This document shows, piece after piece, positions 1-54,546 of a stretch of 54,546 nt of DNA (the first letter of the stretch is position 1; every line of letters starts with the position of its first letter). Source of the stretch: Cyanobacteria bacterium GSL.Bin1 (GTDB lineage: Bacteria; Cyanobacteriota; Cyanobacteriia; Cyanobacteriales; Rubidibacteraceae); contig JAAANX010000062.1 of the NCBI GenBank assembly GCA_009909085.1, positions 1 to 54,546 on the forward strand, read 5' to 3'. The position numbers and the translations under genes are program-made. The notes under the pieces were generated by a model. That model was given only the letters and a program-made list of their open reading frames with translations. It did not search any database and was not told the DNA's origin.

Positions 1-893
1 TATTCAAAGAATTAATTTCCACCTTTTTTCTCGAATTTCTTGAGCTTTTCTTTCCTCAAGTTTTGGAATATCTTGAACCCGAATCTATTACTTTTCGGGA
101 TAAAGAAGTCTTTACCGATGTGACAAGGGGAGACCGCTACGAAACCGACTTGTTAGCCGAAGTACAGTTTCGGGGAGAAGACTCTTACTTTCTGATTCAT
201 CTAGAAAATCAAGCCTCATCTCAAAGTAACTTTAACCAGAGAATGTTCCGTTACTTTGCGCGGTTACATGAAAAATTTGATTTACCCATTTATCCCATTG
301 TCATTTTCTCTTATGACCAACCGAAAAAACAAGCGATTAATTATTACCAAGTTGAATTTCCTGATTTCCAAGTCTTACAATTTAACTATCGGGTGATTCA
401 GCTTAACCGCTTAAACTGGCGAGATTTTCTCAATCAAGCTAATCCAGTGGCTTGCGCGTTAATGGCAAAAATGAACATTGCCCCCACCGAACGTCCGCGA
501 GTCAAGTTGGAATGTCTGCGTTTATTAGCCACTTTACGTCTAAACCCAGCTCGAATGCAACTAATTTCTGGGTTTGTTGATACTTATCTCCGTTTAACCG
601 CAAGCGAGTTAGAAGTGTTCAATCAAGAATTTGAACAAATTGAATCAATAGCCGTCAAGGAGGGAATTATGGAAATTACAACCAGTTGGAAAGAAGAAGG
701 AAAAGAAAAAGGAAAGCAAGAATTAATCCTTCACTTACTTAATCATCGTTTAGGAGAGTTATCTTCAGAAACGCAAGCAGAGATAATGAGTTTAAACAGT
801 TCTCAGTTAGAGGAATTAGGTGTTGCTATGTTTAATTTAGAAAATGAGGATGATCTGAACTCTTGGTTAGCTAATTCTCCTACGAATAATTGA
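1..893 (+). CDS. Rpn/DUF4351 family PD-(D/E)XK nuclease-like protein, 5' end outside window
   Basis: The frame stays open to the left edge: codons from position 3 read FKELISTFFLEFLELFF, the usual N-terminal part of this family, so the TTG at 63 is not the start and the gene is cut by the window. After residue 63-based numbering, D29 and the E48-x-Q50 pair fit the degenerate PD-(D/E)XK core of Rpn (recombination-promoting nuclease/putative transposase) proteins. The last about 55 residues form a DUF4351 helical tail. Such genes are abundant and multi-copy in cyanobacteria. The in vivo substrate is unknown; recombination-associated DNA cleavage is known only for E. coli Rpn proteins. Confidence 0.85.
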   Translation, partial: FKELISTFFLEFLELFFPQVLEYLEPESITFRDKEVFTDVTRGDRYETDLLAEVQFRGEDSYFLIHLENQASSQSNFNQRMFRYFARLHEKFDLPIYPIVIFSYDQPKKQAINYYQVEFPDFQVLQFNYRVIQLNRLNWRDFLNQANPVACALMAKMNIAPTERPRVKLECLRLLATLRLNPARMQLISGFVDTYLRLTASELEVFNQEFEQIESIAVKEGIMEITTSWKEEGKEKGKQELILHLLNHRLGELSSETQAEIMSLNSSQLEELGVAMFNLENEDDLNSWLANSPTNN

Positions 894-1175
894 TCATACT
901 CAAGTGCGATTGAATTTTATCCATAGAACGGGGTTAAATGAGGCAAAACTTTTATTCATGCAAGCTGATCATTGCTTGAGTCAGTCTTTAGCGCAATTGG
1001 AATTTATCTATGGTGCGCGATCAGACTCCGTCTTAGCTGCGTGAACGTGTTTGGAAAGAAATGAGAACACCGCGATCGCGCCAAAGTATAGTAAGTGACT
1101 TAATCCAACTGATAGACAATTCTAAAGCATGCGAATATCCCAATTTAAATGCACAACAGCTTAGCCTACTCAGAA

Positions 1176-1607
1176 ATGTTAATTTTTACTCAGCGTTACG
1201 ATGAGAAATGGGAAGCAAATGATTCGCTTTCCCTGGATGCCGAAGCGCGATCGCGCCCTCGTCAACATCTCACCTTAGACAGTGGAGAAGCCTGTTATTT
1301 ACGCTTACCGCGAGGGACAATCTTGCAAGCGGGAGACTGTTTAGAATCAGACGATAGGACAAGTATCGTTCGGATTGTTGCGAAGCCAGAAGCAGTCTTA
1401 ACAGTTAAAGCCACTCAACCTGAAGAGTTACTCAAAGCAGCGTATCATCTGGGAAATCGTCATGTTCCCTTAGAAATTACCCTTGATTACTTGCGATTGT
1501 CTCCTGATCCCGTTCTCAAAAAAATGCTTGAACACATGGGATTAACTGTAATTGCAGAAGTAACCCCGTTCTTCCCAGAACTAGGGGCTTATCATCAGGG
1601 TCATTAA
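1176..1607 (+). CDS. ureE: Urease accessory protein UreE (nickel metallochaperone)
   Basis: UreE delivers Ni2+ to the UreD-UreF-UreG complex during urease active-site assembly in the cytosol. The translation shows the N-terminal peptide-binding domain and then the metal-binding domain with the diagnostic HLGNRHVPLEI segment and a VLKKMLEHMG helix. It ends in AYHQGH, with no long His-rich tail, so it is a short-tail UreE of normal length. I prefer ATG 1176 because homologues start M-L-x-x-T-Q; ATG 1149 adds nine residues and neither start has a clear Shine-Dalgarno. A small conserved gene and ureF follow on the same strand with short gaps, consistent with one operon. Confidence 0.9.
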   Translation: MLIFTQRYDEKWEANDSLSLDAEARSRPRQHLTLDSGEACYLRLPRGTILQAGDCLESDDRTSIVRIVAKPEAVLTVKATQPEELLKAAYHLGNRHVPLEITLDYLRLSPDPVLKKMLEHMGLTVIAEVTPFFPELGAYHQGH

Positions 1608-1646
1608 TCAGTAAAATAGAGTTGATGCACTAGACAGGTAACAACC

Positions 1647-1958
1647 ATGAGGTTTGAAGACTTCACCAGCGCGATCGCGCAAGGAAAACCTTGTCCTAGT
1701 TCCTTACCTCCTGCTTTACAAGGCTTATGGATTGATCGACAAGGCAACTGGGACAAAGCTCATCAAATTGTCCAAGATGCCAATGATCAAGATAGTGCCT
1801 GGGTTCATGCTTATCTGCATCGGGAAGAAGGAGATATCGGCAATGCCCGTTATTGGTATCGACGGGCGGGAAAACCAGCGAGTCAAACCAGCTTAGCTAC
1901 AGAATGGGAAGACATCGCTAAAGCACTTTGTTCTAAACTCTCTAGCGTTCCTTCCTAG
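1647..1958 (+). CDS. Conserved small protein between ureE and ureF, function unknown
   Basis: This 103-residue acidic soluble protein has no membrane segment or signal peptide. It has a TPR-like feel: WIDRQGNWDKAHQIVQ followed by AWVHAYLHREEGDIGNARYWYRRAG, i.e. two helical hairpins with aromatic residues at helix contacts. I recognise this type of small bacterial protein but no assigned function. It lies 39 bp after ureE and 32 bp before ureF on the same strand, so co-transcription with urease maturation genes is likely. A role as a helper in urease assembly is inference from position only. Confidence 0.85.
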   Translation: MRFEDFTSAIAQGKPCPSSLPPALQGLWIDRQGNWDKAHQIVQDANDQDSAWVHAYLHREEGDIGNARYWYRRAGKPASQTSLATEWEDIAKALCSKLSSVPS

Positions 1959-1990
1959 GATGCAGCGCAAACCGTCAACAAAATCATCGT

Positions 1991-2659
1991 GTGATTCTTA
2001 AACTCCTCCAACTCTCTAGTTCTGCCTTACCCTTGGGTGCCTACAGCTACTCCGAAGGGTTAGAAACTGCCATTGAACGACAGATGATTCAGGGCGAGGA
2101 AGGATTAAAACAATGGCTGCGGGAGGAACTCTCACACGGGGCAATTCGCCTGGAAACAGCGTTGATGCTTCGGGGATATCGCTGTTGGCTAACCGGAGAT
2201 TTAGAGAGATTACAGGCTTGGAATCACTGGGGGAGTGCGGTTAAGGAAACGTCTGAACTCCGAGAACAGAGTTGGCAAATGGGAAATACGCTAACTCGTT
2301 TGCTATTGGCATTAGACAGTAATTCTGAGTTAGAAGAAGGGATGAAAGCAGTGGGAAAACCTTGTAATAGCGCGATCGCGTTTGGCATTGGTGCCGCCCA
2401 CTGGCAAATCGATGAAGATTCAGCGGTTTTGGGTTATCTTCACAGTTGGGCAACGAATCTGATGAATGCCGGTGTCAAATTAATTCCCCTGGGTCAAACC
2501 ACTGGACAGCAAATTCTGTTACAACTACACACTGACATAGAAAATACAGCAACAGCCGTTTTGCCTCTTGCCGATGATGATCTCTACACCTGTAGCTGGG
2601 GGCTAGGGCTGGCGAGTATGCAGCATGAAACCCAGTACAGTCGGTTATTCCGCAGTTAA
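1991..2659 (+). CDS. ureF: Urease accessory protein UreF
   Basis: UreF works with UreD and UreG as the GTPase-regulating scaffold that loads nickel into apo-urease. The N-terminus carries the family signature around LLQLSSSALPLGAYSYSEGLE, and the rest is the expected all-helical protein of about 220 residues. The start is GTG at 1991, which gives the correct family N-terminus; no upstream in-frame ATG fits. The gene is third in the ureE - small gene - ureF group. ureG is not downstream: the next gene is convergent and overlaps the ureF stop by four bases, so ureG, ureD and ureABC must lie elsewhere. Confidence 0.93.
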   Translation: MILKLLQLSSSALPLGAYSYSEGLETAIERQMIQGEEGLKQWLREELSHGAIRLETALMLRGYRCWLTGDLERLQAWNHWGSAVKETSELREQSWQMGNTLTRLLLALDSNSELEEGMKAVGKPCNSAIAFGIGAAHWQIDEDSAVLGYLHSWATNLMNAGVKLIPLGQTTGQQILLQLHTDIENTATAVLPLADDDLYTCSWGLGLASMQHETQYSRLFRS

Positions 2660-3135
2660 GAGGGACTTTTAGACTGCCCTTGCTGCACCATAATTGCCAC
2701 AGGGAGTCTTAATACCGTCTTTGCCAATTGCGATAGACCAAATTTCAATTGCAGCGATCGCGGTAAGGCTTGCCAACTTACACGAACAAAGCCAAAACGA
2801 GCATAAAACTGCGCCAGTCTTTTCCCTAAACATTCTAGATAAAGAGGCTGAGTCGCTTCTTCAATTAGGTGTTGGGTTAAAGCGGTTCCTAAGCCGCGAT
2901 CGCGCCAAGGTTTTGCGACGACTAAACTGCCTAATTCCTGGGCGTTTTCAAAGCTGCGTAACTGTCCACAAGCAATCACTTTTTCCTTATATTCAATCAC
3001 CCAAAATTGCTGCCAGCGCAACTGCGTCGGATCAAGCTTTGCACTCAGCACTAATTGGCGAATGCGCCACTGATCCTGGGCAGTGGCACGTCGAATCAGA
3101 CATCCAGTGGGTAAAGAAGCAGAAGGAACTGTCAT
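2656..3135 (-). CDS. GNAT-family N-acetyltransferase
   Basis: A 159-residue acetyltransferase of the GCN5-related superfamily. Motif A for acetyl-CoA binding is visible at about residues 72-85, where the R-D-R-G-L-G-T-A loop follows SLVVAKPW. It is followed by a C-terminal strand pair (LYLECLGKRLAQFYARFGF) typical of the fold. The acyl acceptor cannot be read from sequence. The ATG follows directly on the stop codon of the upstream gene (TAA then ATG), so the two are a tight operon on the minus strand, and the 3' end overlaps ureF by four bases in convergent orientation. Confidence 0.85.
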   Translation of the reverse strand: MTVPSASLPTGCLIRRATAQDQWRIRQLVLSAKLDPTQLRWQQFWVIEYKEKVIACGQLRSFENAQELGSLVVAKPWRDRGLGTALTQHLIEEATQPLYLECLGKRLAQFYARFGFVRVSWQALPRSLQLKFGLSQLAKTVLRLPVAIMVQQGQSKSPS

Positions 3136-3561
3136 TTATGAACTCAACAATTTTTGCAGTGATTCGTCTTCTAATCCCATTTCTGCCATTGCCTCTTTGA
3201 GAGAGGAACGGAAACGATTGAGATCTGAGGCATAACCACAGAGTTGGGCAGCCGTAGCGATCCCTTTTGAGACGTTGGCTTTGGCACAGTTGATTAATTC
3301 TTCACCCGTGAGGGGATAATCTCCGGAAAGGAGTTTTGCTTTTGAGTCACCCCAAAATGCGCTCAACGTACAAGTTTGCTGATTGCCATCTGTTTTAATC
3401 GACCAACGATAGAGAATATCTGGCGATTGTGGATCAACTCCCACTTCCAGGAGTTTTGCCCCCATATAGTAGTTCATTTTCTTCAGTTCTTGTTGTCTGA
3501 CTTCGAGGGGTTGGTCTTTTTTGATTGTACGTTCAAGATGAGCTTGCGTCGATTTCGGCAT
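3136..3561 (-). CDS. Conserved cyanobacterial protein of unknown function
   Basis: A 141-residue soluble protein without signal peptide, membrane helix or recognised catalytic motif. The centre contains a beta-rich stretch (DILYRWSIKTDGNQQTCTLSA) and the C-terminal half is helical and acidic. I do not recognise the family. It is the first gene of a two-gene minus-strand operon with the GNAT gene, whose ATG abuts this stop codon, so the protein may be a partner or substrate of the acetyltransferase. That link is inference only. Confidence 0.75.
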   Translation of the reverse strand: MPKSTQAHLERTIKKDQPLEVRQQELKKMNYYMGAKLLEVGVDPQSPDILYRWSIKTDGNQQTCTLSAFWGDSKAKLLSGDYPLTGEELINCAKANVSKGIATAAQLCGYASDLNRFRSSLKEAMAEMGLEDESLQKLLSS

Positions 3562-3735
3562 AACTGCAATTTTTTTGGGTTCGTTACCTGATCATGATTT
3601 AGTTTAGCCATTTCACAAATCTTCAACAAATGATTCAACAACGGTTAATCCTCATTACTCCCGTACTTTGGGATTGGATCAGAATCCGTTAAGATAAGAA
3701 TTCGACCAGAGAAGAAACAGAAGGAGGAAGATGTA

Positions 3736-5166
3736 GTGGCTGAATTTGATTATGATCTAATCATTCTTGGTGCAGGAGTCGGTGGACACGGCGCAGCCCT
3801 TCATGCCGTCAAACGCGGACTCAAAACGGCCATCATTGAAGCAAAAGATATGGGAGGCACTTGTGTCAATCGCGGTTGCGTGCCCTCGAAAGCCCTACTC
3901 GCTGCATCTGGACGAGTCAGAGAATTACAAAATTCCCATCACCTAGAAAGTTTAGGAATTAATGTCGGCAACGTTAACTTTGATCGCGCTACGATTGCTA
4001 ACCATGCCCAAAGCCTGGTAGAAAAAATTCGCGGGGATATGAGCAATAGCTTAGATCGCCTGAAAGTTGATACCATCAATGGCTGGGGCAAACTCGTTGC
4101 GCCGCAAAAAGTCAGTATCCTCACTGAAGAAGGGGAAAAAACAATTACGGGACGGGATATTATTCTCTCTCCCGGTTCAACGCCTTTCGTCCCCCCTGGT
4201 ATTCAAATTGATGGTAAAACCGTTTATACCAGTGATGATGCGCTGAAATTAACCTCGATTCCTGATTGGATTGCGATTATCGGTAGTGGTTACATTGGCT
4301 TAGAATTTTCTGATATTTATTCGGCACTGGGATCAGAAATTACGATGATTGAGGCGCTCGATAATCTCATGCCAGGCTTTGATCGCGATATTGCTAAAAT
4401 TGCCGAACGAGTGTTGATCAAACCCCGTGATATTGAAACCTACACCGCCACGCTAGCGAAAAGTGTCAAGCCTGGTTCTCCGGTTGTTATTGAACTAGCG
4501 GATGCCAAAACCAAGGAAGTAACCGAAGTTCTGGAAGTGGATGCGGCGTTAGTGGCAACGGGAAGAATTCCCGCCACGAAAAACATTGGCTTAGATAATC
4601 TGGGGGTAGAAACAGATCGTCGCGGTTTTATTCCGACGAACGACCATTTACAAGTCACTGTTAATGGTGAACCAGTTCCCAATTTATGGGCAATTGGCGA
4701 TGCCACCGGCAAAATGATGTTAGCTCATACTGCTTCGGCACAAGGCATTTCTGCGGTTGAAAATATCTGTGGCGATGAACATATTGTCAATTATCGGGCG
4801 ATTCCTGCGGCTGCCTTTACCCATCCCGAAATTAGTTATGTCGGGTTAACGGAAGATGCAGCAAAAGAATTAGGCAAAGAGGAAGGATTTAAAGTAAAAT
4901 CGGTTCGCACCTACTTCAAAGCCAATTCTAAAGCCCTTGCAGAAGGAGAAGAAGATGGCGTCGCAAAAATTATCTATCGTCAAGATACCGGAGAATTACT
5001 CGGGGCACATATTATTGGGATGCACGCTTCCGATTTAATTCAAGAAGCAGCCAACGCGATCGCGTCGGGTCAACCGGTACAAAACTTAGCCTTTAATGTC
5101 CACACCCATCCCACCCTTTCTGAAGTGTTAGATGAAGCGTTCAAACGAGCAGAAGTTAAGGCTTAA
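3736..5166 (+). CDS. lpdA: Dihydrolipoamide dehydrogenase (E3)
   Basis: This flavoprotein reoxidises dihydrolipoamide of 2-oxo-acid dehydrogenase complexes and of the glycine cleavage system, passing electrons to NAD+. The 476-residue chain has the FAD-binding GAGVGGHG at 12-19, the redox disulfide C43-VNRG-C48, the NAD-binding GSGYIG loop near 190 and the C-terminal dimer domain with the HTHPTLSE active-site His-Glu motif. The start is GTG at 3736, set by a strong AAGGAGG at 3721-3727; the ATG just before it is out of frame and runs into TAG. Length and motifs match the cyanobacterial E3. Confidence 0.95.
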
Positions 5167-5213
5167 TGATTTTTCCGTGGGATGTCTTGATGTTTTTCTT
5201 CGCAGCCAGTCGT

Positions 5214-5235
5214 GCTAGTCTAGTCTTAGACTAGC
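5214..5235. promoter_or_regulatory. Perfect inverted repeat, probable operator of the Phd/VapC module
   Basis: GCTAGTCTA and TAGACTAGC form a perfect 9+9 bp inverted repeat around a 4 bp spacer, 20 bp before the antitoxin ATG. Phd/YefM-type antitoxins repress their own operon by binding palindromes at this position, so this is the likely autoregulatory site. A role as a weak terminator for lpdA is a less likely alternative because no T tract follows. Confidence 0.6.
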
Positions 5236-5255
5236 CTAAATTTAATCACACCGTT

Positions 5256-5498
5256 ATGAAAACAGTTGGCGCCTATGAAGCAAAAACTCATTTGCCTAAG
5301 TTATTAGATGAAGTGGCTGCGGGAGAACAAATTACAATTACTAAACACGGGCATCCTGTTGCTCTGCTAACCCCCCTTCCCAAACCAACCTCTCCTGATG
5401 TCTCCACTGTGATTCAAGGATTACGGACTTTACGTCGTGAAATGACATTAGCCGGATTATCAGTCCGACAAATGATTGAAGAAGGGAGACGGTTTTGA
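5256..5498 (+). CDS. Type II antitoxin, Phd/YefM family
   Basis: An 80-residue antitoxin. The N-terminus (VGAYEAKTHLPKLLDEVAAGEQITITKHGHPVALLTP) is the classic Phd/YefM DNA-binding fold, and the C-terminal third is the flexible, toxin-neutralising tail. It would bind the palindrome upstream and repress the pair. It overlaps the PIN toxin by four bases (TTGA), which implies translational coupling. Phd-fold antitoxins paired with VapC-type PIN toxins are common in cyanobacteria. Confidence 0.9.
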   Translation: MKTVGAYEAKTHLPKLLDEVAAGEQITITKHGHPVALLTPLPKPTSPDVSTVIQGLRTLRREMTLAGLSVRQMIEEGRRF

Positions 5499-5911
5499 CT
5501 CGTTTTGTTTTAGATTGCTCGGTTGCATTAAGCTGGTGTTTTGAAGATGAAAGCGATCCTTATGCTGATCGGGTCCTTGATTCTTTACAAGAGACAAGCG
5601 CGATCGTTCCGCAATTGTGGACGTTAGAAGTAACAAATGTTCTGTTAGTTGCAGAGCGTCGTTTCCGTATCACCCGCGCGCAAACGGGAAGATTAGTGGC
5701 GTTACTTCAAGCTTTACCGATTAACACGGATGAGCAAACAGCAATTCGTGCCCTAGAAAGCACTCTTGCCATTGGAAGAATGGAAATGCTCTCCGCCTAC
5801 GATGCGTCATATCTAGAACTTGCGATCCGTGAGGGACTTCCCCTAGCAACTCTTGATCGTCAATTAGCACAAGCGGCTAGTAACTGCGGTGTTTCTCCGT
5901 ATTTAATTTAG
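5495..5911 (+). CDS. PIN-domain ribonuclease toxin, VapC type
   Basis: A 138-residue PIN-domain protein. Acidic active-site residues are visible: D7 in FVLDCSVALSW, E43 in LWTLEVTNVL, and the pair near the C-terminus in SAYDASYLELA and LATLDRQLA. Such toxins cleave RNA (often initiator tRNA or 23S rRNA) when the antitoxin is degraded; the specific target cannot be told. The start is TTG at 5495 inside the antitoxin stop, the usual coupled arrangement. All catalytic acids look present, so the toxin should be active. Confidence 0.9.
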   Translation: MTRFVLDCSVALSWCFEDESDPYADRVLDSLQETSAIVPQLWTLEVTNVLLVAERRFRITRAQTGRLVALLQALPINTDEQTAIRALESTLAIGRMEMLSAYDASYLELAIREGLPLATLDRQLAQAASNCGVSPYLI

Positions 5912-5954
5912 ACAACAATCTGATTAGTCATATTCTGAAAAATTTCTATTGGTA

Positions 5955-6842
5955 ATGCAAATTAGAAGACGACCTCCAAACCCCGCCGTTAATGTTGATA
6001 CGGTTCGCTACCAAGTGGCATTTCCGAATGATGAACCGCAAAATATTCTCGAAAAAATTGTTTGGCAAAAAGAGAAAGAAGTGGATCGCCAACGGGAAAA
6101 ACTTCCCTTTCTCCAGTTAGGAAAACAAGTTAAAGAAAATGCTCCACCAGTACGAGATTTTTTGGGGGCTTTGCAGCATGGAAACCGAAATCCCGCATTG
6201 ATTGCAGAAGTGAAAAAAGCTTCTCCCAGTAAAGGAGTGATTCGAGACAATTTCGATCCGATTGCGTTAGCCAAAACCTATGAGCAAGCAGGGGCAAGTT
6301 GTTTGTCGGTTCTCACTGATGTGGAATTTTTTCAGGGGAGTTTTGAAAATTTAGGCTTAGCTAGAGAGGCAGTTAATCTACCCGTTTTATGTAAGGAATT
6401 TATTATTTATCCTTACCAAATTTATCAAGCCCGGCTTGTGGGTGCGGATGCCATCTTATTAATTGTTGCCATCTTAAATGATCAAGATTTGAACTATTTT
6501 GTCAAGATTATTAATAGTTTAGGCATGACCCCGTTAGTGGAAGTCCATACTTTAGAAGAGCTCGATCGCGCCCTGAATATAGATGGCATTACCGTGATTG
6601 GCATTAATAACCGCAACTTAGAAGACTTCTCTGTCAATCTGCAAACAACGACGACCTTAATTGAGCAACGCCAAGAACAATTAAACCGCAAAGGCATTAC
6701 CCTCGTTAGTGAATCCGGTTTGCATACCGCTGAAGATCTCAGAAGGGTAGAGCAAGCAGGGGCAAGTGCCGTGTTGATTGGAGAATCCCTACTCGTGAAA
6801 CCTAATCCTAGCGATGCTATCAGCGCCCTGTATAATTGGTAG
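5955..6842 (+). CDS. trpC: Indole-3-glycerol-phosphate synthase
   Basis: TrpC closes the indole ring from carboxyphenylamino-deoxyribulose phosphate in tryptophan biosynthesis. The TIM barrel is complete. The catalytic lysine and neighbours sit in [12 protein letters not shown], the second lysine-containing strand is [29 protein letters not shown], and the phosphate loop is [14 protein letters not shown] plus [12 protein letters not shown] 5955 is chosen over the in-frame TTG 5949 because cyanobacterial TrpC begins [10 protein letters not shown]. The roughly 40-residue N-terminal extension before the barrel is normal for cyanobacteria. Confidence 0.95.
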
Positions 6843-6907
6843 GATATAGCAAACCACTTCCCATAACTTGCTCAGTTAACCCTTGGTGTGCCTCCTCTCA
6901 AACGTTT

Positions 6908-7165
6908 ATGGAACCGTTACCTCTTCCCTCTCACATCCATTACGAGTTACTGCTACAACTCTTAGAACGACAAACCATCACTGCCACTTATTCTCACCCC
7001 ACCTTACGGGATCAAACACGACAGCTGATCGTCACCTTGCGTAAGGCACTCGCTCAACAAAAACAAATTGAGGCCATTTGTGAGCAAACCCAGTACCCAT
7101 TTGATTATCGCTGGTCGCTGAATCCTGACCCGAAACCAGTGCAATCATTCAGCTGTGATCAATAA
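6908..7165 (+). CDS. Small conserved cyanobacterial protein, DUF5340-like
   Basis: An 85-residue protein starting MEPLPLPSHIHYELLLQLLE, followed by a second helix rich in Gln and Arg. I recognise it as the short cyanobacterial family I believe is DUF5340; function unknown. There is no signal peptide or membrane segment. An earlier in-frame ATG at 6836 would overlap the end of trpC and add an atypical leader, so ATG 6908 is preferred. It follows trpC on the same strand with a 65 bp gap and may be co-transcribed. Confidence 0.75.
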   Translation: MEPLPLPSHIHYELLLQLLERQTITATYSHPTLRDQTRQLIVTLRKALAQQKQIEAICEQTQYPFDYRWSLNPDPKPVQSFSCDQ

Positions 7166-7353
7166 GGTGAGATAATATAACCCGCTAACTCCAACCGCTT
7201 TTCTCAATTGCCTCCTCACTCAAAGTTAGAGCAGGCGTTGGCATTGAATTCCAAGTTCTGCTTTCATGCTGAGACACCTCAAGTTTTAGAAAGTTGCGCT
7301 GAAAGATAACGGAAGGAAGCTTTGCACCGATTACTAGATACAAAGGAGATGCT

Positions 7354-8508
7354 ATGGAAAATAAAGATTTACTTATGATTCCGGGACCCACACCGGTACC
7401 GGAGAAGGTTTTACTCGCCCAAGCTAAACACCCCATCGGTCATCGTAGCCCAGAATTTAGCGAAATCATTGGTGAAATTAACGAAAACCTAAAATGGCTT
7501 CATCAGACCCAACAAGATGTTTTAACGCTTACTGTCAGTGGCACAGGGGCAATGGAAGCTGGTATTATTAACTTCCTTAGTCCTGGCGATCGCGTTATTG
7601 TTGCCTGTAATGGCAAATTTGGCGAACGCTGGGCTGACATGAGCGAAGCCTTTGGCTTACAAACCGAACGTATTACTGCAGAATGGGGAGATGCCCTTGA
7701 TCCAGAAGTAATCCGCGAGACACTCGAAGCCGATACCAATAAAGAAATTAAAGCGGTTATTGTCACCCATTCCGAAACCTCCACTGGGGTTCTCAACGAT
7801 TTAGAAACGATTAACCGCCATGTCAAAAATCATGGGGAAGCGTTAATTATCGTTGATGCGGTAACGAGTTTGGGTGCCGTCAGTCTTCCCATTGATGAGT
7901 GGGGCTTAGATGTGGTGGCTTCCGGTTCCCAAAAAGGCTACATGATTCCTCCCGGTTTAGGTTTTATTGCGGTCAGTGAGAAAGCCTGGAAAGCGTATGA
8001 AACCGCTAAACTACCTAAGTTCTATCTTGATCTAGGAGCTTATCGTAAATCAACTGCTAAAAATAGCACCCCTTACACCCCACCGATTAATCTCATGTTT
8101 GGCTTACAAGTTGCCTTAGAGATGATGCGCCAAGAAGGGTTAGAAAATATTTTTGCCCGTCACGAACGCAACACCCTAGCCACCCGGGAAGCAATTCAAG
8201 CACTTGGTTTAGCCTTACTAGCTCCCAATAATGCAGCGAGCCGTGCTGTGACCGCTGTTGCACCCACAACGGTAGAAGCGGAAAAAGTGCGTTCGGTCAT
8301 GAAAAAACAATTTAATATTGCCCTTGCTGGCGGACAAAATGAACTCAAAGGACGCATTTTCCGAATTGGTCACTTGGGATTTGTCAGTGAACGAGATGTC
8401 TTAACGGTGATTGGGTCTCTTGAAGCAGCACTCCGAGAGTTAGGACATGAAACGATGAATGCGGGTGCTGGCGTTGCCGCAGCAACCCGAATTTTTGCTG
8501 AGTCTTAG
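7354..8508 (+). CDS. Class V aminotransferase (alanine/serine-glyoxylate type)
   Basis: A PLP enzyme of the family that includes serine-glyoxylate and alanine-glyoxylate aminotransferases, also annotated in cyanobacteria as the 'soluble hydrogenase 42 kDa subunit'. Visible features are the N-terminal MIPGPTPVPEKVL, the SGTGAMEA phosphate-binding loop at 62-69, the PLP-ring aspartate in VDAVTSLG (about D168) and the Schiff-base lysine K194 in SGSQKGY. Glyoxylate transamination in photorespiration is the most likely role. AAGGAG lies just before the ATG. The old hydrogenase name reflects a misassigned purified subunit and should not be used for function. Confidence 0.9.
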   Translation: MENKDLLMIPGPTPVPEKVLLAQAKHPIGHRSPEFSEIIGEINENLKWLHQTQQDVLTLTVSGTGAMEAGIINFLSPGDRVIVACNGKFGERWADMSEAFGLQTERITAEWGDALDPEVIRETLEADTNKEIKAVIVTHSETSTGVLNDLETINRHVKNHGEALIIVDAVTSLGAVSLPIDEWGLDVVASGSQKGYMIPPGLGFIAVSEKAWKAYETAKLPKFYLDLGAYRKSTAKNSTPYTPPINLMFGLQVALEMMRQEGLENIFARHERNTLATREAIQALGLALLAPNNAASRAVTAVAPTTVEAEKVRSVMKKQFNIALAGGQNELKGRIFRIGHLGFVSERDVLTVIGSLEAALRELGHETMNAGAGVAAATRIFAES

Positions 8509-8545
8509 TCATTAATCACACTGCAATCAAAAATTATCAATCATT

Positions 8546-8580
8546 AAGTTGGGTGGAAGTAAGAGCGCCCAACTTTTTTT
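8546..8580 (+). terminator. Rho-independent-type terminator after the aminotransferase gene
   Basis: AAGTTGGGT pairs with GCCCAACTT (one G-T pair) around a short loop, followed directly by a run of T (8571-8580). It lies about 40 bp after the stop codon at 8508. Confidence 0.75.
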
Positions 8581-8996
8581 GGGAATTAATTGATCAATAG
8601 AGTGCCACAAATTTGGCAATAACCCGATGCGGGAATAGGCAACAGGAACAAAGTTAACCGATAGCGTTAACTGGTAATGGCTACACCCCTCATTATTCAT
8701 TACTAATTGTTAATTATTAACTCCTACTCACCGCCACCCCCAACACCGCAAGCTTCCTCCCCCATTCACTGGGATCAATGTGTACCCAACCTTTACCCCT
8801 TTTCCAACCGGAGTGGGGATCGCTGATGTCAAGATTTTATGACATAATGATCCCCCAAGGGGGCATCAACCCGTCAAACCCGAAAAAAAAGCTGTTCCAC
8901 CTCTTGACCTTGCCCAGTGATCATCTGCTAAAACTATAAATGCAGCGCTCCCTACGTCTTGCTCGATTATTTTGTCGTCCTCCAATACCAAAGCTA
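8581..8996. other. Intergenic region upstream of the DUF4912 gene
   Basis: No gene recognised. Two small palindromes stand out. ATGTCA and TGACAT are separated by 8 bp at 8826-8845. A near-perfect palindrome at 8848-8868 has a CCCCC-AA-GGGGG core. Together they could be an operator region or a short hairpin upstream of the next gene. The stretch 8690-8730 is AT-rich simple sequence. Confidence 0.4.
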
Positions 8997-10217
8997 ATGC
9001 CAACAGCACGCCCTCCTCTAGAAGAAATGACATTGCGCCAACTCCGGAAAATAGCGAGTGAGTACAGCATCTCTCGTTACAGCCGGATGCGTAAAGCCCA
9101 GTTAATAGAAGCAATTAAAAATATTGAACGGCAAAGAAAACAATCTGCTTCGCCAATTCCGGGCTCAGAAACCCAAGAGGTGATGGAAGCAGCCAAATTT
9201 GAATTAGGAACCAGTGACAATACAATGAGTGATGATGATTTAACGTCAGTGGATGAGGGATTACCCGAATTACCCGGTGGCTATGGTAAGAGTAGGATTG
9301 TGATGATGCCTCGGGATCCGGAATGGAGTTATGTTTATTGGGATGTTCCCAATGAACACAAAGAAGAATTGCGTCGCCAGGGGGGACAACAACTATTATT
9401 ACGCCTGTATGATGTAACGAACCTTGATCTAGAGCTGCAGCATCGTCATAGCGTACAAGAATATCCGATAGATGAATTAGCCCGAGAATGGTATGTTCCG
9501 ATCCCCAACAGCGATCGCGATTATCTCTGTGAAATTGGCTATCGCTGTCCTGATGGCAGCTGGTTAATGCTAGCCCGGTCCGCATCCGTTCATACGCCAC
9601 CCGTCTATCCCTCCGACTGGATTGAAGATCACTTTATTGAAGTCAATTGGGAAGAACATCTCCAATCCATCCCGGAAGAAGAGTTAACACTACCGGAATC
9701 GAAAAGTTCTCAGGAGCAAAGACAACGTTTCCGAGATCGCAATTGGCAAATTTACGAAGAAATTTTTGAAATGTCTGACCCTTTAGAAGGAGGAAGACTG
9801 GCGGGTTCATTCTATAGTTCTATGCAACCGCGATCTACGATGAGTTCTTATGTTTTTCCTTCTGGGGGGGGGCTGTGGGCTGTCCCCTATCCTACCAAAG
9901 AAGACCAGCAAGACAGCACGGGTTCGGATGCAGCAACGACCCCGCAAGTGGCTTTAGCCGGAGAGGCTGAATTAATGATTTCCGGCAAAACGGAACCGGG
10001 ATCAACACTTGTGGTCGGGGAAGATCAGATTCAAGCTAACGCTGAAGGTCAATTCCAGTTTCAAGTTTCTTTTGCAAATGGAGTGGCTGAGCAGGCTGTA
10101 ACAGCCTACTCCCATTATGGTAAGCAAATTTTTTCCATGCAAATGAAATTTACCCAACCTGAGCCGAGCAGCAATATTCCTGTTACAGGAAAGACATTTC
10201 TCCAGTGGTCATCCTAG
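8997..10217 (+). CDS. Rho-N-domain / DUF4912 protein
   Basis: A two-domain cyanobacterial protein. Residues about 8-50 (LRQLRKIASEYSISRYSRMRKAQLIEAI) form a SAP-like Rho termination N-terminal domain, expected to touch nucleic acid. A DUF4912 domain follows (PRDPEWSYVYWDVPNEHK through LARSASVHTPP), a beta-sandwich of unknown function. The C-terminal 130 residues are low-complexity, with a GEAELMISGKTEPGSTL stretch resembling a bacterial Ig-like/sandwich segment. ATG 8997 gives the family N-terminus MPTARPPLEEM; ATG 8940 would add 19 residues without an RBS. A run of nine G at about 9864-9872 lies inside the coding sequence. Confidence 0.85.
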   Translation: MPTARPPLEEMTLRQLRKIASEYSISRYSRMRKAQLIEAIKNIERQRKQSASPIPGSETQEVMEAAKFELGTSDNTMSDDDLTSVDEGLPELPGGYGKSRIVMMPRDPEWSYVYWDVPNEHKEELRRQGGQQLLLRLYDVTNLDLELQHRHSVQEYPIDELAREWYVPIPNSDRDYLCEIGYRCPDGSWLMLARSASVHTPPVYPSDWIEDHFIEVNWEEHLQSIPEEELTLPESKSSQEQRQRFRDRNWQIYEEIFEMSDPLEGGRLAGSFYSSMQPRSTMSSYVFPSGGGLWAVPYPTKEDQQDSTGSDAATTPQVALAGEAELMISGKTEPGSTLVVGEDQIQANAEGQFQFQVSFANGVAEQAVTAYSHYGKQIFSMQMKFTQPEPSSNIPVTGKTFLQWSS

Positions 10218-10259
10218 GGAGTATCCCTTCCTAGATCGCGTTAAACTCCCGAAAAAAAA

Positions 10260-10472
10260 CTAATCGCGTTTTTCGACCACTGAGTGGGGCTGCGCTTCAG
10301 TGTTCAGGGAGGAGGTAGGGAATACAGTTTCAAGTGCCTTGTTGGCTGAGTAGTAGGTAATAATTGCCGGGGGAATCGTTAGAGTTAGCAACGCGATCGC
10401 GCCCCCAAGTAAACTGACCCATCGATAAGGGTTGGGTTGAAAAGACCTGCCAGGCAAACTACTGGAATCCAT
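10260..10472 (-). CDS. Small single-pass membrane protein, function unknown
   Basis: A 70-residue protein with a Ser/Pro-rich N-terminus, the segment NPYRWVSLLGGAIALLTLT and following hydrophobic residues that make one transmembrane helix (about 18-42), and an acidic tail. The NPYRWVSL-GG pattern before a helix is one I associate with small cyanobacterial membrane proteins, but no function is known to me. It is convergent with the DUF4912 gene and followed at 140 bp distance by the divergent-in-order DUF362 gene on the same strand. Confidence 0.55.
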   Translation of the reverse strand: MDSSSLPGRSFQPNPYRWVSLLGGAIALLTLTIPPAIITYYSANKALETVFPTSSLNTEAQPHSVVEKRD

Positions 10473-10614
10473 ACAAGAAAATAACTGGTAAAAAAGTCAT
10501 TAAAATAATTGAGAGAAAGAGAGTCAACAGTGCTCTTTGTGCCCCTAATTTCTATTCTAATCATTGGCGGAGGCGTCACTGTGTCAAAAACAACAAACTG
10601 GCATCAAATCTCAC

Positions 10615-11577
10615 TTAGCGAGAAGAATAAGTTTGTGCCGGTTCTTTAATCCAACGAATATAAAGATGTTTAAACAGGGAACGGAGCACTCTTGGGGCAC
10701 CAAAATCAATCGCATGCAGTTGGTCGGAGAGTTTCCAATCTTGAACGTGTAGGGCGGCTGGTGTTTTTCGAGGAAATTCAATTTCATTCATCTTTGGACA
10801 AAGTCCTTGACGTAAGGCAGCAGCAACGGTCGGTACTTTTTGAGGATTAACGTTGAGAATTTCGACTAAGGCGCGATCTAAAGCAAAAACGTCCGTAGAA
10901 GCGCCTAGTAAGCCTAAGAAGCGAGGTTCCCCTGCACTCGGACCATTTCCTTCATGTCCGATAATACCGTCAATTAGCGTTAAATCTGGCGCGATCGCGT
11001 TTGCGGTTTCTACTAACATTTCTCCAAAGCGCTGGCTATCTTTTCCCGCCTCCATGTGCCACCAGGCTTTCATTTTTCCAGGGACACAACCAAACAAGTT
11101 TTTCACCCCCAAGGTTAAGGTCAATTGGCTATGGGATTTGACTTTGGGTAGGTTAATGACCACATCTGCTGACATCGCTTCTTTCGATAAACGCAGATGG
11201 TTAAACGTTTCACTGGCGATTTCATACCGTTTGCCATGAAATTCAACGATTGGAATTTCTAATGCTTCTAAAAAGGGTAAATAACCGTTTGCTTTGGCAA
11301 CGCCATGGGCACTGCCAAAGGCTGGACTATCGCCAATAAAAGGTTTCCCCCCTGCTGCCTTCACTAGTTTTGCTACACAAGCAACGATTTCTGGACGAGT
11401 AATACATTCTTTGGTGGGGCGAGAACCGGTGAGAAAATTCGGTTTGAGTAACACGTTTGCTCCCGGTTGAACAAACGTTTCGATTCCGCCTAAGGGCGCT
11501 AAGACCTCCTGAATCGAGTGTTCTAGCGCTGGCGAGTCGTAAGTGGATGCAGAAATTAGGCTAACGGTTGGTGACAT
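10615..11577 (-). CDS. DUF362 family protein
   Basis: A soluble protein of about 320 residues from the DUF362 family (some members are fused to iron-sulfur domains; this one is not). Family landmarks are the VLLKPNFLTG strand near residue 45, GDSPAFGSAHGVAKANG near 97, the VINLPKVKSHSQLTLTLGVKNLFGCVPG block, and DLTLIDGIIGHEGNGPSAGEP. No CxxCxxC ferredoxin motif is present. Biochemical activity is unknown. ATG 11577 (MSPTVSL) is preferred to the ATG three codons earlier. A small gene lies directly upstream on the same strand. Confidence 0.85.
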   Translation of the reverse strand: MSPTVSLISASTYDSPALEHSIQEVLAPLGGIETFVQPGANVLLKPNFLTGSRPTKECITRPEIVACVAKLVKAAGGKPFIGDSPAFGSAHGVAKANGYLPFLEALEIPIVEFHGKRYEIASETFNHLRLSKEAMSADVVINLPKVKSHSQLTLTLGVKNLFGCVPGKMKAWWHMEAGKDSQRFGEMLVETANAIAPDLTLIDGIIGHEGNGPSAGEPRFLGLLGASTDVFALDRALVEILNVNPQKVPTVAAALRQGLCPKMNEIEFPRKTPAALHVQDWKLSDQLHAIDFGAPRVLRSLFKHLYIRWIKEPAQTYSSR

Positions 11578-11592
11578 AGTTGGCAAAAGAAT

Positions 11593-11838
11593 TTATCGAT
11601 CATTATGACAAAGACTTTGCCAGGCTTGCGCCACAATATCACTAAGCCATCGTCTTTGAGACGGTTCCAACCAATGGTCGTCTGCTAGGACTTCTGCCGT
11701 TAGTTCGTCTAGGGTTTGCCCTTGCGCACGGGCGATTTGTACGACTCCCGCAATTACAGCGGCAATTAATTCTTCATCAACCGGGTTGGCTTTAAGCGCT
11801 TCTATTTCTTCTACTGTCGCTGGGATGGGATAATTCAT
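11593..11838 (-). CDS. Small conserved cyanobacterial protein
   Basis: An 81-residue acidic helical protein beginning MNYPIPATVEEIEALK. It has the segments DEELIAAVIAGVVQIARAQGQ and RRWLSDIVAQAW, which I recognise as a widespread unnamed cyanobacterial family. There is no signal peptide, metal motif or membrane helix. The ATG at 11838 is preferred to one six codons upstream. It precedes the DUF362 gene by 15 bp on the same strand, so the two form a likely operon. Confidence 0.75.
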   Translation of the reverse strand: MNYPIPATVEEIEALKANPVDEELIAAVIAGVVQIARAQGQTLDELTAEVLADDHWLEPSQRRWLSDIVAQAWQSLCHNDR

Positions 11839-11973
11839 GGCTGGTTTACAATACACAGTGTTTTCTTTAATAAATAATAAGACTGTTAACTTTTGTTAAA
11901 CAATTTTAATGTTGAGTATCTGAAAGTTTAGCGTACTTTTAGCACTTTTAATCGTCAGTGTATCACAAAATTA

Positions 11974-14010
11974 ATGTTAAATAAGGCAATTATGGAAGAG
12001 ATTTTGTACACGGAAGTTCCTGTTAGCGATTCAACCTTGGTCTATCATTGGTTACAAGAAACTTGGCAGCTAGACTCAAGTTATAAAAAAACAACGAGAC
12101 AAGGCGTTAGGTTACAGTTTCCACAAACAGCTGGGGAAGTTTCTGTGTTTCTCTGGTCGGTCCAAAACACGACTTATCTCAAAGCTTTTCGTTGGGGTAA
12201 CTTTCCTGCTGCTTTTGCCCGTCGTTTAGCACAACATCTTAAATATTCTCTAGAAAAAAAATTTCCGCCAGCTTACCCAGAATTGCCAAACGTTGACTTC
12301 TCTCAACACTCTATTTTTTCGGCATTAGCGGAAGATTATCCGAAGACCGTTCATTTCTTCCAAAAAATTCCCAATGGCGAATCTGCCCTCACCCGTGTCT
12401 ATTGGTGGGAACAACGCTGGCGCGCTGAGGCTCATCAGCCAAAACAACCAAAAACGGTTATTAAACGAACAACGGCTGAGCCAGAAGCATTACCCGATTA
12501 TGATTTAATTTATGTGGGGGGGGCTTTAGGGGTAATCCATGCCGCTGTAATGGCACGACGAGGCTATCGGGTTTTGTTATTAGAACGGCTTCCCTTTGGA
12601 CGGATGAACCGGGAATGGAATATTTCTCGCCAAGAGTTTCAGGCTTTGATTGATTTAGGGTTGTTCACGGCTAGTGAGTTTGAAACCCTGATTGCCCGCG
12701 AATACAAGGATGGCTTTAACAAGTTCTTTGATGGCAATAATCCCCCTCATCTCAAAGGAGATGTCTTACATACCCCAACTGTCTTAAATATTGCCCTCGA
12801 TTCGGAAAAACTGTTAGCCCTGTGTGGAGAAAAACTACAAGCCGCAGGAGGAGAAATTTGGGATGAGACCGAGTTTAGCGAAGCACAAGTGAGTAAAACT
12901 GCAGTCACAGTGAACTGTCAACATTTACCTAGCGAAACTCCGAAAAAGGCAGTGGGACGGCTGTTAATTGATGCCATGGGTTCAGCGTCTCCCATTGCTT
13001 GGCAACTCAACGGCGATCGCGCTTTTGATAGTGTTTGTCCCACTGTCGGCGCTACCGTGAAAAGCGGCTTCCCACCTGGGGTTTGGGATTCAGATTATGG
13101 GGATGTTTTAAATTCTCATGGGGATATTTCCCGGGGACGACAACTGATTTGGGAGTTATTTCCTGCTGCCGAAGAAGAACTGACGATTTATCTCTTCCAT
13201 TATCATCAAGTTCACCCGGATAACCCCGGCTCTTTATTAGAAATGTATGAAGATTTCTTTACAATATTACCAGAGTATCGTCGGTGTGACATGGAACAAC
13301 TGCAATGGAAAAAAGCGACCTTTGGTTATATTCCCGGTCATTTTAGCGTTGGCGATCGCGATCGCGCTGTGGCGTTTGATCGCTTACTCGCCCTAGGCGA
13401 TGCTGCCTCCCTCCAATCGCCTCTGGTCTTTACTGGCTTTGGTTCGCTGATTCGTAACCTGGATCGACTGACGACGCTTCTGGATACTGCCCTCAAACAT
13501 GACCTCTTACAAGCCAAAGACCTCAACCAAGTTCGTGCCTACCAAAGTAATGTTGCCGTCACTTGGCTATTTTCCAAAGGCATGATGGTTCCCACCGGTA
13601 AAACCCTGCCTCCGCAACGGATTAACGCTATGTTAAATACTTTCTTTGGCTTACTGGCGAATGAACCCCCTGCGGTTGCCGATACCTTTATTAAAGATCG
13701 CGCGGGCTGGCTTTTATTCAACCGTCTTGCCCTGAAAGCAGCTTGGATGAATCCTGCCCTCATTGGTTGGATTTGGGAACAAGCGGGTAGTAAAGACTTT
13801 TTCCGGTGGGTCGGTAGCTATCTCAGTTTTACCCTTGATGCCATCATTGGTTTTTTATTCCGAGGTTGGTTTCCGCAGTGGCTGCAAAATAATCAATCTT
13901 GGTTAGAAAAACGGTTTCCGGCACTTTGGTTAAGAGGACTGAGTTTTAGCTATTCTCTGACCAATGGTTTAGGAAAATTGAGCACTCAGGATCCTGACTC
14001 TTCAATCTGA
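11974..14010 (+). CDS. cruA: Lycopene cyclase, CruA type (FAD-dependent)
   Basis: CruA cyclises the psi ends of lycopene to beta (or gamma) rings on the way to beta-carotene and carotenoid glycosides. After an N-terminal region of about 175 residues with the VYWWEQRWR segment, a Rossmann FAD loop VGGALGVIHAA sits at 181-191. The CruA/CruP signature GRMNREWNISRQEF and a second block around GDAASLQSPLVFTGFGS follow. The C-terminus ends in amphipathic/hydrophobic helices. Length 678 and the NREWNISR variant favour CruA over the shorter paralogue CruP (DQEWNISR in plants). The next gene is an ABC exporter. An ATG at 11992 is an alternative start. Confidence 0.8.
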   Translation: MLNKAIMEEILYTEVPVSDSTLVYHWLQETWQLDSSYKKTTRQGVRLQFPQTAGEVSVFLWSVQNTTYLKAFRWGNFPAAFARRLAQHLKYSLEKKFPPAYPELPNVDFSQHSIFSALAEDYPKTVHFFQKIPNGESALTRVYWWEQRWRAEAHQPKQPKTVIKRTTAEPEALPDYDLIYVGGALGVIHAAVMARRGYRVLLLERLPFGRMNREWNISRQEFQALIDLGLFTASEFETLIAREYKDGFNKFFDGNNPPHLKGDVLHTPTVLNIALDSEKLLALCGEKLQAAGGEIWDETEFSEAQVSKTAVTVNCQHLPSETPKKAVGRLLIDAMGSASPIAWQLNGDRAFDSVCPTVGATVKSGFPPGVWDSDYGDVLNSHGDISRGRQLIWELFPAAEEELTIYLFHYHQVHPDNPGSLLEMYEDFFTILPEYRRCDMEQLQWKKATFGYIPGHFSVGDRDRAVAFDRLLALGDAASLQSPLVFTGFGSLIRNLDRLTTLLDTALKHDLLQAKDLNQVRAYQSNVAVTWLFSKGMMVPTGKTLPPQRINAMLNTFFGLLANEPPAVADTFIKDRAGWLLFNRLALKAAWMNPALIGWIWEQAGSKDFFRWVGSYLSFTLDAIIGFLFRGWFPQWLQNNQSWLEKRFPALWLRGLSFSYSLTNGLGKLSTQDPDSSI

Positions 14011-14017
14011 TGCAAGA

Positions 14018-14051
14018 GAAAGTTGGGGTGAAAGGGAGTAACTTTCCTTTT
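14018..14051 (+). terminator. Probable terminator after cruA
   Basis: GAAAGTT pairs with AACTTTC around a 15 nt loop, followed by CTTTTT. It begins 8 bp after the cruA stop. Confidence 0.55.
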
Positions 14052-14137
14052 TCCCCTTTAAAACTGAACCAGAGAACGAAATCACCCTCAAATAGCCAGT
14101 GTTATCGTAAGAAAGGACTGACAACTGCAAAAACAAT

Positions 14138-15964
14138 ATGACCGCATCTCCTTCTGTTAAACAGAATACCCGCCCCCAAGAAAATGACTGGCGACTGCTA
14201 CTCCGTCTTGCCCCCTATGCGACTCGCAATAAACCCCTCCTCATTACGTCTTTAAGCTTACTCATTCCCTTATCAATTGCAGGTGCAGTTCAACCCTTAA
14301 TTATTGGACAAGCAATCTCTTTTTTAAAAGATGAAAAAACCTGGTCATTTTTGGACGGAATGTCTTTCAGTCAAGGTTTAAATATTCTCACGGGGCTTTT
14401 ATTACTAACAATTGTCATCCGGCTCATTTTTAATGCTTTGCAGGGCTATTTAGTGCAGCGTGTAGGGCAAGAAATCACGGCTAATATTCGCAATGATTTA
14501 TTTAATCATGTCACCTCTCTGGCAGCTAATTTTTTCGACCGCACCCCTGTCGGGCGTTTAGTGACTCGTCTGACGAGCGATGTCGAAGCATTAGGAGATG
14601 TTTTCTCAACCGGCGCGGTGGGAATTATTAGTGATATTGTTTATATTATTGTCATTACAATTACGATTTTTACCCTGCAGTGGCAGTTAGCAACATTACT
14701 GATTTTAATGTTCTTTCCCGTTACTGGGTTAATTATTTATTTTCAGAGGAAGTATCGTAACGCGAACTATCGTTCCCGAGAAGAATTATCGAGTCTCAAC
14801 TCAATGTTACAAGAAAATGTTGTTGGGATTAATATTGTCCAGTTATTCCGACGAGAAAATTTCAATAATGATCTGTTTCGGAAGATTAATCAGCGTTATT
14901 TAAAAGAAATTAAACAAACGATTTTTTATGAATCGGCAGTTTCCGCTACGTTAGAATGGATTGCACTGATCGCGATCGCGGGCGTTTTAGCATTAGGGGG
15001 AATCCTAATTTTAGGGGATAGTTTAAACTTTGGTACGCTATCGGCTTTTATTTTATATGCGCAACGTTTATTTGAGCCTTTGAGACAGTTTGCGGAGAAA
15101 TTTACTCTTCTCCAAACCGGATTCACTGGGGTTGAACGCATCACTGAATTATTAAGTGAACCCATTGAAATTCGCGATCCAGAAAGACAACAACAAAAGG
15201 ACTTATCAGCCGTCAGTACCGCAGAAGGTGTGAAAGGAGAAATTCGGTTTGAGAATGTTTCCTTCGCCTATAAAAAAGATGAACCCGTGCTAAAAAACTT
15301 AGACTTTCTCATTAAACCCGGCGAAAAAGTGGCGTTAGTCGGTCCCACAGGCGCAGGAAAAAGTTCAATTATTCGGTTATTGTGTCGTCTCTATGAACCC
15401 ACTTCCGGTCGCATTTTAGTGGATGGAATTGATATTAGAGACTTGCCGCAAAAAGACTTACGTCGGCATATTGGGGTCATTTTGCAAGAGAATTTTCTCT
15501 TTGCCGGTGATGTAAAAGATAACATTACGCTGGGTGAACGTTATTCTTTTGAGACGGTTAAACAAGCAGCAGCAATGACCAATGTGAATCGCTTTATTGA
15601 ACAACTTCCCCAAGGGTACGATACACCCTTAAGAGAAAGAGGCAATAACTTATCGGGCGGACAAAAACAATTGCTTGCTTTTGCACGGGTTGCGATTCGC
15701 GATCCCCGGGTTCTGGTACTCGATGAAGCAACTGCCAGTTTAGATGTGGGAACAGAGGCGTTAGTGCAAGATGCCTTAAGTCATTTGTTAGAAGAACGCA
15801 CTGCCATTATTATTGCCCACCGTCTTTCAACTATTCGCGATGTGGATCGGATTTTGGTGTTAAAACAGGGCGAACTCGTTGAGTCGGGAACCCATGATGA
15901 ATTGATTGCAGAAGGGGGAATGTATTCCAGTTTGTATCAGTTACAAATGATGGGTCAAAGGTAA
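14138..15964 (+). CDS. ABC exporter, fused permease-ATPase (MsbA/multidrug type)
   Basis: A 608-residue half-transporter of the type I ABC exporter fold: six transmembrane helices in residues 30-310, then the ATPase. Walker A is GPTGAGKSS at 402-410, the signature is LSGGQKQ near 505, Walker B VLVLDEAT near 530, and the switch histidine is in IIAHRLSTI. It should work as a homodimer exporting lipids or hydrophobic compounds from the inner leaflet. Being downstream of cruA suggests, but does not show, a lipid or pigment substrate. Both catalytic half-sites look intact. Confidence 0.92.
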   Translation: MTASPSVKQNTRPQENDWRLLLRLAPYATRNKPLLITSLSLLIPLSIAGAVQPLIIGQAISFLKDEKTWSFLDGMSFSQGLNILTGLLLLTIVIRLIFNALQGYLVQRVGQEITANIRNDLFNHVTSLAANFFDRTPVGRLVTRLTSDVEALGDVFSTGAVGIISDIVYIIVITITIFTLQWQLATLLILMFFPVTGLIIYFQRKYRNANYRSREELSSLNSMLQENVVGINIVQLFRRENFNNDLFRKINQRYLKEIKQTIFYESAVSATLEWIALIAIAGVLALGGILILGDSLNFGTLSAFILYAQRLFEPLRQFAEKFTLLQTGFTGVERITELLSEPIEIRDPERQQQKDLSAVSTAEGVKGEIRFENVSFAYKKDEPVLKNLDFLIKPGEKVALVGPTGAGKSSIIRLLCRLYEPTSGRILVDGIDIRDLPQKDLRRHIGVILQENFLFAGDVKDNITLGERYSFETVKQAAAMTNVNRFIEQLPQGYDTPLRERGNNLSGGQKQLLAFARVAIRDPRVLVLDEATASLDVGTEALVQDALSHLLEERTAIIIAHRLSTIRDVDRILVLKQGELVESGTHDELIAEGGMYSSLYQLQMMGQR

Positions 15965-15993
15965 GCAAAAATAGTTGATGTGCTTAACCCGTT

Positions 15994-16281
15994 ATGATCC
16001 AAAGCTATGCTGATTCCAGAACCGAACGTTTTGCCAATGGTGAAAGAGTTCCGCAATTTGAGAGTTTTCGTCGCCAAGCTGAAAAACGATTGCGTATTCT
16101 AGAAGCAGCGATGAGTTTAGACGATCTGAGACAGTTACGCAGTAACCGCTTAGAAGCTCTCAAAGGCGATCGCGCAAGACAATATAGCATTAGGGTTAAT
16201 AGCCAGTGGCGAATTTGCTTTGAGTGGTCTCAAGATGCGGATGGTCCGGAAAAAGTAGAAATTGTTGATTATCATCCTTAG
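15994..16281 (+). CDS. higB: HigB-like toxin of a type II toxin-antitoxin module
   Basis: A 95-residue RelE-fold mRNA interferase (plasmid-maintenance killer family). Diagnostic segments are LRILEAAMSLDDLRQLRSNRLEALKGDR near the middle and YSIRVNSQWRICFEW near the C-terminus, ending EIVDYHP. The toxin-first order with an XRE antitoxin 11 bp downstream is typical of HigBA. These toxins cut mRNA on the ribosome. Key basic residues and the R-x-C/W-F strand are intact, so I see no sign of decay. It follows the ABC exporter by 29 bp. Confidence 0.9.
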   Translation: MIQSYADSRTERFANGERVPQFESFRRQAEKRLRILEAAMSLDDLRQLRSNRLEALKGDRARQYSIRVNSQWRICFEWSQDADGPEKVEIVDYHP

Positions 16282-16292
16282 AGGAAAGTACT

Positions 16293-16586
16293 ATGGCTCG
16301 TACACCCATTCATCCCGGAGAAATTCTTGCTGATGAACTGGACGTTTTAAACTTGAGTGCCACTGACTTGGCAAATCAAATTAACGTACCAGCAGATTAT
16401 ATTACGCAACTAATCAGGGGGGAGAGTAATCTAACGGCTGATTTAGCATTAAGACTGGGACAATATTTCAACACAACCGCAGAACTCTGGATGAACTTGC
16501 AAAAAACCTATGAACTGGATCAAGCACGACTGGCTCTCGGTTCAACTCTTGAATCGATACCAAAGCATTCTCAGCATTCATCTTAA
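16293..16586 (+). CDS. higA: HigA-like XRE antitoxin
   Basis: A 97-residue antitoxin beginning RTPIHPGEILADELDVLNLSA, with a helix-turn-helix at about 18-60 (ATDLANQINVPADYITQLIRGE) and the ALRLGQYFNTTAELWMNLQ block of the HigA/VapI family. It neutralises the upstream HigB-like toxin and represses the operon. GAGGAAAG precedes the ATG. The C-terminal tail is short. Confidence 0.92.
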   Translation: MARTPIHPGEILADELDVLNLSATDLANQINVPADYITQLIRGESNLTADLALRLGQYFNTTAELWMNLQKTYELDQARLALGSTLESIPKHSQHSS

Positions 16587-16602
16587 CAATTACGTTACTG
16601 GC

Positions 16603-17226
16603 TTATTTTTTAGCTTGCACAACTTGTAAACTACCTCCAGCGTAAAGGGTTTGCTGGCAATCTTTAAAGCCGATCGCGCTCAATTTTTCCGGTAAATTCA
16701 GTTTGACAAACTGCCAAGCGGTTTCCGTTTCAAATAAAGTCATAAATGCAGCTAATCCCGGCACAAAAATGGGATTGTGGGGTTGATGCAAGTCGATGCA
16801 CGCAAAAGTTCCCTCAGGTTTTAAAACGCGATAGACTGCCTCTAAAATCTGGGTGAGTTGTTCCGGTTTCATTTCATGTAACGCGACACTGGTTTGGACT
16901 ATATCAAAACTAGCAGTGGCGAAGGGGAGTGCTTCGGCTAATCCCTCCACATAATTGGCTTCAGGGGCACGTTTTTTTGCCCGTTCTAACGCCAGCGGCG
17001 AGGCATCTAAGCCGGTGACATGATGAGAATATTGCAGCAGAAATTGGGTGGTTTGCCCTGCCCCACAGCATAAGTCTAAAATTTGGGAATGCGCGTCGAA
17101 AGAAAGTCCTTGTAGCGCCAGTTCTCGGAAGCGGGCTTCTCCGCCGACTGATAAAGCAGACAGTCGCGCGATCGCGTCATATAACCATTGATATTGGTAA
17201 CTCCATTTGCGTAGGATTGTCGCCAC
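16603..17226 (-). CDS. Class I SAM-dependent methyltransferase
   Basis: A 207-residue methyltransferase. Motif I (ILDLCCGAGQTTQFLL) lies at about 50-65, the acidic motif II is VTGLDASPLALERAKKRA, and post-motif residues ALPFATASFDIVQTSVALHEM follow. No substrate-specific domain is fused, so the substrate is unknown; the fold is of the UbiE/methyltransferase-11 type often acting on small molecules or lipids. It is convergent with the HigBA module. Confidence 0.88.
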   Translation of the reverse strand: MATILRKWSYQYQWLYDAIARLSALSVGGEARFRELALQGLSFDAHSQILDLCCGAGQTTQFLLQYSHHVTGLDASPLALERAKKRAPEANYVEGLAEALPFATASFDIVQTSVALHEMKPEQLTQILEAVYRVLKPEGTFACIDLHQPHNPIFVPGLAAFMTLFETETAWQFVKLNLPEKLSAIGFKDCQQTLYAGGSLQVVQAKK

Positions 17227-17320
17227 AAGCTCATCTCCTTCTTTCTAACTCTTCTCGATCAAACCTGACTCCCGAACGGCTAACGTCTACCTATATTTGT
17301 ACAACACTCCTTCTCAGGCT

Positions 17321-17355
17321 TGACACTCCCCCGGCTAAAGCGCGGGGGAGTGTCA
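17321..17355. repeat. Strong GC-rich inverted repeat at the edge of the intron-protein relic
   Basis: TGACACTCCCCC pairs perfectly with GGGGGAGTGTCA around an 11 nt GGCTAAAGCGC loop. The repeat ends 2 bp before the first codon that resembles the group II intron protein. Hairpins of the CCCCCGGCTAAAGC type are familiar from ends of IS200/IS605 (TnpB) elements in cyanobacteria, so it may be an end left by such an element. That attribution is inference. Confidence 0.6.
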
Positions 17356-17357
17356 AC

Positions 17358-17675
17358 AGGCACGTGAAAGTAAAGGGTGACGCAAGCCCTGATGACCCCT
17401 CACTTCGGGACTATTGGCACAAAAGAAGCCTCAAGATAGGAAAACACAAATGGGCAAAAGGCTCTAAATACGAACAATTAGCTAAAATGCAAAATCATCG
17501 ATGTCCTGTCTGTGGTGACAGCCTCTATAACGAAGAAGAAATCGAAACCCACCATATAATATCTGTGAAAGAAGGTGGCTCAGATGACCCTGAGAATTTA
17601 GTCCACTTGCACAAAGTGTGCCATAAACAGCTACATAGCTCAAAATCCAAGAAACTGGCTGGAAGTAAGGCTTGA
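17358..17675 (+). pseudogene. C-terminal remnant of a group II intron reverse transcriptase/maturase (HNH domain)
   Basis: About 105 residues from RHVKVKGDASP to the stop match the C-terminal end of cyanobacterial group II intron-encoded proteins: the conserved WHKRS linker, then an HNH endonuclease with zinc ligands CPVCGDSLY and a THHIISVKEGG - NLVHLHKVCHKQLH core. The reverse transcriptase and maturase domains are missing upstream, where the frame runs straight into a strong hairpin. The expected domain V beyond the stop starts plausibly (GAGCCGT at 17673-17680) but does not continue. This is a truncated relic, though the HNH domain itself could still be expressed. Confidence 0.7.
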
Positions 17676-17886
17676 GCCGTTACACCAGCAAGGATAAACA
17701 CGACGCTGGTGTTCTGATTGTACCGAAACAGAAAAATCAGTTGATAGCCATTTGAGAGCATCTGACACACTCTGACACAGGCAAGAGCCTGTTCTGTGGT
17801 ATGCATACACTCATGTCCAAATCATAGCAAGTACACATAGTTTTTCGCCAGCGCGATCGCGCAGCTAGGCTAGTCATCAAACGTTA

Positions 17887-18273
17887 TCATTTTTCATCCA
17901 AATGCTCAGCCACCGCTTGATATAACTCTAGGATGTGGTGATCTGCCAAGTGATAAAACACTTTACGTCCTCGCTTTTGGTAGCCCACAAGACGCATGGC
18001 ACGGAGATTTCGTAGTTGGTGAGAAACCGCCGACTCACTCATCCCTAAACTTTCTGCTAAATCACAGACACACAGTTCCTGTTTCGCCAGTAGAGACAAA
18101 ATCCGTAGCCGATTGGGATCACCCAAAAAACTAAAAAACTCTGCCATCCGTTGTGATTTTTCCACGGGGAGGACTTCCTCGATATAAGCGCTAAGTTCCT
18201 CAGTTTGTAGAGAATGAGTAATTTCACACGAAGGCGTTGCGGATGATTGGGTTTGAGCATTCATAAATTTCAA
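17887..18273 (-). CDS. smtB: SmtB/ZiaR-type ArsR-family zinc sensor repressor
   Basis: A 128-residue winged-helix repressor. The recognition helix is SESAVSHQLRNLRAM (about 78-93). C68-V-C70 at the start of helix 3 is the alpha3 metal-site signature, and D111, H113, H124 and E127 in the C-terminal helix give the alpha5 zinc site found in SmtB. Metal binding releases the DNA. It is divergent from the metallothionein gene, the classic smtB-smtA arrangement, with two matching operator copies between them. ATG 18273 or 18264 could be the start. Confidence 0.92.
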   Translation of the reverse strand: MKFMNAQTQSSATPSCEITHSLQTEELSAYIEEVLPVEKSQRMAEFFSFLGDPNRLRILSLLAKQELCVCDLAESLGMSESAVSHQLRNLRAMRLVGYQKRGRKVFYHLADHHILELYQAVAEHLDEK

Positions 18274-18327
18274 GAGTTAGCTTTGGAAGATTGCTTAAGC
18301 AAAATTTTATAACAGGTTTATAACAGG

Positions 18328-18341
18328 TGAACCGTTGTTCA
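18328..18341. promoter_or_regulatory. SmtB operator copy 1
   Basis: TGAACCGTTGTTCA: half-sites TGAA and TTCA with a 6 bp spacer, the core of ArsR/SmtB operators. It is 55 bp upstream of smtB and 57 bp upstream of smtA. Confidence 0.75.
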
Positions 18342-18358
18342 GTTATTATATTTATATC

Positions 18359-18372
18359 TGAACAGATATTCA
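18359..18372. promoter_or_regulatory. SmtB operator copy 2
   Basis: TGAACAGATATTCA: the same TGAA-N6-TTCA layout, differing by one base from the form I recall for the Synechococcus smt operator (TGAA-CAGTTA-TTCA). Its start is 31 bp from that of copy 1, about three helical turns, so two dimers could bind one face of the DNA. Confidence 0.8.
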
Positions 18373-18397
18373 CGTAATAACAGAGAGGGTTGAAATT

Positions 18398-18568
18398 ATG
18401 ACAGTTACTGTCGATCAGATGAAGTGTGCTTGTGAATCTTGCGTTTGTATCGTGAAAACAGATACTGCGATTGAGAAAGATGGTCACTTCTATTGTAGTG
18501 AGGCTTGCGCGAATGGTCACCCCAACGGTTCTGGATGTGGTCACACGGGGTGTGATTGTCATCGCTAG
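18398..18568 (+). CDS. smtA: SmtA-type zinc metallothionein
   Basis: A 56-residue gene. Nine cysteines sit at 10, 12, 15, 17, 33, 37, 47, 52 and 54, with histidines at 30, 41, 49 and 55. The K-C-A-C-E-x-C-x-C start and the C-G-H-T-G-C-x-C-H end match SmtA of Synechococcus PCC 7942 in spacing and length. It binds a Zn4 cluster and buffers zinc or cadmium. AGAGAGGG lies just ahead of the ATG. Transcription should be induced by zinc through the adjacent SmtB. Confidence 0.95.
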   Translation: MTVTVDQMKCACESCVCIVKTDTAIEKDGHFYCSEACANGHPNGSGCGHTGCDCHR

Positions 18569-18586
18569 AATCTAAGGTGATTCAAG

Positions 18587-18626
18587 AAAACCCCTGAGGT
18601 AGTCTCTTTGGGGGTTGGAATTTTAG
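18587..18626 (+). terminator. Possible terminator after smtA
   Basis: AACCCC pairs with GGGGTT across a 16 nt loop, followed by a T-containing tract. It starts 20 bp after the smtA stop. Confidence 0.5.
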
Positions 18627-18627
18627 A

Positions 18628-18644
18628 ATAATAATGATTATCAT
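18628..18644. promoter_or_regulatory. Zur/Fur-box-like palindrome between convergent genes
   Basis: ATAATAATGATTATCAT is a 17 bp near-palindrome that differs by one base from the perfect box at 20431. It sits between the ends of smtA and frp, with no obvious gene start next to it. Confidence 0.5.
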
Positions 18645-18702
18645 TCTGGCTAGGAATTAACTGAGAAACCTGTCATAATAGCATTCTCTTTTGGATTTCA
18701 TA

Positions 18703-19029
18703 CTACATGAGAGTTAGGGCTTTAATTTTAGAAACCTTATTCTGTTCCAACCCCTCCAACTCCTGTAATTTCAACCATCCTCCCTGCACCAATTCAGCCA
18801 AGATGAAAAGAAGGGTTGAAGGGTCATAGTGATACTTTCCATCAATTTCGTGACGTTTTGCACTTAAAAGATCGTGTAGATGCCATAGATCTTCTACTAC
18901 TTCCACCTGTTTGGCTTGTTGCTCTACCTCTTGAATCAAAGCAGCGATTTCCCGTTTGTATGCTTTATTAAACGCTTCTTGTGCAATTTTCTCTTCCTGA
19001 GAAGACCATTGCTTGTCAGTTACTTGCAT
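18703..19029 (-). CDS. frp: Fluorescence recovery protein (FRP)
   Basis: FRP binds photoactivated orange carotenoid protein, removes it from the phycobilisome and speeds its return to the dark form, ending non-photochemical quenching. The 108-residue helical protein keeps the family core: DLWHLHDLLSAKRHEIDGKY at about 47-66, holding W49, D53 and R59, which correspond to the functional W50, D54 and R60 of Synechocystis FRP, and the SKIKAL motif near the end. It lies 138 bp downstream of ocp on the same strand, the same order as in Synechocystis. Confidence 0.93.
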   Translation of the reverse strand: MQVTDKQWSSQEEKIAQEAFNKAYKREIAALIQEVEQQAKQVEVVEDLWHLHDLLSAKRHEIDGKYHYDPSTLLFILAELVQGGWLKLQELEGLEQNKVSKIKALTLM

Positions 19030-19105
19030 TATTTATGTTTGATTATCAAGTTTATTAATTTTCGCAATATATCTTAGCACAATTCTCATAAAGGGTTCTA
19101 ATCTA

Positions 19106-19140
19106 TTAAAAAAGGGAAAAGGAATTTGGCTGTTTCCCTT
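19106..19140 (-). terminator. Terminator between ocp and frp
   Basis: On the minus strand AAGGGAAA pairs with TTTCCCTT around a 13 nt loop and is followed by TTTTTT, a good intrinsic terminator. It would stop most ocp transcripts before frp, so frp probably depends on read-through or its own promoter. Confidence 0.7.
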
Positions 19141-19167
19141 TCCCTGAAGTCATAACGAAGTTAAAAC

Positions 19168-20127
19168 CTAGTTGGCAAGATTCATCAGTTCTTTAGGAGA
19201 GGCGAGTAAATCAATAGCAACAAAGAAAATTTTGTTTTGGTCATTGAGTAAGAAGCGCCACGCAATATTCATGCCCACGCCAGCACCGAACCAAGGCGTT
19301 TGTACTTTACCCGTTACCTTGATTTGAGTGTAACCATCTTCTGCGGGTTCTGACACACCGCGCTCAGGCAACAACTTCAGATTTTGGCACTCTTCGCGGA
19401 AGAATTGATAAATTTTATCTTTACCAACGATCGGGCGTCGAAAAGGAGGCTGTAATCCCCCATCTTCCTCAAAGAGTTCAATGAGAGCATCAAAGTCATT
19501 GGCATTGAGGTTATTCATATAGCTGAATATCGTCGGGTTGCTAACGCCTTCAATCTTCACTTGTTCCCGTTGCGACATATCTTGAGGAGGCTCTACGGGT
19601 TCAGTCACTCGCTTGACGTTCCCTAAATTCATCGGGTCAACCCCCATATCAACAACAGCATTCCGCAATACTGTAATTTGCTGTCCGCTTTCTAAGGTGC
19701 GAATGGTTTGTAAAACGGCCGAAGCATTTGCTGATAGTTTATAGTTATCGGGAATGGGAGCAACGAGACCTTGTTCCATCCAGACTCCCAGTTGATACCA
19801 AAAGCCGAGTTTAATATTAGGGCTCCAAGTGCCATAGGTACGGCTGATTTCTGTATCGGCTCGGTTCACTAGGTCACACATGACTTGCGTTTGTTCGGGA
19901 AAAGTCATCTGGCGAATTTTTTGCAAAGTGGGCTCGGCAAATTGCATATTAGCTGCGCCAGGGGCGGCAATGGTGATACCTTTCCCCATTTCTTTGTAAG
20001 CAAACCAGATTAAGGCAAGTTGGTCTTCAGCGCTGAGTTGATTAAAGCGCGCAATCGTGGCTGGAACAGCATCAGCGGCGGCTGTTTCTGGAAAAATATT
20101 GCGGGCTGATTCAATGGAAAAGGGCAT
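19168..20127 (-). CDS. ocp: Orange carotenoid protein (full length, OCP1-like)
   Basis: OCP is the blue-light photoreceptor that binds a keto-carotenoid and quenches phycobilisomes. At 319 residues it has the N-terminal all-helical carotenoid domain, a linker two residues longer than in Synechocystis, and the C-terminal NTF2-like domain. Functional residues align well: Y44 and W110 for the carotenoid, Y203 and W290 hydrogen-bonding the keto group, and the R155-E246 salt bridge. The presence of frp next door supports the OCP1 type, the class that needs FRP. The ketolase for the pigment is not in this window. Confidence 0.97.
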   Translation of the reverse strand: MPFSIESARNIFPETAAADAVPATIARFNQLSAEDQLALIWFAYKEMGKGITIAAPGAANMQFAEPTLQKIRQMTFPEQTQVMCDLVNRADTEISRTYGTWSPNIKLGFWYQLGVWMEQGLVAPIPDNYKLSANASAVLQTIRTLESGQQITVLRNAVVDMGVDPMNLGNVKRVTEPVEPPQDMSQREQVKIEGVSNPTIFSYMNNLNANDFDALIELFEEDGGLQPPFRRPIVGKDKIYQFFREECQNLKLLPERGVSEPAEDGYTQIKVTGKVQTPWFGAGVGMNIAWRFLLNDQNKIFFVAIDLLASPKELMNLAN

Positions 20128-20430
20128 GGATTGGCACTCCTACAAATCGTGATTGAGAAACGATAGCTTTTGAAATAGAAATAGATTGATATCTATTAAA
20201 TTGAATCAATCAATTGATTTAACTGTAGCACTTGCTACCAGTCCTATTTCCTTGACGACGATCAGCTAAAAGTTTGGTGAAAGAAATCCCTAACCCCCCT
20301 AGGGCAAAATAAACACTGATTCAGTTAGGAGTTGGAGTAAATGCCTAATTGAGCTCGGCGAGATCGCGTTCCCAAAAACGTAAGATTTTTAATTTTTTGT
20401 TAAATTCCTTTACAAGAGGGTCTTGCTAAA
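20128..20430. other. Intergenic region between ocp and the COG0523 GTPase gene
   Basis: Divergent promoter region. It holds the inverted repeat AATAGAT-TGAT-ATCTATT at 20180-20197 and the 12 bp palindrome AATCAATTGATT at 20208-20219, both 50-90 bp upstream of ocp and possible regulator sites. No gene is seen. Confidence 0.5.
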
Positions 20431-20447
20431 ATGATAATGATTATCAT
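20431..20447. promoter_or_regulatory. Zur box upstream of the COG0523 gene
   Basis: ATGATAATGATTATCAT is a perfect 8-1-8 palindrome containing TGATAAT-N-ATTATCA, the cyanobacterial Zur recognition form. It lies 20 bp before the ATG, where a bound repressor would block transcription when zinc is plentiful. A Fur site is the alternative, since Fur and Zur boxes are similar. Confidence 0.75.
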
Positions 20448-20467
20448 ATTGATATAAGGATGAACTG

Positions 20468-21439
20468 ATGATTACCGCTCAAAATTCTGTCCCTGTTACC
20501 GTTTTAACGGGCTATCTCGGTGCTGGTAAAACGACTCTACTGAATCGGATTCTCACCCATGAACATGGCAAAAAAGTTGCCGTCGTTGTTAATGAATTTG
20601 GAGAGGTTGGCATTGATAACCAGTTGGTGGTTAATACCGATGAAGAAATCTTTGAGATGAACAATGGCTGCATTTGCTGTACGGTGCGTGGTGATCTGAT
20701 TCGGATGATTGGGAATTTGATGAAACGGCGGGATAAATTTGATCATCTGGTTATTGAAACCACAGGCATTGCCGATCCAGCCCCAGTGATTCAAACTTTT
20801 TTCATGGATGAAGATGTCCGCGCGCAAACCAATTTAGATGCGGTGATTACACTGATCGATGCTAAACATATCCATCAGCATTGGGATGCGGAAGAAGCCC
20901 AAGAACAAATTGCCTTTGCGGATGTAATTTTACTGAATAAAACGGATTTAGTGAGTCCAACGGAATTGAAAGATTTAGAAGGGCGCATTCGAGGGATGAA
21001 TGTCATGGCAAAGATTTATCGCACGCAGGATGCACAAGTGGAAATGGATCGTATCTTGGGGGTACAGGCGTTTAATCTCGATCGCGCTTTAGAAGTGGAT
21101 CCTGATTTCTTGGGGGAAGACGCGCACGAACATGATGAGACGGTTAAATCAGTGGTGATTGATGAGAGAGGACTTCTCGATGGCGATAAACTAGACCAGT
21201 GGGTCGGTGAACTTCTTCGTAATCAAGGACCCGATATTTTTCGGATGAAAGGTATTCTCAACATTCAAGGAGAGGACAATCGTATTGTTTTTCAAGGGGT
21301 GCATATGTTGTTTGATGGTAAAGCAGATCGTCCTTGGCTTCCCCATGAAACCCGTAAAAATGAACTGGTTTTCATTGGACGTAATTTAGATGAAGCTGAA
21401 CTCAAAGCTGGATTCCGAAACTGTTTAATTAAAAAATGA
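20468..21439 (+). CDS. COG0523 (CobW/ZNG-type) GTPase, putative zinc metallochaperone
   Basis: A G3E-family GTPase of 323 residues. Walker A is GYLGAGKTT at 15-23, the metal-site C68-I-C70-C71 motif is in [17 protein letters not shown] is the switch region, and NKTDLV gives nucleotide specificity. The CobW C-terminal domain follows. CxCC-type COG0523 proteins carry zinc and several are Zur-controlled; the perfect Zur box directly upstream supports that here rather than a cobalamin role. The stop overlaps the start of the WD40 gene by four bases (ATGA), so the two are translationally coupled. Confidence 0.9.
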
Positions 21440-22491
21440 GAAGTCGTATCGCATTTCAGGCTACAGGAGAGAGTCGTTTATCGGATTATATTAGCGCGAT
21501 CGCGTGGTCGCCAACTGGAGACTTTGCCGTCAGTTCTGCTTCTGGAGAAGTTGCCCTTTTCAATTTAGATTCCTTTGTTCCCGTTTTCCTGCAATCCGCC
21601 AATGATTATGCGGTTGCTTGTCTGGCTTTCTCTAGTGATGGTCAATTTCTAGCCAGTGCTGGACAATTAGGACAAGTAAAAATCTGGGAGGTGTCTTCTG
21701 ATTCTCCTCAAGTAATAGCCACCCTAGATTATCCTTCTACGTGGATTGATTGTTTAGTGTGGAATCCAGTGAATCATCACCTTGCCTTCAGCTTGGGAAA
21801 GTATATCCAAGTTTGGGATGCAATGACTCAAGAAATTATCACGACTCTGAATTTTGAAGCCTCATCGGTGCTAGATTTAGACTGGCGCAGGGATGGATTA
21901 TGGCTAGCAGTGGGAGGATATCAGGCGACACAAGTTTGGAATACTCAAGACTGGGATGATGACCCCGAATTGATTGAAGTTCCTTCTGCTAGTATTGCCG
22001 TGAAATGGTCTCCTGACGCTCGTTATCTGGCTTGTGGCAATCTTGATCAAACCTTGTTGGTTACGGAATGGGGAAATCCCAATCCTTGGCTGATGCAGGG
22101 CTTTACGGGTAAAGTCCGTCAACTAGCTTGGTCTTCTTTTCCCAATCGTGCCGGTGCGCCTCTGTTAGCTGCCAGTAGTGGCAATGATATTGTGGTTTGG
22201 GAACGGAGTCAAAATCAACGCATTGGCTGGAGTAGTGAAGCGGTGAGTCATGAAGAACAAGTAGCTGCTCTGGCGTTTCATCCCCAAAGTCTGAGACTTG
22301 CCTCAGTGGGGAAAGATGGCTGGCTTCACTTTTGGCATCGCGGTCAGAAGTTGCTACAATCGTTTAACCCAACCTTAGCGGGATTTTCTAGTCTGAGTTG
22401 GCATCCGCAAGGTCATCATCTGGTTGCTGGCAGCGAAGCGGGAGAAGTTTGGCTTTGGTCGCAAACCAAAAGCGGACGTGGGTTTGGGTAA
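21436..22491 (+). CDS. WD40-repeat protein
   Basis: A 351-residue beta-propeller. Repeats are visible by their terminal WD-like dipeptides: KIWEV, IQVWDA, TQVWNT, IVVWER, LHFWHR and VWLWSQ, each preceded by a SPDG-type turn such as SSDGQFLAS or SPDARYLAC. Seven blades are plausible. No signal peptide or enzyme domain is present. It is coupled by ATGA overlap to the Zur-box COG0523 GTPase, so I infer a scaffold role in zinc-limited metal handling. The partner is not known. Confidence 0.88.
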   Translation: MRSRIAFQATGESRLSDYISAIAWSPTGDFAVSSASGEVALFNLDSFVPVFLQSANDYAVACLAFSSDGQFLASAGQLGQVKIWEVSSDSPQVIATLDYPSTWIDCLVWNPVNHHLAFSLGKYIQVWDAMTQEIITTLNFEASSVLDLDWRRDGLWLAVGGYQATQVWNTQDWDDDPELIEVPSASIAVKWSPDARYLACGNLDQTLLVTEWGNPNPWLMQGFTGKVRQLAWSSFPNRAGAPLLAASSGNDIVVWERSQNQRIGWSSEAVSHEEQVAALAFHPQSLRLASVGKDGWLHFWHRGQKLLQSFNPTLAGFSSLSWHPQGHHLVAGSEAGEVWLWSQTKSGRGFG

Positions 22492-22680
22492 TTTAAGCGT
22501 TAAAGCTGGTTCAAATAGATGAATTTGAGCCTAGGGTTCGCGGTAGCTGCTCTTCAGTGCAATTTTCCTTCGGCTTAGGTGCAAAACTCAAACTACATCC
22601 GGTTGGAGTCATCTTTTGCAGCTTTTAGCTGTAGGAAGGCGCGATTCTTAAAATTTTATTAATTAATGGGGATATCGGCT

Positions 22681-23244
22681 ATGGTACAAGTTCCAGAGAA
22701 AACAATTACCTTAGAGGAGTTTCTGAAACAACCGGAAACCAAGCCAGCCAGCGAATATATTAACGGACAGATTATTCAAAAGCCTATGCCCCAAGGAAAG
22801 CATAGTATTCTTCAATGTGAGTTGGTAAATATAATTAATGCAGTTGTCAAAAAACAGCGCATTGCTCACGCTTTTCCCGAGTTGCGCTGTACCTTTGGCG
22901 GAAGTTCTGTTGTCGCTGATGTGACCGTCTTTGCTTGGGAACGCATTCCCGTTGATGAGAGTGGGGATATTGCCAATGTCTTTCCTCTTCCGCCAGATTG
23001 GATCGTTGAAATCCTTTCTCCAGACCAAAGTTCAACTAAAGTAACGGGAATCATTTTACACTGCCTGAATCATGGCACTGAAATGGGTTGGCTGATTGAT
23101 CCCAAAGCGCGATCCATCCTTGTTTTCCCTCAAGGGCAACAACCCCAACTGCTGGCAGAGCCAGAAGAGATTTTACCCGTTCCTGATTTAGTGGGGAATT
23201 TGCGTTTAAGTATCGGCGAGATATTTAGTTGGTTAAAGTTATAG
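22681..23244 (+). CDS. Uma2-family (DUF820) restriction-endonuclease-fold protein
   Basis: A 187-residue member of the cyanobacteria-expanded Uma2/DUF820 family. Features are the N-terminal TLEEFLKQPETKPASEYINGQIIQKPMP, the core VADVTVFAWERI with the putative catalytic aspartate, and PDWIVEILSPDQS with the glutamate, then GTEMGWLIDPKARSILVF. The fold is PD-(D/E)XK-like; the biological role is unknown and copies are numerous. ATG 22681 is preferred over one five codons upstream. Confidence 0.88.
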   Translation: MVQVPEKTITLEEFLKQPETKPASEYINGQIIQKPMPQGKHSILQCELVNIINAVVKKQRIAHAFPELRCTFGGSSVVADVTVFAWERIPVDESGDIANVFPLPPDWIVEILSPDQSSTKVTGIILHCLNHGTEMGWLIDPKARSILVFPQGQQPQLLAEPEEILPVPDLVGNLRLSIGEIFSWLKL

Positions 23245-23274
23245 AATTTTTCAATCGCCTCCTCGGGATAGCAA

Positions 23275-26013
23275 CTAACGATTTTCTGTGGCATTGGCTT
23301 GGGGTGGATCAATCCAATTTGCCAATAGTGCGATTGGAATCATTGGCAGCATCGGCAACAGACAAATCAGCCATTGCTTCCAGGTCAGGGGTGCGGTTTC
23401 AAACAGGATGTTCATCACACTCCACTGACTAAACAGCACTTGCAAAATGATGGCACCGGCAATTCCCAAAAGCAGAATTGGGGCATTAGCGATCGCGCTC
23501 CCCTGACCGCGCAAATATTGCCCAATGTTTGTCCCTAACTGACTGATACTGATCAAATAAACAATGCGGGCTGCAACTAGGGCTTGAATCGCCATGGTTC
23601 GTGCCACCGCAATATCCCCTGTGGAGGTCCGCGCCCATTCAAACAATCCGAAAATCAGAATCCAATTAAAAACTGATACTACCAGAATGCGACGGAATAG
23701 TTTTGGGGTGAGGAGGGGTTCATTCGGGTTACGGGGTGGTTGTTGCATTAACCCCCGAGATTTGGGTTCAAAGGCAAGGGGAACCGTCATCGTAATGGAG
23801 TTGATCATATTCAGCCAGAGGACTTGCAGAGATAAAATCGGCAACGCCCGCGCCAGCAAGGCACTAATCAAAATCGTCATCGATTCCCCGCCATTTACCG
23901 GCAGGAGAAACGCGATCGCCTTACGCAAATTCTGGTAAACCGTGCGTCCTTCTTCCACCGCAGCTTCGATGGAGGCAAAATTATCATCCGTCAACAGCAT
24001 CGCAGCAGATTCACGGGCAACTTCCGTCCCGCCTTTGCCCATGGCAATGCCAATATCCGCCTGCTTCAGTGCTGGGGCATCGTTGACCCCATCCCCCGTC
24101 ATGGCAACGATATTGCCTTTGGACTGGAGGGCTTCCACCAGTTGCAGTTTTTGGGCTGGCGCAACCCTAGCAAAGACAGACCCCTCAATGGCAGCATTGT
24201 GCAGCTCCGACTCACTCATTTGAGCTAACTGTTGCCCGGTCAAGGCGACAACCCCGGCAGGCGTTTGAATTCCCATTCGTTGCGCGATCGCCCGGGCTGT
24301 GGCAATGTGGTCGCCGGTGATCATCTTGACTTGAATCCCTGCTGACTGACAGGCATGAACTGCCGCGATCGCCTCGGGACGGGGCGGATCAATCATGCCC
24401 TGTAGTCCCAGAAACACCAGATCGGAGGCAATGTCCTCATGGTCGATCGCGTGCTGATGAGCTGCTGCCGTTTTTTGAGCAAAGGCAAGCACCCGTAATC
24501 CTTGCCCTGCCATGGCATCGACTTCCTGTTTAATCTGAACAGCATCAAGCGCGATTGACTGTCCCTGAGCATTAAGCATCTGGATACACCGAGACAGGAT
24601 CGCCTCTACCGAACCCTTCACGTAAATCATTCGCGGTTGAGCATCATGCAGCGTTGCCATGTACTGATACTCAGACTCAAAGGGAATGGCATCCATGCGC
24701 GGGGTTGCACTCGTGAGTTTAGCTTGACTCAACTCTGCTTTTTCCCCGACCGCAATCAAGGCGCCTTCGGTTGGGTCGCCTACCACTACCCAATCTGTCC
24801 CCGTTTTTTTGAGCTGGGAGTCGTTGCAGAGAATACCGGCGATTAAACATTGAGCTAACGCCGGTGGCAGATCAACTGCATCCATCACGATTTCATTGCC
24901 GTTGCTAACGTGGGTAAGATCGCCTTTTGGACTGTAGCCCCCACCACTGACGCGATAGTGTTGCTCCCCTGCGTAAATCGCCTGAACGGTCATCTGATTT
25001 TCCGTCAACGTCCCCGTTTTATCCGAACAAACCACCGTCGCACTGCCCAAAGCCTCTACTGCCGGCAATTTGCGAATGATGGCATGGCGTTTCGCCATCC
25101 GGTTCACCCCGATCGCGAGAGTAATCGTTACCACCGCCGGTAAGCCTTCGGGAATCGCACTGACGGCCAGGGCAACTGCTGCCTCAAACATATTAATCCA
25201 GGAGCCTCCCTGCCCCAACCCCACCACAAAGGTGAAAGCTGCCAGAATTAAAATCACATAGAGCAGGGTACGACTAAATTTCTCAAACTTCCGAGTTAGC
25301 GGTGTGCTGAGGCTGACGCGCTTTTCCATTGATCGCGAAATCTGCCCCATTTCAGTAGCGTTGGCAGTGGCGACCACGATGCCCTGTCCCTGTCCGAAGG
25401 TGATAAAACTGCCTGCATAAGCCATGTTGCACCGTTCAGCCAGTGGGGTATCCACAGTCAGCACCTGGACAGATTTTTCAACAGGAACTGATTCCCCCGT
25501 CAGGGCAGATTCATCCACCTGTAAGTTGCGTACCTGTAGCAACCGCAAATCCGCCGGCACTTTATCCCCTGATGTCAACATGACTATATCCCCCGGTACC
25601 AGATCTCGTGAGGGAATTCGCAGGGGTTGTCCTTCTCGCAAAACCGTGGTTTCAGTGGTGACAGCGTTTGCTAGAGCCGCGATCGCGCCTTCTGCCTTTG
25701 CTTCTTGCACATAGCCAATAATCGCATTGATTAGAGTCACGCCCCAGATTACCCCGGCATTGGTCCACGATCCTAAAAATGCTTTCACCGCCCCAGCCAA
25801 GAGCAAAATATAGAGGAGAGGCTGATTAAATTGCAGGAGGAACCGGAGCCACGCCGGTTTTCCAGGCTGAAACTGCAATTCATTCCAGCCATACTGTTCA
25901 TAGCGACGAGCAACTTCCTCAGGGGTTAAACCCTCTTTGGCACGGCTGCCTAAACTTTCTATGACTTCATGGTCAGCATGTGCATGGTAAGAACGCAATT
26001 CAACATTCATCAC
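23275..26013 (-). CDS. P-type cation ATPase, P2A (calcium pump-like)
   Basis: A 912-residue pump of the Ca2+-ATPase group. The actuator TGES is at 172-175, the phosphorylated aspartate is D331 in DKTGTLT, and the M4 ion-site motif is PEGLP (288-292), typical of P2A rather than heavy-metal P1B pumps. The hinge MTGDGVNDAPALK and ten predicted membrane helices are present. There is no N-terminal heavy-metal domain and no CPC. Substrate could be Ca2+, Mn2+ or Na+, as bacterial members vary. The leader upstream (26040-26114) is strongly structured. Confidence 0.92.
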   Translation of the reverse strand: MMNVELRSYHAHADHEVIESLGSRAKEGLTPEEVARRYEQYGWNELQFQPGKPAWLRFLLQFNQPLLYILLLAGAVKAFLGSWTNAGVIWGVTLINAIIGYVQEAKAEGAIAALANAVTTETTVLREGQPLRIPSRDLVPGDIVMLTSGDKVPADLRLLQVRNLQVDESALTGESVPVEKSVQVLTVDTPLAERCNMAYAGSFITFGQGQGIVVATANATEMGQISRSMEKRVSLSTPLTRKFEKFSRTLLYVILILAAFTFVVGLGQGGSWINMFEAAVALAVSAIPEGLPAVVTITLAIGVNRMAKRHAIIRKLPAVEALGSATVVCSDKTGTLTENQMTVQAIYAGEQHYRVSGGGYSPKGDLTHVSNGNEIVMDAVDLPPALAQCLIAGILCNDSQLKKTGTDWVVVGDPTEGALIAVGEKAELSQAKLTSATPRMDAIPFESEYQYMATLHDAQPRMIYVKGSVEAILSRCIQMLNAQGQSIALDAVQIKQEVDAMAGQGLRVLAFAQKTAAAHQHAIDHEDIASDLVFLGLQGMIDPPRPEAIAAVHACQSAGIQVKMITGDHIATARAIAQRMGIQTPAGVVALTGQQLAQMSESELHNAAIEGSVFARVAPAQKLQLVEALQSKGNIVAMTGDGVNDAPALKQADIGIAMGKGGTEVARESAAMLLTDDNFASIEAAVEEGRTVYQNLRKAIAFLLPVNGGESMTILISALLARALPILSLQVLWLNMINSITMTVPLAFEPKSRGLMQQPPRNPNEPLLTPKLFRRILVVSVFNWILIFGLFEWARTSTGDIAVARTMAIQALVAARIVYLISISQLGTNIGQYLRGQGSAIANAPILLLGIAGAIILQVLFSQWSVMNILFETAPLTWKQWLICLLPMLPMIPIALLANWIDPPQANATENR

Positions 26014-26039
26014 ATTTTCCTAGTTCTAAATTGACCAAC

Positions 26040-26114
26040 GGTTATCCGCAGATCTTCACTGCGTCGCTTCGCTCCTCGCTCCAGCCGCCGTCTCACGGCA
26101 GAGTACGGATAACC
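26040..26114 (-). repeat. Nested inverted repeats in the leader of the P-type ATPase gene
   Basis: GGTTATCCG (26040-26048) and CGGATAACC (26106-26114) are perfect inverted repeats enclosing 57 bp. Inside lies a second perfect hairpin, read on the minus strand as GCCGT-GAG-ACGGC. The outer repeat ends 27 bp before the ATPase start. It could be an attenuator or other RNA switch, or a small non-autonomous element. Confidence 0.5.
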
Positions 26115-26325
26115 TTTCCTAATAACTCGTCGCTCAGATAAGTGGCAAGCGCTATTTTGAATCATTACGACTGAATAGAGACCCGACCAAAAATCAAGAT
26201 TGGTCTTCGGGCAAGCATTTAGAAACGCACATCCCTTACAGAAGGCTAACTAATGGATAACCAAGGTACCCCAAACCAACGGGTAGGACTTTACGGTAAA
26301 TTTGTTTGCAACCTGGCAGATAGGC
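26115..26325. other. Gap between the ATPase leader and the hli terminator
   Basis: No gene recognised. A GACCAA / TTGGTC hairpin lies near 26185-26205. On the minus strand about 35 codons ending at 26236 are open and protein-like but have no start codon and no family I know. Confidence 0.3.
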
Positions 26326-26359
26326 AAAAGCTGGGTAAGTATGGATTTACCCAGCTTTT
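26326..26359 (-). terminator. Bidirectional-looking terminator downstream of hli
   Basis: AAAAGCTGGGTAA and TTACCCAGCTTTT form a perfect 13 bp stem with an 8 nt loop. It lies about 87 bp past the hli stop on the minus strand. A and T tracts at the stem base allow function in both directions. Confidence 0.75.
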
Positions 26360-26445
26360 CAGTATAACAGGTTAATAACTTAATTTGAGAGTGAGAGAGG
26401 AGCAGAGGAGTGATTTATGCCGTCCTCCACTAACGAAAATAAAAT

Positions 26446-26595
26446 TTACAGAAGTCCCCAAAAGTGAAGGACACCTTGACCACTAAGCAGTTCAATAAGA
26501 ATGGCAGATATAAAGCCGATCATGGCTAAGCGACCGTTCCAATTTTCTGCGGAGGTGTTGAAACCAAATTTAAAGTCGTTACGATTTTCTTCCAT
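26446..26595 (-). CDS. hli: High-light-inducible protein (one-helix CAB-like)
   Basis: A 49-residue protein. The N-terminal acidic stretch ([17 protein letters not shown]) leads into [20 protein letters not shown], the single transmembrane helix with the ExxNxRxAM-type chlorophyll-binding motif (E17, N20, R22). It ends GVLHFWGLL. Hli proteins bind chlorophyll and carotenoid in the thylakoid, dissipate excess energy and help photosystem II assembly. AGAGGT lies at the right distance before the ATG. A strong hairpin follows the gene. Confidence 0.93.
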
Positions 26596-26780
26596 GATGA
26601 CCTCTGAATGATTTAAGAATGTAGTTCACTGTAATATGTAAATAATTGTAAACAAAGGTTGTCAAAAGAGCAATCATCCAATGGGAGGAGAACGATTAAA
26701 TGATTAACGGTGAAAGATCAGCTGACACGCATTTAAATTGGGATTTTTGAAACCCAGACTCCTTACAGCCAGGTTAATCA

Positions 26781-26873
26781 GCGATCAAAATAGATGCAAC
26801 ACAGATGGGTTGCTTCGACCACAACGGCAACCCCTTGCGGTTGGAGTAATCCCTCAATTGCATCAGCAATTAT
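26781..26873 (-). pseudogene. Fragment of a GTP cyclohydrolase I (folE) gene
   Basis: Read on the minus strand, codons from 26873 give IADAIEGLLQPQGVAVVVEA followed by THLC. This matches the FolE segment that ends with the zinc-ligand cysteine (V-V-x-E-A-x-H-x-C-M). After this about 25-residue match the frame continues with unrelated residues to TGA at 26778-26780. Neither the N-terminal half nor the catalytic C-terminus is present, so it is a short relic beside the ndhD terminator. An intact folE presumably exists elsewhere. Confidence 0.65.
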
Positions 26874-26880
26874 AAATAAA

Positions 26881-26937
26881 TTTCGGGGCGATGGCTGTGC
26901 CGACTCGTTTTGCGAGTATCGCGCGATCGCCCCGAAA
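26881..26937 (-). terminator. Terminator hairpin downstream of ndhD
   Basis: TTTCGGGGCGAT pairs perfectly with ATCGCCCCGAAA, with an inner ACTCG/CGAGT stem. It begins about 37 bp beyond the ndhD stop. The outer stem contains a HIP1 octamer. Confidence 0.65.
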
Positions 26938-26974
26938 GAAGTTTTCAATTCAATTCAGTTCAGATTTGATAATC

Positions 26975-28603
26975 TTATTGTTCTAACATGGCTTGAGAAG
27001 TGCTTTGAGGAAGACGCGGTGCAACAAACCCAGGAGAATAGAAGGGATTGAGACTCGCGCGGAAGGTATTGCCGCGTTCTGCAATCACAGGGGTGACTGC
27101 TTCTCGGGCTTTCAGCGCCACTTCTACAGTTTTCACATCATAGGTACTCGTTGCTAATTTGGGATATAAACCAATACCGATGATAGGAAGGAGTAAGCAA
27201 GCAGTAATAAAGATTTCCCGAGGTTTGGCGTCACCGAGATATTTTTCAATGACAATGCCAGAGTTAGATTCGCCATAGAAGACTTGACGCAGCATGGAAA
27301 GGAGGTAAATCGGGGTGAGAATTAAGCCTACGGCAGCGAGGAAGACCATTGCCGTTTTGAAAATGCTGCTGTAAGCATCGCTAGTGGCAATACCGAGGAA
27401 AACAGTTAACTCACTGACAAACCCACTCATTCCGGGAAGGGCTAAAGATGCCATTGCAGCAACGGTGAACAGGGCAAAGATTTTGGGCATTTGTTGTCCC
27501 ATACCACCCATTTTATCCATGACAAGAGTGTGCGTCCGTTCGTAGGTTGCACCCGAGAGGAAGAACAGGGCCGCAGCAATTAAGCCGTGAGATACCATTT
27601 GTAAAACTGCGCCGTTTAAGCCCAACTCAGTGTAAGACGCAATTCCCAGTAAGACAAAGCCCATGTGGGAAATGGAAGAATAAGCTAGACGACGTTTGAG
27701 GTTGGTTTGACTAAATGCTGTTAAGGCACCGTAAACAATATTGACAACACCGAGAACCGCTAAAACAGGGGCAAAATAGACGTGAGCGTCAGGCAGCATT
27801 TCCACGTTCATCCGAATCAGCCCGTAGCCGCCCATTTTGAGTAAAACACCCGCTAAAATCATGGAAATCGGTGCAGAGGCTTCACTGTGCGCATCGGGAA
27901 GCCAAGTATGTAGCGGAAAAATCGGGAGTTTCACACCAAAGGCAATTAAGAAGCCCACATAAGCCAGCATTTCTAGGGCAAAGGGAACATTTTTCATTCC
28001 CAGTTCCATCATGTCGAAAGTGACGTTGTTGCCGTAAAACGCTAAGCCTAAACCGGCAACAAGGATGAAAATCGAACCCGCAGCCGTGTAGAGAATAAAT
28101 TTAGTGGCGGCATAACCGCGATTTTTGCCGCCCCAGATGGAAATTAAGAGATAAACCGGAACTAATTCTAGTTCCCACATTAAGAAGAATAAAAGTAAAT
28201 CTTGCGCAGCAAAGACGCCAATTTGGGCGCTATAGAGAACAAGAATAAGAGCATAAAATAATCGTGATTTATAAGTGACATTCCATGCGGCTACCACAGC
28301 AAGGGTGGTAATTAAACCGGAGAGAACAATTAAAGGCATGGATAAACCATCGACGGCTAAAGACCAGTTTAAGCCAAGTTCAGGCAACCAAGGATAACTT
28401 TCTTGCAGTTGGAACCGGCTATTGTCGAGGTCAAAATAACGCCCGAAAGCATATACAGTAACAATAAGATTGATCAAGCTCGCGCTCAAAGTAAACCAGC
28501 GGAGAGTTTTTCCATTTTCGTTGGGGAGGAAAGGAATAACGCTCGCAGCGAGGAGAGGAAAGAGGATAATGGCGCTCAGCCAGGGAATTTGAGACTCGAT
28601 CAT
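26975..28603 (-). CDS. ndhD: NAD(P)H-quinone oxidoreductase chain 4 (NdhD1/D2-like)
   Basis: NdhD is a proton-pumping antiporter-like membrane subunit of cyanobacterial NDH-1, used for respiration and cyclic electron flow. The 542-residue protein has about 14 helices. Family landmarks include the conserved [18 protein letters not shown] glutamate segment in helix 5, [20 protein letters not shown] with the pumping lysine, and the [19 protein letters not shown] block. Sequence style favours the respiratory NdhD1/D2 class over the CO2-uptake D3/D4 class. No other ndh gene is adjacent in this window. Confidence 0.93.
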
Positions 28604-28769
28604 TACAGATAAGAATAAATACTTATGACTACATCTTTCATTATATGAAGAGATGTTAAATTTTGAAAAGCTATATGGCGAAAAAAGACATAGAAAAATC
28701 TAATTGTTGCGGTTAACTTCTTCAGTGTTGCCCTTGGATTAGTCTAGAAATGGAGTTTTTGGATTTGCA

Positions 28770-29549
28770 ATGAAACTTGCCCTTGATCAGTATGCTCATT
28801 TGGATTCCCCCCTTCATCGCTGGCATCAACAGTTAAAGTTGATTGCCTTGGGAGGGCTCATTTTTGCCTTTGCTTTTGTCGAAACCTTGGCCTTACTCCC
28901 GGTCATGATTGCCATTACAGCGATTTTGTTCGGTTTATCTCAGCTTCCCCTGCGGTTTCTTTTGTCACGACTCCAATATCCCGGGATTTTCATTGCAGTG
29001 GTTGTATTTGTCTTACCCTTAGTTTCTGGGGAAACGGTACTTTGGGAATGGGGAGGAATTGCCATTCGACAAGAAGGATTATTGTCGGTGCTGCTGATTG
29101 TGACTCGTTTTGTGTGTATTCTTACGATTAGCTTAATTTTATTTGGAACCGCGCCATTTTTAAGCAGTATAAAAGCAATGCGATCGCTGGGTTTACCCAC
29201 CGTCATTGTCGATATGACGTTATTGTCTTATCGCTATTTAGAATCCTTTGGCGAAACCTTAACCACCATGCAGCGAGCGATGAAACTCCGTGGGTTTGAG
29301 GCGCATCGCTTGAGTAAGCGCAATACAACTCGTTTAGCCTCTTTGATGGGAAGTTTGTTAGTCCGCAGTTATGAACAATCGCAACAGGTATACCATGCCA
29401 TGATCTTGCGGGGTTATCGCTATGGATTAAATCGCCAACCCACTGGTTTCGGCATTGCGTTGAAAGAAGCGACTGCACCAATGCAGTTTTGGTTTTGGTT
29501 TACTTGCGCGATCGCGCTGAGCTTAATTATCGCAGAAATATTATCTTAA
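28770..29549 (+). CDS. ECF transporter transmembrane subunit EcfT (CbiQ family)
   Basis: A 259-residue membrane protein with about five to six helices. It has both Ala-Arg-Gly coupling motifs of EcfT, A-M-K-L-R-G-F near residue 172 and A-M-I-L-R-G-Y near 210, on cytosolic helices that dock on the ATPases. It is followed after 5 bp by the ATPase gene. No substrate-binding S component (CbiM/N, BioY or similar) lies in this window, so the pair may be a shared module serving several vitamins or metal ions. Confidence 0.88.
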   Translation: MKLALDQYAHLDSPLHRWHQQLKLIALGGLIFAFAFVETLALLPVMIAITAILFGLSQLPLRFLLSRLQYPGIFIAVVVFVLPLVSGETVLWEWGGIAIRQEGLLSVLLIVTRFVCILTISLILFGTAPFLSSIKAMRSLGLPTVIVDMTLLSYRYLESFGETLTTMQRAMKLRGFEAHRLSKRNTTRLASLMGSLLVRSYEQSQQVYHAMILRGYRYGLNRQPTGFGIALKEATAPMQFWFWFTCAIALSLIIAEILS

Positions 29550-29554
29550 TTTTT

Positions 29555-30337
29555 ATGAAACAACTGACTGAATTACCTCGCCTTCGCACTTCCGAAGACA
29601 GTGCGCTTGCCATTCACAACTTAGAATTTTCTTATCCTGACCAACCAGCGGTTTTAGACCAGCTTAACTTTAAAATTGAACCGGGGGAACGGGTGGGCTT
29701 AATTGGTCCCAACGGCGCTGGGAAAACCACCTTCTTTCTCTCGACTTGTGGTATTCTCAAACCCACGGCTGGGGAAATCTATGTCTTTGGTGAACCCATT
29801 CACGCCGGAGAATTTAATCCGAATATTGGTTTAGTCTTTCAAAACCCCGATGACCAACTGTTTTGTCCCACCGTTTGGGAAGATGTGGCGTTTGGTCCGG
29901 AAAATTTACAACTGTCTCCTGCTGAAGTGAAACAGCGGGTAGAAGAAGCCTTGAGTATCACCCGGACCTATTCTCTTGCTCAACGGGTGCCCCACCACTT
30001 ATCCGGCGGACAGAAGTGTATGGTTGCTATTGCAACGGTTTTGGCGATGCACCCCCAGTTAATTTTATACGATGAACCTAGTGCGAACTTAGACTTATCC
30101 TCTCGTCGCCGCTTAATCGATTTTCTGGAAATCTCTGAACAAACGATTATTATTTCTTCCCACGATCTCGAGTTAATATTAGAAGTCTGCGATCGCGTTC
30201 TCCTGCTCAATGAAGGACAAATTATCGCCGATGGCGACCCCCATCGGGTTATGGGCAACCAACGCCTCATGGAAAGCAATGGACTGGAAAAACCTCACTC
30301 CCTATTCCATCATCCCCCAGGCGCACACCAGGAATGA
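29555..30337 (+). CDS. ECF transporter ATPase EcfA (CbiO family)
   Basis: A 260-residue ABC ATPase: Walker A GPNGAGKTT at 51-59, Q-loop in GLVFQNPDDQLF (the N-P-D-D-Q-L pattern is typical of EcfA/CbiO), signature HLSGGQK, Walker B LILYDEPSANLD and the switch histidine in IIISSHDLE. ATG 29555, 5 bp after the ecfT stop, is the natural start; an earlier in-frame ATG at 29489 lies inside ecfT. A single ATPase gene suggests a homodimer, or a partner encoded elsewhere. Confidence 0.9.
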   Translation: MKQLTELPRLRTSEDSALAIHNLEFSYPDQPAVLDQLNFKIEPGERVGLIGPNGAGKTTFFLSTCGILKPTAGEIYVFGEPIHAGEFNPNIGLVFQNPDDQLFCPTVWEDVAFGPENLQLSPAEVKQRVEEALSITRTYSLAQRVPHHLSGGQKCMVAIATVLAMHPQLILYDEPSANLDLSSRRRLIDFLEISEQTIIISSHDLELILEVCDRVLLLNEGQIIADGDPHRVMGNQRLMESNGLEKPHSLFHHPPGAHQE

Positions 30338-30487
30338 TTGATTTTAGTAGTCTGTCAACTTGGAAATGATGGGTTGAGGGGAGACAAGATCAGCACACTC
30401 CTTCCTTGAGACAAAAGTGATCGCCTACTAGCTGTTTCAGAATTGAGGAATAGCTAATGTTTCTGCAGTTTCACTCGTGATCAAAAA

Positions 30488-30523
30488 GTAGGGATAAACG
30501 ACTGTGCATGTGCATATCCCTAC
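30488..30523. terminator. Inverted repeat between convergent ecfA and pilQ
   Basis: GTAGGGATA pairs perfectly with TATCCCTAC over an 18 nt loop. It stands between the two convergent stops and may terminate either operon. No long T tract follows. Confidence 0.45.
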
Positions 30524-30554
30524 AGGAGTAAATTAAAAGAATTTTTATCTTGGT

Positions 30555-32912
30555 CTAGCGTCCTTGTTGTGGAATGGGATAACCTCGTTGTTGTAGCATT
30601 TCTCTGGCGCTGGGACTGAGTTGATAATTGCTACCATAGCCACTGGCTGCTAAGGATTCATCCAAAACGTTAGGCGTTAGTAATACAATAACTTCTCGAC
30701 GAATATTGTCTCGTGTGGTACTTCTAAAGAGAGAGCCAATAATGGGAAGATCGCCTAAGATAGGAACCTTGGTTATACTCGTTCGATCTTCGTCTTGAAT
30801 AATCCCTGCTAGGACAAGAGTCTGACCATCTCGTAAGCGAATTTCCCCGGAATTCAGCTCTCGTTTATTAAGCAGCGCAATAATATTATCATCACCACCA
30901 ATATTCAGGTTCTGGGTTCCACTGATGGAAGTTACAGTTGGATTGACATTTAAGGTAATAAAACCATTATCATCAATACGTTGCACATCAATATTAAGAG
31001 TTAATCCTGCTTCCTCAATTTCAGCCGTTGTGGTCGTAGTTGTGAGTCCATCACTACTTTCAGTTTCTCGGATAATATTGCCAACTACTTCTTGGGTTAG
31101 GTTTACCCCTGCGGTTTGTCCTTCTTTAATTAACAGAGTTGGATCAGTGAGAATTTTTGCGTTACCGCTCGTTACTTGTGCTTCTAGTAAAGCAAGGAAG
31201 CGGCTGGGAAACTGAAATAAGCCTGGAATAGAAAACTCTCTTTCTACTGTTCCATCATCCTGAACGTCAATCTCAGATATTCCGGGCAGAAAAGGATTAT
31301 TCTCAGTGCCAAAGTTAGGACGAGCTGGTGTCGCATTAAAGGGGGCATTAGGCTGATTATCAAAAAATGGCGCTGCTTCTGCTCCATCTGGAATTGGAGT
31401 TGGAATGACTGAAGGAGTGGGTTGTCCTGGGATAGTTGTACTAGCCCGAGTGGGAGGAACAGTCCCGCCAAAATTTGCTGCAGCTGCACCACCATCACTA
31501 ACGAAAAAGCTGTCATTAATGCCAAAAGAGAAGCTAGAGCTAAACTCATCCGTATTGTTGAGATTGACATCAATGATTTTCACATTGACCGCAACTTGAC
31601 GACGACGGGCATCTAACTGCTTGAGTAAGTCAACTGCTGTTGCAATTTTACGAGGTTCTCCAACCAGGGTAACTGCATTGAGACGCTCATCGGTAGAAAC
31701 AGAGATTCCCCGCAGCAGCAAAGCACCGCGAGCTTCTCCAGGCTGATTCACTGTTAACGGTCTTAATTCAGAGGGTTGCTCAGTTTCTCGAATTAGAGCC
31801 CCGGTCTCTTGGTTAAATTCTCGTTCTACAGGGGTTACAACCTGTTGTACTTCTGCCCCCTGTGTCGCTAGAAACCCAGAAGCCGCATCAACACTGACTT
31901 GGTTTAAACGTAAAGTTCGGGTCATCAGTTGACGTACTTGCTGCGGCAATTGCTTACCCACGAAAATCGTATTGCCCCTTCGATTCGCCTCTAGCCCTGA
32001 TAACTGCAGAATCGAATTAAAGGCAGCTTGTACTGGTTCATCTTCTAAATCCACCGAAATGGTTTGTTCAGCAGGATTTTCCTCATCTTCACCACCGCCT
32101 TGATCCGCAAAAACCAAGTTAACATTAGCCGATCGCGCTAATAAAGATAATACTTCTCGCACTGGCGCTTCTCGTAACACCAAGCGAGGCACTCGGGTAT
32201 TCGTGCCTAAATCAACCATATCGGGTGACGAATCAACCGTTGAAACGGCAATATCCCCTACGGGTGGCGCAATGGCTCGGGGTCGTGTTGGTTGTAAGCC
32301 TGGTGAAGGCGGTGGGCTTTGACCATTGACCGGTTGACCATCTACTGTCAGCTCAGGATCGGGGAACATGACCTCTGCTTCTCCCTGTCCTTCAGGCGAA
32401 GAGGTATCCGGGCTTGCTTCTGGCTCTGCTGAGAAGGTTTGTTCTGATGGTGGTGATTCCTGAGCGGTTTCTGCTGTGCCGCCTCCCCCTTCTACGCTGA
32501 AACTTAGGGTTACTTCTCCGTCAGCAACAGACTGAATCTCCGCATTGGGGGCATCATTCGTGCCACGAACGATTACCCGTACACTATTATTATCATTTTG
32601 AGCAATACTTAACGATTCCACACCAGGAAAAGGATTGCTTTCCTGCATACTATTGCTATCACCCAGATCGAGCTGCGTATCGGTTAAATCGACAACAATG
32701 ACGTTATCGCGCTTAATTGTAAAAATCTGTGGGCGTTTAGAACTATCAGCACTGAACTTTAAAGTAAAACCTTGCTCGGTAGCTTGCGATTGCACGTCTT
32801 CAATTTGTGCTGAAGCAATGCCTGCCAAAGGCGATGCCACCAACATGGCAGTTGTCCCTAATAAAATACCAATTTGCTGCGAATAATATTTCACGTTTTC
32901 CTCACTCCTCAT
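30555..32912 (-). CDS. pilQ: Type IV pilus outer-membrane secretin PilQ
   Basis: The secretin forms the outer-membrane gate for type IV pili (motility and natural competence). The 785-residue protein starts with a signal peptide ending near AGIASAQ (about 36). An AMIN peptidoglycan-binding domain (about 36-130) and a Pro/Ser-rich linker follow. N0/STN and N1-type domains (around VLSLLARSANVNLVFADQ and the GISVSTDERLNAVTLVGEP block) and the C-terminal secretin barrel ending with GDLPIIGSLFRS come next. It is the last gene of pilM-pilN-pilO-pilQ; pilP, absent from many cyanobacteria, is missing here too. Confidence 0.93.
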   Translation of the reverse strand: MRSEENVKYYSQQIGILLGTTAMLVASPLAGIASAQIEDVQSQATEQGFTLKFSADSSKRPQIFTIKRDNVIVVDLTDTQLDLGDSNSMQESNPFPGVESLSIAQNDNNSVRVIVRGTNDAPNAEIQSVADGEVTLSFSVEGGGGTAETAQESPPSEQTFSAEPEASPDTSSPEGQGEAEVMFPDPELTVDGQPVNGQSPPPSPGLQPTRPRAIAPPVGDIAVSTVDSSPDMVDLGTNTRVPRLVLREAPVREVLSLLARSANVNLVFADQGGGEDEENPAEQTISVDLEDEPVQAAFNSILQLSGLEANRRGNTIFVGKQLPQQVRQLMTRTLRLNQVSVDAASGFLATQGAEVQQVVTPVEREFNQETGALIRETEQPSELRPLTVNQPGEARGALLLRGISVSTDERLNAVTLVGEPRKIATAVDLLKQLDARRRQVAVNVKIIDVNLNNTDEFSSSFSFGINDSFFVSDGGAAAANFGGTVPPTRASTTIPGQPTPSVIPTPIPDGAEAAPFFDNQPNAPFNATPARPNFGTENNPFLPGISEIDVQDDGTVEREFSIPGLFQFPSRFLALLEAQVTSGNAKILTDPTLLIKEGQTAGVNLTQEVVGNIIRETESSDGLTTTTTTAEIEEAGLTLNIDVQRIDDNGFITLNVNPTVTSISGTQNLNIGGDDNIIALLNKRELNSGEIRLRDGQTLVLAGIIQDEDRTSITKVPILGDLPIIGSLFRSTTRDNIRREVIVLLTPNVLDESLAASGYGSNYQLSPSAREMLQQRGYPIPQQGR

Positions 32913-32956
32913 TACTCATTATTGATTACTTTTAAAGACTCTTAATTTCAGTTCAT

Positions 32957-33742
32957 TTACTCTTCATTATTTTCCTCCTCTTGTGGTGCTGCTGCTTCCT
33001 GTTCTATTGCTCTTAATTTTTCCCGGCTAACCGGTAGAATAGCTTCTAGCTCGAAAGTTGAACGGAGGTTAGGATTAGACGTTGGAATAAAGCGGTTTTC
33101 TTCTAAAGAAAACGTTCCTTGGACTTCTTCAGTAATTTGGGTATTAAAGTTGTTAACCAATAATAAAGGTTGCAACCGTTCAATACTTCTAATCAGCGAT
33201 CGCGTTTGTGCAAATGTTCCGACAACTTCTAGACTATAGGTTTTGCGCTGAATTTTACCATTAACTGCTGCCCCAAAAGAACCATCATTGATGATTTCTG
33301 GGTTAGCCATTAAAGGTTGAAAACTTTCTAATTGAAACTCATTTGCTTCTGCTGTTATTGTTTCACTATTTGTCTGTTGAACCGTCTGTTCTAGGTCGAA
33401 CAATAGGGTATCCAAACTATCTTCACTGGACAAAAGATTTAAGACTTCATCTTGTTGGAAACGGACGGTCTGAATTTGTTCTTCTAAGCGTTGAATTTCC
33501 CCTTCCAAAGCCGGTTGGTTTTCAATTTGACTCTCAATTTGATCTCTTTGATTAACCAGTTCACGGTATTCTTGTCGGGAAGGTTGCAGATAATTTAGCC
33601 ATAAGTAACCAGCGACGCCAAGTCCTGCCACAGCAACAGCAATTCCACTGACTTGAGGAGTAAAGGTAATTCCAAATGCTTCCGGATAGGCAGCTTCTTC
33701 TTCTAGCTGCTCTTCTGGTGTTAGTTCATCACTAAATGTCAT
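32957..33742 (-). CDS. pilO: Type IV pilus alignment protein PilO
   Basis: A 261-residue inner-membrane protein with one N-terminal helix (about 32-52, ISGIAVAVAGLGVAGYLWL), a long coiled coil (about 57-110, RDQIESQIENQPALEGEIQ and on), and a ferredoxin-like periplasmic domain. An acidic tail ends EEENNEE. PilO pairs with PilN to link the cytosolic PilM ring to the secretin. It sits 37 bp after pilN and 44 bp before pilQ. Confidence 0.88.
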   Translation of the reverse strand: MTFSDELTPEEQLEEEAAYPEAFGITFTPQVSGIAVAVAGLGVAGYLWLNYLQPSRQEYRELVNQRDQIESQIENQPALEGEIQRLEEQIQTVRFQQDEVLNLLSSEDSLDTLLFDLEQTVQQTNSETITAEANEFQLESFQPLMANPEIINDGSFGAAVNGKIQRKTYSLEVVGTFAQTRSLIRSIERLQPLLLVNNFNTQITEEVQGTFSLEENRFIPTSNPNLRSTFELEAILPVSREKLRAIEQEAAAPQEEENNEE

Positions 33743-33779
33743 CGCTTTTATCCGTTAGATTTTTGTGTTTTATTTTTAA

Positions 33780-34532
33780 TTATTGTACAATTCCTCTTCG
33801 CTCTAATGTTCTAATTCGAGTCACTAATCCAATTGACCCTTGTTCTTGCAGAAAAGGTAATAGCTCGGAGGCTTTTTTATCATTGAGGTCAAAAGAAAGG
33901 GTATAGTTAATAATCGGTTTGGGTGATAACTCACCAATAACCGGTGGCGGATCGCCAACGAGTTGAAAATTCGACTGACCTTTTTGGGCTGTTTGTAAAT
34001 TGACGGTTTTTGCTTGTACCAACGGCGATCGCTGCAAAGTTAAAGCAAAGTGATTGACGGCTTCATAGGATTCTCCCACTCCCGTTAAATTAAAAGTGAT
34101 CGTGCCCTCGGCTTCTGATTGTTGAAAAGCGTTGATTTGAACATTACCGGGAGCGCGATCGCGCACATCTTCCAAAATAGCCGATAACGGCTTAATTTTA
34201 TTAAAAATATTAGCCAAAGCGGTTAAATTGGTTTCCGCTTGTGTTAGTTCTTCTCGCTTTTGAGTTACTTGTTGTTGCTGACTTTGCAACTGACTTAACT
34301 CTTGTTCTAACGCAGTAATTTCACGTTGAATTTGTGCTTTTTGTAAATTCGTTAAATACCAAAATCCTCCCACTGCTGCTGGTAAAGCAATTCCAATGAC
34401 TGCACCAATAATGAGTGGTAAATTACTTTCAACAGTTGGCACTGCTTCATTTTTTTCTTGGGTCAGCGTATTTTTGGGTACTTTTTGAGTATGTCTTCGT
34501 TCTCTTAGAAAATTGACATCTAAGCTATACAT
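33780..34532 (-). CDS. pilN: Type IV pilus alignment protein PilN
   Basis: A 250-residue protein. The short cytosolic N-terminus begins MYSLDVNFLRERR, the conserved PilM-binding I/D-N-L-L-type peptide. One transmembrane helix (about 40-60) is followed by a Gln-rich coiled coil (about 65-100) and a periplasmic alpha/beta domain. The ATG is 5 bp after the pilM stop, which indicates coupled translation of the PilM-PilN partners. Confidence 0.88.
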   Translation of the reverse strand: MYSLDVNFLRERRHTQKVPKNTLTQEKNEAVPTVESNLPLIIGAVIGIALPAAVGGFWYLTNLQKAQIQREITALEQELSQLQSQQQQVTQKREELTQAETNLTALANIFNKIKPLSAILEDVRDRAPGNVQINAFQQSEAEGTITFNLTGVGESYEAVNHFALTLQRSPLVQAKTVNLQTAQKGQSNFQLVGDPPPVIGELSPKPIINYTLSFDLNDKKASELLPFLQEQGSIGLVTRIRTLERRGIVQ

Positions 34533-34537
34533 AAATT

Positions 34538-35665
34538 TTAAATCTCCTTCAGTGCTAAGCCTAAAACGGTTCCTAAACCAGGACGTTGTGCAAGATGAAT
34601 TTCTGCTTGGGTTTCGATGGATAAGGCATCAACTGGATCAATTTGAGTGGTTGGAATATTTAATCGTTGGTTAAAAAATGTGTCAATTTGTCCAATGCCA
34701 GCCCCAGGACCTGCCAATAACATCTGCACAATTTCCTTATCCTCACTTTGATTCAGATAATAATCAACTGAACGACGAACTTCATCCGTTAACTCCCCTA
34801 AAACACGCTGTAAGGCATTCATTCCCGGATTAAGAGGTGTGGTTTCTTCTTTTGCTTGTTCTAAAGAAACCGGAAGTGTCATTTCTTGTAGGGTTTCCAC
34901 ATTGCGAGAGGGAGGGAGGCGCATTGCTCGACTTAGGGCACTCTGCAACTGAAACGTACCAATGGGAATCGTGCGATTAAACTCTGGGATCCCATCAACA
35001 ATAATTGCCAATTCTGTACTATCAAATTCAATATCAACTAATACCACTGCTTCTTGAGAAGGGTACTGTCGTAATTGCTCACGAATTGTCCGAATCAGAG
35101 CAAGCGTATTAATTTCAAGCGTATCCAATCGTAGACCGACTTGTTGCTCAAAGATATCTAAATAGGTATCTGTTACCTCGCGGCGAGTAGAAATCAATAA
35201 AACTTGTACTTTTTCGATGCCATCTTCATCCGTAAAGTACCCTAATTTTTGATAATCTAAATCCATTTCTTCAATGGGATAGGGGAGATAAAGCCCAGCC
35301 TCTTGATTCAAAACAACATCTCTCAGTTCTTCTTCCGAGAGTTCTGCGGGGACCGGAATCAAATTAAGCATTGAATCTCGCATTGGCACAGCAGCAGCTA
35401 GTTTTTTTGCCTTAATCTTGTTTTCAGAAAGTGTCTCTTTAATTAAATCTGCCAGTGTCACGGGGTCGATGATTTTACCATCAGAATAAATGCCTTCGGG
35501 AACTTCTTTACTGGCTAGGACTTCTAATTCATACCCGCGGTCTGTATTACGCATCTGAGCCACATTAACTTGGTTTGGGGTTAGCTCAATGCCAACACCT
35601 TTTCCTCTTTTTTGGACAAAACTGGGAACTAACTTCGAGAGAGGCTGTAACATTTTTTCACTCAA
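34538..35665 (-). CDS. pilM: Type IV pilus actin-like protein PilM
   Basis: A 375-residue cytosolic protein with the actin-like ATP-binding fold: phosphate-1 region VGIELTPNQVNVAQM near residue 24, the VVLVDIEFDSTELAIIVDG strand pair near 196, and the adenosine loop LLAGPGAGIGQ near 318. The degenerate form of the motifs is normal for PilM. It forms a ring beneath the pilus base, bound to the PilN N-terminus. It is the first gene of the operon. Confidence 0.92.
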   Translation of the reverse strand: MSEKMLQPLSKLVPSFVQKRGKGVGIELTPNQVNVAQMRNTDRGYELEVLASKEVPEGIYSDGKIIDPVTLADLIKETLSENKIKAKKLAAAVPMRDSMLNLIPVPAELSEEELRDVVLNQEAGLYLPYPIEEMDLDYQKLGYFTDEDGIEKVQVLLISTRREVTDTYLDIFEQQVGLRLDTLEINTLALIRTIREQLRQYPSQEAVVLVDIEFDSTELAIIVDGIPEFNRTIPIGTFQLQSALSRAMRLPPSRNVETLQEMTLPVSLEQAKEETTPLNPGMNALQRVLGELTDEVRRSVDYYLNQSEDKEIVQMLLAGPGAGIGQIDTFFNQRLNIPTTQIDPVDALSIETQAEIHLAQRPGLGTVLGLALKEI

Positions 35666-36576
<911 letters not shown>

Positions 36577-36711
36577 CTTTCACAGTTTTCCCTAATTAGG
36601 GAGAGGGTGATAAGGGGATAGCCTTTTTACTCCCCTTTCCCCTAACCTCGTCCCTTACCGGTATCGATGATAGATAGGGCTAATCTTGACGACTGTGCTG
36701 TCCTTTGCTCC

Positions 36712-37293
36712 TCACTCTCCATTAGTAATCTTTAAAATTTCAGGAAACAATGCGGAGAAGGCTTGACCCCGATGACTCAGTTTTTCTTTACAAGCTGCTT
36801 CCATTTCGGCAAAGGTTTGTTGGACACTGGGCACATAAAAAATCGGGTCATAACCAAAACCGTTGCTGCCTCGCGGTGCTCTTAAAATTTCTCCTTCACA
36901 AATTCCTTCTTTTTCAAGAACAATCGCGCCATCAGGTTGCGCAATGGCAACGGCACAAATAAATTTGGCAGCCCGTTGTGGGGTCTCTCCCAGTTCTGCT
37001 AAAACACGAGCAATCCGTTCTTGATCGGTATTGGCATAGCGAGCGGAATAAATTCCCGGCGCCCCTTTCAGTGCGGCTACGGCTAACCCCGAATCATCCG
37101 CGATCGCGAAATGTCCAGTGGCTTGTGCCACAATTTTGGCTTTTAACCGCGCATTTTCCATAAATGTGGTTCCCGTCTCTTCTACTTCCAATTCTGGGGG
37201 TTTGAGAACAAGCTCACACGCTAAGTTACGGAGATAACTTTGCATTTCCTGGAGTTTCCCCGGATTACCCGTTGCAACAATTAACTGTTTCAT
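36712..37293 (-). CDS. rdgB: XTP/dITP diphosphatase (RdgB/HAM1 family)
   Basis: A 193-residue house-cleaning enzyme that hydrolyses dITP, XTP and ITP to monophosphates. Visible motifs are the N-terminal VATGNPGKLQE substrate loop, ARLKAKIVAQ, ADDSGLAVAALKGAPGIYSARYA with the catalytic acids, GSNGFGYDPIF and KEKLSHRGQAF. Length and motifs are complete. It is divergent from the next gene with 19 bp or more between the coding regions. Confidence 0.93.
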   Translation of the reverse strand: MKQLIVATGNPGKLQEMQSYLRNLACELVLKPPELEVEETGTTFMENARLKAKIVAQATGHFAIADDSGLAVAALKGAPGIYSARYANTDQERIARVLAELGETPQRAAKFICAVAIAQPDGAIVLEKEGICEGEILRAPRGSNGFGYDPIFYVPSVQQTFAEMEAACKEKLSHRGQAFSALFPEILKITNGE

Positions 37294-37375
37294 TCAAAAT
37301 TTCCCTTCTACAATGGATGTAGTATGGCTAGTGAGATTAATATCTCATGCTGGGGAGTTTTTGGGAGGAGGAATC

Positions 37376-37609
37376 ATGTTAGTCGTATTAACTGAAGAAC
37401 AAATCTTATCGCCCAAGCAAGTCTGTCAAAATTGTTTACTCGCTGATCGTCGTGGGCTTCCCCGCTGGCGTCAGGGGCATCTTGGTTGTGGCCAGATGTT
37501 AAGACGTTTAAGTGAGCAACAGCCGGAACTGTATGAATGTCAAATGGGATTTCGTCTAGCTCATTTAAACTCAGTTAACGGAGATCATACAATATTGAAA
37601 CCTCAATAA
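37376..37609 (+). CDS. Small Cys-containing conserved cyanobacterial protein
   Basis: A 77-residue protein with C-x2-C (QVCQNCLLA), then RRGLPRWRQGHLGCGQ and YECQMGFRLAH. The four spaced cysteines suggest a metal-binding or zinc-ribbon-like fold. I recognise the sequence type as cyanobacterial but know no function. The ATG at 37376 is preferred over one 21 codons upstream. It is 19 bp before tic20 on the same strand. Confidence 0.75.
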   Translation: MLVVLTEEQILSPKQVCQNCLLADRRGLPRWRQGHLGCGQMLRRLSEQQPELYECQMGFRLAHLNSVNGDHTILKPQ

Positions 37610-37628
37610 AATCAAGGAGTTAATTCAC

Positions 37629-38111
37629 ATGGCTGGTCGCGGCAACGCTGAAATTCAAGACCGATTTTTTGCAGCTTTACCTTATATTTTACCTTTAATT
37701 TATGTGCTGCCGTTTGGGAATTTCCTGCTCCGGCAGTTCCCGATCTTACAGTTTATCTATGCGCCTCTCCAACCAGTGATTCAAATTTATTATGGCTTTC
37801 CCTTTGCGGGTCTAATTATTTTCTTTGTCTTACTCTTTGCTGTGGTTAGAAATGAAAATATTAGTCATTTTATTCGGTTTAATACCATGCAGGCGATTTT
37901 AATTGATATTTTGCTGGTCTTGATTCGATTTGGCACGCAAATTTTAGGCGCAGGGCTGAGAGCCGGCGGTGGCTTATTAATAGAAACCTTCTTTAATATG
38001 ATCTTTATCGGGACCTTAGCAGCTTGTATTTATGGGATTGTGCAATCGGCACGAGGAATTTATGCAGAAATTCCTGCCATTTCAGAAGCAGTTAATGGAC
38101 AGGTGCGTTAA
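37629..38111 (+). CDS. Tic20 family membrane protein
   Basis: A 160-residue protein with four transmembrane helices and the family pattern RFFAALPYILPLIYVLPFG, followed by FIRFNTMQAILIDILLVL. It is related to the plastid import component Tic20 (Ycf60). The bacterial role is unsettled; some cyanobacterial homologues associate with envelope or transport functions. AAGGAG precedes the ATG. It is likely co-transcribed with the small Cys-containing gene. Confidence 0.9.
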   Translation: MAGRGNAEIQDRFFAALPYILPLIYVLPFGNFLLRQFPILQFIYAPLQPVIQIYYGFPFAGLIIFFVLLFAVVRNENISHFIRFNTMQAILIDILLVLIRFGTQILGAGLRAGGGLLIETFFNMIFIGTLAACIYGIVQSARGIYAEIPAISEAVNGQVR

Positions 38112-38117
38112 TCCGAG

Positions 38118-38909
38118 TTAAGGGCTTTTCCCTTCATTAAAACTCACAACCTCATTTTCTAAAGCGCCAATGCCTTCAATTTCGATCCGAACGCGATCGC
38201 CGACTTGCATTGGCCCAATCCCTCTCGGGGTTCCAGTAAGAAGAACATCACCGGGAACTAAGGTCATAATTTGAGAAATATAAGAGACCAATTTTTCTAC
38301 GGGAAAAACCATTTCGCTGAGTAAAGCCGACTGCCTCGGTTCGGTTTCTTCATTGATGAAAGTTTGTAGAGTAGCCCCAGCGCTTAAATCGCGTACAATC
38401 CAAGGACCGAGAGGACAAAAGGTATCGAAGCCTTTAGCACGAGTCCATTGACCATCTTTCCGTTGTAAATCCCGTGCGGTTACATCATTGGCAATGGTAT
38501 AGCCCCAAATTTTACTTCTCGCTTGTTCTGGCGTACAGTTGCGAGTCCGTTCTCCCATGACCAATGCTAGTTCTCCTTCATAATCAACGCGTTCGCTGAA
38601 TTGGGGATAGTAAATGGGTTTGAGGTGAGCCGTAACCGCAGTGGGGGGTTTCAGGAAAATTAAAGGTTCTGTCGGCACTTCTCCCCCCATTTCTGCGGCA
38701 TGTTGATGATAATTTTTTCCCACGGCAATCACTTTTGTCGGGGCGCAGGGAGCGAGAAGTTCATAGGTTTCCGGTTCAAGTTTTAAGTCTGTGGGTTGTC
38801 CTCCTAACCAAGAGGGGGCATCCAAGACTTGTACACTGCGATCAAGCTGTAGCAGTCCGTAGTAGGTTTGGGCTTGGGTGGTTTTCACTCGGACGTAGCG
38901 TTGCACCAT
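38118..38909 (-). CDS. Fumarylacetoacetate hydrolase family protein
   Basis: A protein of about 263 residues in the FAH/HpcE superfamily: metal-binding glutamates in VDYEGELALVMGERT, the GYTIANDVTARDLQR segment, KGFDTFCPLGPW, and a C-terminal GDVLLTGTPRGIGPM loop. Members act as acylpyruvate hydrolases, oxaloacetate decarboxylases or isomerases, and substrate cannot be deduced. It is convergent with tic20, 6 bp apart. ATG 38909 and 38915 are both possible starts. Confidence 0.88.
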   Translation of the reverse strand: MVQRYVRVKTTQAQTYYGLLQLDRSVQVLDAPSWLGGQPTDLKLEPETYELLAPCAPTKVIAVGKNYHQHAAEMGGEVPTEPLIFLKPPTAVTAHLKPIYYPQFSERVDYEGELALVMGERTRNCTPEQARSKIWGYTIANDVTARDLQRKDGQWTRAKGFDTFCPLGPWIVRDLSAGATLQTFINEETEPRQSALLSEMVFPVEKLVSYISQIMTLVPGDVLLTGTPRGIGPMQVGDRVRIEIEGIGALENEVVSFNEGKSP

Positions 38910-38914
38910 AATCA

Positions 38915-38950
38915 ATTAATAATTAATAATTAACAATTAATAATTAAAAA
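38915..38950. repeat. Short AT-rich tandem repeats upstream of the FAH-family gene
   Basis: Repeated TTAATAA-type heptamers with small variations. Similar stretches (38960-39090) extend toward gyrB. Simple sequence; no function assigned. Confidence 0.5.
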
Positions 38951-39098
38951 TGAGTTTTTTGTTACTTGCTTTTTAACTGGGAGCGATAGACAATTTGACC
39001 TTAATTTCTAATGATAAATCAATCATCCATAACTAATAACAAATAACAAATAACAGACTAAAATTATTCATTGTTAATTGTACATTGTTAATTCTCTG

Positions 39099-43037
<3,939 letters not shown>

Positions 43038-44234
43038 TTATTTTTGGCGGCGACGGGGAAATCTTAACTTCTTCTTCCTTCTGCTCATTTTTTCGCCACT
43101 GGTGTCAACGGGATAAAATCGTTTTAACCAACCGCTACGCCAGAAGAAAATAATTAAGCTTAAAGCAACAGTTCCCATGACACTTAAACAAACAAAATAT
43201 CCCCACTTCCAAGCCAGTTCTGGCATATATTCAAAATTCATACCATAAACACCGGCAATAAAAGATAAGGGAATAAAAATGCTAGAAATAATCGTCAGAA
43301 CTTTCATCACCTCACTCATTTTATTACTCATTGAAGAGAGGTAAACATCCATTAAACTTGAAGATAATTCGCGATAACTTTCGACAATATCTAGGAGCTG
43401 AATCACATGATCATAACAGTCTCGAAAATAAATTTCTACATCTGAACTAATTAAGTTACTGCCACTTCGCATTAATGTTGTAATCACACTTTGTTGGGGC
43501 CAAATGGCACGTCTTAGTGCCAGAAGTTCTCGTCGTATTTTATAAATTTTTTCGAGGGTATGATGATCAGGATTAAAAACAACTTCGTTTTCTAATTCTT
43601 CAATCCGTTCACCATAATCTTCTAAAACAGGAAAAAAACTATCAATAATCGTATCTAAAAGTAGGTAGGTGAGGTAGTCAACGCTGGAAGTGCGAATTTT
43701 ACCTTTATTGTTTTTAAGGCGATCGCGCACGGGATTAAAACAATCATGATTAGGTTCTTCCTGGAAAGTTAAGAGATATTTTTTTCCTAAAACAAAGCTG
43801 ACTTGTTCTGAATAAAAACCATCTTCTTCGGGTTTCGGTTGTACCAAATGAATAATAATAATTAATTGTTCATTATAGTCTTCTACTTTCGGACGTTGAG
43901 GAACATTAACTACATCTTCTAACAGTAAAGGATGAAGCTTGAAAATTTGACCAATCTGTTTTAGAATATTTTCAGAACCAAGCCCTTGTATATCTAACCA
44001 GGATGCAGATTCACTTGCTAAATAATGTTCACACTTTAGCGGATCAATATTAACTCTTCTCACTGCGTGCTTAGCATCATAATCAATTAAAACTAACTGT
44101 GAAGGCGCAGCATCTTCCTCAATCCATAAGGTTCCGGGTTCACTCCCCGGTTGGTCAAAAAAGAAGTCAAAATAATCTTCTTTGTCTTCACTATCTTCAA
44201 GAAAATCGGGATTGAAACTAGGAAATTGTGTCAT
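43038..44234 (-). CDS. corA: CorA-family magnesium/cobalt transporter
   Basis: A 398-residue 2-TM-GxN channel. The large acidic N-terminal cytosolic domain and the long stalk helix (about 220-310) lead to two C-terminal membrane helices. The selectivity motif Y-G-M-N is followed by FEYMPEL in the periplasmic loop, close to the canonical MPEL loop. The C-terminal tail is strongly basic (KMSRRKKKLRFPRRRQK). The start lies 25 bp from the divergent dnaA start, so promoters overlap. Confidence 0.92.
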   Translation of the reverse strand: MTQFPSFNPDFLEDSEDKEDYFDFFFDQPGSEPGTLWIEEDAAPSQLVLIDYDAKHAVRRVNIDPLKCEHYLASESASWLDIQGLGSENILKQIGQIFKLHPLLLEDVVNVPQRPKVEDYNEQLIIIIHLVQPKPEEDGFYSEQVSFVLGKKYLLTFQEEPNHDCFNPVRDRLKNNKGKIRTSSVDYLTYLLLDTIIDSFFPVLEDYGERIEELENEVVFNPDHHTLEKIYKIRRELLALRRAIWPQQSVITTLMRSGSNLISSDVEIYFRDCYDHVIQLLDIVESYRELSSSLMDVYLSSMSNKMSEVMKVLTIISSIFIPLSFIAGVYGMNFEYMPELAWKWGYFVCLSVMGTVALSLIIFFWRSGWLKRFYPVDTSGEKMSRRKKKLRFPRRRQK

Positions 44235-44259
44235 TTTTATTTTAAATTTATCATCAATA

Positions 44260-45615
44260 ATGGATCACTCAGCACAACAGCTTTGGCAGAATATTCTGGA
44301 ACAGTTGCAACCCCAACTTAGCCCACCGACCTTTCAAACTTGGCTGCAAACTGTTACGCCACAAAGCCTCAATGATCACTGTTTAGTGATTTGTGCGCCC
44401 AATCCATTTTCTCGGAATTGGTTACAAAAATATTATCTTTCTCTGATTACAAAAACAGCTCAAGAATTGGCTCACTCTAATTTAACCGTTCAAATTACGA
44501 CACCTTTTGCGGCTAGTGCCAACTCAGAGGAAATTCCTTTAACTTGGTGGAAACAGAGTGAGGATTACATCAATAGCTTAGCAGGCGATCGCGCTTCTGA
44601 AAATGCACTCAGCCCCAAACATACCTTCTCAGATTTTGTTGTCGGACCCAATAACCGCATGGCACACGCTGCATCCTTAGCGGTTGCCGAATATCCTGGT
44701 CGAGAATTCAATCCTCTGTTTCTTTGTGGGGGAGTGGGCTTAGGAAAAACTCATTTATTACAAGCGATTGGTCATTATCGCTTAGAACTGTATCCCGACT
44801 CCAAAGTATTTTATGTTTCTACTGAACAATTTACCAATGATTTAATTAATGCGATCCGTCACGATCAACTCCAACAATTCCGAGAACATTACCGCGCTGC
44901 CGATATTTTACTAATTGACGATATTCAATTTATTGAAGGAAAAGAATATACCCAAGAAGAATTCTTTCATACATTTAATACACTTTACGAGGCAGGAAAA
45001 CAAGTCGTTCTCGCCTCAGATCGTCCCCCGAAGCAAATTCCCAGGTGTTCAGAAAGGCTCTCTTCTCGTTTTGCTATGGGATTAATCGCCGATATTCAAC
45101 CGCCTGATTTAGAAACACGGATGGCAATTCTCCAGAAAAAAGCCGAATATGACAACCTTCCTTTATCGCCCACTATTGTTGAGTATTTAGCTAGAAATTA
45201 TCCCTCAAATATTCGAGAATTAGAAGGCGCTTTAACCCAAGTCGTTGCTCATTTATCATTATCAGGCTTACCGTTAACTTTAGAAAATGTGACTTCTCTT
45301 TTGAATCCACCGCAAGCCAAACTGGCAACTTCTCCCGAGCGGATTTTACAGGTGATTGCCGAATATTTTCAGGTCTCTTTAGCTGATTTAAAGGGCAGTT
45401 CTCGTCGTCGAGAAATTAGTTCAGCGCGACAAATTGGGATGTATTTAATGCGTCAACACACGAATTTGAGTTTGCCAAAAATTGGGGAAATTTTTGGTGG
45501 AAAAGATCACACAACGGTAATGTATAGTTGTGAAAAAATTGCCCAACAACAAGAGCAAAATCCAGAACTCAATCAAACCTTACGTCAACTCACCGATCAC
45601 GTAATTTCCCAATGA
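44260..45615 (+). CDS. dnaA: Chromosomal replication initiator DnaA
   Basis: A 451-residue DnaA: domain I begins MDHSAQQLWQNILEQL, the AAA+ module has Walker A GGVGLGKTHLL and Walker B ILLIDDIQFIEG, the arginine finger lies near RLSSRFAMG, and the C-terminal DNA-binding domain has the signature DHTTVMYSCEKI. ATG 44260 is chosen; an earlier in-frame ATG (44182) would overlap corA. No DnaA boxes are evident around the gene, and in many cyanobacteria oriC is not next to dnaA. gyrB lies just beyond corA. Confidence 0.96.
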   Translation: MDHSAQQLWQNILEQLQPQLSPPTFQTWLQTVTPQSLNDHCLVICAPNPFSRNWLQKYYLSLITKTAQELAHSNLTVQITTPFAASANSEEIPLTWWKQSEDYINSLAGDRASENALSPKHTFSDFVVGPNNRMAHAASLAVAEYPGREFNPLFLCGGVGLGKTHLLQAIGHYRLELYPDSKVFYVSTEQFTNDLINAIRHDQLQQFREHYRAADILLIDDIQFIEGKEYTQEEFFHTFNTLYEAGKQVVLASDRPPKQIPRCSERLSSRFAMGLIADIQPPDLETRMAILQKKAEYDNLPLSPTIVEYLARNYPSNIRELEGALTQVVAHLSLSGLPLTLENVTSLLNPPQAKLATSPERILQVIAEYFQVSLADLKGSSRRREISSARQIGMYLMRQHTNLSLPKIGEIFGGKDHTTVMYSCEKIAQQQEQNPELNQTLRQLTDHVISQ

Positions 45616-45628
45616 TTGCTATTAGCAA

Positions 45629-46876
45629 TTATCCGTATTCCGGAATTAATGCAGTGGCTTGCAGATTACCGTTAGCAAGGACTTTTTCATATTGTTCGGT
45701 TAGGTTTCGCCAGTTATGATTTTTTTCAATCAGAGTACGAGAATTTTGAGAGAGACGTTCGCGCAGTTGCGGATCTTGTAATAAGCGCCCGATCGCGTAA
45801 ATATATTCTTCTAAGCGATTGACCCGCATTGCTGCCAAAGGAACTGCAGCACCATCGACATTTAAGCCTTCTAGGGCGCGATCGCTGCCAACCACAGGAA
45901 CACCAATTGCCATTGCCTGTAATGTCGCTAATTTCATGCCTAAACCCGCTTGTGTGGGAAGCACACAGACCGTGCTGCGTTGCAAAATGGTCTGTAAAAC
46001 AGAATCTGCGGTTGCAATTTCAATTCCAGAAACCTGTTTCCAATCTTGAAGATAATCAGGGATTCCCTGTAGGGTTAATGTGATTTGCGGATAACGTTTT
46101 TTCAGTTCGGGGAAAACCGACTCACACAAGAAATTAACTTCTTCTGTCACCGCTAATTCTTCCTGATGACTGATATAAAGTAGTTGATAACCGCCTGGAT
46201 CAGCCGTCCGTTTTGGAAATAAGTTTAAATCAACTCCGTTAGGAATAACAGTGATTGGTTTTTCAGTTTGTAAAGCTTTAATTTGTTTTTTATCTTCAGC
46301 GGTTGTTGTTACTAGTGCTGAAAATTTAGAACAATATTGTTGCTCATATCGTTTGAGGAGAGGTAGATTTAACTGCTCGCGCAGACTTTTTTTTGCAGCA
46401 GTTGAACGCTCTAAAAATTTTTGACATGTCCCATGAATTGAACCATGAATATTGACAATTGTTCTGACTTGGTTTTGCCATTCAGGACGCACATAAATTT
46501 CGTTAATACTGTGCTCACAAGTAATGACATCAAACTCTTTAGCGGCAACTTTTTCATCAATCCATTGCTGCATTTGCGGGGAAAAATAAGACAAAACACT
46601 TTTCGGAGTTCCCTCTTTTAATAATTGTCCTAACCGTTTTGCCCGATTCATAATTCCCCGTCGCCCCATCTCTTGATGATGGGGAAAAATCACTAAATCT
46701 TGTACCCATTCTGCGAGTGTACCAATATGATCATCTTTTGCCATTTGATAATGCTGTGCAACCACTGTAACTTCATGACGTTCACTTAGGTTTTTCATCA
46801 AGTTAAAGGTTCGGGTAGGAATAGAATTTTGGGTGTAAGGAGAGGGCAAAATTGCCGAAATCATTAAAATCTTCAT
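45629..46876 (-). CDS. Glycosyltransferase, family 4-like (GT-B)
   Basis: A glycosyltransferase of about 415 residues with two Rossmann domains. The N-terminal domain starts MKILMISAILPSPYTQN; the C-terminal domain has the nucleotide-sugar site around LGMKLATLQAMAIGVPVVGSDRALEGL, the acidic-residue GT4 motif. No signal or membrane segment is seen. Donor and acceptor are unknown; exopolysaccharide or glycan synthesis is typical. It is convergent with dnaA, 13 bp apart. ATG 46876 (MKIL) is preferred to the one six bases upstream. Confidence 0.88.
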   Translation of the reverse strand: MKILMISAILPSPYTQNSIPTRTFNLMKNLSERHEVTVVAQHYQMAKDDHIGTLAEWVQDLVIFPHHQEMGRRGIMNRAKRLGQLLKEGTPKSVLSYFSPQMQQWIDEKVAAKEFDVITCEHSINEIYVRPEWQNQVRTIVNIHGSIHGTCQKFLERSTAAKKSLREQLNLPLLKRYEQQYCSKFSALVTTTAEDKKQIKALQTEKPITVIPNGVDLNLFPKRTADPGGYQLLYISHQEELAVTEEVNFLCESVFPELKKRYPQITLTLQGIPDYLQDWKQVSGIEIATADSVLQTILQRSTVCVLPTQAGLGMKLATLQAMAIGVPVVGSDRALEGLNVDGAAVPLAAMRVNRLEEYIYAIGRLLQDPQLRERLSQNSRTLIEKNHNWRNLTEQYEKVLANGNLQATALIPEYG

Positions 46877-47381
46877 ACTCACTCACTGTCTACTTTCAAA
46901 GTCGATTGAATTCATTCTGAAAAGGAATTCCTCTCCGATCCAGCATTGGGTTTAGCGGCTTGTCGCCTTGATTGGTATCAGGTTCCTCACTTAAAGAGGA
47001 AACGGATTAGGTAATCATACCGGTTTACTGACAAGCGCGATCGCGCTCAAGTTCCCCGACAAATCTAATATTGATTTAAATCAATTAAATTAGCTATCTT
47101 AACACATAAAAATCGTAATTTAGCATAATTAAAGCTTAAATCTCTATCTGTGTGTAACATTTCAGCATCTCATCTTGAAAAAATATGCATTTTTACACAT
47201 AGGGATTAATCACTATTTTATCGGGAGTGCCATTCAATCTTCTGGAACACCCATAAAAAATGTTATATAGCACTTCTGGGTTGGGTGAAGGACAAAGTTA
47301 TTAGCTTTGGGAACAGAGAACACAGAATGTGCTTCATCAGAGTAAAATTTGTTATATTTATCACATAATGAGAGGTCCAAA
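46877..47381. other. Intergenic region upstream of the three-gene nuclease operon
   Basis: About 500 bp without a recognised gene. It holds a HIP1 palindrome (GCGCGATCGCGC near 47036) and a markedly AT-rich stretch from about 47060 to 47230 that contrasts with the flanks. A short open frame (46927-47012) is protein-like but has no start and no known family. The promoter of the following operon should lie in the AT-rich part. Confidence 0.4.
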
Positions 47382-48221
47382 ATGGCAACGAAAACTTTGG
47401 AAACAATAGAGCTAAAAATACTACTGAAATTGTTAGGTTTAGCGAACTACGAAGGAAGCATGACTCAAGTTAAGCCAAATCAGGGAACTTCTGCAGCGGA
47501 ACGTAATAAAATTTGCTATCGTTTGCAAGATCGCAGATGGGTCACATTAGCTGAGGAGATTAAGAAGATTAAACTTACCTCTTCTGGGAAAGCACTTCTT
47601 AGTGTAGATCCATCAGAATTACCCATTACTAAGACAGAATTAAAGATAATCAATGCTTGTGGTAAGGGAACTATTACTCCTGGTAAAACTAATGTTTCCC
47701 CTGCAAAAGAACGTGACAGCTTAATTCAGAGTTTAACTGAACGAGGATTTCTGGAAGTGGTGGAAGCTGAGCCCAAAAAAATTACTTTGACTGAAACTGG
47801 CAAAACTTTTCTATTAAACGAATTTACTCCGAGTGGTACAGCCTCGGTAAGTTTAAACCTATTGGGTAACTATATTGAGTTTTTACGGCAAAATCAAGCC
47901 AATGACAGTCAACAAAAAAACAATCAATCTTTTCAAAAGCCACAGCATCAATTAGCAGACAAAGAAGTATTAGAGTTAATCATTCAGTTAGATAAAGAAT
48001 ATAATACCAATAATTATTTACCAATTTTTTATCTTCGCGAGCAATTACAACCTCCCTTCAAGCGGGAAGAATTAGACCAAGTTCTCTATCGTTTACAAGG
48101 AAATGACAAAATTCAACTCAGTTCCCTAATTGAGACTGAAGGTTATACTCCAGAACAACTAAAAGGAGGAATTTCTCAGCGCATTGGCGGATCTTTATTT
48201 TTTATTCAAGTGACTCATTAA
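47382..48221 (+). CDS. Triple winged-helix-like protein, first gene of the nuclease-FtsK operon
   Basis: A 279-residue soluble protein that I do not recognise by name. It appears to carry three winged-helix-like units. Units 1 (about 8-78) and 2 (about 84-148) share a pattern, A-x-E-R-x-x-x-x-x-x-L-x-x-R then K-K-I-x-L-T-x-x-G-K-x-L-L, which points to internal duplication. Unit 3 (192-275) contains YLPIFYLREQLQ, YRLQGNDKIQLSSL and GGSLFFI. DNA binding or protein-protein adaptor function is inferred. ATG 47382 follows GAGAGG. The next gene starts 11 bp after its stop. Confidence 0.8.
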   Translation: MATKTLETIELKILLKLLGLANYEGSMTQVKPNQGTSAAERNKICYRLQDRRWVTLAEEIKKIKLTSSGKALLSVDPSELPITKTELKIINACGKGTITPGKTNVSPAKERDSLIQSLTERGFLEVVEAEPKKITLTETGKTFLLNEFTPSGTASVSLNLLGNYIEFLRQNQANDSQQKNNQSFQKPQHQLADKEVLELIIQLDKEYNTNNYLPIFYLREQLQPPFKREELDQVLYRLQGNDKIQLSSLIETEGYTPEQLKGGISQRIGGSLFFIQVTH

Positions 48222-48232
48222 AAGGTTCCATT

Positions 48233-50257
48233 ATGTCAGAGTTGGAAACAATTATCAAGCAATCCATTAATCCTTTTGATACAGCCAACTTTAAAAAAGG
48301 AAATTTTTGGGAAGAAGAACAACCACAAGATTTAAATGTCAATTCGATTCATAAAGAAGTCTTAGAGAGCATAGAGCAGACTTTAACACAAGTTGCAAAA
48401 GATAAAAAAAGCCGTACTATTCGCTTAGAAGGAGATAGCGGTTCTGGGAAAACGCATCTTTTAGGTCGCCTCAAAAAAACTCTGAACCGAAAAGCATTTT
48501 TTGCTCATATTATTGCTTCAATTCAAGCTGAATACGTTTTTCAATATACTCTTCGGAAAACAATTGAGAGTTTAATGTTTATTCCTGAAGGAGAAACGGA
48601 GTCACAGCTATTGTTATGGTTAAAGCGAATTATTAAACAGCAAAGGGAAGGAGTAACTCAAAGAATACTGGGTAAGAGAAAAACTTTTATTAATCAAATG
48701 AAAGCAGCTTATCCCAGTGGAATTTGGAATCCGAATTCATTTTTTAGTGTCTTATATGCACTGACTCAGCCGGATTTATATGCCTTAGCGTGTGGATGGT
48801 TAAAAGGAGATGATCTAGACGATGAAGACTTAAAAGTATTGGGTGCTAAAGTCACGATTGAAACTGAAGATGACGCAATGAGTTTGTTGGCTAACTTGAG
48901 TTATATTTCTAACTCAACGCTACCCATTGTTTTATGTTTTGATGAAATTGATATTAGTCATGAGCGTGAAGAATTATTAAAATCTATTTTGAGATTAAAT
49001 ATGATTATTCAAAGCCAGAAACTCAAAAATTTTCTGGTAATTCTGAGTGTTATTACTAATACTTGGAAAGAACATGAAAATTCTATTGCAGTTTCACTCA
49101 AAGCTCCGATTAACCAAACTCTTTCTTTAAAGCCAATTACAACAGAGCAAATTGAAGTCCTTTGGTCAGTTCATCTAAGACCATTCCATCAGCAACTCGA
49201 AAAGCAACCTGAATCGAGCATAGCACCATTAACTAAAGAAGATTTAGAATTCTATTTTCCGAGTGGCGAAACTAATCCAAGTTTTCCGAGTGGCAAAACT
49301 AATCCAAGAAATGCTCTACAGGTGGGTCATGAACTCATTCAATACTATAAAACTGGTCGAGTTGAGGCACCCGATTCAATTGCAGCCTTTAAATTACTTT
49401 GGCGTGAAGAATTAAAAAAAATAAAAGCTAACATTACTGATTTCAGTGCTTTTTCGTCTGCTGAATTAGCGAATATGTTGCAGAAAGGGATTGAAACTCT
49501 CAAGCAAACTCAAGCGAAGGTTAATATATTTAATAAAAATACAAGCTTTGGTGTCAACTCTTTTAGCTTTAAAGATCGCTCTTCTCCGGAAATCGGAATT
49601 ATTTGGAATGAAGGACAGAACTTGAGAAGTTTTGCCGCATTAATGAACCTTTGTGATGAACTATTTCGACACCAGAGATATGATGTACTGATTTTCATTC
49701 GTTATCAAGGGATGGGTCACGCAAAAAATCGAGGCTATCAACGATTCCAAAAAATCTTTCAAACTTCCCCGAATTTTCATATCATACCTGATTTAGATTC
49801 AGTTTATATCTTAGCCACTTACCACAGTCTTTATAGCTTTGCGACGAATCAAAATTTGACCGTAGGTTATGAAACGCCAGATGTTCAACGTTTACAGGAA
49901 TTAACGCGTCAGTCTGGTGTATTAAACGAGTGTCAAATTCTAGACAAGTTAGAAGTCTTGGAAGCTACTTCCTCTCCAGTTGAACCACCTCTAGTTGAAA
50001 AACCTCCAGTTGAACCATCTCCGGTTAATTCATCTAAAAATAATCAAGAAATTAAAGAATATATACTGAATCTTGTTCAAACTACTTTGTTCATAGGAAG
50101 AAAAGCCTTAACTAATCAAACATTAGCAGAATTCAATAAGGAAACGACTTTAGAAGAAATTGATCAGTCGATCCAAAGTCTCATCAAGGAACAGCAAATT
50201 AAAATTGTTAATCCTAAGGAAGAGTTAGAAGCACAAAGTATTTCAATAATTTCGTAA
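48233..50257 (+). CDS. ORC/STAND-like AAA+ ATPase, second gene of the nuclease-FtsK operon
   Basis: A 674-residue ATPase. Walker A is GDSGSGKT (67-74), Walker B ends in DE at 237-238 (VLCFDEID), and a sensor-1-like strand LVILSVITNTW follows. A lid with T-N-P-R-N-A-L at 356-362 resembles the sensor-2 arginine region of ORC/Cdc6-type ATPases. A 27 bp tandem duplication (342-359) sits in that region. The middle part (about 440-570) is of unknown fold, a Pro-rich linker lies near 580-600, and the C-terminal about 70 residues look like a winged helix. I infer a DNA-loading or switch ATPase. Confidence 0.82.
   Translation: MSELETIIKQSINPFDTANFKKGNFWEEEQPQDLNVNSIHKEVLESIEQTLTQVAKDKKSRTIRLEGDSGSGKTHLLGRLKKTLNRKAFFAHIIASIQAEYVFQYTLRKTIESLMFIPEGETESQLLLWLKRIIKQQREGVTQRILGKRKTFINQMKAAYPSGIWNPNSFFSVLYALTQPDLYALACGWLKGDDLDDEDLKVLGAKVTIETEDDAMSLLANLSYISNSTLPIVLCFDEIDISHEREELLKSILRLNMIIQSQKLKNFLVILSVITNTWKEHENSIAVSLKAPINQTLSLKPITTEQIEVLWSVHLRPFHQQLEKQPESSIAPLTKEDLEFYFPSGETNPSFPSGKTNPRNALQVGHELIQYYKTGRVEAPDSIAAFKLLWREELKKIKANITDFSAFSSAELANMLQKGIETLKQTQAKVNIFNKNTSFGVNSFSFKDRSSPEIGIIWNEGQNLRSFAALMNLCDELFRHQRYDVLIFIRYQGMGHAKNRGYQRFQKIFQTSPNFHIIPDLDSVYILATYHSLYSFATNQNLTVGYETPDVQRLQELTRQSGVLNECQILDKLEVLEATSSPVEPPLVEKPPVEPSPVNSSKNNQEIKEYILNLVQTTLFIGRKALTNQTLAEFNKETTLEEIDQSIQSLIKEQQIKIVNPKEELEAQSISIIS
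49256..49309 (+). repeat. 27 bp in-frame tandem duplication inside the ATPase gene
   Basis: Two adjacent 27 bp units encode FPSGETNPS and FPSGKTNPR. They differ at two bases. The second copy runs into the NPR lid motif. Confidence 0.9.
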
Positions 50258-50271
50258 AAACCAAAATATAA

Positions 50272-52842
50272 ATGTATGTTAATAACTTTGAAATAAGTAA
50301 GCAGATTATACAAAAACTCTCTCGATATTCAAGACTTTGGATAGATACAGAAATTGCTGATTGGAAAACGAAGCATCCTCACCTTTCCCTCATCCAAGTA
50401 TTGACTGATTCTAATGCTACTGCAAGCGATGCAGTTTATGTGTTAGATGTGTTGCAGCAACCTGAATTAATTACGCTATTTATTCAGAGATTAATGAAAG
50501 ATGAGAAAATTGAAAAGATTTTTCATAATGTTTCCTTTGATTTAAGATATTTAGGCAAAGAAAACGCTAAAAATATCACTTGTACCTATCAACTCGCTCG
50601 ACAATTTTCTAAACAGCGTTTGGGAACTTCTAATTTACAATTGAAAACTTTAGCGGTGGAACTTTGTCAGTTTTCTCAAAATGAAGTTGACTTGGAACAG
50701 CAAAGTAGCGACTGGAAAAAACGTCCTCTTAATCAGAAACAATTACGCTACGCTGCAATGGATGTGATTTATTTAGCTTATGTTCATCGCTATTTACTCA
50801 ATTTCCAGCCAAATTGTCAGAGGAATCAGAAAATGACTCAAACTAACTTTTCTAAGTTTAGTGTAACTGACGTTCGGGTTGCATTTGAATGTCCACGCTT
50901 ATTCTATTTGAGTAAACATTTTGGTGGTAAGACCCTATTTATTCCTCCCGATCAACCGAAAGCGATTGGACAACCCTTTCATAAATTTGCGTTTAAATTT
51001 ATCGAATTTGCGAAAACTGATCCGGAATTTAGAGAGATTTTTAAGCCCAAGCCACAAGAACTTGACTCAGAGGAAGTGACCCAGAAAATGCAAAAGAGAT
51101 TTTATGACCAAATCTTTTTTCCTCGCTTACAAAAAGTGGCTCAATCTAAACCAGAAAATGTCCCGGTTTTGCAACAAATTTGGCAGGGTTTAAGAGGTTT
51201 AATGCAACATTGGAGTGAATTGCTCATTCAGAATCGCTACTATGCCAATTATCATAATGTCATTAGTCAAACCTTTGTTTCACAAGAACTTGCTGTCTCC
51301 TGTGACTATCCAATTCCCAACCAGAAAACTCAGAAAATTGAAGGACAATTTGATAGCTTAATTCGCGATCTCAAAAAAAATCGCTTGTGTATGGTGGAGT
51401 ATAAAACTTATACACCCCTTGATTCTGCAGCGCAGTTAGCCCAAGTGGCATTGTATAGTTACATCTTACATCTCCATCAACAACAGCCGGTTGATAGTGC
51501 GGTTTATTGTGTTTTACCGGAATTTAAAAGTTATTTTTACAGTTGGGAAGAACTGAAAGATACCGTTCATGAATTAACTCCGTTTAAACTCCAACAGATG
51601 CGAGAGTGGTTAACTTGGAAACCCTCGCAACCTGATCCGCCACCACAAACCCATCAAAGCGAACAACTTTGTCCGATTTGTCCTCAACAAGAAACGTGTC
51701 AAACCTATTTTCTAGAACAAGATTCCAAACCACTTCAAGAAGAAAAAAGAAAGCCAGTTGATCCGCCAAAACCTAAACCAAAACCGGAAAAAACAAATGA
51801 ACCAGACGCAACACAGTTAGGACAGCAGCTAGAAGCCATTTTGCAGGCGTATGGGATTAAGGCTGACTATCAAGGCGCAACCATTGGCGCATCGTTTATT
51901 CGGATTCGCTTAAAACCTCGCCTGGGAGTAAAAGTGGTTTCTATTCTTAACCGCGCCACCGATATTCAAGTGCAAATGGGCATTGCTAGCCCTCCCTTGA
52001 TTTCTCCTCAAGCTGGATATATTAGTGTTGATTTACCGCGATCGCGCCGAGATGTTGCTGAGTTTGAAACGTATGTTCAAGCTACTCAAAATCACTCTGA
52101 GATTAAGATTGCTCTTGGTGTTGATTTAGAAGGAAATCTAATTGATGCCGACTTATCTGATCCCAATAGTTGTCATTTCCTAGTGGGTGGAACAAATGGG
52201 AGTGGAAAAAGTGAATTCCTCAAAAGTGTCGTTTTAAGTTTAATTCGCCGTTATCCAAAAGAAGTGGTCAAACTTGCTTTAGTTGATCCGAAACGGGTGA
52301 CGTTTCCTGAATTTGAAAACAGCCCTTGGTTGATGTCGCCTGTGATTAAAGAGCGCGATCGCGCGATCGGCTTCATGGAAGAATTGGTTTCGGAAATGGA
52401 GCAACGGTATCAACAACTTGAACAAGCCCAATCTTCCAACATAAAAAGCTATAACCAAACGTTGACTCAACAAGGGAAAACACCTGTTCCTCACATTGTG
52501 TGTATTTTCGATGAATACGCTGATTTTATGGTGGAAAAAGAAGATCGCGAAGCCCTCGAATATAGTATTAAACGCTTGGGAGCAATGGCAAGAGCGGCTG
52601 GTATCCATTTGATTATTTCCACCCAACGCCCCGAAGCAAAAATTGTAACCCCAATTATTCGTGCTAATCTTACTGGAAGAGTCGCATTGAAAACCAGCAC
52701 AGAAGCTGACTCCAAAATTATTCTTGGCGGAAGTCAAACCCAAGCCGCCCATTTATTAGGAAAAGGGGATTTGCTTTACCTCAATAGTGGACAATTAATC
52801 CGCTTACAAAGTTTACTGGTCACTCAGAAACATTTTTCCTAA
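50272..52842 (+). CDS. DEDDy exonuclease - Cas4/AddB-like Fe-S nuclease - FtsK/HerA motor fusion
   Basis: An 856-residue three-module protein. Residues 1-180: RNase D-type 3'-5' exonuclease with D25 and E27 (WIDTE), D90 (FHNVSFD), Y160 and D164 (YAAMD), a complete DEDDy set. Residues 198-480: RecB/Cas4-type PD-(D/E)XK nuclease with H237, D361, E376-x-K378 and Q391-x3-Y395. It has iron-sulfur ligands C207 and C467-x2-C470-x5-C476. A Pro/Lys linker (485-510) leads to an FtsK/SpoIIIE motor with Walker A GGTNGSGKS (639-647) and Walker B DE at 747-748. There are no membrane helices and no FtsK gamma domain. It begins 14 bp after the ATPase gene. Confidence 0.88.
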   Translation: MYVNNFEISKQIIQKLSRYSRLWIDTEIADWKTKHPHLSLIQVLTDSNATASDAVYVLDVLQQPELITLFIQRLMKDEKIEKIFHNVSFDLRYLGKENAKNITCTYQLARQFSKQRLGTSNLQLKTLAVELCQFSQNEVDLEQQSSDWKKRPLNQKQLRYAAMDVIYLAYVHRYLLNFQPNCQRNQKMTQTNFSKFSVTDVRVAFECPRLFYLSKHFGGKTLFIPPDQPKAIGQPFHKFAFKFIEFAKTDPEFREIFKPKPQELDSEEVTQKMQKRFYDQIFFPRLQKVAQSKPENVPVLQQIWQGLRGLMQHWSELLIQNRYYANYHNVISQTFVSQELAVSCDYPIPNQKTQKIEGQFDSLIRDLKKNRLCMVEYKTYTPLDSAAQLAQVALYSYILHLHQQQPVDSAVYCVLPEFKSYFYSWEELKDTVHELTPFKLQQMREWLTWKPSQPDPPPQTHQSEQLCPICPQQETCQTYFLEQDSKPLQEEKRKPVDPPKPKPKPEKTNEPDATQLGQQLEAILQAYGIKADYQGATIGASFIRIRLKPRLGVKVVSILNRATDIQVQMGIASPPLISPQAGYISVDLPRSRRDVAEFETYVQATQNHSEIKIALGVDLEGNLIDADLSDPNSCHFLVGGTNGSGKSEFLKSVVLSLIRRYPKEVVKLALVDPKRVTFPEFENSPWLMSPVIKERDRAIGFMEELVSEMEQRYQQLEQAQSSNIKSYNQTLTQQGKTPVPHIVCIFDEYADFMVEKEDREALEYSIKRLGAMARAAGIHLIISTQRPEAKIVTPIIRANLTGRVALKTSTEADSKIILGGSQTQAAHLLGKGDLLYLNSGQLIRLQSLLVTQKHFS

Positions 52843-52909
52843 ACATTGAACCTTTTTCTGATCTCGCTTGTCTAAACGGGTGAATCCAATTGGTTTGGGG
52901 AGACAGAAT

Positions 52910-53467
52910 GTGTTAACTGAGCCAAATACTAACTTGAGTGACACTGAATTAGTCAAATGCTGTCAAACAAACAATCGCGCTGCGTTTCGACTCCTATACC
53001 GTCGTTATCAAAGGCGGGTTCGTTCCACACTTTATCAACTGTGTGGGGAGTCAATGCTGGATGATTTAGTCCAAGAAGTCTTTTTTCGGGCTTGGAAAGG
53101 ATTACCCAAACTCCGAAAACCGAAAACGTTTTCCACTTGGCTTTATCGCATTTGTTGGAATGTCGCTTGTGATCAAAGACGGGCGTTTGCTCAGTTACGG
53201 GAACAAAAACAAATCCTCGCTCAACAAGAGCCTTCACTCAACAGTGCAGATCTCAATACCATGCACTATCAACAGTTAGTCCAACAAGGCTTACAAGCCC
53301 TTACATTTGAGCAACGGGCGGTGATTGTTCTTCATGACTTAGAGGACGTTCCCCAAAAAGAAATTGCTCACATTCTCGACATTCCCACAGGAACCGTGAA
53401 ATCCCGTTTATTTCATGGACGTAAAGCCCTACGGGACTTTTTAGAAAAGCAAGGAGTGGTTTTATGA
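52910..53467 (+). CDS. ECF-type RNA polymerase sigma factor
   Basis: A small sigma-70-family factor with region 2 (FRLLYRRYQRRVRSTLYQL through DDLVQEVFFRAWKGLPKL and FSTWLYRICWNVACDQRR) and region 4 (LTFEQRAVIVLHDLEDVPQKEIAHILDIPTGTVKSRLFHGRKAL). GTG 52910 with GGGGAG upstream is preferred; TTG 52868 would add 14 residues. The last four bases overlap the next gene (ATGA), which encodes a candidate anti-sigma factor. It follows the nuclease-FtsK operon by under 70 bp but looks like a separate stress regulon. Confidence 0.9.
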   Translation: MLTEPNTNLSDTELVKCCQTNNRAAFRLLYRRYQRRVRSTLYQLCGESMLDDLVQEVFFRAWKGLPKLRKPKTFSTWLYRICWNVACDQRRAFAQLREQKQILAQQEPSLNSADLNTMHYQQLVQQGLQALTFEQRAVIVLHDLEDVPQKEIAHILDIPTGTVKSRLFHGRKALRDFLEKQGVVL

Positions 53468-53832
53468 GTCATCATTCTTCAGATGAACGTCTTGTTCAAT
53501 TTATACGGGAACATCACCCTTCTCCTCCATCGCCGAAAGAGAATATAGAAGATACCTTAATAGCACAAATTGAAACAGAAGCGCAACCGACCAATGTTAC
53601 TCCTTTCCCAAGGAGACGTTATCAAGGATGGGTATTTGGTAGCGCGATCGCTGCTAGTGTCTTACTTCTCTTTACCAGCGTTCGCTTCTTGCAACCTAGT
53701 TCTTTGTCCCCTCAAGAAACGGCTGAGTTAGAAGCCTTTCTGATTGAAAATTGGGAAGCTGTGACAATGGCTGATCCCGCAGAAACCAGTTGGTTCATTC
53801 CAGAACAACCCAAATCATCGAACCGGAGGTAA
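53464..53832 (+). CDS. Putative membrane-bound anti-sigma factor
   Basis: A 122-residue protein with a cytosolic N-terminal half (residues 1-52), one transmembrane helix at about 56-75 (VFGSAIAASVLLLFTSV) and a short periplasmic tail ending in WFIPEQP. No zinc-binding H-x3-C-x2-C motif is present. The ATGA overlap with the sigma gene and the topology indicate an anti-sigma factor that tethers the sigma factor at the membrane. The role is inferred from context. Confidence 0.72.
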   Translation: MSHHSSDERLVQFIREHHPSPPSPKENIEDTLIAQIETEAQPTNVTPFPRRRYQGWVFGSAIAASVLLLFTSVRFLQPSSLSPQETAELEAFLIENWEAVTMADPAETSWFIPEQPKSSNRR

Positions 53833-53837
53833 ATTTT

Positions 53838-54383
53838 ATGTTTTTTCATCGTATTTCTTTGTTTACCCTTCTTTTCCTTTCTCTCAGTGCGACTAGCGCC
53901 TTTGCTGGAACCAATTCTTATGTCCAAACTTTAGAAACGCCGCAACTAATTGCTCAATCTTTTGATGATGAGGCAGATTTTGGACCCCGTCATCGTGGTA
54001 GCAGACGAGGAGAGTTGATAGATCAGTTAGATCTCAGTGACACTCAAAAAAATGAACTGCAACGGATTCGCAATGAATATCAACCCCGCTTTATGGAACA
54101 AAGAGAGGCTCTGTTTGAGGCACGACAAACTCTGCGCAATATGATGGTGGATGATAACGCTTCTAATAGCGACTTACGCCAACAACATGACAAAATCCTG
54201 AGCTTACGGGATGAAATGGGCAACTTGCGCTTTGAAAGTATGTTAGAAATGCGAGAAGTCCTGACTCCTGAACAGCGGGAAGATTTTGCTGAGTTAATGG
54301 ACGAACGTCGAGGAAACTGGGGACGCGGTCGCCGCGGTCGAGGTCCTGGCTTCCGTGGCGGACGCTTTAATAATGAATTCTAA
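53838..54383 (+). CDS. Spy/CpxP-like periplasmic protein
   Basis: A 181-residue secreted protein. A signal peptide of about 22 residues (MFFHRISLFTLLFLSLSATS then AFA-G) is followed by a helical hairpin region with L-S-D-T-Q-K and L-T-P-E-Q-R motifs, the LTxxQ repeats of Spy/CpxP chaperones. The tail is rich in Arg and Gly. ATG 53838 is 5 bp after the anti-sigma stop and preceded by GGAGG. It is probably a periplasmic stress effector of this sigma/anti-sigma operon. Confidence 0.85.
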   Translation: MFFHRISLFTLLFLSLSATSAFAGTNSYVQTLETPQLIAQSFDDEADFGPRHRGSRRGELIDQLDLSDTQKNELQRIRNEYQPRFMEQREALFEARQTLRNMMVDDNASNSDLRQQHDKILSLRDEMGNLRFESMLEMREVLTPEQREDFAELMDERRGNWGRGRRGRGPGFRGGRFNNEF

Positions 54384-54546
54384 TCTTTCCTAAGCAAACA
54401 GTTGTTGCACTGGGCGTTTCCTAACGTTTCAATATTGCGTAAATGAGAAAAGCTGTAACCCAAAATTCCAACACTGACTAGGCCGATAGAAGAAAGGGTA
54501 TATAAGAGAGCAATTCCACTGCTCTTGCCAACACCAAACAGCCCAC
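54380..54546 (-). CDS. C-terminal end of a membrane protein, possibly an MFS transporter (cut by the window)
   Basis: The minus strand is open from the right edge to TAG at 54380-54382, 54 codons. It reads GLFGVGKSSGIALLYTLSSI and on through a second hydrophobic stretch (GLVSVGILGYSF) to a polar end NAQCNNCLLRKD. Two membrane segments and the layout suit the last helices of an MFS-type permease, but the family call is weak. Its stop codon overlaps that of the Spy-like gene in convergent orientation. Confidence 0.55.
   Translation of the reverse strand, partial: GLFGVGKSSGIALLYTLSSIGLVSVGILGYSFSHLRNIETLGNAQCNNCLLRKD

Follow-up and report, generated by a model that had tools for sequence, protein, structure and literature searches.

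Several prokaryotic systems, including HerA-NurA and HerA paired with SIR2 or DUF4297, combine a motor with a nuclease, a principle shared by the cyanobacterial operon described here; they differ from it in that here the nucleases are of other folds and sit on the motor polypeptide itself, and HerA models match that protein (gene 3) weakly, with a best E-value of 1.3e-8. SspFGH and DndFGH resemble the operon in having three genes, an ATPase, and one protein that ends in an FtsK motor, but the nuclease domains on gene 3 are other ones. A closer relative is found among the “HerA/FtsK capture” defence systems predicted by Rakesh, Aravind, and Krishnan in 2024 (PMC10853773), which include an Orc/Cdc6-linked class comprised of an Orc/Cdc6 ATPase, an active REase-fold nuclease, a HerA/FtsK motor with an FtsK-alpha domain, and a protein with two to four winged helices. 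In that inventory, a 3'-5' exonuclease fused to the motor is also described, an inactive REase is inserted between the AAA+ core and the C-terminal winged helix of the ATPase, and the winged-helix protein is related to DndG/SspB in a subset (PMC10853773). BREX-Related Capture (PMC12839542) likewise has an ORC/Cdc6 ATPase, a triple winged-helix component, and a HerA/FtsK motor; unlike it, the three-gene operon itself lacks PglZ, STAND, GNAT, and TGT genes. The counter-invader function of the Orc/Cdc6-linked class is a prediction (PMC10853773), and in both papers the Orc/Cdc6 branch as a whole is a predicted one.

The operon lies in a 54,546-nucleotide stretch of contig JAAANX010000062.1 from Cyanobacteria bacterium GSL.Bin1 (hereafter, the window). 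Three ORFs on the + strand—47349-48221, 48233-50257, and 50272-52842—are separated by gaps of 11 bp and 14 bp, in agreement with the same-strand three-gene operon proposed by an initial annotation made from the sequence alone. The ORF of gene 1 opens with TTG at 47349, and an in-frame ATG follows at 47382. The features are as follows:

46883-47381, no strand: upstream intergenic stretch, AT-rich (G+C 0.359)
47382-48221, + strand: gene 1, triple winged-helix protein, 279 aa (ORF, sub-cutoff profile matches, AlphaFold model)
47403-47603, + strand: gene 1 winged helix 1, residues 8-74 (AlphaFold model secondary structure)
47631-47822, + strand: gene 1 winged helix 2, residues 84-147 (AlphaFold model secondary structure; sub-cutoff MksE and DUF6293_C)
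47958-48212, + strand: gene 1 winged helix 3, residues 193-277 (AlphaFold model secondary structure; weak 1sfu match)
48233-50257, + strand: gene 2, ORC/Cdc6-type AAA+ ATPase, 674 aa (ORF, AlphaFold model, Foldseek)
48362-48997, + strand: gene 2 AAA+ core, residues 44-255, Walker A GDSGSGKT, Walker B CFDEID (Pfam, alignment)
49457-49852, + strand: gene 2 alpha/beta domain, residues 409-540, between the AAA+ lid and the C-terminal winged helix (AlphaFold model)
50030-50248, + strand: gene 2 C-terminal winged helix, residues 600-672 (model secondary structure)
50272-52842, + strand: gene 3, dual-nuclease FtsK motor, 856 aa (ORF, Pfam, alignment)
50290-50799, + strand: DEDDy 3'-5' exonuclease domain, residues 7-176 (PF01612, DNA_pol_A_exo1, 1.9e-26; D25, E27, D90, Y160, D164)
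50857-51702, + strand: Cas4-like PD-(D/E)XK nuclease domain with four Cys, residues 196-477 (PF12705, PDDEXK_1, 8.6e-14)
51778-52038, + strand: FtsK alpha domain, residues 503-589 (PF17854, FtsK_alpha, 9.1e-9)
52081-52632, + strand: FtsK/SpoIIIE motor core, residues 604-787 (PF01580, FtsK_SpoIIIE, 3.4e-37)

The operon is low in G+C (0.348-0.392 vs 0.432 for the whole window), and the AT-rich region reported upstream is present but mild, 6.7% of the window's 499-bp windows being equally low. Taken together, Pfam, AlphaFold models, and Foldseek support the composition initially proposed (a winged-helix protein, an ORC-like AAA+ ATPase, and a dual-nuclease FtsK protein), and the initial observation as a whole is thus confirmed.

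All four Pfam domains of gene 3 exceed their curated cut-offs. Its PD-(D/E)XK nuclease has H237, D361, E376, and K378 together with C207, C467, C470, and C476, and conservation was followed in an alignment of 57 rows, namely the window protein and 56 of 79 long relatives hand-picked for spread. The H, D, and K of this nuclease, its four cysteines, and the Walker A and B motifs of the motor are kept in every row; the E position holds E in 53 rows and D in four, and all five DEDDy residues persist in 50. Judged by this alignment, the nuclease residues of gene 3 are under strong constraint. In the L118 lineage, the fused PD-(D/E)XK domain has lost residues, and a copy in a separate gene, with the active site kept and E376 as Asp, looks active.

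For gene 2, Pfam gave sub-cutoff AAA matches alone (AAA_16, 2.7e-5), and it was the AlphaFold model (pLDDT 85) that identified its kind: the best Foldseek matches were Cdc6/Orc1 and ORC subunits (1fnn, 2.6e-5), with BrxC also among them. Loci with tandem ATPases carry Gln at the Walker B position in the first copy and Asn in the second (8/8). To conclude from such an amide that the ATPase must be dead would be too strong, because an acid stands three residues past this position in 54/54 aligned gene 2 rows, and the window protein and three genus relatives have the Walker B Glu itself; in NACHT-type ATPases, an acid is likewise found three residues past Walker B. Gene 1 matched no family above cut-off. 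Below it, winged-helix profiles aligned to the 279-aa form at residues 108-144 (MksE) and 113-144 (DUF6293_C), and a weak PDB match to a winged helix covered profile positions 194-250 (1sfu, E 0.024). Sequence searches of genes 1 and 2 against solved structures returned nothing useful; the AlphaFold model of gene 1 (pLDDT 90) shows three predicted winged-helix units.

Set against the Orc/Cdc6-linked capture class as described in PMC10853773, the operon has in common an Orc/Cdc6 AAA+ ATPase with a C-terminal winged helix (by Foldseek and model), an FtsK motor with FtsK-alpha (PF01580, PF17854), a REase-fold nuclease predicted to be active from its PDDEXK_1 match and conserved residues, a multi-winged-helix partner, and a 3'-5' exonuclease on the motor. 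The alpha/beta domain of gene 2 sits where the class has its inactive REase, a likeness of position alone. What differs here is that all parts are joined in one cyanobacterial three-gene operon; the main text of PMC10853773 has no word beginning with “cyanobacteri”, and our literature search found no paper linking FtsK with RNase D, RecB, and cyanobacteria. The initial suggestion of an undescribed system is wrong at the level of kind, since the same domain inventory had been predicted in 2024 as a defence class (PMC10853773). The suggested parallel with SspH and DndFGH applies to the FtsK portion of gene 3, which among PADLOC models is closest to SspH (PDLC02806, E 4.3e-60, residues 509-836), and fails for genes 1 and 2, neither of which matched SspF, SspG, DndF, or DndG in PADLOC at E 1. 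In hhalign comparisons with two-sequence profiles of SspF and SspG, probabilities were 4.2% (Walker A only) and 0.1%; the PADLOC SspF model matched 4/54 gene 2 rows (best 3.2e-5), and gene 1 had no similarity to SspG (two sequences) or SspB (one sequence).

We consider it reasonably probable that the operon belongs to the predicted Orc/Cdc6-linked HerA/FtsK capture class, serving as an accessory counter-invader module; the interpretation first offered is, as a whole, partly supported. Under this model, the diverging triple winged-helix protein of gene 1 and the ORC-like ATPase of gene 2, which carries a winged helix itself, would form a DNA-bound platform under ATP control, probably shaped as a full or partial ring. 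They would recognise some feature of foreign DNA as it enters or replicates, and would load the FtsK hexamer of gene 3. The motor would then pump duplex DNA while the Cas4-like PD-(D/E)XK nuclease cuts and the DEDDy exonuclease trims ends. The model draws directly on the domains, the conservation of active sites and of the operon, the joint occurrence of genes 1-2 and gene 3, unlinked cases included, and the accessory distribution; from these we infer complex formation, the target, DNA degradation, and defence. Whether an ORC-like platform hands invading DNA to a shredding pump is a question testable with this operon, as a compact, widely kept trio whose active sites are clean, and for which natural losses, unlinked forms, and tandem ATPases are at hand, makes a tractable test case.

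The three genes are indeed kept together, as a contiguous trio in 68 of 82 loci. Among 386 sampled cyanobacterial genomes, gene 3 was present in 38, all of which also carry gene 2; gene 2 occurred without gene 3 in nine (one a fragment), and 339 had neither (Fisher 2.4e-44, kinship ignored). Gene 3 lies at a distance from the gene 1-2 pair in three genomes (G101, G051, and G233). The operon is accessory, as first proposed: it occupies differing sites within the window's genus, is absent from the corresponding interval in a sister genome, and has left decayed remnants in others (G385, G024, and G042); its low G+C and one copy on a conjugative plasmid fit this picture. The varying sites, together with the plasmid copy and ParA/ParB neighbours, might suggest that these are a mobile element's own genes, for upkeep of a plasmid or integrated element, transfer, or rival exclusion, with no host defence. 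Against this, the window copy is directly flanked by genes for a glycosyltransferase and a sigma factor; gene 2 was found on 1 of 72,556 plasmid records; and scans of viral contigs, in which a short conserved motif was required, returned no relative. We regard a purely element-serving role as quite unlikely. When 50,697 phage records were searched with gene 3, 196 matched, in the FtsK part alone and none covering >80% of gene 3. Mobility therefore seems modest, a point that also counts against the capture model.

Fixed synteny of housekeeping genes, which the initial annotation had set against its own proposal, is found in part in Nostocales, where the operon often recurs in a chromosomal neighbourhood with a GT4 glycosyltransferase and a gene for a 294-aa ParA, and is not found in the window's genus. 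Inheritance looks vertical across much of the Nostocales tree (two label changes for 30 rows), which, like the recurring neighbourhood, counts against the capture model. This recurring ParA neighbourhood, the ParA/ParB pairs that adjoin the operon, a parts list of ORC-like protein, winged helices, and FtsK motor, and the lack of any second FtsK-type match to gene 3 in the window genome at E 0.001 would all suit a chromosome-maintenance machine of polyploid cyanobacteria acting in segregation, dimer resolution, or copy control. We nevertheless hold such a role to be very unlikely: gene 3 occurs in just 38/105 genomes of the order, living lineages retain pseudogene remnants, and two nucleases on the motor seem ill-suited to segregation. 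As to how the window copy came to lie beside dnaA, in genome G121 no operon separates dnaA and a shortened glycosyltransferase from the sigma gene, and homology resumes at window position 52845, whereas G368 keeps the operon and sigma gene together at another place. In view of G368, and because the operon in Nostocales likewise adjoins a GT4 glycosyltransferase (identity of 45-47% for the best seven), the operon may as well have been lost from an old site as gained beside dnaA.

Cyanobacteria are also where phosphorothioation genes have been reported without a known restriction partner: dnd modification genes are enriched in Nostocales and dndFGH is reported absent from the phylum (PMC8569181). 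Genes 1-3 could thus be the restriction partner of solitary Dnd genes, cutting DNA that lacks phosphorothioation, a reading consistent with the likeness of the gene 3 motor to SspH and one that looked strong when DndC scored above cut-off in 36/38 gene-3 genomes, the window genome (where it is on a different contig from the operon) among them. The reading fell, however, once set against the background of the same order, where DndC is near-universal (93/105 genomes, and 57/67 of those without gene 3; Fisher p 0.20), and against another collection, in which DndC passed the cut-off in 8/16 gene-3 genomes. Phosphorothioation was scored here by DndC, and some carriers without DndC are incomplete genomes—six of the remaining eight are metagenome bins; L059 and L111 are not marked as such, and G051, a one-contig genome, has gene 3 and genes 1-2 and no DndC. 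TIGR03238 (dnd_assoc_3) was found in none of 148 genomes of the order, which says little, since the control was equally silent. We now see a partnership with Dnd as having a slim chance of being correct.

Nearness to known defence genes, a check put forward in the initial annotation, was sought with PADLOC in the operon flanks of 20 genomes and not found, there being no visible excess over random regions of the same genomes; this counts against a defence role. The flank scan covered 150/172 ORFs, with 58 families matched at 1e-10, and the random-region control 148/207 ORFs, with 128 families; the comparison considers the 25 commonest families of each, so that proteins with a match are not exactly countable.

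In some genomes, a ParA/ParB pair takes the place of gene 3. In a different reading, genes 1-2 would form a general DNA-bound ATP switch—a heteromeric ORC-like assembly whose Gln-type and Asn-type Walker B subunits keep ATP bound instead of turning it over quickly—that would license exchangeable effectors. These would include the FtsK-nuclease, a kinase-bearing motor accompanied by a separated nuclease, and perhaps the pair of ParB and a ParA with a restriction-fold N terminus. We rate this reading as unlikely, its odds being lowered by the state of the three lone gene 2 copies that face ParA/ParB pairs (L180, L181, and L182), two of which have degenerate ATPase motifs: the Walker A glycine is changed in L182 and the Walker B aspartate in L180. 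We accordingly rejected ParA/ParB as a swapped effector at these loci in favour of decay. Nuclease-only variants were also rejected as functional alternatives. At L123, a gene 1-2 locus with the PD-(D/E)XK domain only, the nuclease looks inactivated, as H, D, E, and K are all lost; L179 and L192 have DEDDy-only ORFs with residues kept, adjoining a ParA/ParB pair that occupies the place of the remainder of gene 3, so that decay is as likely as design.

The three-gene operon at 47382-52842 of the window is real, conserved and biochemically coherent, and it probably belongs to a class of systems already known from prediction. Its gene structure agrees with the initial annotation: the three open reading frames all lie on the + strand, with spacings of 11 and 14 bp. 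Gene 3 combines a DEDDy exonuclease, a PD-(D/E)XK nuclease, FtsK-alpha and an FtsK motor, every domain scoring above its Pfam cut-off, and profile searches of solved structures gave the same assignment for the motor, which hit FtsK at 3.4e-65, and for the exonuclease, whose matches include NrnC and RRP6. Four Cas4-like cysteines lie in the second, PD-(D/E)XK domain. An alignment of the window with 56 relatives, out of 79 long ones, showed H237, D361, K378, all four cysteines, K646, D747 and E748 to be invariant and E376 to be replaced by Asp in four rows. The full set of five DEDDy residues was present in 50 rows; among the other seven, six lacked part or all of the domain and one lacked two residues. 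The DEDDy domain is the dispensable part of gene 3, with the motor and PD-(D/E)XK nuclease retained. Gene 2 was upheld as an ORC/Cdc6-type AAA+ protein by its AlphaFold model (pLDDT 85), for which the top Foldseek matches were Cdc6p (1fnn, 2.6e-5), Cdc6/Orc1 (2qby) and ORC subunits, with BrxC lower in the ranking; TM-scores were low (<=0.46 among the 50 matches listed), so the clade is supported but finer detail is not. Gene 1 is likewise predicted to form the three winged helices first proposed (AlphaFold, pLDDT 90), and its model matched no solved relatives at E 0.001.

The proposal that this was an undescribed system did not survive comparison with the literature. As set out in the available text of PMC10853773 (Rakesh, Aravind and Krishnan), mobile neighbourhoods unite an Orc/Cdc6 ATPase, an active REase and a HerA/FtsK motor, with an inactive REase inserted ahead of the ATPase's C-terminal winged helix, FtsK-alpha in one set of these motors, a 2-4 winged-helix protein in some systems and a motor-fused 3'-5' exonuclease in others. 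The paper also describes loci with a second Orc/Cdc6 copy whose Walker B is disrupted, and it proposes interception of selfish DNA as the role of these systems. PMC12839542, a BREX paper of 2026 by authors who cite PMC10853773 as their own work, restates this description in the relevant passage. Because the class is in print in these two texts, we file the operon under it, not as a categorically new system. No word starting "cyanobacteri" appears in the main text of PMC10853773, and a literature search pairing this class with FtsK found no further paper beyond these two. The operon is of moderate interest as a compact form, approachable by experiment, in a predicted class, and is most likely a counter-invader module that captures and degrades DNA.

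Scanning bacterial and archaeal species genomes by motif yielded 141 gene 3 relatives; the best 80 were kept, and their titles name cyanobacteria. Adding a plasmid copy and the window gives 82 loci (L numbers), and genes 1-2-3 are consecutive in 68. Eight of the remaining 14 were judged to be cut by contig ends (L050, L056, L059, L067, L069, L070, L103, L107), and six to be split, interrupted or minus a member (L046, L052, L095, L104, L109, L110). Among 386 sampled cyanobacterial genomes (G numbers), counted after leaving out eight with weak partial matches (<=62 bits), gene 3 with nuclease and motor occurs in 38, all in the window's order, and gene 2 accompanies it in 38/38. Gene 2 is found without gene 3 in G072, G109, G118, G119, G199, G231, G306 and G320; G385 has a fragment of it. 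Within each of G101, G051 and G233, genes 1-2 are separated from gene 3; this supports a functional link beyond mere co-inheritance as an operon. That these are housekeeping genes is unlikely, because gene 3 is present in only 38 of the 105 sampled genomes of the order and pseudogenes occur too.

Among genomes of the window's genus, G326 gave no match to the operon. The operon's neighbours in G054 and G121 do not match the window's neighbouring genes, and in G368 the sigma-factor side is the sole flank in common. G121 also contains an empty interval matching the window's operon site: dnaA is followed by a glycosyltransferase gene of reduced length and then, 395 bp on, by the sigma gene, and similarity to the window resumes at 52845, three bases beyond the end of the gene 3 stop codon. 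Gain in the window lineage and loss from G121 are equally possible readings of this interval, because a related GT4 glycosyltransferase lies near the operon in Nostocales too (the cluster occurs in 30 of the 82 loci, including the window). In Nostocales, the gene 3 tree lies near taxonomy by a quick method, and the operon neighbourhood is recurrent. Decayed operon remnants occur in G385 and gene 3 tails alone in G024 and G042; one operon copy is carried on a conjugative Pseudanabaena plasmid, and operon G+C is 0.348-0.392 versus 0.432 for the window. In G305 (L117:2900-10010), an insert of about 7 kb breaks gene 3 within its motor part; it encodes two Phage_integrase proteins (tyrosine recombinases, 362 and 699 aa) plus a protein of 405 aa that has no Pfam match, and resembles recombinase-trio elements.

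Natural variants bear on mechanism. At L118 (3925-11873), the gene 3 relative (1121 aa) has a protein kinase domain separating exonuclease from PD-(D/E)XK; its fused PD-(D/E)XK lacks H, D and K and looks inactivated, and a separate PD-(D/E)XK gene located ahead of gene 1 retains H, D and K, with Asp replacing Glu, and looks active. On the most economical interpretation, a single functional copy of the nuclease is needed. The same gene 3 relative adjoins a DUF29 gene as well as the separate nuclease gene. In a 54-row gene 2 alignment (the window plus 53 of its 76 relatives), the residue after the Walker B Asp is Gln in 36 rows and Asn in 17, together 53/54; Glu is found in the window and in L126-L128 of its genus, and Gln in L129, from another genus. 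Direct tandem gene 2 pairs have Gln in the first copy and Asn in the second in all eight loci examined (L066, L078, L108, L175, L176, L177, L188, L189; about five lineages by our count), with gene 1 ahead of the pair in six and the L066 and L078 loci starting at the pair. G066 holds a further gene 2 pair. The two copies at L109, separated by gene 1, both carry Gln. Judged from these residues, the tandem copies may serve as two different subunits of a single assembly. Two genomes (L183:8570-12547, L184:5473-9431) carry a distant pair of genes 1 and 2 behind a 355-aa gene, with no gene 3 adjoining the pair; the L183 gene is a mechanosensitive channel by Pfam.

Against a defence role, nearness to known defence genes was not apparent: known defence families, matched with PADLOC, were not visibly enriched in operon-flanking ORFs of 20 loci (two carrying genes 1-2 only) relative to control regions drawn at random from the 20 genomes concerned. 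The scan covered 150/172 flanking and 148/207 control ORFs and matched 58 and 128 families, respectively. Top flank matches were PD-T4-6, a kinase, and mad3; control matches include mad3, DrmC, Type I specificity and DndA. Also against it, motif-led scans of viral contigs found no relative, and of gene 3 the phage records match the motor part alone.

Compared with SspFGH as described in the available text of PMC8092258, the operon has the motor alone in common; the window's genes 1 and 2 have no SspF or SspG match among PADLOC models at E 1, and membership was rejected. SspH-type loci do occur in a few cyanobacteria (L113-L116), PADLOC confirming SspF, SspG and SspH at L114, SspF and SspG at L115, SspG at L113 and SspB at L116. 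A role as a phosphorothioate (Dnd) restriction partner is improbable: although the phosphorothioation gene product DndC occurs in 36 of the 38 gene-3 genomes, it is present in 93 of the order's 105 (association with gene 3 within the order, p 0.20), and in the other collection 8 of 16 gene-3 genomes, six of these eight being metagenome bins, lack DndC over the cut-off. The two collections overlap, a DndC match of the L056 genome being the G207 match by coordinates. The window's genome has DndC over the curated cut-off at G000:C53:32518-33852.

Cyanobacterial plasmids and G091 encode another FtsK protein, whose similarity to gene 3 (about 35-40% identity) is confined to the motor; at L122, two genes (266 and 213 aa, without a PADLOC match) lie ahead of it.

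FtsK protein similar to gene 3 in the motor
L122:7137-10600
plasmid hits H2-H5, H7-H13, H15, H16

Ten loci share a ParA-type ATPase (about 455-493 aa) that is similar across its full length; it adjoins a ParB_N protein and recurs beside gene 3 or in its place.

ParA-type ATPase loci
L182:6746-8859
L180:6288-8398
L181:11356-13523
L179:5978-7920
L192:5788-7898
L120:5979-8095
L119:6028-8184
L082:13536-15703
L066:4403-6675
L078:4380-6643

The ParA-type ATPase and ParB_N protein may represent another system or an exchanged effector. In L180-L182 the ATPase faces a lone gene 2, and the N terminus of the L182 protein has a weak HSDR_N-like restriction fold.
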